Assembly (NCBI GenBank): GCA_039962225.1
Contig: JAMPKV010000024.1
Coordinates: 1-64,000, forward strand
DNA from: Microcoleus sp. AS-A8
Lineage (GTDB): Bacteria > Cyanobacteriota > Cyanobacteriia > Cyanobacteriales > Coleofasciculaceae
DNA length: 64,000 nucleotides
Direction: 5' to 3'
The translations under genes were made by a program, and so were the position numbers. Position 1 is the stretch's first letter. Each line of letters begins with the position of its first letter. Positions 1-64,000 of this stretch are shown in pieces. The notes below the pieces were generated by a model. It was not told the origin of the DNA and did not search any database. It was given only the letters and a program-made list of their open reading frames with translations.

Positions 1-519
<519 letters not shown>

Positions 520-540
520 TTCTTAAGAATTTAGCTTAAA

Positions 541-573
541 AAAAAGCGCTCTCCGCAAGGGGGGCGCTTTTTG
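541..573 (+). terminator. Rho-independent terminator of psbA
   Basis: A G/C-rich hairpin with an approximately 13-bp stem (aaaagcgctctcc pairing with ggggggcgctttt, GCAA loop) begins about 22 bases after the psbA stop codon and runs into a T-tract. This is a textbook intrinsic terminator. Confidence 0.9.
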
Positions 574-701
574 TTTGTCTGTCTTCGATAAACTCATCGG
601 ACTTATGCACTTCCTCCCTGTGCCCCCCCAAATGCAGTTTTTCTCCAGATAGGCTTCCATACAGTTGCTAAGGCTCTCAAAATTAATAGTACAAGGAATA
701 A

Positions 702-992
702 CTAACAATAGCGTTTTCTCGGCAGCGTTACAGTAAACTTCGTTCCAACACCTTCAGCACTATCCACAGTAATCTGACCTTTGTGTAAATCCACGCACTT
801 TTTGATAATTGATATAGTTGTCGGCTTTTTCATCGAGTTGATGCTGGTAGTCCTCAGCTAACAATTCGGTGTAACTCTTAATTTTACGCCTAGCCCAATG
901 ACTTCCTCCCGCTGTTTATTAAATCGACTTGCTCCCGAAATGTTCATCAATTGATAGCGACCTTGCAAGTCTTTAACAAAAATCGGATGAGG
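702..992 (-). pseudogene. Relic of a PAS-type sensor histidine kinase
   Basis: Read on the minus strand, this stretch holds three short kinase-like segments in changing frames. The first (about 992-860) resembles a PAS core, with HPIFVKDLQGRYQLMN and a REEVIG end. The second (about 870-780) resembles the dimerisation helix of cyanobacterial kinases (SYTELLAEDY, then LDEKADNYI). The third (about 780-702) is the end of an HATPase domain (GQITVDSAEGVGTKFTVTLP) followed by TAG. The histidine box, N box and most of the ATPase domain are missing, so internal deletions and frameshifts have destroyed the gene. The rest of 574-1063 shows no gene apart from the aroC leader. Confidence 0.75.
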
Positions 993-1063
993 AATTCAAA
1001 ATTCAAAAGGCTTTGCGATCGCTGTTAAAATCTTAAGACTCAGGTCTTTTTAATTAAGGCACT

Positions 1064-2158
1064 ATGGGCAATACGTTTGGGCATCTGTTTCGCATTACAA
1101 CGTTTGGGGAATCGCACGGCGGAGGCGTTGGCGTCGTGATTGATGGATGTCCACCTCGACTAGAAATTTCTGCCGAAGAAATTCAAGTCGAGCTTGATCG
1201 CAGGCGTCCCGGACAAAGCAAAATCACCACACCTCGCAAAGAATCCGATACTTGCGAGATTATTTCCGGGGTGTTTGAGGGCAAAACGCTGGGAACGCCG
1301 ATCGCGATTATGGTGCGAAATAAAGACACTCGTCCTCAAGATTACGACGAGATGCAACAGACCTATCGCCCGTCTCATGCCGATGCCACCTATGATGCTA
1401 AATATGGCATTCGCAACTGGCAGGGGGGTGGACGTTCTTCGGCACGAGAGACAATTGGACGAGTTGCAGCCGGTGCGATCGCTAAAAAAATTCTTAAGTT
1501 AGTCGCTGGTGTGGAAATTGTCGGTTACGTTAAGCGCATTCAAGATTTAGAAGGCGTTGTTGACCCCAACACGGTGACTCTAGAACAAGTCGAAAGCAAC
1601 ATCGCCCGATGTCCTGATGCAGAATGTGCAGAACGCATGATCGAACGCATTGAGCAAATCGGACGGAGTGGAGATTCCCTAGGTGGTGTGGTTGAATGTG
1701 TAGCTCGAAATGTACCTAAAGGGCTAGGAGAACCGGTATTTGATAAGCTAGAAGCAGATTTAGCCAAGGGTGTCATGTCCCTACCCGCCAGTAAAGGCTT
1801 TGAAATTGGCTCTGGTTTTGCCGGAACGCTCTTGACCGGTAGTGAACACAACGACGAATTTTATCTCGATCAAACTGGCGCAGTTCGTACCGTAACCAAC
1901 CGCTCTGGTGGCATTCAAGGAGGGATTAGTAACGGTGAAACAATTATTTTGCGAGTGGCGTTTAAACCCACTGCTACCATACGAAAAGAACAGCGCACTG
2001 TAACCAGCGCGGGTTCAGAAACAATACTAGCCGCGAAAGGCCGTCACGACCCTTGCGTCTTACCCAGAGCAGTGCCTATGGTAGAAGCAATGGTCGCCTT
2101 AGTATTATGCGATCACATGCTGCGTCATCAGGGTCAGTGCCGTACTTTAATGCCTTAG
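1064..2158 (+). CDS. aroC: Chorismate synthase
   Basis: This enzyme catalyses the last shikimate-pathway step: 5-enolpyruvylshikimate-3-phosphate to chorismate, using reduced FMN without net redox change. The 364-residue length is normal. Family signatures visible are the N-terminal [18 protein letters not shown], the central motif [16 protein letters not shown] and the C-terminal region containing [16 protein letters not shown]. The ATG start places the conserved N-terminus exactly. A metallo-hydrolase gene follows 13 bases after the stop on the same strand and may be cotranscribed, although no functional link is obvious. Confidence 0.98.
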
Positions 2159-2171
2159 TTTTAGTTTACCA

Positions 2172-3020
2172 ATGGAAACCATTCCTTCCTCTGAGTTCGT
2201 TGTTCAATTCTGGGGAGTCCGAGGCAGTGTCCCCTCTCCAGGAAAAGACACAGTTCGTTATGGCGGCAACACCTCCTGCGTAGAAATGCACGTCGGTGGG
2301 AAACGCCTGATTTTTGATGGTGGCACGGGCTTGCGGATGCTAGGAAAAAGTTTAGAACCAACGCAACCGATTGAAGCCTATTGGTTTTTTACTCATTATC
2401 ACTGGGATCACATTCAAGGGGTGCCGTTTTTCATCCCAGCCTTTGCGGAGGGCAATACCTTACATATTCACGGTTCTGCGCCAGAGGGGGCAACCATGCA
2501 ACAGCATTTCTGCGATCGCGTTTTGCACATAAATTCCCCCGTACCCTTTAACGAAATCCAGGCCGACTTAAAATACTACGACCTCGTCTGTGGCGAGACA
2601 ATGATGCTTGATGATATCACCATTGAAACAGGTCGTCTTAACCATCCCAATGGTGCGATGGGCTATCGGGTGTCCTGGCAGGGGCATTCGGCGTTCTACT
2701 GCACCGATACTGAACATTTCGCTGATCACCCCGATGAAAATGTACTACATTTGGGTCGTGATGCTGACTTGATCATTTACGACGCTATGTATACGGATGA
2801 GGAATACCACAACCAAAAAACACCGAAGGTGGGTTGGGGACACTCGACATGGCAGGAAGGGGTGAAAGCCGCGAAACAAGCAGGTGCTAAACGCTTAGCC
2901 ATCTTTCACCACGAGCCAAATCACTCCGATGATTTCCTCGATACCGTAGAAGTGGAAGTGAAGGATACCTTTGACGGAGGGTTTCTCGCACGGGAAGGAA
3001 TGATGGTTTCCCTAACGTGA
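2172..3020 (+). CDS. Metallo-beta-lactamase fold metal-dependent hydrolase
   Basis: A 282-residue protein of the beta-lactamase-like/PhnP-type hydrolase group. Near the N-terminus it has FWGVRGSVPSPG and YGGNTSCVE, then the D-G-G-T-G strand, then the metal-binding THYHWDHIQGVPFF motif (HxHxDH). Later come a conserved His in GRLNHPNGAMGYR, an Asp in FYCTDTEH and a C-terminal FHHEP. These residues fit a dinuclear zinc phosphodiesterase-type site, but the substrate cannot be deduced. There is no signal peptide, so it is probably cytoplasmic. It starts 13 bases after aroC, which suggests a shared transcript. Confidence 0.85.
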   Translation: METIPSSEFVVQFWGVRGSVPSPGKDTVRYGGNTSCVEMHVGGKRLIFDGGTGLRMLGKSLEPTQPIEAYWFFTHYHWDHIQGVPFFIPAFAEGNTLHIHGSAPEGATMQQHFCDRVLHINSPVPFNEIQADLKYYDLVCGETMMLDDITIETGRLNHPNGAMGYRVSWQGHSAFYCTDTEHFADHPDENVLHLGRDADLIIYDAMYTDEEYHNQKTPKVGWGHSTWQEGVKAAKQAGAKRLAIFHHEPNHSDDFLDTVEVEVKDTFDGGFLAREGMMVSLT

Positions 3021-3168
3021 CAAATCATTCTGGGGTAATAACATCGAAGTCGAGTTAAGTCAAGAGTCAATCTCAATTAGCTCGCGTTGACAAGCTGAAG
3101 TTGAGTAGGGTTATCGTGTCGAGCGAGCGTTAGCGACCAAGAGTCCTCAAATCCTACAGGCATCTATC

Positions 3169-4482
3169 ATGAGACTCTTTCCCCTCCTGTTCCGTAAATG
3201 GATTGTCCTCTTGGCACTCGCGACTCTAGTCCTGGTCGGAGTGATTGTTTACAATCAGCCCTCCATCCTCAAGGTGTCTGCCACACACCTAAGCGATACG
3301 CGAATCACCACGATACCCACGCAACCCATTGGGCGATCGCTGTTTGGGATGCACATTGCGGATTCTGATAAAATCCCTTGGCCCGCTGTCCCCATAGCAA
3401 CTTGGAGATTGTGGGATGCCGCAACTCATCATGGCTTGGCTTTTTGGGCGCATTTGGAGCGACAAAAAGGTGAATGGGATTTCAGAACCCTAGATTACTG
3501 TGTAGAACTCGCTCAGCGTCATGGCGTCGAACTCGTCTACACCCTAGGAATAACCCCCAAATGGGCGGCGGCACGCCCAGACGACTCCTCTCCTTATGGG
3601 GATGGCCCCACTGCCTCTGAACCGAAAAACATAGACGACTGGCGCAACTATGTCCGCACCGTTGCCACTCGTTATAAAGGTAAAATCCGCTATTACGAAA
3701 TTTGGAACGAACCCAATCTCAAGCATTTTTTTAGTGGTAGCGTTGACCAGATGGTTGCCTTAGCCCGTGAGGCTTACACGATTCTCAAGCAAGTCGATCC
3801 ATCCATTACAGTCGTGTCGCCCTCTTTGTATGCCGATTGGGGTGGGTTCAAGTGGTTTGACGAATATTTTGCTAAGGGGGGGAGCAAATATGCTGATGTG
3901 ATTGGAGCGCACTTCTACATTGGCAAGGAAAAAACCCCTGAAGACAGCCTGTCCCTAATTCGAGAAGTGCAAAACGTAATGGCTAAGCACGGACTTGCTC
4001 AAAAGCCGTTATGGAACACCGAAACTGGGTATGGTAATAAAGGCGAAAATGTCTTCTATTCGGCGGAAGACAGTATGGCTTATGTCGCCCGAACTTACCT
4101 AGTGAATTGGGCTTCAGGAATGGAGCGTTTTTACTGGTATGCCTGGGATAACCGTAATGTCGTGACAATGTTGATGGTGGAGGAGGATAAAAAAACCCTA
4201 ACACCTGCCGCCCAGGCTTATGCCCAAATCCAAAAATGGCTGATTGGTTCACGAATGAAACGGTGTGAACCCGATCAAAAGAATACTTGGATGTGCGAGT
4301 TGACGAGTGAGGAGGGTAAACCCTTCTGGATTGTCTGGAATCCCAAGCAGGAACAAGACTTAGTCATACCTGAAAATACTGGTGTACGGCAAGTCCACCA
4401 TTTAGATGGGACAAAAACCGATCTGCCCAATCATCGAAGATTAAAGGTGGGACGATTACCGGTGTTGCTCAGCCAACTTTGA
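3169..4482 (+). CDS. Membrane-anchored or secreted glycoside hydrolase (clan A TIM barrel, GH39-like)
   Basis: A 437-residue protein. Residues about 9-27 form a hydrophobic N-terminal segment after positively charged residues, consistent with a signal anchor or uncleaved signal peptide. The rest resembles a retaining (beta/alpha)8 glycosidase: the acid/base glutamate is probably Glu181 in IWNEPN and the nucleophile probably Glu285 in WNTETGYG. A small C-terminal beta-rich tail follows residue 360. The spacing of the two glutamates fits clan GH-A, and the overall pattern resembles GH39/GH5-like proteins of polysaccharide loci, but the substrate is unknown. It converges with sufU, with only 25 bases between the two stop codons. 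Confidence 0.75.
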   Translation: MRLFPLLFRKWIVLLALATLVLVGVIVYNQPSILKVSATHLSDTRITTIPTQPIGRSLFGMHIADSDKIPWPAVPIATWRLWDAATHHGLAFWAHLERQKGEWDFRTLDYCVELAQRHGVELVYTLGITPKWAAARPDDSSPYGDGPTASEPKNIDDWRNYVRTVATRYKGKIRYYEIWNEPNLKHFFSGSVDQMVALAREAYTILKQVDPSITVVSPSLYADWGGFKWFDEYFAKGGSKYADVIGAHFYIGKEKTPEDSLSLIREVQNVMAKHGLAQKPLWNTETGYGNKGENVFYSAEDSMAYVARTYLVNWASGMERFYWYAWDNRNVVTMLMVEEDKKTLTPAAQAYAQIQKWLIGSRMKRCEPDQKNTWMCELTSEEGKPFWIVWNPKQEQDLVIPENTGVRQVHHLDGTKTDLPNHRRLKVGRLPVLLSQL

Positions 4483-4507
4483 AAGTATTTCTGAAAAAAG
4501 TTAAGGT

Positions 4508-4984
4508 CTATTCCTCACTTTCCGCAGTAGAAGCCGTGACTTGGGATGATTCGAGTGCTGCTTTGAGAGTATGCCAAGCCAGTGTCGCACACTTAATGCG
4601 TATAGGAAACTGGGAAATACCTTGCAAGACATTTAATTTCCGCACATCAATAGGAAACTCTGCTTTTCCTTGCATCATGTCACGGAATTGTTGAACCATC
4701 TCTAAAGCTTCTTGTAGGCTTTTGCCCCGCACGGCATCCGCCATCAAATCTGCTGAGGCGATCGCGATCGCACAACCTTGTCCTTCAAACTTTATATCAG
4801 AAATCCTGTCCCCTGTGTGATTTAACTCTATGGTTAGTTCAATCGTGTCACCACACATTGGGTTATGACCTCGATGATACCTATGTACCGGGTTCGTTTT
4901 GCCTTGATACTGAGGTTTCTTGGAGTGAGCGAGAATGACTTGTTGATACAAGCTGCGTTGATTGATTGAATTAGTCATAATCAT
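4508..4984 (-). CDS. sufU: SufU/IscU-type iron-sulfur cluster assembly scaffold
   Basis: A 158-residue NifU_N-domain protein. The three cluster or zinc ligand cysteines are visible: Cys44 in PMCGD (with the neighbouring Asp46), Cys71 in GQGCAIAIASADLM and Cys132 in RIKCATLAW. The insertion between the second and third cysteine is typical of SufU rather than IscU. The protein would act in the cytoplasm as sulfur acceptor or scaffold with SufS. The start ATG ATT ATG offers two in-frame choices, at 4984 and 4978. A perfect palindrome separates it from the MocA-like gene upstream. Fe-S supply fits the Fe-S-rich PaoABC enzyme further along, but the gene is general-purpose. Confidence 0.88.
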   Translation of the reverse strand: MIMTNSINQRSLYQQVILAHSKKPQYQGKTNPVHRYHRGHNPMCGDTIELTIELNHTGDRISDIKFEGQGCAIAIASADLMADAVRGKSLQEALEMVQQFRDMMQGKAEFPIDVRKLNVLQGISQFPIRIKCATLAWHTLKAALESSQVTASTAESEE

Positions 4985-5005
4985 TCAAAATTCACAATGA
5001 AGACG

Positions 5006-5038
5006 AGATCCCCGACTTCTTTAAGAAGTCGGGGATCT
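5006..5038. repeat. Near-perfect 16-bp-arm palindrome
   Basis: Arms agatccccgacttctt and aagaagtcggggatct flank a single T. The palindrome touches the TAG stop of the MocA-like gene and lies before sufU. It could form a strong transcript hairpin, but it lacks a following T-tract, so it is better read as one of the short palindromic repeats common in cyanobacteria than as a classical terminator. Confidence 0.8.
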
Positions 5039-5633
5039 AAAGAAACTGTAATTGCTCATAATCATTGGGCGTGTCAATGTCAATTGTACCGTCAGGAAAA
5101 GGAATACTAAAAACTTCGTGAATGTGTCTTTTAATCATTTTTTTTGCCCCTTCAGTATTTTTTAAATTCATGAGTTCTGCAAACAAAGTACGACTGAATA
5201 ACGCGGGTACACCGAATGTGCCTGCATACTCGGAAGCAATAATCGGTTTGCCTGTTAAATGGTATGCCTCAACAAGTTGATTGAGCGTTTGGGGCGAAAC
5301 GAAGGGTTGATCGCAAAGTGCGATCGCAACGGCATCTAAGTGTTGATTCACAGCAAGCAGGGCTTCAAGTCCAACCTGAATCGAAGAACTCATTCCCTCC
5401 TGCCATTGTTGATTTTCTACGATTTGTAGGGGCAATTGGCTAATTTCCGGCTTAATTCGTTCCCCATTTGCCCCCAGAACAATTGCAATGGGTTGGCAGA
5501 CTGAGGCAATTGCCACTTCTGCCATGTGGCGAATCAAACTACATCCTCGGTAGGTTAACAATTGTTTTGGAGTACCCATGCGAGTAGATGCTCCTGCTGC
5601 CAGAATAATCAGACCAACAGTACGAGAATTCAT
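5037..5633 (-). CDS. mocA: MocA-like molybdenum cofactor nucleotidyltransferase
   Basis: A 198-residue NTP-transferase of the MobA/MocA family. The N-terminal signature LAAGASTRMGTPKQLL is the nucleotide-binding loop, and CDQPFVSP in the middle is the second conserved acidic motif. MocA adds CMP to molybdopterin to give the cytosine dinucleotide cofactor used by xanthine-oxidase-family enzymes such as PaoABC. The ATG is preceded by AAGGA at good spacing, and the gene begins 8 bases after the stop of the XdhC-like gene, so the two form an operon. This pairing and the paoABC-like operon 4.4 kb away support a MocA role over MobA, but sequence alone does not prove CTP specificity. Confidence 0.82.
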   Translation of the reverse strand: MNSRTVGLIILAAGASTRMGTPKQLLTYRGCSLIRHMAEVAIASVCQPIAIVLGANGERIKPEISQLPLQIVENQQWQEGMSSSIQVGLEALLAVNQHLDAVAIALCDQPFVSPQTLNQLVEAYHLTGKPIIASEYAGTFGVPALFSRTLFAELMNLKNTEGAKKMIKRHIHEVFSIPFPDGTIDIDTPNDYEQLQFL

Positions 5634-5641
5634 GCTATTCC

Positions 5642-6898
5642 TTAGTCATGAATGGGGCCTAATTTGTTTCTGAGTAACCCTCCTGACTGATTAGTAAGAA
5701 CAGCTTGAATTTCAGCCACAATGGATAGAGCAATTTCTTCGGGCGTATCCGCACCAATGTTAAGTCCAACGGGACTGTATAAGCGTTGCAGTTGGTTTTC
5801 GGTTGGGATAATTCCTTGTTCTTGTAGGTCTTTAAGTAGTTTTTCGGTGCGGCTTTTGGGGCCGAGAATACCTAAATATCGCACAGGAGAAAACAAAATG
5901 GTTTTTAAGATTTCAAGGTCATGAAGGTAATTATGAGTCATGACTACAGCCATTGTGCAGTTGTGTAGAGAGACGGATTCGCTTATACCTTCTGGACGCG
6001 AAAGAATAACTTCATCTGCACTGGGAAACCGCTCTCGTGTCGTCTCAACTTTTCGGTTATCAACAACTGTCACATACCATCCCAATTCTTGCGCCAAGCG
6101 TACCAATGGTACGGCATCGTGACCGGCTCCAAAAATCATCAGCGGCACTGGCGGCTGGATGACTTCGATAAAAACCTCGGCTTTACCTGCCAGTAATGGA
6201 TACGCTTTTACCGTTGAGCGATTATCATTGAGCGCTTTCCAGGCATCGTCGCGGATTTGAGCCACTAAATCGGCATCTTCGATGTCACTCTTGAGTGTCC
6301 CATCTGGATACAGCATTAAACGGGTTGCAACTTCTGCCTTGACTTGCCCCTCAACGTGAAACACCGTTGCCAGAACTCCTGCCTGCCGTTGGTGGAGGCA
6401 CTCAGCCAAAAACGCCAGATGGTTTACCCCCCTCAGTCCCCCCTTACTAAGGGGGGAAGGCAATTTCGGTTTGGAGTTCTCCCCTTGATAAGCGGGAGTT
6501 TTAGTGATAGCAAAGCGAGACGAAGTCTGGAGGTTAGGGGGGTGGTGCAAGATTTGAGTTAACGGACTCTCTTCCTCTACTCGCTCAATGAGAATTTGGA
6601 CGATGCCATTGCAACCCAGTCCGAGTCCCCAGATAATGTCCTCTTCGGACATAGTGTCGTACTGCACAACGATGGGTTTGCCTGAAGTCATGACCGATTG
6701 AGCCTGTTCAAAAACATCACCCTCTAGACAACCCCCGCTGAGGGAACCTACCATCTGTCCTTGTGATGTCATCAGCATTCGCGCACCAGGGCGTCGATAA
6801 GTAGAGCCAGAGGCTTTGACGAGGGTAGCAAGGGCTGCTGTTTGACCGCCACTTTTAACCTTCTCAAAGGCTGCAACAATATCTTGTAACTCTTTCAT
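5642..6898 (-). CDS. XdhC/PaoD-family molybdoenzyme maturation factor
   Basis: About 418 residues from the ATG at 6898 (MKELQDIVAAF); an in-frame extension to 6973 does not look like the family N-terminus. The N-terminal XdhC domain has the conserved RPGARMLMTSQGQMVGSLSGG and GLGLGCNG motifs. The C-terminal Rossmann-like domain begins with MIFGAGHDAVPLVRLAQELG. XdhC-type proteins bind the mature cofactor, help its sulfuration and insert it into apo-enzyme; PaoD does this for PaoABC. Residues about 118-159 are encoded by a repeat insertion (see 6424-6545) and interrupt the linker region. The MocA-like gene follows directly, so this is a maturation operon. Confidence 0.88.
   Translation of the reverse strand: MKELQDIVAAFEKVKSGGQTAALATLVKASGSTYRRPGARMLMTSQGQMVGSLSGGCLEGDVFEQAQSVMTSGKPIVVQYDTMSEEDIIWGLGLGCNGIVQILIERVEEESPLTQILHHPPNLQTSSRFAITKTPAYQGENSKPKLPSPLSKGGLRGVNHLAFLAECLHQRQAGVLATVFHVEGQVKAEVATRLMLYPDGTLKSDIEDADLVAQIRDDAWKALNDNRSTVKAYPLLAGKAEVFIEVIQPPVPLMIFGAGHDAVPLVRLAQELGWYVTVVDNRKVETTRERFPSADEVILSRPEGISESVSLHNCTMAVVMTHNYLHDLEILKTILFSPVRYLGILGPKSRTEKLLKDLQEQGIIPTENQLQRLYSPVGLNIGADTPEEIALSIVAEIQAVLTNQSGGLLRNKLGPIHD
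6424..6545. repeat. Palindromic repeat inserted in frame within the XdhC-family gene
   Basis: The G/C-tract element begins with paired runs of C and G (tccccccttactaagggggga) and ends with ggttaggggggtgg; a shorter inner pair reads ctccccttgataagcgggag. Translated in the gene's frame it yields a Pro/Ser/Lys/Gly-rich peptide including LPSPLSKGGLRG, absent from the usual XdhC consensus. The frame stays open through it. Confidence 0.7.
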
Positions 6899-6969
6899 AA
6901 TGTGAATGGCGATCGCTACTGTTGTCGCATTCCTGGTGAGCCAACAGGGTAGAAGGTTTAAACCAATGC

Positions 6970-7911
6970 TCAATCAACAACTTGCAAGACTATTTTGCCG
7001 CGTGTACGACCGCTTTGGCTCATCTCGTGTGCCTGCCGCGCCTGACTCAGGGGCAACACCGTCTCGACAAAAGGCTTGACTTTTCCAGCATCGATTAGCT
7101 GGGTAATCTCGCTTAGTTGGGTGGCATTGGGTTGAGCAGGAAGCATCGCACTTCGCACATCGTGCTGTGCGGTTAGTTCTTGAGATGGGGCACCGACAAT
7201 GGAAACGAGAAACCCACCTGTACGCAACACGCCAAAAGAACGCTCTTGAGTGTCGCCGCCAATCGTGTCGAAAACAACATCCACGTCGTGTACAACCGTC
7301 TCGAACGGGGTTGACTGATAGTCAATGAATTCATCCACTCCCAATTCACGGACAAAGTCGGCATTGCGTGCCGATGCTGTACCGATGACATAAGCTCCTT
7401 TTGCCTTCGCCAATTGCACCGCTATCGAGCCGACACCACCGGATGCAGCGTGAATGAGCACCTTTTGATTTACTTGAAGAGCAGCCGTATCAAACAGCGC
7501 TTGCCATGTTGTCAGTGCGGCGATCGGGATAGCGGCGGCTTGTATGAAATCGAGCGATGCAGGCTTCAAGGCAATTTCTTCTTGCTTGGCGACGATAAAC
7601 TCGGCATAAGCACCATCGCGAAGCAAGCTGGTGTAGCCATAGACTGGATCTCCCAGCTTGAATTTATCCACTTCCGGACCAACGGCTTCAATGGTTCCTG
7701 CAACATCCCAGCCCAGAATCAATGGCATTTGGTGGTTAAATATGTCTTGACCGTAGCCATCGCGAATTTTCCAATCAATCGGATTCACACTCGCCGCACG
7801 AACGCGAATTAAAACCTCGTTCGTTAATGGTGTCGGTCGAGGAGCGTCTTCGTAAACTAAGGTTTCCGGCCCACCATGAGTGTGGATGCGTACTGCTTTC
7901 ATTGTTGCCAT
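6970..7911 (-). CDS. Zinc-free alcohol dehydrogenase/quinone oxidoreductase family NADP-dependent oxidoreductase
   Basis: A 313-residue medium-chain dehydrogenase/reductase. The ATG at 7911 (MATMKAVRIHTHGG) has AAGGA nine bases upstream and is preferred to an in-frame start at 7941. Visible features are the GroES-like N-terminal domain (VNPIDWKIRDG, LGWDVAGTIEAVG) and the Rossmann motif HAASGGVGSIAVQLAKAKGA. The cysteines and histidines that bind the catalytic and structural zinc in true alcohol dehydrogenases are absent, so a quinone or enone reductase is more likely. The stop codon lies 72 bases before the XdhC-family start on the same strand, so it may be cotranscribed with the molybdenum maturation genes. 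Confidence 0.85.
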   Translation of the reverse strand: MATMKAVRIHTHGGPETLVYEDAPRPTPLTNEVLIRVRAASVNPIDWKIRDGYGQDIFNHQMPLILGWDVAGTIEAVGPEVDKFKLGDPVYGYTSLLRDGAYAEFIVAKQEEIALKPASLDFIQAAAIPIAALTTWQALFDTAALQVNQKVLIHAASGGVGSIAVQLAKAKGAYVIGTASARNADFVRELGVDEFIDYQSTPFETVVHDVDVVFDTIGGDTQERSFGVLRTGGFLVSIVGAPSQELTAQHDVRSAMLPAQPNATQLSEITQLIDAGKVKPFVETVLPLSQARQAHEMSQSGRTRGKIVLQVVD

Positions 7912-8070
7912 TGCGTGTTTTCCTTTCGAGTCGGTTTGCAACGGGCATCTATCAATTTACAGTAACTTGTTGGGTGCGATCGGCAAATTGAGGATGCGAT
8001 CGGAGGGATAAACGGAACCAGTAGTCTTGATGATAGTTGCGATTACATAAAAGCGTAGCAGTGACAAATC

Positions 8071-8180
8071 AGGACTTACGCAAACACCATTGTTTTGCCC
8101 CCCCAACCCCCAATATTGGGGAGAGTAAATCCAGTTCCCCCCAGAGACTGGGGGGATAGGGGGGCTTTTGCGTAAGTCCT
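8071..8180. mobile_element. MITE-like element with 14-bp terminal inverted repeats
   Basis: Perfect inverted ends aggacttacgcaaa and tttgcgtaagtcct enclose about 80 bp rich in C/G runs that themselves pair (ccccccagagactgggggg). The 110-bp size, the terminal repeats and the absence of coding capacity fit a non-autonomous miniature element. It lies between the divergently unrelated oxidoreductase promoter region and the end of the monooxygenase gene. No clear target-site duplication was identified by eye. Confidence 0.7.
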
Positions 8181-8208
8181 AAAATCTTTTTAAGAAAGAA
8201 CCAAAAAT

Positions 8209-9375
8209 TTAACGGCTCACAGAGGGTTGATAGTTACAAAGCCAATCTTGAAAATCATTATTGGTCGCTTGAGGCGAGCTTGGTCTAGAAGATGCCTCAC
8301 TGTCGGTTTCATAGTAGCGCATCTCACCCGAAGCGCTGCGAGATTGGATAATTTGTGTGCGCTCAATGCGACGCTTCTCGTAACTACAGAGAGCTTCTTC
8401 AATGCTAGATGAATTGGAAAGGCTGTGAGCCAGTTCGTATGCATCTTCAAAACTGGTATTAGCTCCCTGTGCCAATGCGGGTGCCATCGGATGGGCAGCA
8501 TCACCTAAGAGAGTTACCCTACCTTGGCTCCAGCTATTCAACGGTAGTCTGTCGCAAGTAGGCCCTTCTAAGATTTTCTCCGCTGCTGTTGCTTCCACGA
8601 TCGCACGCAAGGATTCTCCCCAGCCAGCGAGTTCATTGAGGACGCGAGATTTAACTTCAGCAGCACTCTGAGAAAGAGAGCAATCTGGAGATAACTTGCG
8701 CGTTATCCAACAGATATGTTCATCCCCTACGTTAAGAAGGTACATGAGCTGTTTATTGCCTTTTATAAATGCCATTTCATCGGGATTAAGCAGCTCATGA
8801 TTGTACTTGATGACAGAGCGCCAACATATACTCCCCAGATAACGAGGCTCCCCATCTCCGATTAATTTTTTTCTAATCGCAGATTTTAATCCATCAGCTC
8901 CAATTAGTAAATCTGCATGTACTCTTTTTCCGTTATCAAAGTATATTTCTACACCACTATCATTTTGTTCAAACCGAGTACAGTGATGATTGAGGTGGAT
9001 GATATCGGAGGGCAGCCTTGAGGCAAGAGTTTGCTGCAAACGCCACCACCAAACCGTCATTAATGGATGTCCGTATTTCTCCAAATACCGGCTGGTTGAG
9101 TTAGCATGAATTGTTTCTCCATTAATATTTTTTAAAATTGCTTGGCGAACCTGGCAGCCCGAACGTTTGAGAGATTCGGCTAGTCCTGGCTCGATTGCTT
9201 CGAGACAGTTCAATCCATTTGGAAGCAAACCTAAACCAGTGCCAGCCGGACGAAATTCTTGTGCTTTTTCGTAAACTTGAACGTCGAACCCTTGTTTTTG
9301 GAGGGCGATAGCAGTAGCCAAACCACCTGGGCCGGCACCGATGATAGCAACTTTGTCTCTAGTAGGTTTTGACAC
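8209..9375 (-). CDS. FAD-dependent aromatic monooxygenase (salicylate hydroxylase-like)
   Basis: A 388-residue group A flavoprotein monooxygenase. Diagnostic motifs are the N-terminal dinucleotide-binding GAGPGGLATAIALQKQG, the central GADGLKSAIR (DG motif) and the C-terminal GDAAHPMAPALAQGANTSFED (GD motif contacting the FAD ribityl chain). The start is GTG at 9375, next to the flavin-binding motif; no stronger start is nearby. The substrate is unknown; zeaxanthin-epoxidase-like and salicylate-hydroxylase-like proteins share this pattern. It has no obvious operon partner: xisH is divergent from it and a MITE lies just downstream. Confidence 0.85.
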   Translation of the reverse strand: MSKPTRDKVAIIGAGPGGLATAIALQKQGFDVQVYEKAQEFRPAGTGLGLLPNGLNCLEAIEPGLAESLKRSGCQVRQAILKNINGETIHANSTSRYLEKYGHPLMTVWWWRLQQTLASRLPSDIIHLNHHCTRFEQNDSGVEIYFDNGKRVHADLLIGADGLKSAIRKKLIGDGEPRYLGSICWRSVIKYNHELLNPDEMAFIKGNKQLMYLLNVGDEHICWITRKLSPDCSLSQSAAEVKSRVLNELAGWGESLRAIVEATAAEKILEGPTCDRLPLNSWSQGRVTLLGDAAHPMAPALAQGANTSFEDAYELAHSLSNSSSIEEALCSYEKRRIERTQIIQSRSASGEMRYYETDSEASSRPSSPQATNNDFQDWLCNYQPSVSR

Positions 9376-9551
9376 TTTATCAATTTGACCTTTTTATTGT
9401 TTATTTATACTTGTTTCCATGCTTGGCGTGACTTCGTAAGCTAATAATCAGCGTGAAATTTTGTTAATCTCCCAAAAAGTTGCGATCGCAGCACATTGAC
9501 TAGAACTCTTAGTTAGCTCAAACGCTTTGAGGTCTGACTTGTACTGATGCT

Positions 9552-9968
9552 ATGCCTAGACTAGACTTCATCCATAATGCTGTTAAAAATGCACTGATCA
9601 AAGATGGTTGGTCTGTTACCGATGATTCCTACGTTATTGAGTACCGAAAAACTAAGCTTTATGCTGACTTAGGGGCTGAACGTCCTATTGCGGCTGAACG
9701 CGCTGGTCATAAAATTGTGGTAGAGGTGAAGAGTTTCATCGGTGCATCCAAGTTGCAGGATCTAAAAGAAGCTCTTGGTCAGTACGACATCTACCGTTAT
9801 CTTTTGGAGGAAACCGCACCCGACCGTAAATTATACGTCGCAGTAAGTGTCGTAGCGTACAAAACTTTCTTCAATCAAGATGTGATTCAACTCATCGTCA
9901 ATAAACATCAATTGCCGCTTATTGTTGTGGATACAGAGCTAGAGGAGATTGTGCAATGGATAAACTAA
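9552..9968 (+). CDS. xisH: XisH-family protein
   Basis: A 138-residue protein matching the XisH family, first described as a factor needed for excision of the fdxN element in heterocystous cyanobacteria. It has an endonuclease-like look: a conserved acidic/lysine arrangement in GAERPIAAERAGHKIVVEVKSFIG resembles the D...ExK core of PD-(D/E)XK folds, followed by the family's QYDIYRYLL. It overlaps xisI by 13 bases, the usual arrangement. No fdxN element, recombinase (XisF) or attachment site is visible here, so this is one of the many stand-alone xisHI pairs whose role is unknown. Confidence 0.9.
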   Translation: MPRLDFIHNAVKNALIKDGWSVTDDSYVIEYRKTKLYADLGAERPIAAERAGHKIVVEVKSFIGASKLQDLKEALGQYDIYRYLLEETAPDRKLYVAVSVVAYKTFFNQDVIQLIVNKHQLPLIVVDTELEEIVQWIN

Positions 9969-10297
9969 CTGAATATCCAAAGCTATTGAAGCGTATTTTG
10001 GCTGAGTATATTGAGTTGTGTAATCGCCGTCCTAATTCTGAGTTAGAAACTTTTCTAATTGAAGATGAGCGCAAAGGACATTACATTTGGATGAATCTCG
10101 GTTGGCAGAATGGGGAGCGGGTTACAGGAATGACGGTTTACGTCCGTATTCGTGATGGAAAGTTTTGGATCGAAGAGGATTGGACGGAAGAAGGAATAGC
10201 AACGGAGTTAGTACGTGCTGGTGTTCCTAAAGAAGACATTGTCTTGGCATTTCATGACCCTAAAACTCGACAGTACACTGATTTTGCTGTGGCGTGA
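9956..10297 (+). CDS. xisI: XisI-family protein
   Basis: A 113-residue XisI-family protein, translationally coupled to xisH by a 13-base overlap. Conserved features are the start MDKLTEYPKLLKRIL, the central strand pair with MNLGWQNGERV and the C-terminal LVRAGVPKEDIVLAFHDP. XisI is thought to act with XisH, but the biochemical activity of either is not established. A partial second copy of its C-terminal coding region lies about 280 bases downstream (10501-10549). Confidence 0.9.
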   Translation: MDKLTEYPKLLKRILAEYIELCNRRPNSELETFLIEDERKGHYIWMNLGWQNGERVTGMTVYVRIRDGKFWIEEDWTEEGIATELVRAGVPKEDIVLAFHDPKTRQYTDFAVA

Positions 10298-10454
10298 GCC
10301 GTTGCCGGCAGGTTAATATTCCCAATAACTCGACACAGATAGCCTTTGTAACCCGACAATAAGTAAGCTTCGTTTCGGTGCGGTAGTCTCGTTAGACTGC
10401 TTAATGCAGCGCTTGCCTTTCCACAAGACTGGAATATCAGTGGATAGAAGTCAT

Positions 10455-10480
10455 GTTGGGTTTCCTTAGATCAACCCAAC
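10455..10480. repeat. Short inverted repeat (gttgggtt/aacccaac type)
   Basis: Arms gttgggtt and aacccaac are separated by ten bases. This is the common cyanobacterial REP-like palindrome found in intergenic DNA. It lies between xisI and the duplicated xisI fragment. Confidence 0.6.
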
Positions 10481-10500
10481 CTACAGCGATGAGCGAGCTC

Positions 10501-10549
10501 ACTGGTGTTCCTAAAGAAGACATTGTGTTGGCATTCTATGACCCTAAAA
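10501..10549 (+). pseudogene. Duplicated C-terminal fragment of xisI
   Basis: The bases encode TGVPKEDIVLAFYDPK, nearly identical in DNA to xisI 10219-10267 (four differences were seen by eye). No start codon or upstream XisI sequence accompanies it, and it runs straight into the end of the next minus-strand gene. It is a remnant of a second xisI or of a local duplication. Confidence 0.75.
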
Positions 10550-10555
10550 TCTGGT

Positions 10556-11170
10556 CTACGTTTCTACTACTTTTCCTCTGAAATTTTGGCAACTTTGACA
10601 ATCTCCTTGTCCTAATGGCGTATTACAACTATTACAATGAGCGACTCGATACCCAGGTCGGGAACGTCTCTTTTTGCATTTCAGACAGCGACCTTGCCCT
10701 AATAGTTTGCTACATCTAGTACACCAGTATACATAGCTATATCTTTCGGGCAGGCTTGTTACCTTTGGTAAATGTGTAGGAAGCGATGGCTCGTCCCCAA
10801 ATTGCTTCAAAGCCTTCTCTAAAGCTTTCACAACTTGTTGTCGTTTACCTTCTTTTCGTAGATAGAGCGGTAACCTCTCGTACCATCGTTGGAGCATAGT
10901 GCGATTAGGAATATGGTAGAGAGTTTCCTCTGATACATGCCTGCGAGAACTTGGATGGAGTTTTCGAGAGTAGAAGTCTAAACATTCTTGAATTTGCTTG
11001 ACTGACCAGAATTGGAATGTGAACCCACAAACATGGACACAATATGTCCATTCTGGAATTAGTAATGGAGCAGGGGAGAATTCGGCAGGAGGTGCATCGC
11101 CCCACATTGGACAACCACTATCAATCCAGCCTTCAATGCGCCTTCTTTCTTCTTTCCAAATTTTCGCCAT
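10556..11170 (-). CDS. Unknown protein with C-terminal zinc ribbons
   Basis: A 204-residue protein of no family I recognise. The C-terminal third has cysteine pairs laid out as two zinc knuckles or ribbons: CTRCSKLLGQGRCLKCKK and then CNSCNTPLGQGDCQSC, an internal repeat sharing the L-G-Q-G turn. The N-terminal part is basic and Trp-rich (MAKIWKEERRRIEGWIDSG) with a further Cys-x3-Cys (YCVHVCGF). The pattern suggests nucleic-acid or protein binding. The ATG at 11170 is the first in frame. The gene follows the xisI fragment and points toward it. Confidence 0.6.
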   Translation of the reverse strand: MAKIWKEERRRIEGWIDSGCPMWGDAPPAEFSPAPLLIPEWTYCVHVCGFTFQFWSVKQIQECLDFYSRKLHPSSRRHVSEETLYHIPNRTMLQRWYERLPLYLRKEGKRQQVVKALEKALKQFGDEPSLPTHLPKVTSLPERYSYVYWCTRCSKLLGQGRCLKCKKRRSRPGYRVAHCNSCNTPLGQGDCQSCQNFRGKVVET

Positions 11171-11297
11171 GGCTGCATTGTCTAATACTGAGAACTCTCC
11201 CTCAACCTGAACATTAGCCTAACATTGAATACCCATCAACATCTCTTGCAACTTGCGGTCTAACACGCTAATCTCTCATGCTAAACCGCAGGCTATT

Positions 11298-13415
11298 TCA
11301 ACCAATCAACTTATCCGGTGTCAACGGTAAACTCCGCAACCGCTTACCCGTCGCGTGGTAAACCGCATTAGCAACAGCAGCCGAAACCCCCGTAATTCCA
11401 ATCTCACCCACACCCCTTGCGCCCACTGGGTTAAAGTTCAGATCGGGTTCACCCACAAACGCTACCTCAATGCGCGGAATATCGGCATGAGCTGGAAAAT
11501 GATAAGTTGCAAGGTCATAAACGACGGGATTACCAAGATTGGGGTCAAAGTGACATTCTTCCATCAGCGCTTGCCCAATCCCCATAATTACCCCGCCACG
11601 GACCTGACTTGCAGCAGTCTTAGCATTCATCACTCGCCCAACGTCCATCACTGACACCCAGCGCGTGACCCGCAGGCGTCCGATTTCTTCATCCACCGCA
11701 ACCTCGCAGAAGTGGGCACCCCAAGACTGAAATGCCCATTTCTTCCCCTCCTCACCGGGAGCAGAGGAAGCTGTCGCCTCAAACGCTGCCCGTCCGTTCT
11801 GACGCAGGGCTGCACAAGCATCCGATGCGGTCGTACAATTAGCGGCTTTGAGTACGTCCTGACAGGCTTGCATCACTGCTGGGGCGAGGGTTGCCGTCAT
11901 CATGGAACCCCCTGCCATTCCCCCATCTGGTAGGAGGGAATCTCCCATCTCCACGCGAATGTTTTCGACAGGTACCCCCAGTGCCTCTGCCGCTGTAACT
12001 GCGACCATTGTGTATGCACCCGTACCCATGTCATTCCCCGCAGTGAGGACATGCACCTTGCCGTCTGGTAAAAGCCGCACCTTGACAGACGCTTTGCCTC
12101 GATAACCAGGGAAAGTAGCACCTGCCACCCCCCAACCGATGAGTTTACCGTCGCGGGTCAGCGATCGCACCTGCATTGTCCTATCCTTCCAGCCGAAACG
12201 TTCTGCACCAACTTTCAGGCAATCAGCAAAATGCTTGGCTGAGAATGGCCGTCCCCTCCGCTGATGTTTCTTAGCTTCGTTTTTGAGGCGCAGTTCCACC
12301 GGGTCTAGCTTCAGCGACCAAGCTAGTTCATCCATCGCGGATTCCAGTGCCCACATCCCTGGATTTTCTCCTGGCGCACGCATGAATGTCGGCGTACCCA
12401 CATTCATCACGGCTAGTTCCTGGTTCAGCCGCATGTTAGGTGCGGCGTACATCGCTGGGGTGATACCTGTACAAGGCTCTGTGAAGACATCCACCGGCGA
12501 TGTGCTGGATTTCGCCTCGTGAGCGATCGCACTCAACATACCATCTGCATTTGCCGCCAAACGAATCGTTTGCTCGGTTTCAGAGCGATGTCCGGCGTTA
12601 GCGGTCATCTGCCGTCGGTGGAGAACAACCTTTAGGGGACGCTGGAGTTGACGTGCAGCTGCTGCACAGAGAATGCCATGAGGCCAGGGGAAGGCTTTGG
12701 AACCGAAACCACCACCGAGGAAGGGCGTAACAATGCGTACCTTTTCCGAAGGAAGACCGAACAGTTCGGCATAAGTGCGCTGGGTACCCATCACCCACTG
12801 GGAAGGTTCGTAGACGGTGAGCGAGTCCTGCCCTTGCCATTGGGCAATGATGGCATGGGGTTCCATCGCGGCGTGCAGTTCTGTGGAAGTCGTGTAAGTC
12901 GCCTCGACTTTTGCTGCTGCGCTTGCCATCCCTGTGGCAAACTGCCCCTTCTCGAACTTAAACTCCTCACCCATGTAGGGCGGAGCTTGCTTGAAGGTGG
13001 CGTTCTTAGCTTCAATTAATGGCTTTTGTGTCTCGTACTCGACTCTGACGAGATGTGCGGCGTGACGCGATCGCTCAAATGTATCTGCTACCACCAAGCC
13101 AATAATTTGCCCACCATAGTGAACTTTATCATCTGACAGAGGCAGACGAGCCTCGTAAATTTTGGAGGTCATGAAGTTATTGGCGGGCGTGAACACCTTG
13201 GGGGCGTTCTTATGGGTGAAAACAGCAATTACTCCCGGTGCCGTTTCTGCTGCGCTGGTGTCGATGCTTTTAATCCGCCCATTGGCAATCGTCGCCGTAA
13301 CGAGATATCCGTGAACCAGTCCCGGAATTTGGTGTTCTGCCGCATAAGTCGCCGTACCCGTTACCTTAGCGCGTCCATCTTTGCGGTTAACGGAAGTACC
13401 AATTACTTTATTCAT
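11298..13415 (-). CDS. paoC: PaoC-like aldehyde oxidoreductase, molybdenum-binding subunit
   Basis: A 705-residue large subunit of the xanthine oxidase family. The N-terminal a/b hammerhead domain (NRKDGRAKVTGTATYAAE) is followed by molybdopterin-binding motifs: GGGFGSKAF, the APGENPGMWALE loop and, near the C-terminus, GARGVGEIG holding the catalytic base Glu671. The family oxidises aldehydes or purines by hydroxylation at the Mo centre using molybdopterin cytosine dinucleotide. GGAGGAGG precedes the ATG and overlaps the end of paoB, whose stop codon overlaps this start by four bases (ATGA), so translation is coupled. Its closest resemblance is to PaoC of a periplasmic heterotrimer. The natural substrate is unknown. 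Confidence 0.87.
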   Translation of the reverse strand: MNKVIGTSVNRKDGRAKVTGTATYAAEHQIPGLVHGYLVTATIANGRIKSIDTSAAETAPGVIAVFTHKNAPKVFTPANNFMTSKIYEARLPLSDDKVHYGGQIIGLVVADTFERSRHAAHLVRVEYETQKPLIEAKNATFKQAPPYMGEEFKFEKGQFATGMASAAAKVEATYTTSTELHAAMEPHAIIAQWQGQDSLTVYEPSQWVMGTQRTYAELFGLPSEKVRIVTPFLGGGFGSKAFPWPHGILCAAAARQLQRPLKVVLHRRQMTANAGHRSETEQTIRLAANADGMLSAIAHEAKSSTSPVDVFTEPCTGITPAMYAAPNMRLNQELAVMNVGTPTFMRAPGENPGMWALESAMDELAWSLKLDPVELRLKNEAKKHQRRGRPFSAKHFADCLKVGAERFGWKDRTMQVRSLTRDGKLIGWGVAGATFPGYRGKASVKVRLLPDGKVHVLTAGNDMGTGAYTMVAVTAAEALGVPVENIRVEMGDSLLPDGGMAGGSMMTATLAPAVMQACQDVLKAANCTTASDACAALRQNGRAAFEATASSAPGEEGKKWAFQSWGAHFCEVAVDEEIGRLRVTRWVSVMDVGRVMNAKTAASQVRGGVIMGIGQALMEECHFDPNLGNPVVYDLATYHFPAHADIPRIEVAFVGEPDLNFNPVGARGVGEIGITGVSAAVANAVYHATGKRLRSLPLTPDKLIG

Positions 13416-14407
13416 GCTACACCTCCTCCTTTGGCTGATACTGCGAGCGATCGCTTAATGGCACGTTTAGCTAATTCGACTTTGAAGCTGTTGTGAGCCA
13501 AAGGTTTAGCTCCCTGTAAAGCAATTTCTGCCGCCTGCTGGAATGTTTCGGCATTAGCGGGTTTGCCAATGAGAAACTTCTCTGCTTCGGTGGGACGCCA
13601 AGGCTTGTGGGCAACGCCACCCATTGCCAGACGTACATCTTTGATGCTGTCGCCTGTCATATCAAGAGCAGCCGCCACCGAAATCAACGCAAAAGCATAG
13701 GAAGCCCTATCCCGCAACTTGAGATACACACCCGACTTGGCAAATGGCACGGGTGGTACCACAACGGCAATAATCAGTTCCCCTGGCTCCAAGTTGGCGT
13801 CTAATTGGGGTGTATCCCCCGGTAAACGGTGAAAGTCTGTAAACGGGATTTGCCGCTTACCCTTTGGCCCTTCTACCTCAACAACAGCATCCAAAGCCGC
13901 CAGGGGAATGCACATATCCGAGGGATGAACGGCGATACACTGGTCGCTAGCTCCAAAAAGTGCGTGCATTCGGTTAATTCCCGTTGCCGCAGGACAGCCA
14001 CTTCCCGGTTCCCGCTTATTGCAGGCGAAAGCGGTGTCGTAGTAATAGGGGCAACGTGTGCGTTGCAGGAGATTACCGCCAACGCTGGCGACATTGCGAA
14101 TTTGCTGAGACGCACCGGACAAAATCGCACGCGATAGCATCGGATAGTTGCGTCGAACATCGGGATGGTCGGCTACTGCCGTATTACTCACCAATGCGCC
14201 GATGCGTAAACCGCCCCCAGCTATGGGTTCAATGCGCTGCATCTCCAACCGAGAAATGTCGATGAGTTGCGATGGCTCATCCAGAAAGACTTTCATACGG
14301 TCAACTAGGTTCGTACCGCCTGCGATAAACAGGGCATTCTTGTCAGTAGACGCCCGTTGCACCGCATCTTTGACGGAAGTGGCACGGATGTAGGAAAATT
14401 TGTTCAT
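13412..14407 (-). CDS. paoB: PaoB-like FAD-binding subunit with extra Fe-S site
   Basis: A 331-residue FAD subunit of the xanthine oxidase family. FAD-binding motifs are FIAGGTNLVDRMK near the N-terminus and VASVGGNLLQRTRCPYY in the middle. It carries the insertion typical of PaoB/HcrB-type subunits with cysteines in RTRCPYYYD, ACNKREPGSGCPA and SDQCIAVHPSD, which in this subfamily bind a [4Fe-4S] cluster. It passes electrons from the Mo/2Fe-2S subunits. It overlaps both neighbours by four bases, giving a compact paoA-paoB-paoC operon transcribed on the minus strand. Confidence 0.87.
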   Translation of the reverse strand: MNKFSYIRATSVKDAVQRASTDKNALFIAGGTNLVDRMKVFLDEPSQLIDISRLEMQRIEPIAGGGLRIGALVSNTAVADHPDVRRNYPMLSRAILSGASQQIRNVASVGGNLLQRTRCPYYYDTAFACNKREPGSGCPAATGINRMHALFGASDQCIAVHPSDMCIPLAALDAVVEVEGPKGKRQIPFTDFHRLPGDTPQLDANLEPGELIIAVVVPPVPFAKSGVYLKLRDRASYAFALISVAAALDMTGDSIKDVRLAMGGVAHKPWRPTEAEKFLIGKPANAETFQQAAEIALQGAKPLAHNSFKVELAKRAIKRSLAVSAKGGGVA

Positions 14408-15126
14408 CCTGGCATCTCCTGTGGTTCAGTTACCATCATGGTTGCAGCGGCAGAGGGAGGGGTTTGTCCGGCGGCTTGCTGTACGGCGGCAACAATACCG
14501 TTGTAAGCACTGCATCGACAGAGATTACCACTCAATCGCTCTTTAATTTCCGCTTCCGAGAGTTCCCCAAGTTGCGGCGGACGGTTTAGATCTGAGGTTA
14601 CCGAACTAGCACAACCTCGTTTAATTTCATCGAGGAGGGCAACTGAGGCACAAATCTGCCCCGGTGTGCAATAGCCGCACTGAAAGCCATCATTATCGAT
14701 AAACGCCGCTTGCACGGGATGGAGAACATCGCCCTTGGCAAGTCCTTCAACGGTGACAATTTGCTTGCCCTCTTGCATCACGGCGAGGGAGAGGCAGGAG
14801 TACACTCGCTGTCCATCAACGAGAACCGTACAGGCTCCGCATTGACCATGATCGCAGCCTTTTTTACTGCCTGTAAGTTCCCATCGTTCGCGCAGAGCAT
14901 CTAGAAGTGTAACTCGTGGTTCAATGGTCAGCGATCGCGCCTCACCATTTACCATAAGTTTTATTGCCATTTCACCTTCAGGGGATTGCATAGAGCGAGC
15001 TTCCTTTGCTGCTGTAGCCTGATTGAGTAATGAGGGGGCAGCTATCGCTGTTCCTGCTGCGGTTAGTGCCTGCCCCAAAAAATTGCGCCGAGATGTTCGT
15101 TTCGCTTTTCCTTTATGGTGTTCCAT
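14404..15126 (-). CDS. paoA: PaoA-like 2Fe-2S subunit with Tat signal
   Basis: A 240-residue [2Fe-2S] subunit. The ATG at 15126 is preferred because AGAGG lies at proper distance; an in-frame GTG at 15135 overlaps that ribosome-binding site. The N-terminus has a twin-arginine signal (TSRRNFLGQ plus a hydrophobic stretch, with a likely signal-peptidase site near NQATAAKE), so the complex is exported folded. Two 2Fe-2S domains follow: the plant-ferredoxin-like cysteines in GCDHGQCGACTVL plus YSC, and the helical pair CGYC...C with LCRC. The tail beyond residue 220 is Ala/Pro-rich. It is the first gene of the operon. Only this subunit has a signal, so PaoB and PaoC would be exported with it. Confidence 0.9.
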   Translation of the reverse strand: MEHHKGKAKRTSRRNFLGQALTAAGTAIAAPSLLNQATAAKEARSMQSPEGEMAIKLMVNGEARSLTIEPRVTLLDALRERWELTGSKKGCDHGQCGACTVLVDGQRVYSCLSLAVMQEGKQIVTVEGLAKGDVLHPVQAAFIDNDGFQCGYCTPGQICASVALLDEIKRGCASSVTSDLNRPPQLGELSEAEIKERLSGNLCRCSAYNGIVAAVQQAAGQTPPSAAATMMVTEPQEMPG

Positions 15127-15239
15127 CGATTGCACCTCTAGCTAGTTGTCGAATTTGCTCCCCCGTGGGAAATCGGTTCATGCTTATGTCATTGTCGATT
15201 AATTTCTGGAAGATATGCAGCACCTATACAATGCTGTAG

Positions 15240-15352
15240 GAGGATTTGACATCCTCACCGGCCTTTCAGGCGCGGTGATTCCCTGTCTGATGTTCTTAGA
15301 GAGCTAATTAGGAAATTGAAGATCAAGAAAAAGCCGTCCTAGAAGGACGGCG
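15240..15352. mobile_element. Solo end of an IS200/IS605-type element
   Basis: Two adjacent hairpins (gaggat-ttgac-atcctc, then accggcc...ggcgcggt) followed by gattcc resemble the subterminal hairpins found at ends of IS200/IS605 and TnpB-carrying elements in cyanobacteria. About 75 bases on, gccgtcct-aga-aggacggc forms a second strong hairpin. No transposase or tnpB reading frame lies nearby, so this is a decayed or non-autonomous copy. The rest of the 350-bp gap between paoA and the chemoreceptor shows no gene. Confidence 0.5.
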
Positions 15353-15474
15353 GAGCAATAGTTACGCAGATTGAATCCCATAATTTTGGTCACAAGAACT
15401 TAACGAGGATGTCACTGACTTAAGCCGTGAACTAAAGTACTCCTGCAAAGAACGCTGCGCGAAGGGCGTCAAAG

Positions 15475-18400
15475 CTAAAACCCGTATGAATTGTCGGTAT
15501 CCACTTTGAAAACCCCTACCGAAGATTGGAGTTCTTGGGCAACAGCTACGGTTTGCTGCAAAGAGCGAGAAATTTGATGGGAAGATTCAGAGGTTTGTTC
15601 AGAAACCCTAGCAATCTTCTGCATCAAGTTGGTAACAGCTAAAGAGGTTTGCGCTTGAGACACCGTTGCACTCGAAATCGATTGCACTAACTCATCAATC
15701 TGATGAGATACCTCTAAAATCTGACCGAGGCTATCCTTGGTTTCTTCCACCAAATATGTGCCTTCTACAACCTGAGAAGTCCCCAATTCCATGGCCTCAA
15801 CCACTTCATTCGTTTCTCGTTGGATAGTTTCCACAATGTATTCAATTTCTTGAGTGGCAGCAGTTGAACGCTCAGCCAATTCACTGATTTCCTCTGCAAC
15901 TGCTGTAAAGCTTTGGACATCCTCATTTTCTCGTGCCGTTTGAATCCCAGCATTCAGCGCTAGCATGTTAGTCGCTTGAGCAATCTGTTGAATCAAGTAA
16001 ACGGCTTTGGAAATTTCCTGGGAGGATTGACCTAAACGCTTCACCTTTTTTGAAGTTTCACCCACAGTGGCTCGCAATTTTAAAATTCCTTGCACCGTGC
16101 GCTCCATTGCTTGTCCACCGGCTTGGGCGGTGGTGGAGGCTGAGCGAGCAACGGCGGCGGCGCGGTGGGCACTTTCCGCAACAGCTTGAATGGAAAGCGT
16201 CATCTGTTCGACGGAACCGAGAGTACGGGTAATCTCTTCTGCCTGTGTTAGGGCTTGATCGGAGAGTTGACGGATGGCTCCTTCGTTTTCTCCCAAGGAT
16301 ACATTGACTTGCACAGCCGCTTGTTTCACCTGAGTCACAATGCCACGCAGACTGGCAATGATGGAATTGAAAAAGTCTGCAACCGTGCCGATTTCCCCCT
16401 CTTTCACCTCAGCGAAAACGGTGAGGTCGCCCTTAGCGGCTCCTTTGACTTCGCTGAGCAATTCTGCCAGTTGACGCTGGAGTGCTTCTTTTTGCTGGCG
16501 TTGCTCCTGAAAGCTCGCTTGAGCTTCCTGACGCGCTTGCTCTCTTTGATCCAAGAGGGTGGCTTGCTCGATCGCAATTCCTACCTGCGTCGCCACTTGT
16601 GCCAACCAATTAATTTCTTCCTCTTGCCAATCTCGTGGCTTTGCACACTGATGGGCAATCAGTAAACCGAGCAACTCATCCCGAATCAGAATCGGGGCGA
16701 CTAGATTGGCCTTAACTTCAAAGCGTTCGAGTAACTTAATGTGACATTTGGTCAAATTGGCCTGATAGATATCATTCGTTGCTCGAACGCGACCTTTGCG
16801 GTAGAGTCCGCCATGATTTCCTTTAAAGCAAGTATCCTCTACCTCTGCCCCTAAGGCGATTGTCCAATTCGAGTCCACGGATTCGGCAATCATGGTGCCA
16901 CTCCAGTCGGAATCGAAGCGGTAGATTAAGACTCGGTCGGCTTTCAAGGCTTGTTTTACCTGTCGCACAGTGGTGCTGAAGATATCTTCCAAGTTGAGCG
17001 ATCGCAAAATTTGCTTGGTCATTTCAGCAAAGGCGCGGGCGCGTTTGGCTTCGGCTTCTTGTTGTTGACGCTGCTCAAGAGCTGCCATCTCCGCCGCCTC
17101 TGCCAATAACCGAGCGCGTTCGGCTTCGGCTTCTTTCTGTTTTCGCAGGGTTTCTTGCTGTTGAAGCAGCATGGCTTGGTCTAATGCCACCCCTACCTGA
17201 TTGGCGACTTGCTTGAAGAAATCAATTTCGATTTCTTTCCACGTCCTGGGAGCAGAACATTGATGGGCAATCAATAAGCCATGAAGCTGTCGATCCACAA
17301 TCACCGGTACGATCAGATTCGCTTTCACCGATAAGGTTTCCAGTTGCCTTAAGTGACAATCGCTCAAATCAGCTTTGGAAATATCCTCATTAGCTTTGAC
17401 TCGACCTTTCTCGTAAAGGATGACATAGCGATTCTCAAAACAGGGGTTAGCCATTTGCAACCCCAAGGCACTAGGCCAACCCCGCGCCACAGATTCAGCA
17501 ACAATCATGCCGTGTCCTTCCGACTCGAAGCGATAAACCACCACGCGATCAGCTTGCAAGGCAGCGCGAGTCTCCACCACGGCGGTGTTGAAAATATAGT
17601 CGGTATCTAGGGACTCCCGAATGTTGGAGGTGATTTCATTCAACAACCGTGCCCGTTCAGCTTCCGCTTCTTGCTGCTTTCGGAGAGTTTCTTCCTTCTT
17701 AAGCAGGATTTCTTGGTTCAGGGCAAAGCCCATCTGGGTGGCGACTTGCTTTAAGAAATCAATTTCGGTTTCCTTCCAGGTTCGAGAGCCAGAACACTGG
17801 TGGGTAATCAGTAAACCATGAAGCTGTCGGTCTGCAATGATCGGTACGACTAAGTTCGCTTTGACGGAAAAGGTTTCTAGTTGTCGGATATGACAATCGG
17901 ATAAACCAGCATTGTAAATATCGTTAGTGGCTCGAATCCGGCCTTTCTGGTAAGGAATGACGTATCGATCTTTAAAACAGGTGTCATTAATTTGAGCACC
18001 GAGAGAAGGAGGCCAACCCCGACCCACGGATTCGGCAATCATGGTACCACTCCAGTCTGGATTGAAGCGATAGACAATGACGCGATCGGCTTTTAGAGCG
18101 GCACGGACTTCTCCCACCACCGTCGTGAACATGTCTTGGGTGTCGAAGGCTTCTCGAATGCTGGAGGAAATGGAATTTAAGAGCAGTTCTTGCTTTACCT
18201 CAGCCGCTTGTTGGCTAAATTGAAGCTGAAGTTGGTCTGCGAGTTGGTTAATATGAGTGCCTAAGGTGGATAATTCGTCTTCCCCTTGCACCTGGAGGTA
18301 AGTATTGAGTTCTCCCCGACCTAATTTCTCCACGGCGTCGGTGGCGGCACTAATTTCACGCGAGGCGCGGTGGGAGAGGAAAGCTGCGATCGCACCGACT

Positions 18401-19032
18401 AATAATACGGTTCCCCCCGTTCCAAGCATGAGAGTCAGCAATAGTTGTGCCTTCAGCTCTGACATCGTGGTGGTGGGGCTTTGACCCGTTTGGGCAACAT
18501 GGGTGGTAATCGCTTGGTTGGTGAGGTAGTAGCTGGTTGCGCCAATTCCGAGCGCAGGAAGTGTGCCAAATGCGATCGCCAAAAGGGTGGCTTTCGTACT
18601 CCATCGCAATTGCCGCCACCAGGGAGGACTCGATTCCTGACGGGATTGACTAGAGAGCGCTATGCTAAATGGCGGGTTCTTCAGCGTACTCGTAAACCCT
18701 TGGGGCATAGAGAGTTGCCCCAGATTTTGATGACTTCCCGGAGTCCCGATAGGGGGATGACTCAGACTGCCTGAAGACTCGTTCTCCAGTTGAACTAACG
18801 CCGTGCGAGCTAAGTCAGCCGTTGCCGAATCACCCGCCAGTCGGAGCGCTTCTCGCAATTCAGCTCTAGCTTTGTCCAAATCACCAGCTTCACGAGAGGC
18901 TGCACCTAGCCACATGCGAATTTTCGCATCTTGAGGCTGCTTAGCCGCCAAGTCGGAAAACGGTTGTATCGCCGCTTCATACTGTCCTTGCGAATGGGTT
19001 TTGGCTAGAGCTTGATCGAATTGATTTTTCAT
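15475..19032 (-). CDS. Phototaxis-type chemoreceptor with three DXCF cyanobacteriochrome GAF domains
   Basis: An 1185-residue PixJ-like receptor. In order: a TPR-like region (1-85), two membrane helices (about 148-172 and 195-220), HAMP (about 220-275), GAF1 (about 290-450), GAF2 (about 465-630), GAF3 (about 680-830), and a methyl-accepting output domain (about 880-1180). Each GAF has the bilin-attaching Cys-His pair (Cys380, Cys559, Cys763). Each also has a second cysteine 28 residues earlier in DTCF (Cys352), NPCF (Cys531) and DTCF (Cys735), the layout of DXCF cyanobacteriochromes, which usually sense blue/green light. GAF2 has Asn for the conserved Asp. Coiled-coil linkers rich in Glu/Arg/Gln separate the GAF domains. 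No che operon adjoins it. Confidence 0.88.
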   Translation of the reverse strand: MKNQFDQALAKTHSQGQYEAAIQPFSDLAAKQPQDAKIRMWLGAASREAGDLDKARAELREALRLAGDSATADLARTALVQLENESSGSLSHPPIGTPGSHQNLGQLSMPQGFTSTLKNPPFSIALSSQSRQESSPPWWRQLRWSTKATLLAIAFGTLPALGIGATSYYLTNQAITTHVAQTGQSPTTTMSELKAQLLLTLMLGTGGTVLLVGAIAAFLSHRASREISAATDAVEKLGRGELNTYLQVQGEDELSTLGTHINQLADQLQLQFSQQAAEVKQELLLNSISSSIREAFDTQDMFTTVVGEVRAALKADRVIVYRFNPDWSGTMIAESVGRGWPPSLGAQINDTCFKDRYVIPYQKGRIRATNDIYNAGLSDCHIRQLETFSVKANLVVPIIADRQLHGLLITHQCSGSRTWKETEIDFLKQVATQMGFALNQEILLKKEETLRKQQEAEAERARLLNEITSNIRESLDTDYIFNTAVVETRAALQADRVVVYRFESEGHGMIVAESVARGWPSALGLQMANPCFENRYVILYEKGRVKANEDISKADLSDCHLRQLETLSVKANLIVPVIVDRQLHGLLIAHQCSAPRTWKEIEIDFFKQVANQVGVALDQAMLLQQQETLRKQKEAEAERARLLAEAAEMAALEQRQQQEAEAKRARAFAEMTKQILRSLNLEDIFSTTVRQVKQALKADRVLIYRFDSDWSGTMIAESVDSNWTIALGAEVEDTCFKGNHGGLYRKGRVRATNDIYQANLTKCHIKLLERFEVKANLVAPILIRDELLGLLIAHQCAKPRDWQEEEINWLAQVATQVGIAIEQATLLDQREQARQEAQASFQEQRQQKEALQRQLAELLSEVKGAAKGDLTVFAEVKEGEIGTVADFFNSIIASLRGIVTQVKQAAVQVNVSLGENEGAIRQLSDQALTQAEEITRTLGSVEQMTLSIQAVAESAHRAAAVARSASTTAQAGGQAMERTVQGILKLRATVGETSKKVKRLGQSSQEISKAVYLIQQIAQATNMLALNAGIQTARENEDVQSFTAVAEEISELAERSTAATQEIEYIVETIQRETNEVVEAMELGTSQVVEGTYLVEETKDSLGQILEVSHQIDELVQSISSATVSQAQTSLAVTNLMQKIARVSEQTSESSHQISRSLQQTVAVAQELQSSVGVFKVDTDNSYGF

Positions 19033-19690
19033 GAGAGAACGGGACTACCTTAGGTAAGACGTTGACATCAGTCAGATTGCAGCGATGAGGACACCCTGGC
19101 TAAGTCCTGGTTCGGGAGGAACTTTTCTCACTGGGTTCGTTATACAGACGCACGCATTGGCAGCTTTTGAAACGTTTGGCTCACTTCAAAAGCTCTGTCC
19201 GTAACGACACTCAGCACCCGACGCCATTGCGTCACATGCGTCACACGATTTGGCAGAACACCTGAATCAAAAACTTTGGCTTGTGGAGCAGCAGTCAAGG
19301 AATAACTGGAGTGGTGTGGAGATGCCTAAAAGTATGACTGCTGGCGTCACTATCAATTTTTATGTAAAATTACTCAACGATGTGAAATTCAGTGTAACAT
19401 TTAATGCCTGGGTGTTAAGTGTAATGGCTGAGTTTAATGTAAAGCTGTGTTAAAGATTTTCCCAACGACAGCTAGTGCAGCATGGCGGAAATAACTATCC
19501 AGTTGAAAAAGCTTAAAAAGCTTACTGTATAAACTTTCTTTCCTTCTGCCTCCTGCCTTCTTCCTTCTGCCTTCTTGTACTAGCTTGTATCCTATCTCAA
19601 TGATGAACTCAGTAATAGCACTGTACCTCAGCCGTATTGCCGAATCTTGCTCCGCATAATTACTGAAAATGAGGAGATGGGGGGTAAGTT
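19033..19690. other. Intergenic region with a cluster of TGT-A-ATT motifs
   Basis: There is no convincing gene in 19033-19690. Between about 19358 and 19452, degenerate copies of tgt(a/g)aaatt recur (tgtaaaatta, tgtgaaattc, tgtaacattt, tgtaatggc, tgtaaagctg, tgttaaag) at irregular 12-30 base spacing. Such arrays resemble transposase-binding ends of Tn7-like elements, but no transposition gene is present. A minus-strand frame at 19434-19706 is driven by low-complexity repeats and is not credible. Confidence 0.35.
19537..19577. repeat. Pyrimidine-rich simple repeat (cttctgcct type)
   Basis: Repeated cttctgcct/cctgcctt units form a short pyrimidine tract, a common cyanobacterial intergenic low-complexity repeat. 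A related purine-strand form occurs near 38540. Confidence 0.6.
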
Positions 19691-20887
19691 TTAGTGAAGT
19701 GCCCAAGCTAAGAAACGCTCGGTATAGTAGAGGGCTAGCTGATTGCTAGGGCCGTGAAAGATGGCGTCGAAGGCATGTTCTGCCCAAGGAATTTCCAGCA
19801 GGATAGCCTTACTCTGGGCTGCAAGCAGGCGTTTGTGCATATTCCGCGCAAAGCGTACTTCGACGATATGGTCGCGACTGCCATGCACGAGTAGCGTCGG
19901 TGGGAGTGGGCGTGTCACATAAGTGATGGGTGACGCTTTAACGTATTTTTCAGGTTGTTCATCCGGTGAACCCCCTAAAAAGGATTCGAGTACTGCACGG
20001 ACATTGTAGGGATCGGGTTTGGGTGGGTCTCGGTATCCTTGAGTGAGGTTGAATGGCCCATAGTAGCTCACAACCGCCCGGACAGGTAAAGCATCGGGTT
20101 GATAGGCGGTTAACATCGCCAGATGTCCTCCGGCGGAACGTCCGAGTAAGGCGATGCGGGTGATATCGGTTTCATACTCAGCGGCGTGCTGCTGGATAAA
20201 GGTGAGTGCAGCACGGACATCATCAAGTTGAGCCGGAAACTGGTAACGGGGTGCATGACGATAAGCGATCGCAAACACCGTATAACCTCGATGTGCCATG
20301 TAACGGCTGAAGTCTGCATAATGGGAGGCGCTACCGCTTTGCCAACCCCCTCCATAAATAATCACAATGGCAGGGTATTGTCCCACTTGGGGAGGGCGGT
20401 AGATATTCAGATTCAACGGTACGCCATCGGGGGCGGCAAATTGGATATCCGGGGTGTAGCGTACCGGTAGCTGAGGGATGCCTCGGAAGGCATCCGCGAG
20501 GATAAAGGGATGAGGGCGCAACTGAATTTGCACCGATGGGGGAATCTGCTGTTCATAGTTTGCACCTAAGCTATCACGCATCACTCCTGACATCTGCTGC
20601 TCAGTGGCAGGTAGTTGTACCAAAGGCAAAATACTTAAGACAAGTCCGAGCAAACTCGCGCCCAAAGTCCAGCGTTGCAACCAACTTTGGTGTCCTCCTA
20701 ACCATGACACTCCCACCGCAATCACATTCAGGACTACTAGCCAAGGGCTGACTTCGGGTACGCCCACTCCCAAGGGTAGGAGAGACATAGTGGGAGCTGG
20801 GATCACAATCCAGCTACTTAAGAATAGGCTGGTGCTACTTAACAGCAGTGCCAGCCAGGGTAATACTGCCCTAATGGGATAAAACAT
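19691..20887 (-). CDS. Alpha/beta hydrolase (esterase/lipase) with N-terminal membrane segments
   Basis: About 398 residues from ATG at 20887; a TTG seven codons upstream is less likely. The first 100 or so residues contain three hydrophobic helices, suggesting membrane attachment. The catalytic domain resembles the hormone-sensitive-lipase/BD-FAE group: oxyanion-hole segment IIYGGGWQSG (Tyr where HGGG is usual), nucleophile Ser in LLGRSAGGHLAM, a probable Asp in VHGSRDHIVEV and His in WAEHAFD. The active site therefore appears complete. The substrate is unknown. It is followed on the same strand by no close partner; the GMC oxidoreductase upstream ends 54 bases before its extended frame and could share its transcript. 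Confidence 0.82.
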   Translation of the reverse strand: MFYPIRAVLPWLALLLSSTSLFLSSWIVIPAPTMSLLPLGVGVPEVSPWLVVLNVIAVGVSWLGGHQSWLQRWTLGASLLGLVLSILPLVQLPATEQQMSGVMRDSLGANYEQQIPPSVQIQLRPHPFILADAFRGIPQLPVRYTPDIQFAAPDGVPLNLNIYRPPQVGQYPAIVIIYGGGWQSGSASHYADFSRYMAHRGYTVFAIAYRHAPRYQFPAQLDDVRAALTFIQQHAAEYETDITRIALLGRSAGGHLAMLTAYQPDALPVRAVVSYYGPFNLTQGYRDPPKPDPYNVRAVLESFLGGSPDEQPEKYVKASPITYVTRPLPPTLLVHGSRDHIVEVRFARNMHKRLLAAQSKAILLEIPWAEHAFDAIFHGPSNQLALYYTERFLAWALH

Positions 20888-20961
20888 AGATGATTTCGTA
20901 ATGAGCAATCAAATATAGCTAGTTTATTTGAGTTTTGACTTTTGAATTCCGCGAAGCGGTA

Positions 20962-22530
20962 CTAGGTACTTTTTTTAATCAGGTCGGCGGCTTTTTCAGC
21001 AATCATAATAGTAGGAGCATTGGTGTTACCTCCAACGATGGAAGGCATAATCGACGCATCCACAACCCGAAGCCCCTGTACTCCATGAACCTGGAGTCGA
21101 GAGTTAACTACCGCCATTGCATCATTGCCCATCTTACAGGTACCTACTGGGTGATATAACGTTTGGGCATGGTTGCGAATAAATTCCTGGATATCTTCTT
21201 CCTGCTGTACCTGATCTCCAGGGACTAATTCCTCTCCCCGAAATGAATCAAACGCTCTCGCTTGTACGATTTTCCGAGCTATTTTTACGCCCTCTACTAA
21301 AGGCGGTAAATCGGCTTCATTGGCTAAGTAGTTGGGCTGAATCAGGGGTGGTTCTAAGGGATTATTTGAGCGTAATTTAATGTTGCCCTTGCTTTGGGGA
21401 TACAACAAAGCTGGCCCTAAAGTAAATCCATGCCCTTCAGGTTTGGTAAAACCATGATTTAAGAAGTAAACGGGAGCAAAAAGAAATTGCAGATCAGGGC
21501 AAGACAAATCCGGTTTGCTTTTTACAAAACCGCCAGCCTCCCCCACATTAGACGTGAGCGGCCCTTTTTTCAAAAGTAGGTATTTCAGAAAATTGTCAGG
21601 TGTTTTGGCATTCTCCAGAGATAGGGGTTGAGTACATTGGTAAGCTACAGGTACAGCCAGATGATCTTGCAGATTTTGCCCTACTCCAGGTAAATCCACG
21701 ACTATAGGAATACCCAAATCCTGAAGATGTTCAGCCGCACCAATTCCCGAAAGCATCAATAGCTGAGGAGAGTTAATGGCTCCCCCACTTAAAATCACTT
21801 CCTTGGAGATGGAAATTTGATGGATTTTACCGTTTTGAATGTAGGTTAAACCAACAATCTTTGTGCCTTCAAACATTAACTGCGTAACTTGGGCACGAGT
21901 TTGAATCGTGAGGTTGGAGCGATGCCGGATTGGTTTTAAATAAGCAGCAGCAGTACTATGACGCTTGCCTTTTTTTTGAGTGACTTGATAAAAACCGAAG
22001 CCTTCCTGTTGCAACCCATTAAAATCGCGATTTTCAGGCCATCCCACCTCTTGACAAGCTTCCAAGAAAACAGAAGAAAGTGGATTGATGTAGCGCAAAT
22101 TTCCGACATTCAGCAGCCCGTCTGTACCGTGATATTGGCAAGCCCCACGCTCTTGATTTTCGGCTTTTTTGAAATAGGGAAGGACTTGAGAAGAGTTCCA
22201 TCCTTCATTGCCTAAATCATGCCAATGGTCATAGTTGAGGCTGTTGCCCCGAATATAAATCATGGCGTTCAGGGAACTACTTCCACCCAGTACCTTTCCA
22301 CGAGGCCAGTAAAGCTCTCGGTTATTTAGGTAAGCTTGTTTTTCAGTGTAATAAGCCCAGTCATACTCGGTTTTCAATAATTTGGAGAAAGCCGCAGGAA
22401 TATGAATGGCTTGCGGTTGATCGGATGCCCCTGCTTCTAGCAGTAATACTGTAGTTTTAGACTCTTCCGTGAGGCGGTTCGCCAGCACACAACCGGCTGA
22501 GCCAGCGCCAATGATTGCATAGTCATACAT
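20962..22530 (-). CDS. GMC-family oxidoreductase (choline dehydrogenase-like)
   Basis: A 522-residue glucose-methanol-choline flavoprotein starting at ATG 22530 (MYDYAIIGAGSAGCVLANRL), where the FAD-binding beta-alpha-beta begins at once; a longer frame to 22569 lacks family similarity. Signatures are WPRGKVLGGSSSLNAMIYIRG (GMC signature 1), SGGAINSPQLLMLSGIG (signature 2) and, near the C-terminus, HPVGTCKMG with the catalytic His, and the NTNAPTIMIAEKAADLI end. It is similar in length and pattern to BetA-type alcohol dehydrogenases. A betaine-type importer lies about 5 kb away, but a choline-to-betaine role is only a possibility; no betaine aldehyde dehydrogenase is present here. Confidence 0.88.
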   Translation of the reverse strand: MYDYAIIGAGSAGCVLANRLTEESKTTVLLLEAGASDQPQAIHIPAAFSKLLKTEYDWAYYTEKQAYLNNRELYWPRGKVLGGSSSLNAMIYIRGNSLNYDHWHDLGNEGWNSSQVLPYFKKAENQERGACQYHGTDGLLNVGNLRYINPLSSVFLEACQEVGWPENRDFNGLQQEGFGFYQVTQKKGKRHSTAAAYLKPIRHRSNLTIQTRAQVTQLMFEGTKIVGLTYIQNGKIHQISISKEVILSGGAINSPQLLMLSGIGAAEHLQDLGIPIVVDLPGVGQNLQDHLAVPVAYQCTQPLSLENAKTPDNFLKYLLLKKGPLTSNVGEAGGFVKSKPDLSCPDLQFLFAPVYFLNHGFTKPEGHGFTLGPALLYPQSKGNIKLRSNNPLEPPLIQPNYLANEADLPPLVEGVKIARKIVQARAFDSFRGEELVPGDQVQQEEDIQEFIRNHAQTLYHPVGTCKMGNDAMAVVNSRLQVHGVQGLRVVDASIMPSIVGGNTNAPTIMIAEKAADLIKKST

Positions 22531-22784
22531 AGGGTTTCTTTCTTTTAGTTTGCGTTGAAAACACCTCAAACGGATATTAATTCAAACCTATGCTTTTCTA
22601 TCGCCGTCTTTGAGAAACCCTCTGAGAGACGGTGAACTCTTGTAAGGACAAAATGCCAAAATTTCTTTTACAAAAGTGTCAGGGCCGAAGAGATGGTATA
22701 GAGAAGGAAACTCACTCCTGATTGACTCCTGAACCCTGACACCGATGTTCACAGGAAAACAATCGAACAACAGGTGTGTAGCTG

Positions 22785-23210
22785 TTATGGCGTACTCGCA
22801 CGAACAGGGCCGTTGTAGTCCATGGTTACATTGCCGTCTGTAGAAACAGTGACCACGTTCTCATAGGAGGGAGTCGTCTCACCTGGCATACTGCCTTTGA
22901 AGGTGAATGTCCAGGTTCCATTCCCATTGTCTACATAGGGGGACTGAGCCGCTGGCCCATGCATGGACGTTTCAGCGCGATAGTAACCTAAACCCCCATT
23001 CGCCCTTTCCGCTGCTTGTCGTGCTAAATTTTTGGCGCGATTGAGGTTCCGGAGAACGTTGCTGTCCAGTTGACGCTCGGTCGTTGTACCCTCAGTTCCC
23101 TCAGTTGTAGAAGGTGTCTGCTCGCTAGGTGTCTGGGCGACAAGAGGCAATGAACCAAGCGTTAAAGCCGTTAGCACGGTTACACAAGCCAAAGCACTTT
23201 GTTTGAACAT
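22785..23210 (-). CDS. Small secreted hypothetical protein
   Basis: About 141 residues from ATG 23210 (MFKQSALACV). Residues 1-25 form a clear signal peptide ending LPLVAQ. A Thr/Ser/Glu-rich linker follows (TPSEQTPSTTEGTEGTTTE), then a helical segment and a small beta-rich domain with WTFTFKGSMPGETTPSY. I do not recognise the family. The pattern resembles secreted cyanobacterial proteins of unknown function. It is about 70 bases downstream of the phosphodiester glycosidase gene on the same strand and could be cotranscribed. A weak hairpin (ccgtct...agacgg near 22600-22635) lies downstream. Confidence 0.6.
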   Translation of the reverse strand: MFKQSALACVTVLTALTLGSLPLVAQTPSEQTPSTTEGTEGTTTERQLDSNVLRNLNRAKNLARQAAERANGGLGYYRAETSMHGPAAQSPYVDNGNGTWTFTFKGSMPGETTPSYENVVTVSTDGNVTMDYNGPVRASTP

Positions 23211-23281
23211 GATAGATTTCCCCTTTTTCTCTCTAAGCAAGTATGTACTTTTTTAAGTCCAAGCTAGAGATGTATTTTTTT

Positions 23282-24172
23282 TCACTCCTGAATCAGTAAA
23301 ACAGAAAAAACCTCCCGCCTGACCCAATTTCCCTTTTCATTCACTTTCCCGTAAACCGTCTTGCCTTTGTAATAGAAACTAGAGGAGCTTCCCCCATCCA
23401 GATTCATGGCTTGCTCAACGCCTTGAGCTTTCATGAAGGCGGCTAACGCGGGCAAGGATAAGCCGGAGGTGGTGGGGGCTTCTGGCTTTTGAGCCACCAT
23501 GACCACTAGCAGGCTACCATCACGGGTCATCCCGATCGCACTTCGAGCATTAGGCCGCTTGCTCCCTAGTGGGTCTCGTATGATTTTACCGTTGGCCAAG
23601 TCTACAAAACCTTCTGGAACTTCGGTCAACTCTGGCAATAAGCGGGGGCCACCGCCTAGGGCATCCAAGAGTTGGCATCCGGTGAGAGAAGCTTCATGGT
23701 GAAGGGCAATATCATAACGAATTGTTTGACCACAACGGTAGCGCCGGAATTCCGTCCGGTTGAGGATTTTCTGGAAGTAAGGGATTAATTTGGGATTGTT
23801 CATCAGTCGCTTGTTCTGCCTGGGGTCTGCCACCCAGACGCCTTGCTGCATCACATAGGAGGTAGATTGTTGGTTTTCTGGATCGAAGAAGCCTCCATTG
23901 ATGGCTGCGATCGCTCCGTGTTTCTGGGCAAAGCTTTCTAGAGAACTTAATCGTGGGGAGATGACGGGAGTCAGCACAAAACGACTTGATGCGGGAATCA
24001 ACAGAGTGTGAACTATGCTTTGTTGTATTCGGTGGGTTTGGTATTGGAGGTCTTTTTGGGCAGAAGGTGAAACGCTTGAAGAGGGAAAAAAGGCTGGTTT
24101 GCGATCGGGTCTACAGGACAGCAGCATCCCCAACCCCATTAAGCTCAAGCTCAATAACAAGATTTTTCTCAA
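23282..24172 (-). CDS. Lipoprotein with phosphodiester glycosidase (NAGPA-like) domain
   Basis: About 296 residues. The start is most likely TTG at 24172, eight bases after GAGG; this gives a compact lipoprotein signal (MRKILLLSL...GMLLSC) whose lipobox cysteine follows LLS. The catalytic domain has AAINGGFFD, a central SAIGMTRDGSLLVVM and the C-terminal AMNLDGGSSSSFYYKG, the standard motifs of the NAGPA/phosphodiester glycosidase family. Such enzymes remove or trim glycan phosphodiesters in the envelope. The protein would be tethered to a membrane facing the periplasm. The precise substrate is unknown. Confidence 0.83.
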   Translation of the reverse strand: MRKILLLSLSLMGLGMLLSCRPDRKPAFFPSSSVSPSAQKDLQYQTHRIQQSIVHTLLIPASSRFVLTPVISPRLSSLESFAQKHGAIAAINGGFFDPENQQSTSYVMQQGVWVADPRQNKRLMNNPKLIPYFQKILNRTEFRRYRCGQTIRYDIALHHEASLTGCQLLDALGGGPRLLPELTEVPEGFVDLANGKIIRDPLGSKRPNARSAIGMTRDGSLLVVMVAQKPEAPTTSGLSLPALAAFMKAQGVEQAMNLDGGSSSSFYYKGKTVYGKVNEKGNWVRREVFSVLLIQE

Positions 24173-24629
24173 TCGCTTTTCCTCTTTTCCTCTCAAAGCT
24201 TATTAGAGAACAGTGTAAAGTTATGGGGTCAATGATTTAACATAGGGACAAGGATGAGTGGCTCAGCCTTGGGGATGATCAATACCTGGGATTTGGGTGC
24301 CCCCAATAATTTTTTTTAGCTATTAGCTTGGAGAGCGTATATAGGATACCTATATAGGTTGAAGTAGCTCTTCGACGAGTGACAGTTATTAATCTGGTCT
24401 ATGGGTACATTGTTTAGAGTTTATAGAGTTTAACATTAATTGCTAAGTTCTAAATCGCTAACCATCATCTCCTCATTACCCCCACAATCAATTAGTTGAA
24501 CAGGTGTTTAGGCTCTTGATTAGGCAGTCGAGCAGCGATCGTGTCTGAGCCTAAATTTGTGAAAAGTCTTAACCGTTGAGCGTCACTCACCGGATTGTTG
24601 TGAATTTTTAATTTTTGGGAGATTGAATT
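24173..24629. other. Intergenic region between divergent genes
   Basis: No gene is visible. A direct repeat tatatagg occurs twice near 24339-24360. The stretch must contain promoters for the divergent genes on either side, but no individual promoter could be assigned with confidence. Confidence 0.5.
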
Positions 24630-25370
24630 ATGGTTCGTTCTATAGCTCCGCTCGTTTACTACGACCGAGTTGATGGCACATATATCAAAATTGGTACGGG
24701 AAGTTGGCTGCATTGGCTAGCCCAGAAAGAAAGCTTCAAGTATGAATCATTTTGGGGGTCTTTTATCGCTTGTAAAGAGCAGCAAGGGGAAGAAACCTTT
24801 TGGATAGCTTATCGGCGTGTAAAAGAGCAACAAAGATGTGCTAACTTGGGCCTTAGTGAAGACTTAACCGTCGAAAATTTGCTAGATACAGCTAAAAAGC
24901 TAAGTGCTAGTAATATGAAGCCTTGGGAAGGTAAGCATTCAACCCTAAACCTTTATGAAACTCTTGATCATCAATCAGAAACTATTTCTAAAGCCATAGA
25001 GATGAATGCGGCTCGTCAGTGGTGCATTTTTTATACACATCCCGATGGACGACAGGAGTTTTTGGGTGCCTCTTGGGACAAGGAACAAGCTTTTACTCAC
25101 CTGCAAAATCTCTTATCGCCAGATTTACCGTCTGAATTAATAGGTGGCTTACCAGGTAAAATATCAAACCGCTATGAAGTGAGAGAGGAATTGGTTATAC
25201 CTATTGGCTACACACAGACAGGATCGGATAGAAATAATTTTAACTCTCAAACATCCATCCAAGAAGTAGAACTCCGTACTCAGATTTCACAGTTACGGCA
25301 GCAAATCTCAAAATTGCAAAAGCAATTAGATCAAGAACAACATCTTAATACCAATTTCATTTGGAATTGA
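24630..25370 (+). CDS. Hypothetical protein with transposase-arm-like N-terminal segment and C-terminal coiled coil
   Basis: A 246-residue protein not assigned to a family. In residues about 24-85, GSWLHWLAQKESFKYES...FIACKE...FWIAYRRVKEQQRCANLGLSEDLTVENL follows the pattern (W-L...S-F...F-x-A-x-K-E...W-x-A-Y-R-R...L-G-x-S-E-D-L-T) that also occurs in some cyanobacterial HTH and mobile-element proteins as a small beta-rich DNA-associated domain. The last 40 residues are a Gln/Leu-rich coiled coil. GGGAG precedes the ATG. It stands alone between repeat-rich intergenic regions. Confidence 0.55.
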   Translation: MVRSIAPLVYYDRVDGTYIKIGTGSWLHWLAQKESFKYESFWGSFIACKEQQGEETFWIAYRRVKEQQRCANLGLSEDLTVENLLDTAKKLSASNMKPWEGKHSTLNLYETLDHQSETISKAIEMNAARQWCIFYTHPDGRQEFLGASWDKEQAFTHLQNLLSPDLPSELIGGLPGKISNRYEVREELVIPIGYTQTGSDRNNFNSQTSIQEVELRTQISQLRQQISKLQKQLDQEQHLNTNFIWN

Positions 25371-25427
25371 ATAGTGCAGTAGAATACCGTTAAAAATATA
25401 CGTTTTTTATTTAATGTTTTTCTTGAT

Positions 25428-25646
25428 TTACGCAAACGGAATTAAAACTTGTTGAGGAAGTTTTAAATAATTGTTCTGCCCCTCAGAGTTGACTGGAAGT
25501 TCGCCGATCAACTCTGTACCTTGCTGTAAAGCAGAATTATAATTAAGTTAATCTTTGAGGTTGGAAACAACAATTTTGTGGCAAATGGCTAACCCCAAAC
25601 CTGTGCCCTTCTCTACAGGTTTGCTCGTTTAAAATGGGTCAAATAT
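25428..25646 (-). pseudogene. Relic of a histidine-kinase ATPase domain
   Basis: The minus strand reads IFDPF, then an in-frame TAA, then TSKPVEKGTGLGLAICHKIV (the G2 box of an HATPase domain). After another stop comes a degenerate end, NSALQQGTELIGELPV, matching the usual S-x-L-G-Q-G-T-E-F-x-I-x-L-P ending. No dimerisation or sensor domain remains upstream. This is a decayed kinase 3' end. Confidence 0.75.
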
Positions 25647-25653
25647 AGCAAAA

Positions 25654-25728
25654 GGCACCGGAGTTTTAGTGAGGAGGTACCGGAGATCAGACGAGGAGGC
25701 AGACCGGAGCTTTAGTGAGGACAGAAGG
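25654..25728. repeat. Tandem ccggag-type dispersed repeat, three units
   Basis: Three adjoining units of 22-29 bases share ggca(ga)ccggag...agtgagga, the last ending acagaagg. Related copies occur at 38515-38556 and 52353-52412. No coding role is evident. Confidence 0.75.
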
Positions 25729-25838
25729 GATGCAGATTGACGGGTCTTGGTTTCAGTATTTTGCGAGAGTCCTAATTGCCTTGGCGACTGCTATATCTTC
25801 TTGATTACCAGCCATACCTGCTTAAAATTTACCTTCTT

Positions 25839-26006
25839 TCATTGGTCATTGGGTATTTGGGCTGGATCGAGAGCTAGATTCTCAGAGTTTATGCCAACCG
25901 AGTGACCCGATGCTTGAAACAATGTAACACCGATGGTGAGTAATGCTGGGTCAGCGGCTATGGCTAGCACTATTGTTATAATCATTGCTTCTATTAGCCT
26001 TTTCAT
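25839..26006 (-). CDS. Possible small membrane or secreted peptide
   Basis: A 55-residue frame from ATG 26006, with GAGGAG eight bases upstream. Its N-terminus (MKRLIEAMIITIVLAIAADP) is a basic-hydrophobic signal or membrane segment, followed by a polar tail. No family is recognised, and its short length means it could be a chance frame; the good ribosome-binding site and signal-like start are the only support. Confidence 0.35.
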   Translation of the reverse strand: MKRLIEAMIITIVLAIAADPALLTIGVTLFQASGHSVGINSENLALDPAQIPNDQ

Positions 26007-26021
26007 CACCCATCTCCTCAT

Positions 26022-26536
26022 TCAAATAACGAAATCCTGGACTTGACTTGTTAAACATTTAAATTCCGTAATAATTTTTAAAAAAGCAATGACTATTAAC
26101 CAGATCTATTACTAGTCTAGCCAGAGAATATAAAACTATAGTTAATTTGTTGATTTATTGAGCCAGCTTTTTTATTGATTTGATAAAGTTTTAAATTCTC
26201 CAGTGAGAAATAAATCTTAGTTTGAATTTTCTTAAAGATATTGCAATGTTTTTTTAATACAGACCTGTATTACCCCTTAAATCTCCAGTAGGGTAGAGAG
26301 CCTAACATTACCTTGATTAAAGAATGGCTAATGAGGCTCAAATCGTGTGCGTGTGGGGTGGGTAAGATGCTCAGTCTGTTTCTTAGCTCAATTTTCAGGA
26401 CTGACATCGCATTTCTAATTGAGTGGTAATTTGTAGCTTGAGAATCTTACCCGTGTAGGCTGGAATTGTATGTCTCGAATGTTAAAAATAAAAGAGGAAG
26501 GCTAGAGCATCGGCGCATCAATTCTCAATCAATCCT
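26022..26536. other. A/T-rich intergenic region
   Basis: About 500 bp of A/T-rich sequence without a convincing reading frame, RNA gene or strong repeat. Confidence 0.5.
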
Positions 26537-27265
26537 TCAACCCAAACCCATGCCATCAGTTTCAGAGACTAACAATTGACCTTCGCCTTGATAAAACCAT
26601 ACATAACCCTCACCACCGCCTTTGCCAAAATGACCTAATTTTCGATAATCTTCTTCAATTCCATTGGTAAATCCTTTGACGATGTCACAATCAGCGATTA
26701 AAGTTTCACCTCGCTTGAGTTTGATAACTTTAGCGGGTGAAGAGGTACCGGCTATAACTTGAGATTGGTTTCCAGGTAAAGATTTTAGAACAATCCGCCA
26801 GCGACCATCATTAGAACCCGCCATCTGTCGAAATTTTAATCGCTTAGCACCTATCACTACATTGTCAGAACAAAACTGGAATATGGCATCATCAAATTCC
26901 CATTGTTCCGAATCGGAAAACTCAATGGGTGTGTAATGCAAGAAATATCCTTTTTGCCTAGGTTCCAGGTGAACCTTACCCGTCCCTGTATAGAGAGGAG
27001 CGTTGTAATCCATTTCCGTCCTCAACGCTACCCACAAGTCTTTCAGTCGGTTATCGCTTTTATAAACACCAGAACTCAATTGACCCATACAACTGTGTAG
27101 CGCACCTTTTTGAATAATTACCCCAGAATTATCTAGGTGAATTTTAACTTGCTGAACGAAGGGGATATTCTTGGTGGGATGGTAAAATTTGTTGGTTTCT
27201 TTATTAATGTTATTTTGCAAGTACCATAAATCTGTAGGTTCAAGAATCTTGACTTCGTATTTCAT
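26537..27265 (-). CDS. AIM24-family protein
   Basis: A 242-residue protein with the AIM24 (tryptophan-RNA-binding-attenuator-like) beta-sheet fold signature: IIQKGALHSCMGQL near residue 60, TGTGKVHLEPRQKGYFLHY, and a Gly-rich end (GHFGKGGGEGYVWFYQGEGQLLVS). Bacterial members are cytosolic proteins of unknown function; the yeast relative is mitochondrial. It is transcribed divergently from the substrate-binding protein gene, with about 70 bases between the two starts. No partner is evident. Confidence 0.75.
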   Translation of the reverse strand: MKYEVKILEPTDLWYLQNNINKETNKFYHPTKNIPFVQQVKIHLDNSGVIIQKGALHSCMGQLSSGVYKSDNRLKDLWVALRTEMDYNAPLYTGTGKVHLEPRQKGYFLHYTPIEFSDSEQWEFDDAIFQFCSDNVVIGAKRLKFRQMAGSNDGRWRIVLKSLPGNQSQVIAGTSSPAKVIKLKRGETLIADCDIVKGFTNGIEEDYRKLGHFGKGGGEGYVWFYQGEGQLLVSETDGMGLG

Positions 27266-27335
27266 GATTATATTCAGAGATAGACTGGAGATATATTAAT
27301 ATATAATCAGGGATATAGTATCCATTATTTTTGAA

Positions 27336-28235
27336 ATGCAATCCGTTCGTCGCCTAGTTATGCCACTTTTGCTAGCGCTGCTGACGATGTTTAGTGCGAT
27401 CGCCTGCAACACTAGCACTGGCATTAAAGTCGGCTCGAAAGATTTCACCGAGCAGTTCATTTTAGGAGAAATGTATGCTCTGGTGCTAGCAGACCAAGGC
27501 TTTAAAGTAGAACGCAAACTTAACCTCGGTGGTACACCTGTTGCTCAAGCGGGTTTGCAAAGTGGTCAAATTGATTTGTACCCAGAATATACGGGGACGG
27601 GTTTATTAACAGTACTTAAAGAACCCGCTCAGAGTAACCAGAAGCAGGTATTTAATACCGTTGCCAAAGGCTACAAAGAAAAATTTAACTTAGTCTGGCT
27701 TGAGCCTGCCCCGATGAATAATGCTCAAGCACTGGTGATGACTCAGGAAGGCTCTAAAAAATATGGCATTAAGACAATTTCTCAAATGGTTGCTAAAGCC
27801 AGCCAATTAACAATGATTGGGCCACCGGAATTTGAGGCGCGTGAGGATGGATTACCCGGTTTAAAAAAAGCTTACGGGGAGTTTAAACTTAAAAAATTCA
27901 TTCCCGCCGATCCAGGTTTGAGGTACAAAACACTGAACAATGCTCAAGCCGATGTTGCGGTTGCATTTGGCACAGATGGTGAAATTAGTGCCTTAAAATT
28001 GGTGGTTTTAGAAGATGATAAAACGTTGTTTCCTCCTTACCAAGTGGCTCCAGTAATACGTCAGGAAACGCTAGATCAAAATCCAGGAATTCGTGATGCT
28101 CTCAATACCCTATCTCCGAAGCTGACAACCGAAACCATGCAGCGCCTGAACTACGAGGTAAGTGGGAAACAACGTGAACCGGCTGAAGTGGCTAAGGAAT
28201 TTTTGACTCAACAAGGACTGTTAAAAAAGCCTTAG
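27336..28235 (+). CDS. Glycine betaine/choline-type ABC transporter substrate-binding lipoprotein
   Basis: A 299-residue OpuAC/OsmF-family binding protein. The lipoprotein signal ends FSAIAC. The mature domain starts IKVGSKDFTEQFILGEMYALVL, the family's quaternary-ammonium binding-protein signature, and DLYPEYTGTGL supplies the second conserved motif. It should capture betaine, choline or a related compatible solute outside the plasma membrane. The ATP-binding subunit gene begins 36 bases downstream. The matching permease is absent from this window. Confidence 0.9.
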   Translation: MQSVRRLVMPLLLALLTMFSAIACNTSTGIKVGSKDFTEQFILGEMYALVLADQGFKVERKLNLGGTPVAQAGLQSGQIDLYPEYTGTGLLTVLKEPAQSNQKQVFNTVAKGYKEKFNLVWLEPAPMNNAQALVMTQEGSKKYGIKTISQMVAKASQLTMIGPPEFEAREDGLPGLKKAYGEFKLKKFIPADPGLRYKTLNNAQADVAVAFGTDGEISALKLVVLEDDKTLFPPYQVAPVIRQETLDQNPGIRDALNTLSPKLTTETMQRLNYEVSGKQREPAEVAKEFLTQQGLLKKP

Positions 28236-28271
28236 TTAAGATGGGTAAGCAACAAGGCTGAGGAAACATCA

Positions 28272-29237
28272 GTGAGTGCAATACGTTTTGAGGACGTGTT
28301 CCTAAAATTTCCAGGTGCATCCCACCCAGCGGTAAATGGCTGCACTTGTGAAATTGAAACAGGTCAATTGGTCGTGATTTTAGGGCCATCCGGTTGTGGG
28401 AAAACAACCCTCCTCAAGATGGTCAATCGCTTATATGAGCCAACATCGGGTAGGATTTACCTCGATAGTACGGACATCCGAAAGATACCAGTTACCCAGT
28501 TGCGTCGGCAGATGGGTTACGTGATTCAGCAGTCTGGGTTGTTTCCCCACATGACGGTGGCACAGAATATTGCCGTGGTGCCGAAGCTGTTGGGTTGGGC
28601 GAGGGGGCAGTACCAAGCACGAGTGGATGAGTTGTTGATGCTCGTGGAACTACCACCTCAAGAATACCGCGATCGCTACCCCGCCCAACTCTCTGGAGGA
28701 CAGCAGCAGCGAGTTGGATTGGCGCGTGCCTTGGCGGGTGATCCAAAAGTCATGTTAATGGATGAGCCATTTGGGGCCATTGACGCGATTACTCGCCAGA
28801 CGTTACAGGACGAGATTCTGCGTCTTCAGCGCCAGCTTCAGAAAACGATTTTGTTTGTGTCTCACGATGTTGAGGAAGCACTGCGTCTTGCCGACAAAAT
28901 CATGATTCTGCAAACAGGACAGATTGTGCAGTTTGATACGCCATTAAATATCCTCACACGACCCGCTAATCCTTTTGTCTATGAATTGATGGGTGCGGAT
29001 GATCGGGTGCGTCAGTTGAGTTTGCTGCGAGTGGAGACGGCAATGGTGAGTGTCTCACCAGACTATCAACCTCGAAGTGAACCTGCGATCGCACGACATG
29101 ATAACTTGCGTCAAGCTTTATCCCTATTGTTACGAACGGGTGCACAGCAGTTAACCGTACTCGATGGTGAGGATGTTGTCGGTATCCTTACCCTTGAACA
29201 AATTCGGGATTCGGCACGGATGAAAGTTAATCGTTAA
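28272..29237 (+). CDS. Betaine-type ABC transporter ATP-binding protein
   Basis: A 321-residue OpuCA/OsmV-type ATPase with GTG start at 28272. It has Walker A GPSGCGKTTLL, Q-loop region MGYVIQQSGLF, signature LSGGQQQRVGLARAL, Walker B VMLMDEPFGAID and H-loop FVSHDVEEAL. The C-terminal 70 residues resemble a single CBS-like half (LRQALSLLLRTGAQQLTVLD...VVGILTLEQI), which in OpuCA-like proteins senses ionic strength; usual members have two. It is in an operon with the binding-protein gene, but no membrane subunit follows. Confidence 0.9.
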   Translation: MSAIRFEDVFLKFPGASHPAVNGCTCEIETGQLVVILGPSGCGKTTLLKMVNRLYEPTSGRIYLDSTDIRKIPVTQLRRQMGYVIQQSGLFPHMTVAQNIAVVPKLLGWARGQYQARVDELLMLVELPPQEYRDRYPAQLSGGQQQRVGLARALAGDPKVMLMDEPFGAIDAITRQTLQDEILRLQRQLQKTILFVSHDVEEALRLADKIMILQTGQIVQFDTPLNILTRPANPFVYELMGADDRVRQLSLLRVETAMVSVSPDYQPRSEPAIARHDNLRQALSLLLRTGAQQLTVLDGEDVVGILTLEQIRDSARMKVNR

Positions 29238-29337
29238 GTTGAATGTCACTGACATAAGAGCCTTGAAATAAATTTCACCCCTCAAAGGTATGTCAAGCTA
29301 AAGCTTACTAAATAAGCTTTTCAACCCGTTACAACTG

Positions 29338-29454
29338 ACATCTTGCACCATTGTCAATTAACCCTATGGCCAACGTTGGACAGATACGTCTAAACCCTGA
29401 GTACTTTAGTTCAGGGCGGGACTGTGGGTAACAGTTCAAACGGGTGCAAGATGT
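29338..29454. mobile_element. MITE-like element overlapping the end of the SGNH hydrolase gene
   Basis: Perfect 12-bp inverted ends acatcttgcacc and ggtgcaagatgt bound a 117-bp noncoding unit. Its right end supplies the last codons and stop of the minus-strand hydrolase. Inside, gagtactttagttcagggc matches a motif near 15428-15445 in inverted orientation. Confidence 0.65.
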
Positions 29455-30221
29455 GAGTTTACTAACCGGGTGGATAGTATTTTGGTTAACTCCTGATTTA
29501 GCACCTTATACCCTCTATCGTTAAGATGCAAGGTATCACGAACATAGTTGCTTTTAACTTGACCTTTCTCGGCTAAAAGTGAGTAAGCATCTAAAATTAA
29601 GATATTCTTGGCTTTTAGTGAAGATAGATAAGCATTAACTTCCAATACCGCTTGGGCAATATCGGGTGACCAAAACAATTGCCGAGTCAGCGGGACTGGG
29701 CCAATCGGAAAAATGGTTGTTAAAATCACGGTAGCACCACTGTTTACTGAACGTGCCACGATCTGTTGAATATTAGCTTTGCAGTTGCGAATAATGGTAT
29801 TTTTGCGATGAGGAAATAGGGGGATTGTTTTTAAATCGTTAATTCCAACTTGTATAAGGATAATCCTGGGATGCAAGGGCAAAACATGCTGGTCAAAGCG
29901 TCCCAATACCTGGACTGAGGTTTGAGTGTTGATACCTCGGTTAATAAAAGAAAAGCCCTTGAGCTGTCGCGGAATAGGCCACATTTCTGCTCGCGAGTCG
30001 CCAAAGAATACTACGGTGGTTGTAGAGGTGGTCGGAATACTATTGGGTTGGGAATCGGCACTAAAGGCGCTTAGCCCCAAGGGGTCTAGATTGGTGGTGT
30101 TCAGTTGCAGGTAATATGACCTCGCTTGCAGGAATAGGATCGCGTTGAAGGTTAGCGATACCACCAAAGCGACGAGGCAGAATAATAGGCTTAAACGAAA
30201 TAAACGCTTTTGTTTCTGCAT
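29436..30221 (-). CDS. SGNH/GDSL hydrolase family protein, membrane-anchored
   Basis: A 261-residue protein. Residues about 10-32 form a single N-terminal membrane helix. The SGNH blocks are visible: FFGDSRAEMW (nucleophile Ser), a Gly in INRGINTQT, VGINDLK (Asn) and DTLHLNDRGYK with the catalytic Asp and His. It is likely an esterase or acyl/acetyl hydrolase acting on envelope lipids or glycans, substrate unknown. The last seven residues (SHLAPV and stop) are encoded by the end of a MITE-like element, so the native C-terminus was probably replaced. It ends the minus-strand pair with the AAA fusion gene 17 bases upstream. Confidence 0.82.
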   Translation of the reverse strand: MQKQKRLFRLSLLFCLVALVVSLTFNAILFLQARSYYLQLNTTNLDPLGLSAFSADSQPNSIPTTSTTTVVFFGDSRAEMWPIPRQLKGFSFINRGINTQTSVQVLGRFDQHVLPLHPRIILIQVGINDLKTIPLFPHRKNTIIRNCKANIQQIVARSVNSGATVILTTIFPIGPVPLTRQLFWSPDIAQAVLEVNAYLSSLKAKNILILDAYSLLAEKGQVKSNYVRDTLHLNDRGYKVLNQELTKILSTRLVNSHLAPV

Positions 30222-30238
30222 TTATTGGGGTAAATCAG

Positions 30239-32704
30239 CTAGGTTACATTATGAAATCGTGTACTAATAAACGAAAGATCGACAGCCCCAAAATTCACAC
30301 CTAAAGCAATATTTAAATTTTCTAGAGATTCGACTAACCAGAGAATATCATTGATAGCTTGAGATTCATAATGGTCAAATAAAATAGAAAATCGTTGTTC
30401 TAAATGAGGCTTAACATGCTTGGAAAGGAGAGCAATTTTGAGCAAAAGAACCGTAGTTCCCAGGGAACCATTGTTAGAAATGAGGTCAATAAAAAATAAG
30501 TGTTCAGGTCGCTTGGGACTGGCAACCAAAAAGTTGAATAATTGACGACAGGTTTGTACTAAAAGAAAGTTGTTGACCTTTTGGCAATCAGATTCAGGAC
30601 AAATGTTTTCTAGCTGTTTCGCCAATCGCTGATTAAATCGATGCTTACCATATTCTGGCTTAATTGAACCAATTAAATATTCGTATAAATCTTTTTTAAA
30701 ATCCCGGTAAGAGGGAGTTTGATGAGTTCGAGCTAAAAAGACTTTAGCCAAATCTCTGTAAGTATAGGAGCCGTCCACTTTCCCGACAAATTGCCTGAGA
30801 GCCAGAAACAGTTGGCGATCATTCAATAGGGTGGGATTTCGCACCGGTGCAATAATCGGCTCAGTTTGATTGAAGGAAGTTTGGCGTTCCATTTGGACTC
30901 GTCGCACCAGGTAAGTCGCATACTGGGATAAATGGATTTCAAATTTCCGTTGTTGTTGAGCTTGCAATTCCCGGATCGTTTGTTGCCGTTCTGAAGAGCT
31001 ACCTTCACCGAGGAGATAATGGCTATATAAGTAGGGATAGCGACTAATTAATTCACCGAGGGGACGGTCTTGTTGAGCCGATGAGTTGGGTTTATCAGTC
31101 GGTGTAATCGAGTCAACAAGATTTTGATATTCATCACTCTCGACAAACTTCTGTACCAACTCCTGCAAGCGTGCGATTGGTTTTGGCACTACCCCTTGAG
31201 CCATCATGCTAGAGAGTTCGAGGCGAGAACTGGCAGGGCTTTTAAATAGCGCCACCAAATCCGTACAAGCGGCTGCATATTTGGGGTGCATTTTCCAGCG
31301 ATTGATCAAGATGTGACAGCAGCGATTGAGGATATGGTTAAACTCCTGTTCGGCTAGCTTCGAGGCGATAATTCGATATACGGCTGCCGCAATTTCTGGA
31401 TCGGGATAGCCCCTGCCGTCAATAAATAGTTGGCGCAAGCGATCGAGAAGCTGCGACGGCGACTCTCTTTGCCCTGAGTAAACTAGGTGATTATAGAGCA
31501 TTTGCTCAGACCAGGTAATATCTGTACCATCATCCTCAGGTGGTAGTTCCCTGCTCAGCCAATCGGAATTGAACACATCTCGGTAAAGCCGATTAGAAAC
31601 TCTTAACTTGCCCTGCTGCTTAACCACCAACCCCGACAGGCGCAATTCCATTTCTTCTGGGGTGTCATGGGCTGGAACCTCCTCGCGCTGCCAAATTTGT
31701 TGATAGAGGTACAGTAGGCGATCGCGCTGCTCGCTGCTGAAAAGACGATCGCGTATCGTCCTGAGATGTTCTGGCTCATCCGTCGCTTCCCAATTTTCAA
31801 TCCAGTGCCGACACACCAACTGCCCCACCCACTCCGTGATTGAGGATTTAGACTTTAGGCTTTGGGCTTTGGGAATATGGAGAAATTCTCCTAGATTATG
31901 ACTTCTGCTGTCTGACTCTTGCAGGATAAGCTTACATAACTTTTGGGTGAGAAAGGGTTGTCCACCCGTCCATTCCAACACTTCTTTTAATACACCTTGG
32001 GGATTCTTCACTTTCCCTTCCAATCCCCGCACTAATGACTGAGCTTCGTGCCATTCAAAGCCACACAGTTCGATCGCTCGACCAATGTTAAAACAGGTAC
32101 AGTTGTGACCTCGAATTAAATCCGATGGCGTTGCCACCCCTAGCAGTGCGAAGGTGAGGCGTTTATAGTCTCCCCTGTGGGCACGCTTGTTATAGCAGGC
32201 TTGAATCGCGAGGAAAAATTCATGCCTAAAATTTAGCTGAATCAGACTATCAATTTCGTCAAAAAAAATGACGATATCTTGCCGAATTAACTTCAGCAGT
32301 ACCTCTTCAATAAACTGGCTAAATCGCTGCACCGAAGAGAGTAAACTCCGCTCCGTCCACCAGTGATCTAAATGATCTAAAGTAAAAATATTATCCAGCT
32401 CTAAGCTGCTCATGATGCTGTAAATCACCCCGGCATACCATTGATCTGGAGTGATGTTCGCCGTAACGATGGCACTGAGATCGATTCCTGCACAGGCAAC
32501 CCCCTCATCTTGCAATCGCTTTATGGTTCGTACCCGCAAGCTAGACTTGCCCATTTGCCGAGAGTTCAACACATAGCAAAACTCTCCCTTCTTCAGGGCG
32601 TGATAGAGATCGGAGTCAGCGTGCCGCACCACGTAGGTAGGAGCATCAGGGGGTAGACATCCGCCGATTTGATATTCATAGACTGGGTTTTGGACTGCGC
32701 TCAT
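30239..32704 (-). CDS. AAA-like ATPase fused to an uncharacterised C-terminal region
   Basis: An 821-residue protein. The ATG at 32704 follows TTGAGG; an in-frame GTG three codons earlier overlaps that site. Residues 1-385 are an AAA-like (AAA_35 type) STAND-related module: [17 protein letters not shown], Walker [12 protein letters not shown] (Lys53), Walker [12 protein letters not shown], sensor [10 protein letters not shown] and a winged-helix-like end with [19 protein letters not shown]. The C-terminal 430 residues ([17 protein letters not shown], later [20 protein letters not shown]) are of no family I can name. Adjacent upstream on the same strand is a truncated relative of the sigma-like region found in the gene at 40587. 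It probably acts as a nucleotide-driven signalling switch. Confidence 0.78.
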
Positions 32705-32877
32705 GGGATGCACCTCAACGTGAGCAGATGACAGACTTCCTAGCGGAAATGTCTTATCCTACCTGCTATATCTCTGAGCGTCGAGAGCTTATGCACTTAA
32801 ATGAGATTTTCCATCCGATTGGGGGATGCGAAGGGGAGGGTCTATAAGTGTATGCAATTTGCTCGCTCTGACCAAGA

Positions 32878-33357
32878 TTACATCTGCAAAAATAGGATGT
32901 TCCCGTTATTTTCAGAGCCATCAGACCGAGTAGGGTTGAAATTGGGGCGATAGTTTAGCTCATCCAAACAGCCTCGGTTTCTTAAGCCTACCCGGACATA
33001 ATGGCGATAGTGTCTTAGGCGTTTTGCCAAATCTTGAAGTCGATTCACAATCTCTTGTGATCGTAAGTTAAAGGGACTTTTGGCATTCACCTGCCGCGCA
33101 ATTTCCTGGAGTTGCTTAGCTGTCGGCGGTAAACAGGGTTTTTTCCGGCTTGATTGACCGGATGTGAACGAGTCTCGACGTTGCATCAGTCGATCGCGCC
33201 GATAAACCGCATGATAGCTTTCCAGCAAAATACAAGCTAGGGTAATTTCCGATTCACTCAGGTGATGAAATTCCCTGAAAATTCGCTCTACCTGCTTAGA
33301 CTTCGTGTCATTTAAGATGGCCCAGTCACTTATTGAATACACACCGCACTCCCACAA
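32878..33357 (-). pseudogene. Truncated sigma-factor-like gene fragment
   Basis: The 159-residue frame matches one internal stretch of the 962-residue protein at 40587: GVYSISDWAILNDTKSKQVERIF corresponds to its residues near 650, and LESYHAVYRRDRL and the LRHYRHYVRVG end also align. Similarity continues upstream of the ATG (ELNLFLWEC) to a TAG near 33386, and the final HTH-like region of the paralogue is absent. It is therefore a fragment cut at both ends. A short functional protein made from ATG 33357 cannot be excluded. Confidence 0.6.
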
Positions 33358-33483
33358 GAACAGATTGAGTTCTGGATAATTAGGCGTCTACATTGTCTAG
33401 GATGCAAGATTAACTTTAATTTTGCACGATCAGATAAGATCGAACACAAGCTGATCGCCAATGATCTTGACAATTAATCCCTA

Positions 33484-36012
33484 ATGGGCATACCAACTTT
33501 AAAGGCTTCTGAGCAGGGACGAGCCAAAATCAAGCAAGCTAGAGAAAAGAGGGGATGGACAGTCACGGAAGAGGAAAATACACCTCTAAAAGAAGCGAGT
33601 CAATTCCTGCTCAGGCAACATGCGGCAGCTAATGACTGGGAAGCGAATGACTCACGATGGTTGAGGGATTTTCAGCGGCTGTTCCGAGTCGAGAGCCATC
33701 AAAATATTGATGCAATCGAGACCCTCATTGCTAGCTCGAACCAAGGTTCCTGGTTAGAGCAAATTGAACAACGAATAGAATCAGGAGAACTCCTAGTTAA
33801 GCATATCTCATACGGCACTTGGAGTCGATTTGCTTCACAGACAACAGTACGCGGGATTAACAAGCGTGCTTTTAAAGCCTATTGCCATATCTTAGGACTC
33901 CAATGGGAAGAGATTGCGGAACACAGAAATCCTCAGGAATTGGAGAGTTTTGAAGCGACGATTGCCGACCCAAACCAAGCGGCGCAAATATCTACCAACG
34001 GCACTTTACGAAGGCGTCCTGCTCACAACCTACCCGTCCGTTACCACACCGCCTTGATTGGTCGTGACACCGAGATGGCTCAACTATTGGAACTGCTCTC
34101 TCCCCATCACCCGACGGCTCACATTAGTGTGGAAGGAATGGGCGGTGCTGGGAAAACATCCTTGGTTTTGGAAGCCGCTTACCGTTGTTTACAGGCCGAT
34201 TGTGGTGAAGCGACAACGCCACTCGCTCCCAGCTTCGAGGCGATCATCTTTACCTCAGCCAAACAACAACACCTGATTGGGAATCATATCTTGCAACGCC
34301 ACAGGCGAGAGCGTACCCTCAATGATATCTTCCGGGCAATCTTCCGCACCTTAGAGTGTCCAGGCTCACTCCCTGCTGACTTCGAGGAGCAACTGGAGTG
34401 CATCCAAAACCGCTTGCAATCACGGCATATCTTACTGATTGTTGATAATCTGGAAACCCTCGATGATCAAGAGGCTGTCCTCTCCTTTTTATATGAACTG
34501 CCGCCAACGGTAAAAGTGGTGATTACGACCCGCTTTAGAGGCGCTTTTGGCATTCCTATCTATTTAGAGGGTTTGCCACTACCTGAAGCGATGCGTTTGA
34601 TTGAGCATCAAGCTCAAGAGCAACGAGTGCAACTCAAACCCGATCAATTCCAGGCGATTTATCAGAGAACCAGTGGTTTGGCTTTAGGGATTGTTTACGC
34701 GATCGGTCAATTATCAGTCTATGGTGTTTCCACCGATGTCTGGGTGACTCGCTTGACTCAGGCAAACGACTTGGCTCATTATTGCTTTGAAGATTCTGTG
34801 CAACGGCTGAGAGGACAACCCGCCCATCGTCTGCTGATGGCACTGGCGCTATTTGCGAAATCGGCTTCACTAGAGGCAATCGCGCAAATCGCTTTACCCG
34901 AAGCGGATTTAAATGATCAACTCCAGGCAAAATCGATGGACTCGTTACAGGTTTTGGCTCAGTTGCATCGACTGCGATTGGTGATTCAGCGTGAGGAACG
35001 GTATGATATGCATCCCTTAACTCGCGAGTATGCCATCGCTGAACTTAAGGCTCACCCGGAGTTTGAGCGAGAAGTGCGGGAACGTTGGGTGAACTGGTAT
35101 CTCCGCTTTTCTCAAGCCTATGGACAACCGCATTGGAGACAGTGGAAAGAATACCAAGGATTAGACCCAGAGTGGGAAAACCTGCAAGCTGCGATTGACT
35201 GGTGCATTCATCACAACCGATATGAAGAGGCTAGGCAATTTTGGCAACACATTAAGGGATATAGTTATGTGCATGGGTATTGGCACGAGCGTTTGGTTTG
35301 GATCGAATGGTTGCTCCAATCGGCTCAGCAGCGCCAAGACCAATCCGCGATCGCAGAAGCTCTCAGCGATAAGGGATGGACATTAACCTTGATGGTGATG
35401 GGCCAACCAGAGCAACTCGCAGAAGTGGATGATCTGTGTGCACAGGTATCCAATCTACAAGCCAGTGAAGACCTGATATTGCAGTTGGAGTTGACGATTG
35501 AGCGGGCGGTTTGGTCAATTCCCCAGGGAAAATTCGATCGCGCTCACCAACTGTTAAATCGGGCTAAAGAATTACTCCGGCAGGTTCAATTAGAAGAGGC
35601 AAAACGCCTGCGTCAGCAAATTCGCATTGATTACTACGAGGCGGAAGTTTGGTTCAGAACCCAAAATTACCAACGAGCTAAAATCGGCTATCACAAAGCA
35701 CTCGAACAAGCACGAATTGCCCACTGGCAGCAAGTGGAAGTCTATAGCCTGAATTGGCTAGCGGATGTTGCACTCGTGGGAGAGGGCAATCTGGATGAAG
35801 CGGAACGTCTGTTAAAAACGAGTATGCCCATCGCTCTGGCTAGCCAGGATAAGCGATCGATTGCATTCCACAAGCGTTCTTGGGCACATTTGGAGAAACT
35901 CAGGGGGAATCTTGCCCCATTGCAACACTGGGCGATGGAAGCCAAGGAGAGCTTTGAGAGTCTAGGGATGCTGGCGGAAGCTCAAGAAGTGCAATCTTGG
36001 CTGGAGCCTTGA
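33484..36012 (+). CDS. NB-ARC/TPR STAND ATPase
   Basis: An 842-residue protein. The first 140 residues form a helical domain starting GIPTLKASEQGRAKIKQARE and ending KRAFKAYCHILGLQWEEI; this kind of segment often precedes NB-ARC, WD40 or TPR proteins in cyanobacteria and may be an effector- or DNA-associated module. The NB-ARC ATPase follows: Walker A GMGGAGKTSLV (Lys224), Walker B ILLIVDNLETLDD, RNBS-like VVITTRFRG and the GLPL motif EGLPLPEAM. An MHD-like MHPLTREYAIAEL comes near residue 520. The C-terminal 300 residues are helical TPR-like repeats. It should act as an ATP switch that oligomerises on ligand sensing. It is divergent from the sigma-like fragment. Confidence 0.82.
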   Translation: MGIPTLKASEQGRAKIKQAREKRGWTVTEEENTPLKEASQFLLRQHAAANDWEANDSRWLRDFQRLFRVESHQNIDAIETLIASSNQGSWLEQIEQRIESGELLVKHISYGTWSRFASQTTVRGINKRAFKAYCHILGLQWEEIAEHRNPQELESFEATIADPNQAAQISTNGTLRRRPAHNLPVRYHTALIGRDTEMAQLLELLSPHHPTAHISVEGMGGAGKTSLVLEAAYRCLQADCGEATTPLAPSFEAIIFTSAKQQHLIGNHILQRHRRERTLNDIFRAIFRTLECPGSLPADFEEQLECIQNRLQSRHILLIVDNLETLDDQEAVLSFLYELPPTVKVVITTRFRGAFGIPIYLEGLPLPEAMRLIEHQAQEQRVQLKPDQFQAIYQRTSGLALGIVYAIGQLSVYGVSTDVWVTRLTQANDLAHYCFEDSVQRLRGQPAHRLLMALALFAKSASLEAIAQIALPEADLNDQLQAKSMDSLQVLAQLHRLRLVIQREERYDMHPLTREYAIAELKAHPEFEREVRERWVNWYLRFSQAYGQPHWRQWKEYQGLDPEWENLQAAIDWCIHHNRYEEARQFWQHIKGYSYVHGYWHERLVWIEWLLQSAQQRQDQSAIAEALSDKGWTLTLMVMGQPEQLAEVDDLCAQVSNLQASEDLILQLELTIERAVWSIPQGKFDRAHQLLNRAKELLRQVQLEEAKRLRQQIRIDYYEAEVWFRTQNYQRAKIGYHKALEQARIAHWQQVEVYSLNWLADVALVGEGNLDEAERLLKTSMPIALASQDKRSIAFHKRSWAHLEKLRGNLAPLQHWAMEAKESFESLGMLAEAQEVQSWLEP

Positions 36013-36213
36013 ACCCTTCAAGTTTTAAGTGCAACTTCGCTCTCACTCATGTTTTAAAACAGCAAAAGTTTTTGCTCGCCTGAAAAAACAGAAGACAATT
36101 AATCACTTTTTATTATTAAATTAATCAAAAACAACATTTGCTTTTATTTCTGAGGGTTGCCTAAACTTAAAGCAAGGAACCCGCATAACAATGAGCAAAA
36201 ATAGACGAAATAT

Positions 36214-36504
36214 ATGGAAACTAGGAATATCACACCTTCCTCACAAGGTGAAACAACCGATGTGAATGAGTGGCTCAGTCGAGCTGGATTGAGTTTTGAA
36301 GACCTAGGCAATGATGCGAGTAGCGTAGCCATACGCCATCAATGGCGAGAGTATCAAGCCGCCGTGCGAATGTACTGTATCTCTAAACGTCAACCCCCAG
36401 AGGGTGTTCAACTAGACGGCATTTATGCTGCGCTGAGAGTACCTCAAGTCAGCATATTTAAAAGCGAAGCATCCGACTATTCTAGAGGTAAATGCTGGTC
36501 GTGA
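36214..36504 (+). CDS. Small hypothetical protein
   Basis: A 96-residue frame with no family I recognise. It is charged, with a probable helix around WREYQAAVRMYCISKRQPP, and lacks a signal peptide. The stop lies at the edge of the structured RNA region that follows on the opposite strand. The composition is protein-like, but support is limited to the open frame and an ATG at a reasonable position. Confidence 0.4.
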   Translation: METRNITPSSQGETTDVNEWLSRAGLSFEDLGNDASSVAIRHQWREYQAAVRMYCISKRQPPEGVQLDGIYAALRVPQVSIFKSEASDYSRGKCWS

Positions 36505-36694
36505 AGTCCTGCCAGTCGCTTGCGCGTCAAGCAGCTTCCAGTTTCATTCACGCTGCCATGTGGCGGACTTCCTCCATGAAAAAGTTCGCAACTTGCATTC
36601 GACCTCAGTCCGCCTGTCATCTCCTCACTCTTATCTCCGGACTTGTGTCGTAGGCGGGACTCGCCTAAAGGCTTGATCTACCCGCCGCCGACAC
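36503..36694 (-). ncRNA. Structured RNA, candidate orphan IscB-type omega RNA (HEARO-like)
   Basis: On the minus strand five nested or adjacent stems fit in 190 bases: gtgtcg/cgacac (36645-50 with 36689-94) enclosing ggcggg/cccgcc (36653-58 with 36681-86) and gcc/ggc; ggcggact/agtccgcc (36562-69 with 36607-14) enclosing aagtt/aactt; gcagc/gctgc (36531-35 with 36552-56); and gcttg/caagc (36518-32). Single-stranded segments such as gtgaatgaaactggaagc look like conserved RNA. The arrangement recalls HEARO, now known as the guide RNA of IscB in IS200/IS605-like elements. No IscB gene is adjacent, so an orphan copy is proposed. The structure is seen directly; the family assignment is inference. 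Confidence 0.45.
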
Positions 36695-36722
36695 TAATGG
36701 GGATTTCTCAGTGGCTTTGGTT

Positions 36723-36755
36723 AAGGGACTCGAATTATGAGTTCCCTATTTTTTA
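36723..36755 (+). terminator. Probable intrinsic terminator
   Basis: aagggactc pairs with gagttccct (one bulge), followed by attttttag. It reads as a plus-strand terminator after the small hypothetical gene and, on the other strand, could also end transcription from the minus-strand gene at 36768. Confidence 0.55.
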
Positions 36756-36767
36756 GGGAAGTGTTTC

Positions 36768-37172
36768 TCATGGCTGATTACCGGAACTGTCCATGGTAGA
36801 AAGGCGACGACTCACCCAATCGGCATTTTCGCGCAGAAGATGCAAAATGCTCCCGCGAATCAAAACATCTAAACGGATTCGCTCCTGCTTTAAGCGGTAG
36901 GGCAATTGGGCATCTGTTGAAGGTTGTTGTCCATCACCCATAACGGCATAACGTTTGGGGAGATGGCGCAAGACATGATTCACAAGCTGTTGGCGCAACT
37001 CAGCAATAGAAAAGGCGGCTTGATAGGGATGTACGGGATAATCCTCTAATACATATTCAATTTCTTTGAACACAGCGACATTCTGTTGAAGGGTATCTTC
37101 GCCGTCAATTTCTTTGCTTGAATCCCCTGTCATGGAAATGAATGTGCTGGAATGTTCTTGAGTCAGGAACAT
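36768..37172 (-). CDS. ComFB-like hypothetical protein
   Basis: A 134-residue protein. Residues about 36-75 (EIEYVLEDYPVHPYQAAFSI...LVNHVLRHLPKRYAVM) follow the pattern of cyanobacterial late-competence (ComFB) family proteins, in which a helical segment precedes L-x-x-x-V-L-x-x-x-P-x-x-Y. The C-terminal QERIRLDVLIRGSILHLL is also typical. ComFB-type proteins are linked to motility and natural competence and some bind cyclic di-nucleotides, but this member is divergent and the assignment is tentative. It is preceded by an intergenic region of 560 bases. Confidence 0.5.
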   Translation of the reverse strand: MFLTQEHSSTFISMTGDSSKEIDGEDTLQQNVAVFKEIEYVLEDYPVHPYQAAFSIAELRQQLVNHVLRHLPKRYAVMGDGQQPSTDAQLPYRLKQERIRLDVLIRGSILHLLRENADWVSRRLSTMDSSGNQP

Positions 37173-37737
37173 GATAATTTTTCATCCTTTAACTACATTT
37201 CCTGCCTCATACACCAGAAGTTAGATTAATATAATCCTCTCCTCAGGGTTGAGGGCAGGTACAACGAAGTGAATAGATACCAGCCAAGGATACTGATGAG
37301 TTCACAAACATGATTAAAAGAATGCCAACTCTTCAGTCTCCTCCCAATGCCGACGAAGTTAGCTGACGGGCTAGGACTGAGAGATGTCCTTCTCTGCACT
37401 TCTCTTGGGCGAGTCAAGAGAAGATTAGAAATTTGCCCCAAAATTTGGTTTCTCCGCTTTAGGATTCCCTACATTTCAAAGAAATTTTGCAGGCTTAATC
37501 CTAAATTAGGCTGACTTACTAAATTTTACTTTGATAATTCTACCACTTGGCTATTAAGGTGTAGACTATTTCGCTAGGTCTAAATAGTTAAATCTTTTGG
37601 TCTATTATCCTGATACTTTCTTCCTGACCATTTTCAGTCCACAGAAAGACACAGAAAAATCCGATACTTCAATGGGCATTGGCAGAAAATCCTCAAGAGA
37701 GATATGCTCCCCTCTAACTAAGAGACTAACACTTTGG
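37173..37737. other. Intergenic region without recognised gene
   Basis: About 565 bases with no convincing reading frame on either strand. A small inverted pair ctattt/aaatag lies near 37567-37588. Nothing else stands out. Confidence 0.5.
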
Positions 37738-38289
37738 TTACGGCCTGCCACAAGCACTACGATACACCTGTAAGTGGGCTGAGATTGCTCTCTCCTCATG
37801 GGCTGACGGAAACATTTCTTTGGCTAATTCGAGCAATTCATCTTCATTTGGATGGAACTCAGACTCTCCTGAGGTTGCTGTCTTGAAGTATCCCTGGAAC
37901 AGCGCCAAGAGGGATTGAGTTTGCACAAAAACCGCATCCCCATTTTGCCCTTCGGCTTCACCCCCAAAGGCAGAATCTGGTTCATGATCGATGAAATAGC
38001 CGAACACCCGCTCGCAATCTTGGCGATATAGGCGCGTATGCAAAATATGAGCGTGCCAAACATAGTCGATTTCCTGCGTTGGTACTAGCCGAATTTGAGG
38101 ATACAGGTAACAGACAAACAAGAACGTCTTATAGCATCTAATAGCTTGGAGTGTTTGTCGCCGACACCACCCATAACCATTTTGGGGGTTCATCAGGTAA
38201 GCTGCTATTGGCGATAGGTTCAGTGCTTTCAGCTTTTCCATGCAGGCTAAGGATGGTGCAGACAGAGCTTCCTGGACAACTGGCATCAT
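37738..38289 (-). CDS. DUF1399/glycine-rich-domain-like protein
   Basis: About 183 residues from ATG 38289, which has GAGG at good spacing (a longer frame to 38388 lacks one). The motif VPTQEIDYVWHAHILHTRLYRQDCERVFGYFIDHEP fits the D-x-x-W-H-x-H-x-L-x-T-x-x-Y-x-x-D-C pattern of the DUF1399/GRDP-like family; the conserved His and Cys suggest metal binding, but no activity is established. The protein is predicted cytosolic. It lies in the region of signalling NTPases and is transcribed away from the HTH-TIR-AAA gene. Confidence 0.65.
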   Translation of the reverse strand: MMPVVQEALSAPSLACMEKLKALNLSPIAAYLMNPQNGYGWCRRQTLQAIRCYKTFLFVCYLYPQIRLVPTQEIDYVWHAHILHTRLYRQDCERVFGYFIDHEPDSAFGGEAEGQNGDAVFVQTQSLLALFQGYFKTATSGESEFHPNEDELLELAKEMFPSAHEERAISAHLQVYRSACGRP

Positions 38290-38720
38290 TGGAACACCTC
38301 GTTTTCTACTGCTTAATGTTTCCCCACTATGGCAAGGTGTTCGAGGAGCCAGGAAAGCTGTGTAGTCAAGACTCACAACAGAGGGCATGGAGCGCGATCG
38401 CTACACACCTGTGAAAGTGCTTACACGAATGCACCACTGGCTCAATTTATGAATTATGACTGGTAAAGGAAGAATCAGTAGGTAGGCATTAATATTTGTC
38501 GTTGAGGCAAGGCAGACCGGAGATGAGAGTGAGGACAGAAGGCAGAAGGGAAGAGGATTTTAGTCTCTTAACATTTGTTGATATACCTTCGTTTATTTGT
38601 GCCTACCTACTTATCACGAAGAACCACTACATCTAGCAAGAGGGACAAACAAGGAATCAAAATCTCTTTTTCCTGGCTCGGAAACTCCTAACCTTCACAC
38701 TTATTTTTATTAAGAAGAGT
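38290..38720. other. Divergent intergenic region with ccggag repeat
   Basis: It holds the control regions of two divergent genes and, at 38515-38556, one copy of the dispersed repeat gcagaccggagatgagagtgaggacagaagg with adjoining purine-rich low-complexity sequence. No gene is visible. Confidence 0.6.
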
Positions 38721-40565
38721 ATGAATTACGCAGAGTTTACTAAAGCTTTGGCAGGGCTAACCCCTCGACGGGCAGAGGTGTTACTGAAAGTTTTAGCGGG
38801 TAAAAAAGATAAGGAAATTGCCTCAGAGCTAAATATTACAAAAGCTACGGTTAGAAAACATATTGCGGATACCTGCGTGTCCTTTGGCTTAAGCAGTTCC
38901 GAAGAACGAGGCTCATCACACCGTTCCGATTTGTTCTCTTTATTTACTAAATATAGACCCGATTTAATCAATAAAGATGCTGCGGATAGCGCAGATTGCC
39001 CCAAAATTTTAATTAGTTACTATCAGGGTACTGACCCCGACAAAAGCCTTGCCATAGAGTTGGAATCTGCTTTAAAAGCTTCGGGCTACGAAGTCTTTAT
39101 CGTCAATGGAAGTCTGCGAATGGCAACCCACGGACTGCAACAAATCTATGCCGAATTAAATCAATGTGATTACTTGCTGCTGCTGTTGTCCACCCTAGCC
39201 GCTTCCAGTGAAATGGTAACGGAAGAGGTACGATGGGCAAAGGCGTTACAAGACACTCGACCGGATAGCAAGCCAGCGATTTTACCGATTCGGATTAATT
39301 GTCCCAGCCACTTACTCAACCATGACTTGCGCGGTTATCTCCGGGGGATGCCACAGCGCGAATGGCGATCGCCAAATGATACCCCAACCTTGGTAAAAGG
39401 GGTCTTGGAGTTTTTGGCAACCGATGATAATCCAACCGATAAAAGCAGTTCCTTTGCCCCCACCCCAGAACCCGCCGGGGAAAGTTTCCAATTTCCTAAT
39501 CCCTATTCCCTCACCCCCAATCATCCACCTCAGCCTGTCGCAGAGCCAGAATTACCCATGGGACAAGTGGAGTTGGCTTCTGCCTTTTATGTGGAACGCC
39601 CTGGAATTGATCAACGTTGTTACGAAGCGATCGCCAAACCCGGTGCCCTCATCCGCATTAAAGCACCCAGGCAGATGGGCAAAACCTCTTTAATGGCTCG
39701 GATTCTCCAACGCTCTAACACTCTAGGCTATCGTACCGTACCTTTAAGCTTTCAACTGGCAGATAGCAAAGTCTTCACCGACTTAGATCAATTCTTACAG
39801 TGGTTTTGTGCTGTTGTTGCCCTAGAGCTACAGTTACCGGCTCGTTTAGCTGATTATTGGAATGGAATTTTTGGCAGCAAAGTCAGTTGCAAGTCCTATT
39901 TTGAACGCTATTTACTCGCCAACACAACTGAACCTCTGGTTTTAGGTTTGGATGAAGTAGACCGGGTATTACAATACCCCGAACTCACCTCTGATTTCTT
40001 TGGTTTGTTACGAGCATGGCATGAGGAAGCTAAAAATCGGGAGATTTGGAGAAAACTTCGATTAGTGGTGGTTCATTCCACCGAAGTTTATGTTCCGATG
40101 GATATTAATCAGTCACCTTTTAATGTCGGTCTACCGATTGAGTTACCCGAATTTCAGTCCGTACAGGTGCAAGATTTGGCTCTGCGACATGGACTGGCTT
40201 GGGGACTGCCGGAAATCGAGCAACTCATGGTGATGGTGGGGGGTCATCCCTATCTGGTGCGGTTAGCTCTTTATCACATTGCCCGACAGGAAATTACACT
40301 CTCTGAACTGTTAGAAACCGCCCCCACCGATGCCGGACTCTATAGCGACCATTTGCGGCGGCACTTATGGAATTTGTCCCAGCATCCAGAGTTAGCTGCC
40401 GCTTTATACAAAGTCGTGTCTGCGGATAGTCCTGTACAGCTAGAGTCCATCCCCGGATTTAAGTTACAAAGCATGGGACTTGTCCACTTGCGAGGCAATG
40501 AAGTGACACCTCGTTGTAATTTGTATCGCGATTATTTCCGCGTTCGTCTCGCACCGTCACCCTAG
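38721..40565 (+). CDS. HTH-TIR-AAA-like multidomain signalling protein
   Basis: A 614-residue fusion. Residues about 10-60 are a LuxR/GerE-type HTH (LTPRRAEVLLKVLAGKKDKEIASELNI split around the recognition helix ITKATVRKHI). Residues about 93-230 form a TIR-like domain: KILISYYQGTD, ALKASGYEVFI, YLLLLLSTLAASSEM and then a Glu in VTEEVRWA at the place of the TIR catalytic glutamate. A Pro-rich linker leads to an AAA-like ATPase from about residue 280, with FYVERPGID, Walker A APRQMGKTSL (Lys321) and Walker B LVLGLDEVDRV. The gene at 40587 starts 21 bases after its stop, so the two form an operon. Whether the TIR domain hydrolyses NAD+ is unknown. Confidence 0.8.
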   Translation: MNYAEFTKALAGLTPRRAEVLLKVLAGKKDKEIASELNITKATVRKHIADTCVSFGLSSSEERGSSHRSDLFSLFTKYRPDLINKDAADSADCPKILISYYQGTDPDKSLAIELESALKASGYEVFIVNGSLRMATHGLQQIYAELNQCDYLLLLLSTLAASSEMVTEEVRWAKALQDTRPDSKPAILPIRINCPSHLLNHDLRGYLRGMPQREWRSPNDTPTLVKGVLEFLATDDNPTDKSSSFAPTPEPAGESFQFPNPYSLTPNHPPQPVAEPELPMGQVELASAFYVERPGIDQRCYEAIAKPGALIRIKAPRQMGKTSLMARILQRSNTLGYRTVPLSFQLADSKVFTDLDQFLQWFCAVVALELQLPARLADYWNGIFGSKVSCKSYFERYLLANTTEPLVLGLDEVDRVLQYPELTSDFFGLLRAWHEEAKNREIWRKLRLVVVHSTEVYVPMDINQSPFNVGLPIELPEFQSVQVQDLALRHGLAWGLPEIEQLMVMVGGHPYLVRLALYHIARQEITLSELLETAPTDAGLYSDHLRRHLWNLSQHPELAAALYKVVSADSPVQLESIPGFKLQSMGLVHLRGNEVTPRCNLYRDYFRVRLAPSP

Positions 40566-40586
40566 ACTTGCCAACAGGAGTAATGA

Positions 40587-43475
40587 ATGTATACCGAACT
40601 GCGATCGCTTTATGAGTACCAAGTTGGGGGAAGCCTGCCACTAGAAGCCCCTACCTATGTGACGAGGCAGGCTGATGCTGATTTATATCGAGGCGTGAAG
40701 GCAGGGCAGTTTTGTTATGTCCTCAACTCGCGACAGACGGGAAAATCTAGCTTGCGGGTGCGAACAATGCAGCGATTGCAAGCAGAAGGGATGATCTGTG
40801 CGGTTGTTGACTTGACCGCCATTGGTAATCAGAATATTCCTGCTGACCAGTGGTATGCGGGGGTAACTTACACCTTAGCCAGCAGTTTCAATCTGTTAGA
40901 TCAGGTTGATATTGGCACCTGGTGGTGCGATCGCGAATTTCTCCCCCCCGTGCAACGGTTGAGTGAATTTATCCGAGAGGTATTGTTCAAAAAAATTCAT
41001 CGAAATCTAGCTATTTTTGTGGATGAAATTGATAGTGTTTTAGCCCTCGATTTTCCTATTAATGATTTCTTTTCCTTAATTCGCTCATGCTACAACAATC
41101 GTGCTGAACACCCAGAATACAAGCGATTAAATTGGATTTTATTGGGCGTGGCAAACCCCTCGAATTTGATTGATTCTGCACCCAACAGTACACCGTTTAA
41201 TATTGGTTGTGCTATCGAATTAACGGAATTTAAACAACACCAACTCCAACCTCTATCTCAAGGTTTGGTGGACATAACACCCAACCCGGATGCTGCCATC
41301 CAAGAGGTGTTGAATTGGACAGGGGGTCAGCCGTTTTTGACTCAAAAGCTGTGTAAACTCATTCTTCAGGAAGCAGGAGTTAGGAGTCAGGAGTCAGGGG
41401 CATTTTTAAGTGATTCACAATCCCAAATGCCAAATCCAAAATCCCAAATTGCGGAGTGGATTGAAAACTTAGTGCGATCGCATGTGCTGGAAAACTGGGA
41501 AATGACGGATGAGCCAGAGCATCTGAGAACAATACGCAATCGTCTACTTAAAAGTGGATGGCGTATTCTCGGACTCCTGGGACTTTATCAAGAAATTTTG
41601 CAACAAGGGGAAGTACCAGCCAATGATAGTGCAGAGCAAGTTGAGTTGCGCCTGTCAGGGTTAGTTGTGAAACAGGAGGGAAAGTTAAAGGTTTATAACC
41701 GTATATACCAGTCAGTTTTTAATCTTAGTTGGGTTGAGAAAACATTAGCGAATTGGCGACATTATGATTCATCATTGATAGCATGGAAAGCATCAAATCG
41801 AAAAAATGAATCATATTTTTTAAGCGAACCAATATTACAAGATGCTTTAGCCTGGGCAACAGATAAAAGCTTAAGCGATCGCGATGAGCAATTTTTGACA
41901 GCCAGCCAACAAAAGGCGAATCGAATACTCACTCCAGAAGAGGAAAGTTTAAGGGAGAGATTATTTGCCTCACACAGCACTAAGAGTTCTGCATCAAGAT
42001 ACTGGACATTGGTTAGCCTGGATGCGGCAGGGAAACACAGAATCCAAGAAATAGCTTCAGCTAAAGCGTTTTTCCTCGCCTCATTTCCAGAGTTTGCCAC
42101 TCGCCGTGAAGTACCCCATAGCCAGATTCAGTATCAACTCTTGTCCTGGATGAGAGAAACAACGGAAGCAGAAAAAGACCTAATAGGTACACAAACAGCC
42201 AGCCGACGAGACAACAACGAAACCAGTAGGAGTGTTTTAGCACAACGTTGTCTGCAATGCTTTATCTCTAGCCAAATCGAGCGGGTTTGCCTGAAGCTAG
42301 AAGGGCAGTTTGGCACTCAGCACGGCTTTACTTGTAGTGATTTATTATGCTTTGTTTTAGATGAGCAGGACACAAGGCAACCGAGAGGCAAAACAACCGC
42401 TACCTTAAATCTTTACCAATCTCTGTCCCAGGAAATCTTGCAAAAGTTTGACCCACAGCAGAGCAGTTTAGCCACCTGGACAACCCGACTGGTGAAGCAT
42501 CATCGAGAACTGAATCAGTTTTTGCTCGAACATGGAGTTTATCTGATTAGTGATTGGGCAATTCTCAACGATACCACCACTAAACAACTTGAGCGTATTT
42601 TTTCCCAGTTTTACTGCCTAACTTCGCTGGAAATCGAGCAAGCCAAGCTTCTGCTCGAAAGCTACCATGCCGTCTATCGAGTTCAACGCTTAAAGCAACG
42701 TCAATCCGGAATTAAGGGACAGTGTGCGCCACTCACGACAGAACAACTCCAGCAAATTGCTCAACGCTTTTCCTACCAAACCAGTAAGCTACTTCGTCCC
42801 GAAACATTGTTGACAAAACTGCACAATATGGCGTCTCACCTGAGAAATTACCGGATTCACGTTCGAGGGGGTTTTCTACCAACAAAACCTATTGATGTCT
42901 CGATGGCTCCTAATTCCTCTCATGCTACAACTGAGCGCCTTCTCCTACATAGTTTGATAGATGACCGAAATACGATCGATTTGGAAACCGAGTTTTTGGA
43001 TTCCTATCGCCAACAATTTCTTGCTTGTTTAGACCACGCCATTGCAGATATCACTGAACAACGAGTCAGGAAACTACAGCGTAAAGACCCGGAAAAAGCC
43101 CAAAAATTTCTCACCGCCTTAAAGCTATTTCACGGACGGGGTAAGTCAATGGGGGAAATAGCCAAACAAGTGAATCTAAACGCTCAGTTTCATGTCTCCC
43201 GCCTGCTCCAACTCAAATCTTTTCGGGCTGATATCCAACAGCAGTTTTTGATATTATTGCGCGATCGCGTCATTAACACCGCCAAAGTCTATACTGACCC
43301 AGAACGCCTCCAATCTCTTAGTCAACAGATTGAAGAAGCCCTAGAAGAACAAGTTACGAAGGTCATTGAAGACGCCGCAACAGAAGCGAGTATACCAACT
43401 GGTACCAAAAATCAAACCCTATCCACCAGTCTTTTCAGCGAGAGACTTTGCCGCTACCTTGATAGGTTGAAATAA
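40587..43475 (+). CDS. AAA-like ATPase fused to a sigma-factor-like C-terminal region
   Basis: A 962-residue protein. Residues 1-390 are the same AAA_35-type module as at 30239 (YEYQVGGSLPLEAPTYV, Walker A NSRQTGKSSLR with Lys53, Walker [31 protein letters not shown]). The remaining 570 residues include SLATWTTRLVKHHRELNQFL, VYLISDWAILNDT and, from about 800, a helical block with LKLFHGRGKSMGEIAKQVNL resembling the region-4 HTH of sigma-70-like proteins. It may therefore couple ATP-driven sensing to transcription, but DNA or polymerase binding is inference. Residues about 260-290 derive from a low-complexity repeat. It is downstream of, and probably cotranscribed with, the HTH-TIR-AAA gene. 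Confidence 0.75.
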   Translation: MYTELRSLYEYQVGGSLPLEAPTYVTRQADADLYRGVKAGQFCYVLNSRQTGKSSLRVRTMQRLQAEGMICAVVDLTAIGNQNIPADQWYAGVTYTLASSFNLLDQVDIGTWWCDREFLPPVQRLSEFIREVLFKKIHRNLAIFVDEIDSVLALDFPINDFFSLIRSCYNNRAEHPEYKRLNWILLGVANPSNLIDSAPNSTPFNIGCAIELTEFKQHQLQPLSQGLVDITPNPDAAIQEVLNWTGGQPFLTQKLCKLILQEAGVRSQESGAFLSDSQSQMPNPKSQIAEWIENLVRSHVLENWEMTDEPEHLRTIRNRLLKSGWRILGLLGLYQEILQQGEVPANDSAEQVELRLSGLVVKQEGKLKVYNRIYQSVFNLSWVEKTLANWRHYDSSLIAWKASNRKNESYFLSEPILQDALAWATDKSLSDRDEQFLTASQQKANRILTPEEESLRERLFASHSTKSSASRYWTLVSLDAAGKHRIQEIASAKAFFLASFPEFATRREVPHSQIQYQLLSWMRETTEAEKDLIGTQTASRRDNNETSRSVLAQRCLQCFISSQIERVCLKLEGQFGTQHGFTCSDLLCFVLDEQDTRQPRGKTTATLNLYQSLSQEILQKFDPQQSSLATWTTRLVKHHRELNQFLLEHGVYLISDWAILNDTTTKQLERIFSQFYCLTSLEIEQAKLLLESYHAVYRVQRLKQRQSGIKGQCAPLTTEQLQQIAQRFSYQTSKLLRPETLLTKLHNMASHLRNYRIHVRGGFLPTKPIDVSMAPNSSHATTERLLLHSLIDDRNTIDLETEFLDSYRQQFLACLDHAIADITEQRVRKLQRKDPEKAQKFLTALKLFHGRGKSMGEIAKQVNLNAQFHVSRLLQLKSFRADIQQQFLILLRDRVINTAKVYTDPERLQSLSQQIEEALEEQVTKVIEDAATEASIPTGTKNQTLSTSLFSERLCRYLDRLK
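41372..41452 (+). repeat. Low-complexity repeat inside the AAA/sigma-like gene
   Basis: agcaggagttaggagtcagg-type units are followed by ccaaatgccaaatccaaaatcc-type units, both common in cyanobacterial intergenic DNA. They remain in frame and encode RSQESG and SQSQMPNPKSQIAEW. The paralogue at 30239 has a different low-complexity insert at the matching position (about 31840-31925). Confidence 0.7.
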
Positions 43476-43624
43476 TTTTCAACAAATGTAGGATACTGCC
43501 CTGCGGTCTTTTAGCCGTTGACTTCTCCTCACCCAAGTTTTTTGATAAGTTTAAAGGTAAAGGAGAGCCAATCCTTTCATGCTGTTGGTTCTGGCTTCCC
43601 TGAGCAAAAGCGAGAGGATGATCT

Positions 43625-43846
43625 ATGGTTACGTCCGTTCAATACTCTATAGAGGCTATCAAGGATGAAGCGCGTCAACTCATCAGTAAGGGACTTGTGG
43701 CGCGAGAACAACCCATTTATACCCTCTGCCAATACATTCCTGCCCGTAAATGGGTTTGTGTTGAGTGCGAACTAGAAAAGAATAACCTTTTGTTAAGAGA
43801 TCCCATCATTGACCTACTGGGTCGCGAAGGATGGGAAGTCGGCTAA
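43625..43846 (+). CDS. DUF4327 family protein
   Basis: A 73-residue cyanobacterial protein of the DUF4327 family: SIEAIKDEARQLISKGLVAR, then QPIYTLCQYIPARKWVCVECEL, the usual conserved core. Function is unknown; small size and sequence conservation across cyanobacteria suggest a general role. GAGAGG precedes the ATG. It stands alone between the AAA/sigma-like gene and a repeat-bearing intergenic region. Confidence 0.85.
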   Translation: MVTSVQYSIEAIKDEARQLISKGLVAREQPIYTLCQYIPARKWVCVECELEKNNLLLRDPIIDLLGREGWEVG

Positions 43847-44512
43847 ATGACTGATGAACGTATCTAGCGACGGGTTCAATATTATACAATAAATCTTAAA
43901 TCTGTATGCTGCCTTACTTAAACGGGACGGGAGCATCCCATTTTTGCAAATATCTTTTTTTGTCTCAGTATTATCCCCCTTGTCTTCCTTGTCCCTTATC
44001 AAAACTGTTGATGCAACTTTGGGATGCACCCAACGGGGCTGGACGAAAAACAGGGTGGACAACTGCCATTTTCCTCCGTACCCTGGCAAGGAAGTGAATT
44101 GCTGATTGAACGAGTTATGGGTGAGTTGCATCTCTCTTAGGAGGGATATTGTATTGGCCTTACCTCGGTAGATAATTTAAACAACTGGACTACTGCCAAA
44201 GACACGAACGGTTACACTAAAAAGACTTATAGAAAAAGTTATTCATTTTCCATCCTAGGGACACGGAATGTCGTGTCGATTTAGCCTTTAGTTGGGATAC
44301 TTTAGGTTTTCTAAGCCTCTCAACTCATAAAGGTTTCCTGGCTGAGTTAGTCACCCTTAAAGGAAGAGGCTGGTTTTCAGCATTCACGCTTTTCCTGGCG
44401 AGATGCAATTGCCCTCATCTAATTCATAGCTTTAGGAACCTTCCAAACGCCCCGATCCCCGCCGGGTGTTCACTTTGCTCCGAAAACGACATCAGTACTA
44501 TTGGGACAGATT
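43847..44512. other. Leader region upstream of the poly-HAMP kinase
   Basis: No gene was found. The stretch carries the repeat at 43929-44031 and then about 480 bases of noncoding sequence before the kinase start, long enough for promoter and a structured 5' leader. No specific riboswitch was recognised. Confidence 0.5.
43929..44031. repeat. MITE-like inverted repeat (gggagcatccca type)
   Basis: Ends gggagcatccca and tgggatgcaccc are inverted with one mismatch and bound about 80 bases of noncoding DNA. The size and termini resemble a miniature element. Confidence 0.55.
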
Positions 44513-47500
44513 ATGGCAACTGCACAAGCGCCTCAACAAAATACAGAAGAACTCGATCTAAAACAGCTACTGAGAACATTGACCTCTGTTAAGAAAGGTA
44601 ACTTCTCGGTACGGATGCCCATTGAGCAGACGGGCATGGCGGGCAAGATTGCCGATGCGCTCAACGATATTATTGAGCGGAATGAACGGATGGCGGCAGA
44701 ATTAGAGCGGATTAGTACGGTTGTCGGCAAAGAAGGCAAAATTACGCAGCGTGCCTCTTTGGGAAATGTTACAGGTTCCTGGTCAGCGAGTATTGATTCC
44801 GTCAACGCCCTGATTACGGATTTAGTTCAACCTACCGCTGAAACGGCGCGTGTGATCCGGGCGGTGGCGAAAGGTGATTTATCCCAAACGATCGCAACTG
44901 AAATTGAAGGCAGACCCCTCAAGGGTGAGTTTCTCGCCACGGCGCAAGTTGTGAATACCATGGTGGCTCAGCTTTCGTCCTTTTCCTCAGAAGTAACCAG
45001 GGTGGCGCGAGAAGTGGGGACGGAAGGGAAACTGGGCGTTCAGGCAGAAGTGCAAGGAGTTGCCGGTACCTGGAAAGATTTAACCGATAACGTCAACTTG
45101 ATGGCGGGCAACCTCACCGCCCAAGTGCGGAATATTGCGGAAGTGGCAACGGCGATCGCCAACGGCGACCTCTCCAAGAAAATCACCGTTGATGTCAAAG
45201 GCGAGATTCTCGAACTCAAGAATACCATGAACATCATGGTAGACCAGCTCAACTCCTTTGCCTCAGAAGTAACCAGGGTGGCGCGAGAAGTGGGTACCGA
45301 AGGCAAGCTGGGTGTGCAAGCAGAAGTTCGAGGCGTTGCGGGTACGTGGAAAGACTTAACAGACTCAGTTAACTTGATGGCGGGGAATCTTACCGCCCAG
45401 GTGCGAAATATTGCCGAAGTCACAACCGCCGTAGCCAATGGCGACCTCTCCAAGAAAATTACCGTTGATGTCAAAGGCGAAATTCTCGAACTGAAGAATA
45501 CCGTCAACATCATGGTAGACCAGCTCAACTCCTTTGCGAGTGAGGTAACCAGGGTGGCGCGAGAGGTAGGCGCAGATGGGAAGTTAGGGGGTCAAGCGGA
45601 AGTTCGGGGCGTGGCGGGTACCTGGAAGGATTTGACCGATTCGGTGAATTTCATGGCGGGAAGTCTTACGGCTCAGGTGCGGAACATCGCGGAAGTGACA
45701 ACAGCGGTGGCAAACGGCGACCTCTCGAAGAAAATTACCGTTGATGTGAAAGGGGAAATCTTAGAACTCAAAGATACCATTAATACGATGGTAGACCAGC
45801 TCAACTCCTTTGCCTCGGAAGTCACAAGGGTGGCGCGAGAAGTGGGTACGGAAGGCAAGTTGGGTGTGCAGGCGGAAGTGCGAGGTGTTGCAGGTACCTG
45901 GAAAGACCTCACCGACAGTGTAAACTCAATGGCCGGGAACCTCACCGGACAAGTGCGGAATATTGCCGAAGTTGCCACGGCAATTGCTAATGGTGACCTT
46001 TCCAAGAAAATTACCGCCGATGTGAAAGGGGAAATTTTGGAGCTGAAAAATACCATGAATATCATGGTGGATCAGCTCAACTCCTTTGCGTCTGAAGTCA
46101 CCAGGGTGGCGCGTGAAGTGGGCGCAGAAGGAAAGTTGGGGGGACAAGCCGAAGTGCGAGGCGTTGCCGGTACCTGGAAGGATTTAACCGAATCGGTGAA
46201 CTTCATGGCAGGAAGTCTTACCGCCCAAGTCCGGAATATTGCGGAAGTCACAACCGCAGTAGCAAATGGCGACCTCTCCAAGAAAATTACTGTTGATGTG
46301 AAAGGGGAAATCTTAGAGCTGAAAAATACCATGAATATCATGGTGGATCAGCTCAATTCCTTTGCGTCTGAAGTCACAAGGGTGGCGCGTGAAGTGGGGA
46401 GTGAAGGCAAGCTGGGTGTCCAAGCGGAAGTGCGAGGCGTTGCCGGTACCTGGAAGGATTTGACCGATTCGGTGAACTCAATGGCGGGGAATCTCACCGC
46501 CCAAGTGCGGAATATTGCCGAAGTCACGACAGCGGTGGCGAATGGCGACCTCTCCAAGAAAATCACGGTGGATGTGAAAGGGGAAATTTTAGAGCTGAAG
46601 AATACCATCAATATCATGGTGGATCAGCTTTCCTCCTTTGCCTCGGAGGTAACCCGAGTGGCGCGAGAGGTGGGGACGGAAGGAAAACTCGGTGTACAGG
46701 CGGAAGTGCGAGGCGTTGCCGGTACCTGGAAAGACTTAACGGACAATGTGAACTTGATGGCGGGGAATCTCACCGGACAGGTGCGAAACATTGCCGAAGT
46801 AGCAACCGCGATCGCCAATGGTGACCTCTCGAAGAAAATCACGGTTCAGGTTAAAGGTGAGATTTTAGAGCTGAAGAACACCATCAATATCATGGTAGAC
46901 CAGCTCAGTTCCTTTGCCTCGGAGGTGACCAGGGTGGCGCGAGAGGTGGGTTCGGAAGGGAAGTTGGGCGTTCAAGCCGATGTCCGGGGGGTAGCCGGTA
47001 CCTGGAAAGATTTAACCGATTCGGTGAATTTCATGGCGGGTTCTCTGACATCCCAAGTGCGGAACATTGCCGCCGTGACGACGGCGGTGGCAAACGGCGA
47101 CCTCTCCAAGAAAATCACCGTCGATGTCAAAGGCGAGATTTTGGAGTTGAAAAATACCGTGAATGTCATGGTAGATCAGCTCAACTCCTTTGCCTCTGAG
47201 GTCACAAGGGTAGCGCGAGAGGTGGGGACGGAAGGAAAATTAGGCGTCCAAGCGGAAGTGAAGGGGGTGGCCGGTACCTGGAAGGATTTAACCGATTCGG
47301 TGAACTTCATGGCGGGAAGTCTTACCGCCCAGGTGCGGAATATTGCCGAAGTCACGACGGCGGTGGCAAATGGCGACCTCTCCAAAAAAATCACCGTGGA
47401 TGTGAAGGGCGAGATTTTGGAGTTGAAAAATACCATCAACACGATGGTAGACCAGCTCAACTCCTTTGCCTCGGAGGTAACGCGGGTGGCGCGAGAGGTG

Positions 47501-50500
47501 GGGACGGAAGGGAAATTAGGCGTCCAAGCTTACGTCCGGGGTGTGGGCGGAACCTGGAAGGATTTAACCGATAACGTCAACTCAATGGCGGGGAATCTCA
47601 CCGCCCAGGTGCGGAATATTGCCGAAGTCACGAAAGCGGTGGCGAATGGCGACCTCTCCAAGAAAATCACGGTTGATGTGAAAGGTGAGATTTTAGACCT
47701 GAAAAACACGATCAACGTCATGGTGGATCAGCTTTCCTCCTTTGCCTCAGAAGTCACAAGGGTGGCGCGAGAGGTGGGGACGGAAGGAAAATTAGGCGGT
47801 CAAGCCCATGTGACAGGTGTCGCAGGGACGTGGAAAGACCTCACCGACAGTGTGAACTCGATGGCCGGTAACCTCACCGCGCAAGTGCGAGGCATTGCCA
47901 AAATCGTCACGGCGGTGGCGAATGGGGACTTGAAGCGGAAACTGATGCTGGATGCTAAGGGGGAAATTGAAACCTTAGCCGATACGATCAACGAGATGAT
48001 TGATACCCTAGCCACCTTTGCCGACCAAGTCACCACCGTGGCGCGGGAAGTGGGGATTGAAGGGAAACTGGGTGGACAAGCCAAGGTGCCGGGGGCGGCG
48101 GGAACGTGGCGAGATTTGACGGATAACGTGAACGAACTGGCGGCAACTCTTACCACCCAGTTACGGGCGATCGCAGAAGTGGCGATCGCGGTAACTAAGG
48201 GAGACTTGACGCGATCAATTGCCGTGGAGGCGCAGGGTGAAGTCGCTGTCCTCAAAGACAACATCAACCAGATGATTGCCAACCTGCGGGAAACCACGCA
48301 GAAGAACACCGAGCAAGACTGGTTGAAAACCAACCTCGCTAAGTTTACGCGAATGCTGCAAGGGCAGCGTGATTTGGAAACGGTTTCCAAACTCATCTTG
48401 TCCGAACTGACCCCCTTGGTGGGTGCCCAGCACGGTGTGTTCTACATTATGGACGGGGTGGACCATCAGCCACTGCTGAAGCTGTTGAGCAGCTACGCTT
48501 ACCGGGAACGCAAGCATCTGGCGAACCGCTTCCAATTGGGAGAAGGGTTAGTGGGGCAATGCGCCTTGGAAAAGGAACGCATCTTACTCACCGAACTTCC
48601 GGATGACTATATCAAAATCAGCTCTGGCTTGGGAGAATCTGCGCCGCGCAATGCGGTTGTCTTACCGGTGCTGTTTGAGGGAATGGTGACGGCAGTAATT
48701 GAACTGGCCTCGTTTAGACGCTTTAATGAGATTCATTTGACGTTCTTCGATCAACTCACCGAAAGTATTGCGATCGTCCTAAACACCATTGCCGCAAGTA
48801 TGCGTACAGAGGAGTTGCTCAAACAGTCCCAGTCCCTCACCGAAGAACTGCAAGCCCAGCAAAAAGAACTCACCCAAACCAACAAGCGCCTCGAACAACA
48901 AGCCCAATCCCTCAAAGCGTCTGAGGAACTGCTCAAGAGCCAGCAGGAAGAGTTACAACAAACCAACGAAGAACTCGAAGAGCGTTCGGAGTTGTTAGCC
49001 CTGCAAAACCGAGAAGTTGAGCGCAAAAATCATGAAATTGAACAGGCACGGCAGGCGATCGAAGAAAAGGCGGAACAACTGGCGCTAACGTCTAAGTACA
49101 AGTCGGAATTCCTCGCGAATATGTCCCACGAGTTGCGGACACCGCTCAACAGCCTGTTAATTCTGGCAAGATTGCTCTCGGATAACACCGAGAAGAATTT
49201 GTCGGATAAGCAAGTGGAATATGCCCGAACCATTCATTCGGCGGGTACCGACCTACTGACTCTAATTAATGACATTTTGGATCTGGCCAAAATTGAATCG
49301 GGCACCATGGGCGTTGAGATTGACCAGATGCGTTTTAGCGACCTAGCCACTCACATGGAACGCACCTTCCGCCAAGTTGCACAGGATAAGAAACTCGATT
49401 TCGCCCTAGAATTCGACTCCAGTCTGCCACGAGCCATTTATACCGACTCGAAGCGCTTGCAACAAGTCTTAAAAAATCTTCTCGCCAATGCCTTTAAGTT
49501 CACGGCTCAAGGGCAAATCAACTTGCGGGCTACCATCGCCAATCAGGGATGGAGTGTGACTCAGGATGTCTTGAATCGTGCCGCTACGGTGATTGCCTTC
49601 TCGGTGAGCGATACAGGTATTGGCATTCCCCTGGATAAGCAGAAGGTGATTTTTGAAGCGTTTCAGCAAGCCGATGGCTCTACCAGCCGGAAATACGGGG
49701 GTACGGGTTTGGGCTTGTCCATTAGCCGTGAAATCGCTCGACTGCTGGGCGGAGAAATAACTCTGGTGAGTAGCCCCGGTCAAGGAAGTACGTTTACTCT
49801 TTACCTTCCTGATTCCTACCAAGGAGGAACCGATGGGACAATGGCGCGAGGCGGCTTGACAGCACAAGGAAACGGCTGGAATTCCCCGCAACAAAGGGGA
49901 GAAGGGGAACTCTCCCCACCGCAGACGGCGAATATTCCGGCCTCTATGCTGCCTCCCGCTCCAGTTTCCCCGGTTTCCCCAGCGTCCTCTCCCGCGTTGC
50001 CTTCGTCTTCGCCAGCCATTTCTTATCTGTCAACATCGCTACCGCAGCAGGACGGGGTCGCATCCATTGCCGATGACCGGGAGAATATCCAACCGGGCGA
50101 TCGCGTACTCTTGATTATCGAAGATGACCTCAAATTTGCTCGTATCCTGTTAGATATGGCACGGCAACAGGGCTTTAAGGTGCTGGTGGCGGCTCGCAGT
50201 GATATCGGTCTAGCGATGGCGCGGGAATATCAGCCGAATGCCATCACTCTGGATATTCAGTTGCCCGGAATGGATGGTTGGATGGTACTCGATCGCTTAA
50301 AGCATGACCCGAATACGCGTCATATTCCCGTACATATCCTCACCGTTGAGGAGGGACGACAACGGGGTCTGCAATTGGGCGCGATCGCATATTTACAAAA
50401 ACCGATCAACCCCGATACGTTGCTCGAAGCCATCTCTGGCATTAAGACTTTTGTGGAGCGTCCCGTCAAAAACCTGTTGGTGGTGGAAGACAATGAGACG

Positions 50501-51271
50501 CAACGCAATAGTATTGTGGAGCTGATTGGTAACCATGATGTGTGTACAACGGCTGTGGGAACCGGTGCAGATGCGCTAGCGACTCTACAGTCAGGGCGGT
50601 TTGATTGCATTGTCCTGGATTTGGGGCTGCCGGATATGACCGGGTTTGAACTGATTGAGCAGATTAAGCAAGAACCGGGTCTTTCCCAGTTGCCGATTAT
50701 CATTTATACCGGCAAAGAACTAACGCGAACCGAAGAAGCGGAACTCAAACGCATCGCAGAAACCATCATTATCAAAGATGTGCGATCGCCAGAGCGCCTG
50801 TTGGATGAAACCGCCCTATTCTTGCACCGGGTTCAGCGTCACTTGCCAGAGCCAAAGCAGCAGATGTTGGAACAACTCTATCAATCCGACCCTGTCCTCG
50901 CTGGGAAGAAGGTGATGATCGTAGATGACGATATGCGTAACATCTTTGCCTTGACGAGTATGTTAGAGCATCATCACATGCAAATCTCCTATGCCGAAAA
51001 CGGCAGGGATGGCTTAGCGCTGTTACAACAGACTCCGGATATCGATGTCATTCTGATGGATGTGATGATGCCCGAAATGGATGGGTATGAAACGATGCGG
51101 GCTATCCGTAATATCAGTCAATTTGCCTCTTTGCCGATAATTGCCCTCACCGCCAAAGCGATGAAGGGCGATCGCGAAAAGTGCATTGAAGCTGGAGCGT
51201 CGGATTATATCACCAAACCCGTGGATTCTGAACAATTACTCTCCCTGTTGCGCGTCTGGCTCTATCGCTAG
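44513..51271 (+). CDS. Giant poly-HAMP hybrid sensor histidine kinase with three receiver domains
   Basis: A 2252-residue soluble kinase with no membrane helix. ATG 44513 ([10 protein letters not shown]) is used in preference to an in-frame TTG at 44501. Residues about 20-1260 hold 14 HAMP units (first [13 protein letters not shown]; ten near-identical units with ANGDLSKKI; two divergent ones at the end). Then come a GAF domain (about 1285-1430), a long Gln/Glu coiled coil, the dimerisation domain with phospho-acceptor His1539 (MSHELRTPL) and the HATPase ([18 protein letters not shown]). A Pro/Ser linker leads to receivers with Asp1914, Asp2036 and Asp2183. The layout resembles group III hybrid kinases of fungi, which use poly-HAMP to sense osmotic stress. 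It heads an operon with cheR and cheB genes. Confidence 0.92.
45100..47930 (+). repeat. Tandem 276-bp HAMP-coding repeat units
   Basis: About ten consecutive units, each exactly 276 bp (92 codons), recur with the marker ggcgacctctccaagaaaat at about 45164, 45440, 45716, 45992, 46268, 46544, 46820, 47096, 47372 and 47648. Neighbouring copies are nearly identical in DNA. Long antisense frames in this stretch are artefacts of the repetition. Confidence 0.9.
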
Positions 51272-51407
51272 GGACTTTTGGACAGGGGTGAAAAAAAGTA
51301 TGTAGTTAAGAAGGATGATAGCGGAGTACGGCGCAGCCCAGGAGCATTACACGACTTCATCCTTCAACGTTTACGTTTCATCGCTTACCCTGTCTTGTCA
51401 CAAGCAA

Positions 51408-52259
51408 ATGCCTGTCCCCTACTATAATCCTGTCCAAAAAAAGGACGAACTCGAACTCATCGAAATTCAGCTATTCTTAGAAGCCCTTTTTCGTTACTAC
51501 GGGTTCGATTTTCGCAATTATGCTCTCGCCTCCCTCAAGCGCCGCATCTGGAATGCTATCCGGGCAGAGCAATTAACCAGCGTTTCGGGACTACAAGAGA
51601 AGGTGCTGCATGACGTTGGCTGTTTGGAGCGATTTCTTCTGGGTCTGTCGGTCAATGTAACCTCCATGTTCCGCGACCCCAGTTTTTACATGGCTTTCCG
51701 CCAGCAAGTCGTACCGATTTTACGCACCTACCCGTTCCTTCGCATCTGGCACGCTGGATGCTCCACGGGAGAAGAGGTGTATTCTATGGCGATTCTTTTA
51801 GAAGAAGAAGGATTATACCATCGTTGCCGAATTTATGCAACCGATATGAATGAGATGGTTTTAAAACAGGCTAAAATCGGCGTATATTCCATGAAATCAA
51901 TGCAAGAGTACACCCAGAACTATCTCCAATCTGGGGGGAAGCAATCTTTCTCTCAATACTACACAGCCGCTTATGAACACGCGATGATTCGCTCCTCACT
52001 GAAAGAAAATATCATCTTTTCTCAACATAATCTAGCGATAGATGGATCTTTTAATGAATTTAATGTCATATTGTGTCGGAACGTCCTTATATATTTCAAT
52101 CAATCGCTCCAAGAGCGAGTACACAAGTTATTGTATGAAAGCATTAGTCGATTCGGCATCCTAGGGTTAGGACGCCAAGAGTCGCTGAAATTCACCCCCC
52201 ACGAACAACAGTATGAGGCGTTAGATAAGCGTGAGAAGCTTTACCGCAGGATTGGGTAG
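51408..52259 (+). CDS. cheR: CheR-type protein-glutamate methyltransferase
   Basis: About 283 residues from ATG 51408; the frame extends to 51315 but the extra residues lack family character. The N-terminal helical domain (LIEIQLFLEALFRYYGFDFRNY) leads to the SAM-binding domain with VNVTSMFRDPSFY, IWHAGCSTGEEVYSMAI (SAM loop), IYATDMNEMVL and VILCRNVLIYFN, all CheR hallmarks. It should methylate glutamates, or act on a signalling partner, in the same pathway as the kinase encoded just upstream. The gene has no adjacent chemoreceptor, so the methylation target is unknown. Confidence 0.9.
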   Translation: MPVPYYNPVQKKDELELIEIQLFLEALFRYYGFDFRNYALASLKRRIWNAIRAEQLTSVSGLQEKVLHDVGCLERFLLGLSVNVTSMFRDPSFYMAFRQQVVPILRTYPFLRIWHAGCSTGEEVYSMAILLEEEGLYHRCRIYATDMNEMVLKQAKIGVYSMKSMQEYTQNYLQSGGKQSFSQYYTAAYEHAMIRSSLKENIIFSQHNLAIDGSFNEFNVILCRNVLIYFNQSLQERVHKLLYESISRFGILGLGRQESLKFTPHEQQYEALDKREKLYRRIG

Positions 52260-52649
52260 GGATGGGAGAGAAGAGGGCGTAGAGAAAGGGGTTGAGGATA
52301 TCCTGGCTTCAGCCTGTCTGCGTGTGTCGGGGTTTTGTGGGGTCACCGACAAGGCAAACCGGAGCTCATACGAGGACAGAAGGCAGACCGGAGCTCATAC
52401 GAGAACAGAAGGAATGCCTTCGTTCTTTGTCGGCGACTATCCAGGAGATCTCGGTATGAAGCCTCTGCCAAATCTTCGATTGGGTGGCTCCCCATGGGGA
52501 GGGGTGACAATCGCGCAACAAGGGGTGCCTTCTGCCTTGCTTGTTTGGCCTTCTGCCTTATGGAAATCCCCACGTCTTGGGACTAAATTTCCGGACTGTC
52601 CATCCCCAGTCGCCAGTTGCTTCGAGTTGCAAGGGAGGCGATCGCATTC
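52260..52649. other. Gap between cheR and cheB with tandem ccggag repeat
   Basis: No gene. The notable content is the pair of 29-base tandem units at 52353-52410. It interrupts an otherwise compact signalling operon. Confidence 0.6.
52353..52412. repeat. Two perfect-phase 29-bp tandem units of the ccggag repeat
   Basis: Units 52353-52381 and 52382-52410 differ at two positions and share ccggagctcatacgag, followed by a(g)gacagaa. They are directly adjacent with no spacer, which separates them from a CRISPR array. Relatives occur at 25654 and 38515. Confidence 0.85.
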
Positions 52650-53261
52650 ATGAGGGATTGTCCCTATAAAATTGTTGTGGTGGGTACCTCACTCGGGGGG
52701 TTAAATGCTCTCCAGGTTTTGCTTCCCAGTTTACCCAAAAGGTTTCCCTTACCCGTGGCGATCGTCCAACATCGTCACAAAGACTCCAAGGATAGCTTAA
52801 GCGATTTCTTGCAGGGATATTGTCCTCTGCCGCTCACCGAAGCAGAAGACAAAGAAGCGATTATACCAGGACGAGTCTACTTAGCCCCCCCTGACTATCA
52901 CTTGCTCGTCGAAGAGGGTCACTTTGCCCTCTCGACCGAAGCAGCCGTGTGCCATGCACGACCCTCCATTGATGTATTATTTGAATCCGCCGCTGATGCT
53001 TACGCACAGGGCGTGATTGGAGTGATTTTGACTGGAGCGAGTCATGATGGAAGTCAGGGGCTGCTCAGCATCCAAGCTCAAGGCGGTTTGGCGCTCATTG
53101 AGGACCCGACAACGGCTCAAAGCCCAACCATGCCCACAGCCGCGCTCGCCGCTTTGCAGCAGCAGCGCATCTCCAACACCGTTGTGACAGCGTATTGGAT
53201 TTTGCCACTCCGTGATATTGCTCCTTTTCTCGTCAACCTTTGCCACTTGGCGCTGAGGTAG
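52650..53261 (+). CDS. cheB: CheB-type methylesterase domain protein
   Basis: About 203 residues from ATG 52650, which follows GGAGG; an in-frame TTG at 52617 is less likely. It is a stand-alone CheB catalytic domain with no receiver. Catalytic triad candidates are Ser14 in VGTSLGGL, His in IVQHRHKD and Asp in LTGASHDGSQG; PGRVYLAPPDYHLLV is another family signature. It would hydrolyse glutamate methyl esters or deamidate glutamine in the same pathway as CheR. A CheR/CheB pair next to hybrid kinases rather than a chemotaxis operon suggests an adaptation-type signalling system. Confidence 0.9.
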   Translation: MRDCPYKIVVVGTSLGGLNALQVLLPSLPKRFPLPVAIVQHRHKDSKDSLSDFLQGYCPLPLTEAEDKEAIIPGRVYLAPPDYHLLVEEGHFALSTEAAVCHARPSIDVLFESAADAYAQGVIGVILTGASHDGSQGLLSIQAQGGLALIEDPTTAQSPTMPTAALAALQQQRISNTVVTAYWILPLRDIAPFLVNLCHLALR

Positions 53262-53265
53262 AAAT

Positions 53266-55311
53266 ATGCCATCTCAAGCAAAAGTTAACGTCCTGATTGT
53301 GGATGACCACCCAGAAAATTTGATGGCCTTGGAGGCCATATTAAGCGGTCCGAACCAGCATTTGGTCAGAGCCTATTCGGGTGAAGAAGCCTTAAGATGT
53401 CTTCTGAATCAGGATTTTGCCGTGATTCTGCTGGATGTGCAGATGCCGGGGATGGATGGATTTGAAACCGCGACGTTAATCCGAAAGCGACCGCGCTCTC
53501 GGCACACACCAATTATTTTCCTCACCGCTTATAGCACTAGCGATAAACAGATGTTCAAAGGGTATTCCTTGGGCGCGGTGGACTACCTGTTCAAACCCAT
53601 TGAGCCGGATATCTTAGCCTCCAAGGTGGCGGTCTTTGTTGACCTGTTCAAAAAGACAGAAGAGGTCAAGCGCCAAGCCACCGAACTGACCATCGTCAAC
53701 GCTGACCTCCGGGAAAGTGAAGAGCGATTTCGCTCCTTGAGTGCTTCCTCCCCTGTGGGCATTTTCCTCACGGACGTCGAAGGTCGTTGTACCTACACCA
53801 ACCCACGCTTCCAATCCATTTGTGGTCTGTCGCTTCAGGAAAGTTTAGGAGAGGCGTGGTTGCAGTCGGTGCATCCGGAAGACCGCGCTCAAGTCAAGAT
53901 CGATTGGTTGAATTGGACACTGGCGAACCGTGAATACTCCAGCGAGTTTCGCGTCCAAACCCCAGACGGAACTCTGCGCCAGGTGCATGTGCGAACCTCC
54001 CCCATGCTCTCGGCTCAAGGCGAATTGCTGGGTCATGTCGGCACCCTGGAAGACATCACCAATCGCAAGTTAGCCGAAGAAGCACGCGCTCAGGTAATCC
54101 GCGAACAAGCCGCACGCATTGAGGCAGAAGCCGCGAATCGGATGAAGGATGAGTTCTTAGCCACTCTGTCTCACGAACTTCGCACACCCCTGAACTCGGT
54201 ACTCGGTTGGGCGCGACTGCTCCGTACCCGTTCCTTTGACGAAGCCACAATCGCCCGTGCCCTGGAAACAATCGAACGGAATGCCCAGACTCAGGCTCAA
54301 ATGATTGAGGATATTTTGGATGTATCCCGGATTATTCGGGGCAAGCTGCAACTCAATCTGCGCCCGATTACGCTGATTCCTGTGATTGAGGCGGCAATTG
54401 AGGCGGTGCGTCCCGCCGCTGAGGCCAAATTTCTCCAATTGGAATCCGTCCTCGATCCCTCCCTAGAACGAGTGATTGGCGACCCAGAACGCTTGCAGCA
54501 AATTGTCTGGAATCTGCTCACGAATGCGATTAAGTTTACCCCGGACGAGGGAAAAATTGAGGTGCGCTCTTTACGGGTGGGTTCTCGTGTACACATTCAG
54601 GTGCAGGACACGGGGATTGGTATCCAACGAGAATTCATCCCCTTTGTTTTTGATCGTTTTCGCCAAGCCGATAGCACGACAACCCGCTCTTATGGGGGTT
54701 TAGGGCTGGGATTAGCCATTGTGCGCCATTTGGTAGAACTGCATCATGGAAAGATTTATGTAGCTAGCGAAGGAGAGGGGAAGGGGGCGACGTTTACGGT
54801 AGAACTTTTGCTTTCTAACAGTTCTCCATCAAAACTGAGCAGTTTCAAACAACGAATCGTCATGGCAGAAGACGACGCTACTGGCTCGGAAATTGACGTT
54901 GAAACCTCGAACACGCTCACTGGATTGCAGATCTTGCTCGTCGATGATGAGCCGGACGTGCGCGAACTACTCACGACGGTAATGGAGGGGTCGGGAGCTA
55001 AAGTGATTGCTGCTGGCTCTGTTCAGGAGGCACTGCAAGTTCTGGATCAGATGCAACCGGATGTATTAGTGAGTGATATTGCTATGCCCCAGGAAGACGG
55101 TTATACACTAATCCGTCAGGTTAGAGAGCGAGAGACAACCCAGGGAGGATGTCTTCCGGCTGTAGCGTTGACGGCTTATGTGAGGGAGGAAGATTGTCAG
55201 CAGGCGATCGCTTCGGGATTTCAAATGCACATGCCTAAACCCGTCGATACAACTGAGTTAGTGCAGACTGTTGCCAATCTGACGGGGCGAGTTTTGGCTC
55301 AAGAAGTATGA
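53266..55311 (+). CDS. Hybrid histidine kinase, receiver-PAS-kinase-receiver
   Basis: A 681-residue cytoplasmic protein, four bases after cheB. Domains: receiver with Asp57 (VILLDVQMPGMDG); PAS with PAC (about 150-275: SASSPVGIFLTDVEGRCTY split around the core, ending GTLEDITNRK); dimerisation domain with His303 ([11 protein letters not shown]); HATPase (NLLTNAIKFT, VQDTGIGI, GGLGLGLAIV); receiver with Asp604 (VLVSDIAMPQEDG). It likely receives phosphate from the upstream poly-HAMP kinase or parallels it, and may relay onward through its own receivers. No DNA-binding output domain is present, so the final output lies elsewhere. Confidence 0.93.
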   Translation: MPSQAKVNVLIVDDHPENLMALEAILSGPNQHLVRAYSGEEALRCLLNQDFAVILLDVQMPGMDGFETATLIRKRPRSRHTPIIFLTAYSTSDKQMFKGYSLGAVDYLFKPIEPDILASKVAVFVDLFKKTEEVKRQATELTIVNADLRESEERFRSLSASSPVGIFLTDVEGRCTYTNPRFQSICGLSLQESLGEAWLQSVHPEDRAQVKIDWLNWTLANREYSSEFRVQTPDGTLRQVHVRTSPMLSAQGELLGHVGTLEDITNRKLAEEARAQVIREQAARIEAEAANRMKDEFLATLSHELRTPLNSVLGWARLLRTRSFDEATIARALETIERNAQTQAQMIEDILDVSRIIRGKLQLNLRPITLIPVIEAAIEAVRPAAEAKFLQLESVLDPSLERVIGDPERLQQIVWNLLTNAIKFTPDEGKIEVRSLRVGSRVHIQVQDTGIGIQREFIPFVFDRFRQADSTTTRSYGGLGLGLAIVRHLVELHHGKIYVASEGEGKGATFTVELLLSNSSPSKLSSFKQRIVMAEDDATGSEIDVETSNTLTGLQILLVDDEPDVRELLTTVMEGSGAKVIAAGSVQEALQVLDQMQPDVLVSDIAMPQEDGYTLIRQVRERETTQGGCLPAVALTAYVREEDCQQAIASGFQMHMPKPVDTTELVQTVANLTGRVLAQEV

Positions 55312-55337
55312 AAAACAGATTTTGAGGGGTTTTGGCC

Positions 55338-55739
55338 TTGTCCTTTACTTATCATCGTACAATTCGTTTCTCAGATACGGATGCGGCTGGCGTCGTTTAC
55401 TTCGCCAAGGTGCTATCGATTTGCCATGAAGGCTACGAAGCCTCATTAGCCGCATCGGGTATTAATCTCCAATCTTTTTTTAACAATGAGACGGTGGCAA
55501 TTCCGATCATTCATGCCAGCGTAGATTTCTCGCGTCCGATGTTTTGCGGCGACTCGATTATCATCCTGTTGACACCCCAACCGCTGAGTGAGGATAAGTT
55601 TGAAATTGCCTATCAAATTGTGGCAGCGTCGTCAGAGCAACCCTTGGCAAAGGCTATGACGCGCCATGTTTGCATCGCTCCAAGTACCCGAAAAAAAATT
55701 CCGCTCCCAGATGAAGTCACACAATGGTTGGATTCTTAA
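55338..55739 (+). CDS. Acyl-CoA thioesterase, probable DHNA-CoA hydrolase
   Basis: A 133-residue hotdog-fold thioesterase. TTG 55338 ([11 protein letters not shown]) is eight bases after GAGGGG and is preferred to a TTG six bases earlier. The motif [25 protein letters not shown] contains the catalytic Asp of the 4-hydroxybenzoyl-CoA thioesterase type. In cyanobacteria this family hydrolyses 1,4-dihydroxy-2-naphthoyl-CoA in phylloquinone synthesis, needed for photosystem I. Position after the kinase operon is probably chance. Other acyl-CoA substrates remain possible. Confidence 0.82.
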
Positions 55740-55814
55740 AGGAGCAATTCTCGCTCAGGCAGAGTGTAACCATGTCTAGTTGTGCGTGAGTCTAGCATCG
55801 AAACATCAGCCAGC

Positions 55815-56099
55815 TTAAAATTTTTCCCCTAGATTTTTTTTAAAGGAAATATTTATAAATAGCAGCTTTTTACAGGCGGAAAATAGAGCCGTGAGCCAAT
55901 TCCACCTTTTCTGATGAATCCCGACAAACGAGTATTGCTGCCATGTCTCGTCATACTCATAAAAATCGAGCATCACGATAGCCGTTTCCTCATCATCCGC
56001 CTCAACCTCAAGCTCCCGTATCGTTTTCCCATCAAGGTTGCTGACAAATAGCCCCACCCAGGTAGTCATCGGTTCACTCAATTGTCCAAAAATTATCAT
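55815..56099 (-). CDS. Small hypothetical protein
   Basis: A 94-residue protein without a recognised family. The first 65 residues are acidic and beta-rich (WVGLFVSNLDGKTIRELEVE, then DDEETAIVMLDFYEYDETW); the tail is hydrophobic and basic. A purine-rich stretch (gtagagggtagagct) precedes the ATG. The composition looks genuinely coding, but no function can be offered. It is flanked by the thioesterase and ycf46 on the other strand. Confidence 0.5.
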   Translation of the reverse strand: MIIFGQLSEPMTTWVGLFVSNLDGKTIRELEVEADDEETAIVMLDFYEYDETWQQYSFVGIHQKRWNWLTALFSACKKLLFINISFKKNLGEKF

Positions 56100-56306
56100 A
56101 GCTCTACCCTCTACGAATTTTTAGGTGAATTTATGTCCAGTTTTGTTGTAACAAACAGAGGGGACAGTACTCAGATCTTAATGCTTTATTCCTGAAAATT
56201 GGGTATACCGCAAAACCAAGTCACGAAACTTTCAATAACTATAATTGATTAAAATCAAGGGGAAACCTTTCCCAAGGATTCCATCCCTACTAACGACTTC
56301 AACAGC

Positions 56307-57908
56307 ATGTCGAACACTCCAGCCAGCCCCCATCAAGCCTTAATCGAGCAACTGGATTTGATGATGAGATCACACTACCCCTTGCTCTATATTGTTGCGG
56401 TTGAAGAGGAACCCGTAAAAGATGTTCTGCTGTTGGCAGCCGCTCAATCTCAACCGTCGCGTAAGGTATTGATGTGGGATATTGTGCGAGGTTGGGATGA
56501 TAATAGTTCGGATAAAGGGTCGGTTATGGCGGCATTGGCACGGATTGCCAAGACATCGACCCAAGAAGCGACTATTTTTGTGCTCAAGGATTTGCACTTT
56601 ATCTTAAAGAATCCCCAGAGCGATCGCAATGCACCCGTTATCCGGGAGTTGAAAAATCTTGCCAGGGAACTCAAACGCTCTCGCCAAACTATCATCCTCA
56701 CCAGCCACACGTTAGAAGTGCCTTCGGAGTTAAGTGAAGAAGTCACGGTGATCGATTTTCCTCTACCAAACACCACAGAAATTGATTACCTCATTACCCA
56801 ACTGGTGGTGCCAGAGGAAATTAAGGTGAGTGGGTTAGCACGGGAACAGCTAATTAAAGCCTGTCAAGGATTAAGTCGTACCCGCATTGGACGGGTGTTA
56901 GCGAAAGCCTTAGCCGCGAAACAACAGGTGAATGAGACGGATATTGATGCCGTATTGGAGGAGAAGAAGCAAGCGATTCGCCAAACCGGGATTCTAGAAT
57001 TCTTTACTGCCTCTGAATCGCTGAAGAATGTGGGGGGATTAGACAACCTTAAGCAATGGGTGCGGATGCGGCAGGATGCCTTTACAGAAGAGGCACGACG
57101 CTATGGCATCCCCAATCCCAAGGGAATGTTGCTGGTGGGAATTCAAGGGACGGGGAAGTCTCTATCCGCGAAAACCATCGCCCATGAATGGCGTTTGCCG
57201 TTGTTGCGCTTGGATACGGGACGCTTGTTTGGCGGGATTGTGGGGGAGAGTGAGAGTCGCGTCCGGCAAATGATTCAATTGACGGAAGCTATAGCACCCT
57301 GCGTCCTATGGATTGATGAAATTGATAAGGCGTTTGGGAATATCACTGTTGGTGCGGATGGGGATTCGGGTACCTCTCGCCGCGTATTTGGCAGTTTAAT
57401 TACCTGGATGCAAGAAAAAACAACACCTGTGTTTATTGTCGCCACGGCGAATAATGTGCGGATTTTACCGGCTGAATTATTGCGTAAGGGGCGATTTGAT
57501 GAAATTTTCTTTTTGAATTTGCCCAATGTTCGAGAGCGACAAGAGATATTTAAGGTGCATTTACAACCCTTACGTCCTTCTCGGTTGCGGGAGTTTGACT
57601 TGGAGATGTTGGCGAAGCAAAGTGAGAATTTTAGCGGGGCTGAGATTGAACAGGTGATCATCGATGCCATGCACCGAGCGTTTGGGACTCTCATCAATGG
57701 ACAGCGCAGGGACTTTACGACTGAAGATATTTTGCGGTCAATTGAGGAAACTGTACCCTTAGCTGCGATCGCTCGTGACCAAATTGAAGACTTAAAACAC
57801 TGGGCCGCAGAAGCTGGCGCAAGAACGGCTTCTAATGATACGCAGTTGGTTGATGAATTGAAACATTACACTCAACAACGCGGAATTGGTTCTTTGGAAG
57901 TCGATTAA
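56307..57908 (+). CDS. ycf46: Ycf46-type AAA+ ATPase
   Basis: A 533-residue AAA+ protein of the Ycf46 family, conserved in cyanobacteria and red-algal plastids. The N-terminal half (HQALIEQLDLMMRSHYPLLYI) is family-specific. The C-terminal AAA module has Walker A GIQGTGKSLSAK, Walker B CVLWIDEIDKAF, sensor 1 ATANN and an arginine-finger region RKGRFDEIFF. Ycf46 has been linked to regulation of photosynthetic electron flow or CO2 uptake, but the activity is not settled. ycf35 begins 29 bases downstream, so the pair may be an operon. Confidence 0.9.
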   Translation: MSNTPASPHQALIEQLDLMMRSHYPLLYIVAVEEEPVKDVLLLAAAQSQPSRKVLMWDIVRGWDDNSSDKGSVMAALARIAKTSTQEATIFVLKDLHFILKNPQSDRNAPVIRELKNLARELKRSRQTIILTSHTLEVPSELSEEVTVIDFPLPNTTEIDYLITQLVVPEEIKVSGLAREQLIKACQGLSRTRIGRVLAKALAAKQQVNETDIDAVLEEKKQAIRQTGILEFFTASESLKNVGGLDNLKQWVRMRQDAFTEEARRYGIPNPKGMLLVGIQGTGKSLSAKTIAHEWRLPLLRLDTGRLFGGIVGESESRVRQMIQLTEAIAPCVLWIDEIDKAFGNITVGADGDSGTSRRVFGSLITWMQEKTTPVFIVATANNVRILPAELLRKGRFDEIFFLNLPNVRERQEIFKVHLQPLRPSRLREFDLEMLAKQSENFSGAEIEQVIIDAMHRAFGTLINGQRRDFTTEDILRSIEETVPLAAIARDQIEDLKHWAAEAGARTASNDTQLVDELKHYTQQRGIGSLEVD

Positions 57909-57937
57909 ATGGATCAATTTTCTATTCTCTTTTTCTT

Positions 57938-58345
57938 ATGTCACACTTCACTTGCATTCGGACACAAATTAAGCATCCAGATGCATTTGTTCAAGCCTTA
58001 GCCGATGTAGGATTCAACAATGTTGAAGTCCATGAAACAGCTCAGCACCTTTATGGCTATCAGGGGGATATACAACCCCAAATGGCTGAAGTGATTATCC
58101 GTCGGGAGTACATTGGTCACGCTAGTAATGATATCGGTTTCAAGCGACAGGAAGATGGACAGTTTGAAGCGATTATTTCTGAGTATGACTGTTACAAGTA
58201 TTCCCAGGAATGGCTTAATCGTTTGACACAACGCTATGGCTATCATGCTTTAATGGCGACGGCACCGACTCAAGGTTTCAGTATTGAGGAGGAAGAAACC
58301 TTGGAAGATGGCACGATTCGAGTTGTGGTTGCACGGTGGGTGTAG
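57938..58345 (+). CDS. ycf35: Ycf35/DUF1257 family protein
   Basis: A 135-residue protein of the DUF1257/Ycf35 family: MSHFTCIRTQIKHPDAFVQAL at the N-terminus, ADVGFNNVEVHETAQHLYGY, and DIGFKRQEDGQFEAIISEYD in the middle. Plastid and cyanobacterial copies are widely conserved, but function is unknown. The ATG is placed exactly at the family N-terminus. It follows ycf46 at 29 bases, and a hairpin (58380-58422) lies shortly after the stop. Confidence 0.92.
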   Translation: MSHFTCIRTQIKHPDAFVQALADVGFNNVEVHETAQHLYGYQGDIQPQMAEVIIRREYIGHASNDIGFKRQEDGQFEAIISEYDCYKYSQEWLNRLTQRYGYHALMATAPTQGFSIEEEETLEDGTIRVVVARWV

Positions 58346-58379
58346 TTCAGTGGCTCTGACCGGTTCATGAAAAGCTGAG

Positions 58380-58422
58380 AGGCGCGTCTTGTCTGCCACC
58401 TGTCAAAGCGGGCAGGACGCCT
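58380..58422. repeat. Inverted repeat after ycf35
   Basis: ggcgcgtcttgtctgcc is complementary, with small bulges, to gggcaggacgcc across a 12-base loop. It could be an mRNA-end hairpin for ycf46-ycf35, but there is no T-tract, so a palindromic repeat is equally possible. Confidence 0.5.
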
Positions 58423-58600
58423 ACTCCATCAGGCAATGTTTCTATGTGTATACATATTAGGTTAGTAATTACTCACGTTTAAGTAAATATAAGTTGACTT
58501 TTATTGCGCTCTTTAAAAAAAAATAAAATACAGGAGTCATGTCTTGTATTCTTCCGAAAAAGTACTACATTGAAGTTAGAAGCAAATCAAGCTTCTCTGG

Positions 58601-59046
58601 CAGATATTCCAGCTTGGTTGATGACAACTTCGCAAAGGAGGATAGCCAATACCTAATTCATCTAATATCTGTCTCATCAGATTCTATAACACTAGTAGCC
58701 ACAGCAATATAACTGAATATATCCTCAAATAGTGGATAGGGAGTAAGGCTTCTAAACGATGTAGTTTAAAGCAACTCTGGGTAAGATTACTAAAGGGAGG
58801 AAGTCAGTTATAAAGTTCTCAGACAGATATTTCCGTTTAGTTGAGTACAATTTCGTCAAGGAGGATAGCCAATACCTAATTCATCTAATATCTGTCTCAT
58901 TAGATTCTATAACAACAGCAGCACACAACAAGACAACTGATACATCCTCAAATAGAGAATAGGGAGAAATGCTTCTAAATGATGTAGTTTAAAGCAGCTC
59001 TATCTAAGATTACTCAAGAGAGGAAGTCAATCAGGAAATCGGACTT
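58601..59046. repeat. Tandem duplication of a 223-bp noncoding unit
   Basis: Two copies, 58601-58823 and 58824-59046, share long blocks such as aggaggatagccaatacc, taattcatctaatatctg and gatgtagtttaaagca, at a constant offset of 223. Read on the minus strand both contain VIESxETDIR, an in-frame TGA at the same position, then IRYWLSS and KLxSTK, so each may be a decayed copy of a short coding sequence. No intact gene lies between ycf35 and the acetyltransferase. Confidence 0.85.
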
Positions 59047-59115
59047 GGGTGCTGCTTGTTGTTTGAAGGATTTAGTATTTGATGCAATGAGGACAAAATA
59101 TTCTGAGTCTCAAAC

Positions 59116-59634
59116 TTAGTGAGTGTCAAAGAAGGGATCGGAGAAGGTAGTAAATTTGGTGAGGTCTAACTGCATCTCATTACTGCTGACAAAACCTAGG
59201 TTGGAGTAAACGGGTTTACCGGAGGGTGAAGCGTGTAAAATAGCTTTGGTACAGCCAAGTGCGTTGAGGTAAGCGATCGCCATTCGGGTAAGCTGCTTAG
59301 CAATTCCCTTCCCTCGATAAGGCGGCTCAACATAGACTCCCCAAATGTAGCCGTATTTACGGTGATGTTCTGCCAGTGCTTGTGGGTAGAGTCCAGCAAA
59401 AAGCTGACATCCAGCAGAACCAATGACAACACCGTCAACCTCAGCAACAAATGCTTGATAGTGTTGCTCTCGACGAGCACCATCAATAAACTCAAGAGTA
59501 ATCTCACACCAGTTAGATTGGATACAGTCGGTAGGAACGTCGTTATCTCGCCATAGCTGATAAAAATGTTCGGCAATCAGTGAGTCGTCTTGGGATGTTG
59601 CTTGTCTAAAGCTGACAGTAGGTTCCGTTAACAT
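59116..59634 (-). CDS. GNAT-family N-acetyltransferase
   Basis: A 172-residue GNAT enzyme. The acetyl-CoA loop is YGYIWGVYVEPPYRGKGIAKQL (motif A, with R-G-K-G-I-A), preceded by AFVAEVDGVVIGSAGCQLF and followed by TKAILHASPSGKPVYSNLGF (motif B). It transfers an acetyl group from acetyl-CoA to an unknown amine. The ATG at 59634 is the first in frame. It is divergent from recJ, with about 290 bases between the two starts. Confidence 0.85.
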   Translation of the reverse strand: MLTEPTVSFRQATSQDDSLIAEHFYQLWRDNDVPTDCIQSNWCEITLEFIDGARREQHYQAFVAEVDGVVIGSAGCQLFAGLYPQALAEHHRKYGYIWGVYVEPPYRGKGIAKQLTRMAIAYLNALGCTKAILHASPSGKPVYSNLGFVSSNEMQLDLTKFTTFSDPFFDTH

Positions 59635-59926
59635 TGGTTAACATTGAAGGTTGCGCGATCGCTCAATTTTTGAAAGCATTTCTCAAATGATGCATCAAGA
59701 AATCAGAGTGCAGGGAACTGTGCGAGGACTATGATTTCGTCATACAGTATATCGCCTTGTCAAAGCTTGGGGACTCAATGGAAAGGTTCGCAATGATGGG
59801 GAGAGAGTGTTGCATGAATGTTCACCATTTGACAAAGAGCGCTAAGCTTCATGTAGCTGAGAATTCCAGTCGCCTTGTAGAGTAGACTATCTATCCGTAG
59901 TCCAAAATCAATTCCCTCAAGTAAGC

Positions 59927-61933
59927 GTGCTGAGCAGAACCAACCCCGAACCATCCGGACGCCGTCACAAATTGCCCCATCAGCGCTGGCAAATCGCACC
60001 GCTACAGGCAGAACAAGCCGCCAAACTTGCCGAAGCCACAGGACTTTCACCCCTGTTGAGTCAGGTTCTGATTAACCGGGGATTCCAGACACCCCAAGAG
60101 GCACAGGTGTTTCTCAATCCAGAAACTCAGGCGATGCCTGCACCGATGGATGAATTTCCTGACTTAGCGATTAGTGTAGAGATGCTGCAAGAAGCGATCG
60201 CTAATCAAGAGAAAATTGCCATCTGTGGGGACTATGATGCGGATGGCATGACTAGCACCGCCTTGTTACTTCGGGCTTTGCGCTGGTTCGGTGCCGATGT
60301 AGACTATGCCATCCCCAGCCGTATGAAAGATGGTTATGGCATTAACACGCGAATTGTCGATGAATTAGCGGAGGCAGGCTTTAGGCTAATTTTAACCGTT
60401 GATAATGGGATTTCTGCCCATGCCGCGATCGCCAGAGCTGTAGAACAGGGCATAACCATTATTATTACCGACCACCACGACTTGCCCCCCGAACTCCCGG
60501 AAGCCGATGCCATTCTCAACCCGAAACAGCTAGATGAATCCTCCCCTTATCGGGGACTGGCGGGTGTCGGAGTCGCTTATATTTTAGCCGTTACTCTCGC
60601 CCAAGAATTGGGTCAAATTCAAGGCTTAACCAAGCAACTATTAGAACTATTTACGCTGGGAACCATTGCCGATTTAGCCCCCTTAACCGGAATTAATCGC
60701 CGCTGGATACGGCGAGGATTACGCCTTTTGCCTCAGTCAGAATTAACCGGGATTCAGTCACTCATTCAAATGTCTGGAGTGAGTGAAGACCAAAAAGCAC
60801 TCAAACCCGAAGATATTGGCTTTAAGCTAGGCCCTAGAATTAATGCGATCGGTCGCTTAGCTGACCCTCAAATTGTAATTGAACTGCTAACCACCACTGA
60901 TGCTGGGGTCGCTTTGGAACGGGCAATGCAGTGCGAACAAATTAACCAAAAACGTCAACAACTCTGTGAACAAATTGAGCAAGAGGCGATCGCTTTCATC
61001 GAGCAGAGTCAGCTTGATCTACAACAAGAACGTGTATTAGTCATCGTTCAACCCGATTGGCATCACGGCGTTATTGGTATCGTTGCCTCCCGTTTAGTGG
61101 AACGCTACGGTGTCCCCGTGTTCATCGGTACCTACGAAGACGAAGACAAGGAACATATTCGTGGTTCAGCACGCGGGATTCCCGAATTTCATGTCTTTGA
61201 AGCCTTAGAATTCTGCAAAGATTACTTAGGCAAGTTTGGCGGACATAAAGCGGCTGGTGGCTTCTCCTTACCTGCCGAACATTTAGAAGCGTTTCGTAAA
61301 TCTCTCAGCCAGTTTGCTCATGGGTGTTTGCAACCTGAACACCTCAAACCACTTGTTAGTATTGACGCCCAAGCTGACTTTACTCACCTGACATCCCAAC
61401 TCTATCAACAACTTGATGCATTTCATCCCTGCGGAATTGGCAATCCTGACCCCATTTTTTGGACGCCTAATGTTCAGGTTGTTGAGCAAAAAATTATCGG
61501 AAAGGGACACCTGAAACTAACGTTCAGTCAGGACAACCAACCCATTAAGATGACAGCACTTGCATGGCGGTGGGGCGAGTACTTCCCCCTACCCTCACGA
61601 GTCGATATCGCTTACAAACTTCGAGAAAATACTTGGAACGGCAACACCGCGATTGAGTTGGAGTTAGTCGGCATTCGCTTATCTTCTGCTCCTCCCTCTC
61701 TGACTAAAAAAGCGGAATTTTATCACAACGAACGTCGCTACACTTGTAGCCTATCGGATGCTTTAAACGAGTTAAGAATTAGAAATTCTGAAGGAAAAGT
61801 CCTAGCCATTCAGAAAGGAAAACGCATCGGGCTTTTAGGACTGACCAGAGAAGATGCAAAAGAGGTTGATGTTACACAACCTCATTATTATCAGTTGATT
61901 AAAGCAGCAACTCGTGCTTTAGAAGTTACCTAA
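59927..61933 (+). CDS. recJ: Single-strand-specific exonuclease RecJ
   Basis: A 668-residue RecJ with GTG start at 59927. The DHH core is clear: ICGDYDADGMTSTALL (motif I), LILTVDNGIS (motif II), IITDHHDLP (motif III) and the downstream DHHA1-type segment with GSARGIPEFHVFEALE and GGHKAAGG. It degrades single-stranded DNA 5'-3' in recombination and mismatch repair. The C-terminal region after residue 560 is longer than in the Escherichia coli enzyme, as is common in cyanobacteria. Convergent psb30 follows on the other strand. Confidence 0.95.
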   Translation: MLSRTNPEPSGRRHKLPHQRWQIAPLQAEQAAKLAEATGLSPLLSQVLINRGFQTPQEAQVFLNPETQAMPAPMDEFPDLAISVEMLQEAIANQEKIAICGDYDADGMTSTALLLRALRWFGADVDYAIPSRMKDGYGINTRIVDELAEAGFRLILTVDNGISAHAAIARAVEQGITIIITDHHDLPPELPEADAILNPKQLDESSPYRGLAGVGVAYILAVTLAQELGQIQGLTKQLLELFTLGTIADLAPLTGINRRWIRRGLRLLPQSELTGIQSLIQMSGVSEDQKALKPEDIGFKLGPRINAIGRLADPQIVIELLTTTDAGVALERAMQCEQINQKRQQLCEQIEQEAIAFIEQSQLDLQQERVLVIVQPDWHHGVIGIVASRLVERYGVPVFIGTYEDEDKEHIRGSARGIPEFHVFEALEFCKDYLGKFGGHKAAGGFSLPAEHLEAFRKSLSQFAHGCLQPEHLKPLVSIDAQADFTHLTSQLYQQLDAFHPCGIGNPDPIFWTPNVQVVEQKIIGKGHLKLTFSQDNQPIKMTALAWRWGEYFPLPSRVDIAYKLRENTWNGNTAIELELVGIRLSSAPPSLTKKAEFYHNERRYTCSLSDALNELRIRNSEGKVLAIQKGKRIGLLGLTREDAKEVDVTQPHYYQLIKAATRALEVT

Positions 61934-61980
61934 AAATTTAAAAGGTTAGAAGGTTGAAAGCTATGAGTCATAGACTTCAC

Positions 61981-62003
61981 AGGGGAGTTCATGAAAACTC
62001 TCC
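61981..62003. terminator. Possible bidirectional hairpin between recJ and psb30
   Basis: aggggagtt pairs with aactctcct (one wobble) over a short catgaa loop between the convergent recJ and psb30 genes. There is no long T-tract, so the assignment is weak. Confidence 0.35.
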
Positions 62004-62038
62004 TAACCTTCAACCTGCAATCGTCTTCTATTGTTCTC

Positions 62039-62164
62039 TTACAGATCGCCCTTAAGAGCAGCCAGAGCAAAAATAACGATGGGGCCAGCTAGCACCACTG
62101 CTGCTAGCATACTCAGCTGAGCAACGACTTCCCAATTAACATTACCCAAAAAGCTTAAATCCAT
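62039..62164 (-). CDS. psb30: Photosystem II protein Psb30 (Ycf12)
   Basis: A 41-residue single-helix protein read on the minus strand. GGGAGG lies five bases before the ATG. The N-terminal NVNWEVVAQL leads to one membrane helix (LAAVVLAGPIVIFALAA) and a short basic/acidic end LKGDL, matching the Psb30/Ycf12 pattern in which N-W-E-V-x-x-Q-L precedes a helix containing A-G-P. It is a small peripheral subunit of photosystem II near cytochrome b559, important under high light. The gene is monocistronic and convergent with recJ. It is short enough to be missed by length-filtered gene calls. Confidence 0.92.
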   Translation of the reverse strand: MDLSFLGNVNWEVVAQLSMLAAVVLAGPIVIFALAALKGDL

Positions 62165-62361
62165 TTTTCCTCCCGAATTGACCCAAGCAATTCAATCGCA
62201 CAATTAAAAATTCTCGCTTAGATTTTACTCGGTAAATCTCTGATATTTTTAATTAATTTAACAAAAAGTTGTAAAACGCAATAAAAAACGATACGGCATC
62301 TGCCCGCAGCCAAAACTCGTTAAGCTGGATGAGCATGGAACTGTAGCCTTTTTTTACCGTC

Positions 62362-62712
62362 ATGGCAACTTGGTGTTGTGTAAAGCAATGTGGTGCGTGC
62401 TGTCATCTTGACCCCGCCGAACGTCCTGACTTAGAGACTTATCTTTCTTCAGAGGAGCTAGAGCTGTATCTGAGTCTGGTGGGTGAAGGGGGATGGTGTG
62501 TCAATTTTGACCATGCCACCCGTGAATGCCGCGTATACTCCAATCGACCTCGCTTCTGTCGGGTGGAGGCGAGTGCATTTGAGGAAATGTACGGGATAGA
62601 AGTAGAAGAGTTAAACGACTTTGCCATTGACTGCTGCCGCCAGCAGATTGAAGGCGTTTATGGCGATCGCAGTTTGGAAATGCTGCGATTTGACCGAGAA
62701 GTCGGAATTTGA
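62362..62712 (+). CDS. YkgJ-family cysteine cluster protein
   Basis: A 116-residue protein with cysteines in WCCVKQCGACCHL, GWCVNFD, RECRVY, RFCRVE and DCCRQQ, fitting the YkgJ/DUF-type zinc or iron cluster family (CxxCGxCC at the N-terminus). It is conserved in cyanobacteria and plastid-bearing eukaryotes, but function is not established. The ATG is preceded by tttttaccgtc without a strong ribosome-binding site. It stands alone between psb30 and the manganese transporter genes. Confidence 0.82.
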   Translation: MATWCCVKQCGACCHLDPAERPDLETYLSSEELELYLSLVGEGGWCVNFDHATRECRVYSNRPRFCRVEASAFEEMYGIEVEELNDFAIDCCRQQIEGVYGDRSLEMLRFDREVGI

Positions 62713-62839
62713 CTCAGGCTATAGGTTTTGACCGTTACCAAGCCTGACCAACAGAGGTGCAGACTTGCTATTTTCCGTAAACTTTTGAGAAGATAATGAA
62801 AAGAAAATGAAAATTAACAGACGTTAATTTGCACAGCCT

Positions 62840-63325
62840 GTGAAACCCTCATCTCTGCCTGTCATCGATCTCGTCCTATCAGAACCTCAACCGTTGAACA
62901 AACCCACCTCAAACAAGAGCCATCGCGCCACAGGGGCGGGGTCTTCGGATGATTGCACTTGTGAGGTTGCCACGGTGATTGAGTCAACCGTTGATTCTGG
63001 GGTAACGCCTCAAGAGTCGCCTCAGCCAGCCAAAGCCGCTCAGGTGGGAAAATGGAGCATCTTTGGCTCAACGTTCTTCACGATTTTTTTGGCAGAGATG
63101 GGAGACAAAACCCAGTTAGCCACCTTACTGATGAGCGCTCAATCTGAAGCGCCTTGGGTTGTGTTCCTGGGTGCGGCGATCGCATTAATTGCCACCAGCT
63201 TGTTAGGCGTACTCATCGGGCGTTTTCTGGCAACGCGGCTTTCTCCGAGAACGCTAGAAACCTCAGCAGGAGCGCTGTTACTCTTCATTTCCGCGATGCT
63301 GCTGTGGGATGTTGTGCATTTTTAG
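62840..63325 (+). CDS. TMEM165/GDT1-family half-transporter (hemi manganese exchanger)
   Basis: A 161-residue protein with GTG start at 62840. After a 70-residue polar N-terminal part come three membrane helices with the E-x-G-D-K-(T/S) motif in FLAEMGDKTQLATLL. The cyanobacterial full-length manganese exporter Mnx has two such motifs; here each motif is on a separate gene (second at 63383), an arrangement known as hemi exchangers in other filamentous cyanobacteria. Together they would move Mn2+ out of the cytoplasm, supporting photosystem II assembly. The unusually long N-terminal extension may be a regulatory or targeting region. Confidence 0.85.
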   Translation: MKPSSLPVIDLVLSEPQPLNKPTSNKSHRATGAGSSDDCTCEVATVIESTVDSGVTPQESPQPAKAAQVGKWSIFGSTFFTIFLAEMGDKTQLATLLMSAQSEAPWVVFLGAAIALIATSLLGVLIGRFLATRLSPRTLETSAGALLLFISAMLLWDVVHF

Positions 63326-63382
63326 GGAGTCAGTTGAACGTTGGCACCTTCACATTCAACCTTCAAACCTTTAAATTTTCAT

Positions 63383-63670
63383 ATGGACTGGCAACTTCTG
63401 GGACTGAGTTTCATTACGGTATTTTTGGCAGAGATTGGAGATAAGAGTCAACTAGCAGCGATCGCACTAGGGGGTAGTCTCAAATCACCCCGTGCGGTAT
63501 TTTTTGGCTCCGTTGCGGCACTGCTATTGGCTAGCTTGATCGGAGTGCTGGCGGGAGAAGGGGTTGCTCAGCTATTTCCACCGCGTATCCTCAAAGCGAT
63601 CGCCGCCGTTGGTTTTGCCCTGATGGCTTTACGCCTGCTTTGGCCTTCACCGGCAAGCAATGAGGAATAG
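63383..63670 (+). CDS. TMEM165/GDT1-family half-transporter, second half
   Basis: A 95-residue protein starting at ATG 63383 (MDWQLLGLSFITVFLAE); a longer frame to 63341 begins with TTG and lacks family similarity. It has three hydrophobic helices and the motif FLAEIGDKSQLAAIALGG. It lies 57 bases after the first half-gene on the same strand, so the two are probably cotranscribed and combine as a heterodimeric manganese exchanger. The C-terminal tail is short and Leu-rich. Confidence 0.85.
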   Translation: MDWQLLGLSFITVFLAEIGDKSQLAAIALGGSLKSPRAVFFGSVAALLLASLIGVLAGEGVAQLFPPRILKAIAAVGFALMALRLLWPSPASNEE

Positions 63671-64000
63671 GCTGTATCCAATCCAATCATCTATTATTGA
63701 CTTCAGGGAGCCATCAGGCCGAAGAACAACCCAGAGAGATAGAACCTGTTTGCTGTCCCTGCTCTAACTCTATATTTATTCGACTAGCTCCATCGGGAAC
63801 AAGCTATGGCCTGATGACGGCTGTCCACAAGGTGATCTATTTCCTCAACAATGACATCCTCAATCCCCGATGTACTCCTCATTCTTCTGTTGATAGCTTG
63901 CTTTCTGGCGATAGCGGAAGGCGTCCCCAAAAATACGCGACGAGGGAAGCGCAAGGAGTAATACCCCTGGGCTGTTTGGCTACCAACTTAAGGCGGGACA
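63671..64000. other. Noncoding end of window
   Basis: No recognisable gene. A 36-residue frame at 63851-63961 has a hydrophobic core (LLILLLIACFLAIAEG) and a basic tail but lacks a good ribosome-binding site and family similarity. Confidence 0.4.

Follow-up and report, generated by a model that had tools for sequence, protein, structure and literature searches.

A TIR-ATPase operon of Microcoleus whose partner ATPase carries a predicted, highly diverged sigma-like module

Within a window of 64,000 nucleotides from Microcoleus sp. AS-A8 (the whole stretch of DNA that was analysed), we found a two-gene operon in which an HTH-TIR-ATPase gene, A, is followed by a second ATPase gene, B, whose C-terminal tail is a predicted sigma-like module. 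The tail belongs with a family of stand-alone proteins, and we coined the name sigma-X for that family and the fused tail together. Our preferred reading, to which we assign a probability of about 0.48, close to even odds, is that the ATPase pair gates the tethered sigma factor, so that TIR-linked sensing feeds into a sigma-X regulon. The host genome measures 7.7 Mb, and its sigma-X rows cluster with Coleofasciculaceae and further cyanobacteria in an 85-row sigma-X tree. The features of the window are collected in Table 1.

Table 1. Features of the operon and of related genes in the window, with positions, strand and the basis of each call.
Feature	Positions	Strand	Basis
Gene A, HTH-TIR-AAA_35, 614 aa	38721..40565	+	ORF call, Pfam, orthologues followed by B, dN/dS
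HTH of A, residues 5-50	38733..38870	+	Pfam GerE 1.7e-8, Sigma70_r4_2 2.1e-7
TIR_2 domain of A, residues 96-197	39006..39311	+	Pfam 1.2e-11
Glu169 codon in TIR of A, in MVTEEV	39225-39227	+	conserved column
AAA_35 ATPase of A, residues 279-607	39555..40541	+	Pfam 9.5e-154
Gene B, AAA_35 + sigma-X tail, 962 aa	40587..43475	+	ORF call; same fusion in G422
AAA_35 module of B, residues 15-261	40629..41369	+	Pfam 2e-29; invariant P-loop/Walker B columns in 30 B proteins
Sigma-X tail of B, about residues 465-962	41979..43472	+	paralogue identity, model, tree, dN/dS 0.22
Predicted sigma2-like domain, model residues 54-193	42117..42536	+	structure model
Predicted sigma4-like HTH region, model residues 378-434	43089..43259	+	structure model; 82% identical to stand-alone copy
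Second B-type gene, AAA_35 + tail Y (AAA_35-Y), 824 aa	30239..32713	-	ORF call, Pfam
Sigma-X box TGCATAAG-N12-AGAGATA, exact, 55 nt before called AAA_35-Y start	32769..32795	-	pattern search
159-aa protein, middle of sigma-X only	32878..33357	-	50% identical to B tail over 134 residues

The first-pass annotation of this DNA had described two genes 21 bases apart, both with AAA_35 modules, and ORF coordinates and Pfam bore this out: 21 nt separate the stop of A (40565) from the ATG of B (40587), which is preceded by a Shine-Dalgarno-like CAGGAG. In the AAA_35 domain of A, the Walker A motif lies at residue 315, Walker B at 408 and GxP, which we take to be a mark of STAND NTPases, at 507. All three are kept across A (30 sampled loci) and B (30 sampled proteins), and both proteins have the features of an AAA_35, STAND-like NTPase. 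Sigma70-consensus promoters near the operon numbered 9, with 9.5 expected. The N-terminal HTH of the A type was also seen joined to TPR, WD40 and NB-ARC/AAA proteins (L243, L248, L255).

The HTH and the glutamate-bearing TIR domain that had been read in A were likewise recovered as Pfam matches. Among 42 distinct related TIR rows, from which contained and duplicate sequences were left out, the column of Glu169, presumably the catalytic glutamate of TIR, holds E in 39/42, Q in 2/42 and I in 1/42. A single-sequence model of the domain had a pLDDT of 56 and a mixed flavodoxin-like Foldseek list, in which SPARTA entries took places 9 and 40 and TIR-STING place 47. Searching the PDB by sequence with the TIR of A returned only Cat1, at an E-value of 0.3. 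No relatives of A or of the B tail were found in viral contigs.

Related B proteins align with B to about residue 445, and what follows in our protein had no credible match of any kind in Pfam, no sigma match in NCBIfam and nothing credible in the PDB by sequence. Its AF2 model (mean pLDDT 87) aligns to sigma chains across sigma2 to sigma4. Profile comparison with hhalign placed it in register with sigma profiles at probabilities of only 21%, 0.3% and 4.7%, against 0.1% for a single-sequence DUF1822 control, and the sigma4-like HTH region gave a weak in-register profile match to the host's own ECF-type sigma factors. The first-pass annotation had noted a sigma-70-region-4-like block in B; the sigma likeness held, and the block proved to be one part of a sigma-like module covering about residues 465-962. 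As modelled, the tail would be a whole and highly diverged sigma-like module, running from sigma2 to sigma4.

By sequence comparison, the tail is a fused paralogue of the stand-alone sigma-X family. It aligns over its full length with stand-alone copies and is 68% identical to that of the same genome, with 82% identity in the HTH region and 62-70% in the remaining ordered regions. For the family, sequence set A2 comprised 74 of the 76 full-length stand-alone proteins, two near-duplicates being left out, together with the window tail. Sigma-X matches occur in 123/388 genomes. The stand-alone gene directly precedes DUF1822 in 73/80 loci (the best 80 of 123), and the B tail is homologous to this gene upstream of DUF1822; a CHAT/CHASE2 match is also present in 46/80 loci, many of which end at contig ends. 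A Pfam scan of nearby window ORFs revealed no DUF1822 or CHAT match beside the fused copy, whose neighbours are gene A and a 2256-aa ORF. At two loci, sigma-X and DUF1822 share one frame (L357:1514-3811 in G273 and L358:3131-4804 in G438), and these single-frame forms suggest that the two act jointly.

In the 85-row tree, the tails fused to B in this genome and in G422, the second genome of the genus, are sister to the stand-alone copies of both genomes (support 100/98), and the tail thus arose by duplication and fusion within the lineage. G422 carries the same sigma fusion with a tail 84% identical to ours, amid syntenic flanks and with A 91.7% and B 81.9% identical; this syntenic recurrence rules out an assembly or frame artefact. 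Across the family, the fusion is found in 2/20 genomes, both of this genus. None of 81 ORFs in 80 sigma-X loci (best 80 of 123) joined sigma-X to AAA_35 in a scan with the pattern [ST][DN]WAILND, which may omit records close to this genome. Frames longer than 600 aa among the sigma-X matches listed came only from this genome and G273, where the frame is the in-frame sigma-X/DUF1822 form. We therefore rejected the fusion as a general architecture in the sampled genomes.

Comparison of this genome with G422 indicated purifying selection on both genes. dN/dS was 0.18 for A overall, 0.105 for its TIR (residues 94-240) and 0.095 for its AAA region, while whole B gave 0.25 and its tail 0.22. The values for the TIR and the AAA region of A are the lowest measured in A and B, and TIR-type A genes are paired with differing B tails, as would fit a reading in which the TIR is the real output, through NAD depletion or an abortive response, and the sigma tail is a polymerase tether or a neutral passenger. 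Against it stands the dN/dS of the tail itself: purifying selection there disfavours a passenger role, and we judge this reading improbable.

Upstream of stand-alone sigma-X genes, we identified a promoter-like motif, TGCATAAG-N12-AGARNTA, using 68 usable upstream regions (59 once dereplicated). The word TGCATAA is present in 30/59 of them, against 12 for the best 7-mer in eight shuffled sets, and GCAT-N14-CAGA in 20/59, against 8 for the best bipartite word in eight shuffled sets. The matrix, with consensus TGCATAAG.t........ccAGAa.TA, scored at least 19.8 in 49/68 regions, compared with a shuffled maximum of 18.9, and was trained on the same 68 regions. This genome holds 14 exact sites for TGCATARS-N12-AGARNTA and one for the reversed pattern, or 40 versus 14 when one mismatch is allowed. 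At least two exact sites were found in 29/123 genomes with sigma-X versus 2/265 without (388 genomes; Fisher 7e-14, uncorrected for kinship). At least one occurred in 48 genomes with sigma-X versus 29 without, with totals of 131 and 32 sites; the counts over the 388 genomes include sites at sigma-X itself. Since the reversed pattern is likewise commoner in genomes with sigma-X (15 versus 10 genomes, p 0.003), genome size or composition accounts for part of the association.

The placement of the sites is promoter-like as well. In nine genomes picked for having several sites, a non-random draw, 35/56 sites fall between genes with a same-strand start no more than 150 nt ahead (6.0% of random positions), and 6/56 lie within ORFs (random 77%). 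One of the nine, G314, has sites and no sigma-X match. Exact sites in this genome stand before the sigma-X operon, TPR proteins of exported appearance, an ABC transporter gene, a DUF6709 gene and the AAA_35-Y gene. Boxes precede TPR proteins with export-like N-termini at five loci by Pfam (L288, L289, L294, L296 and L304, the last with one mismatch in its box) and at three by eye (L349, L350, L353); such targets hint at an envelope-directed regulon. We also saw an exact box just upstream of a broken B-type gene (G000:C7:120169-120714, minus strand). Taken together, the motif is probably read by the sigma-X family and is recognisable in many related genomes, and the fused copy may still read it. 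Identity with the J-Box of SigJ was rejected, as that element is given as GGGaAtacT in the relevant passage (PMC6495340). Among the papers listed for TGCATAAG, none was on cyanobacteria by title, and among those listed for TGCATAA in cyanobacterial promoters, none apparently dealt with such a promoter, judged by title and opening of the abstract.

The AAA_35-Y gene is a second B-type gene of the window. Its tail Y (residues about 395-824) has no credible Pfam match and is common to B genes of several genomes. The box ahead of it recurs at this position in G422; in G438, two AAA_35-Y genes stand in tandem, with a box before each. Adjoining the AAA_35-Y genes is the 159-aa partial sigma-X protein, whose counterpart ORF in G422 is 88.7% identical with a dN/dS of 0.23, indicating purifying selection, and which is also present in G438. 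Divergent from this side, the window encodes an AAA_16/NB-ARC protein with weak TPR (33484-36012, plus strand), which has a 90.7% identical counterpart in G422 and a similar one, by eye, at the same position in G438.

If fused sigma-X bound core polymerase or promoters unproductively, it would damp the stand-alone regulon, and the 159-aa protein might do likewise. In line with this, an intact stand-alone copy exists alongside the fused one, and a conserved partial sigma-X protein is encoded at a distance of 5 kb in the two genomes of the genus, with one also in G438. We think such titration quite unlikely for the B tail, whose alignment with stand-alone copies extends from end to end and which is under purifying selection in each measured part.

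Beyond this locus, A-B pairs appear as a combinatorial kind. This genome has seven A-type genes, four of them with a B-type gene directly next, and each of two AAA_35 queries, which cross-match weakly, matched 54 of 60 genomes of the order. Counting this window, A lies upstream in 18 of the best 30 B loci, with none within 1.5 kb in 11 and one incomplete; the 30 A loci gave the same figures for B downstream (18, 11 and 1), and the same neighbour count for 30 TIR loci was 16, 13 and 1. An HTH-TIR-AAA_35 gene is followed by a B gene in each of this genome, G339, G378, G406, G421 and G422. In G438, no B follows an A-type relative lacking TIR within the part of the contig covered, which counts against strict pairing. 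The expectation that the pair is kept as neighbours stood for the HTH-TIR-AAA_35 orthologues and for 18/30 loci each way. A sigma-tailed B as the general partner did not hold up: at orthologous loci, B has no tail in G339, a tail judged by eye to be Y-like in G378 and in G406/G421, and sigma-X in G422 only.

The modules around the AAA_35 cores vary widely. Heads of A include HTH-TIR, TIR, CHAT, cyclase-TIR, trypsin-TIR and HTH alone, and C-terminal to AAA_35 we found cyclase in A and WD40, GAF, HisKA-HATPase and CHASE2 in B. Of 30 B tails, nine best match the WD40 reference, three GAF, two CHASE2 and one, that of the window, sigma-X; two are short and unmatched, and a further 13 best match other, partly WD-repeat-like B tails, some at only 17-46 bits. 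A-type matches (E <= 1e-60) occur in 36/72,556 plasmid records. On a plasmid of Nostoc sp. ATCC 53789, Trypco1, trypsin-TIR-AAA_35 and AAA_35-WD40-amidase stand in a row, and module content of this kind supports a conflict role. In G339 (L222:8448-9344), a Cas6 gene starts 20 nt past the stop of the tail-less B, with no CRISPR array in the 9 kb searched. HTH proteins of about 350 aa, considered as HTH-Cas6 fusions, did not match the single Cas6 query; two were scanned with Pfam, and one has TPR repeats and the other the HTH alone.

This variety bears on whether the B tail is an output or a bait. Some paired plant NLRs carry a transcription-factor domain in one partner, and the same decoy logic would make sigma-X in B an integrated decoy for a factor, of phage or other origin, directed against sigma or RNA polymerase; its binding would trip A, the executor. 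A bait role is possible because many B tails are sensor-like (WD40, GAF, CHASE2). It would also fit an operon shared with a TIR-ATPase, a tail that is a duplicated resident protein subsequently fused, and the lack of a sigma-X box ahead of the A-B operon by matrix and pattern search. A bait, however, need not keep the DNA-reading HTH, which is the best kept part of the tail, and other B tails are outputs (kinase, amidase); we hold the decoy to be unlikely. We read the sigma-X tail as an output in view of the kinase and amidase among B tails, of its own completeness and constraint, and of an HTH region conserved better than the rest.

Under our preferred reading, in which the ATPases gate the sigma factor, A and B would be a switch pair of STAND/AAA_35 type that depends on ATP and belongs to the combinatorial A-B kind of cyanobacteria, their interaction being suggested by the operon structure. 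The exchangeable C-terminal module of B would in this genus be a complete sigma-X, duplicated from the copy in the DUF1822/CHAT operon. At rest, the sigma factor may be kept inactive by the ATPase part, until a trigger detected by the pair alters the nucleotide state of the pair and the way it assembles. At this point the TIR of A could act, by cleaving NAD or producing a signal, and sigma-X, still tethered, would bind RNA polymerase and drive TGCATAAG-N12-AGARNTA promoters. Candidate targets are the sigma-X operon, genes for exported TPR proteins and, at a distance of 6 kb in the window, the AAA_35-Y gene.

Prokaryotic immune-type systems are mostly known to end in killing or depletion. If our reading is true, the output of an NLR-like ATPase receptor with a grafted sigma factor can be a defined programme of transcription. 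Through the motif, candidate target promoters become available for a sigma family missed by standard libraries, and whether the tail is a gated sigma or a sigma bait, either outcome would tell how paired ATPase systems recruit modules. More broadly, we tentatively entertain, while doubting more than we believe, that a sigma-70-type lineage invisible to Pfam and NCBIfam, with its own TGCATAAG-N12-AGARNTA code, serves as the transcriptional arm of cyanobacterial CHAT/AAA_35 conflict-type systems, and that in one genus it was fused to the AAA_35 partner of a TIR-ATPase to give a paired immune-type receptor with sigma as output or bait. The A-B pair as a system, the sigma-X/AAA_35 fusion and the promoter motif were not found in the open-licence PMC papers searched, which is no proof of absence; no published sigma-X regulon was found in that literature either.

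Co-occurrence with defence genes, raised by the first-pass annotation, was not established in the window. Scanning 43 window ORFs with PADLOC at 1e-5 yielded matches to 15 model families (among them mad3, at ORF 28272-29237, IetA, SduA and LmuB), which we took as generic. Gene A had no match at 1e-5 and only weak TIR/HTH matches at 0.1, and gene B none at 0.1. With Thoeris and other TIR anti-phage systems, A shares a TIR with a conserved Glu and weak matches to the ThcB4 and ThsB models; in contrast to them, A reaches 21.8 bits against a ThcB4 cut-off of 220, and no ThsA family appeared in the window scan.

Of the parts, TIR, AAA_35, the ECF sigma/DUF1822 neighbourhood and AAA_35 among accessory domains of cyanobacterial sigma70 proteins are already known. 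An ECF sigma factor was described in EACC2-caspase/DUF1822 neighbourhoods (Kaur et al. 2021, PMC8195603), and stand-alone sigma-X, which shares the DUF1822 neighbourhood, may from these shared neighbours be that factor. Unlike it, the window copy is fused to AAA_35, lacks a DUF1822 neighbour and lies beside a TIR-ATPase gene, and the relevant passages of that paper give neither the promoter motif nor an AAA_35 fusion. Accessory domains of Pfam-defined cyanobacterial sigma70 proteins include AAA_35 (2.80%) and CRISPR_Cas6 in the part of the survey concerned (PMC11119718). Proteins of the A type whose HTH scores with Sigma70_r4_2 would belong in its AAA_35 class, whereas the B fusion would escape it because sigma-X goes undetected by Pfam sigma models. 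A further close frame is given by the conflict systems, ternary or with two genes, of multicellular prokaryotes (Kaur et al. 2020, PMC7159879; Kaur et al. 2021, PMC8195603). The core here differs in being a pair of AAA_35 proteins, a term absent from both main texts, but the passages on those systems describe the same kind of arrangement, with TIR, trypsin, caspase and other exchangeable domains around constant NTPase cores.
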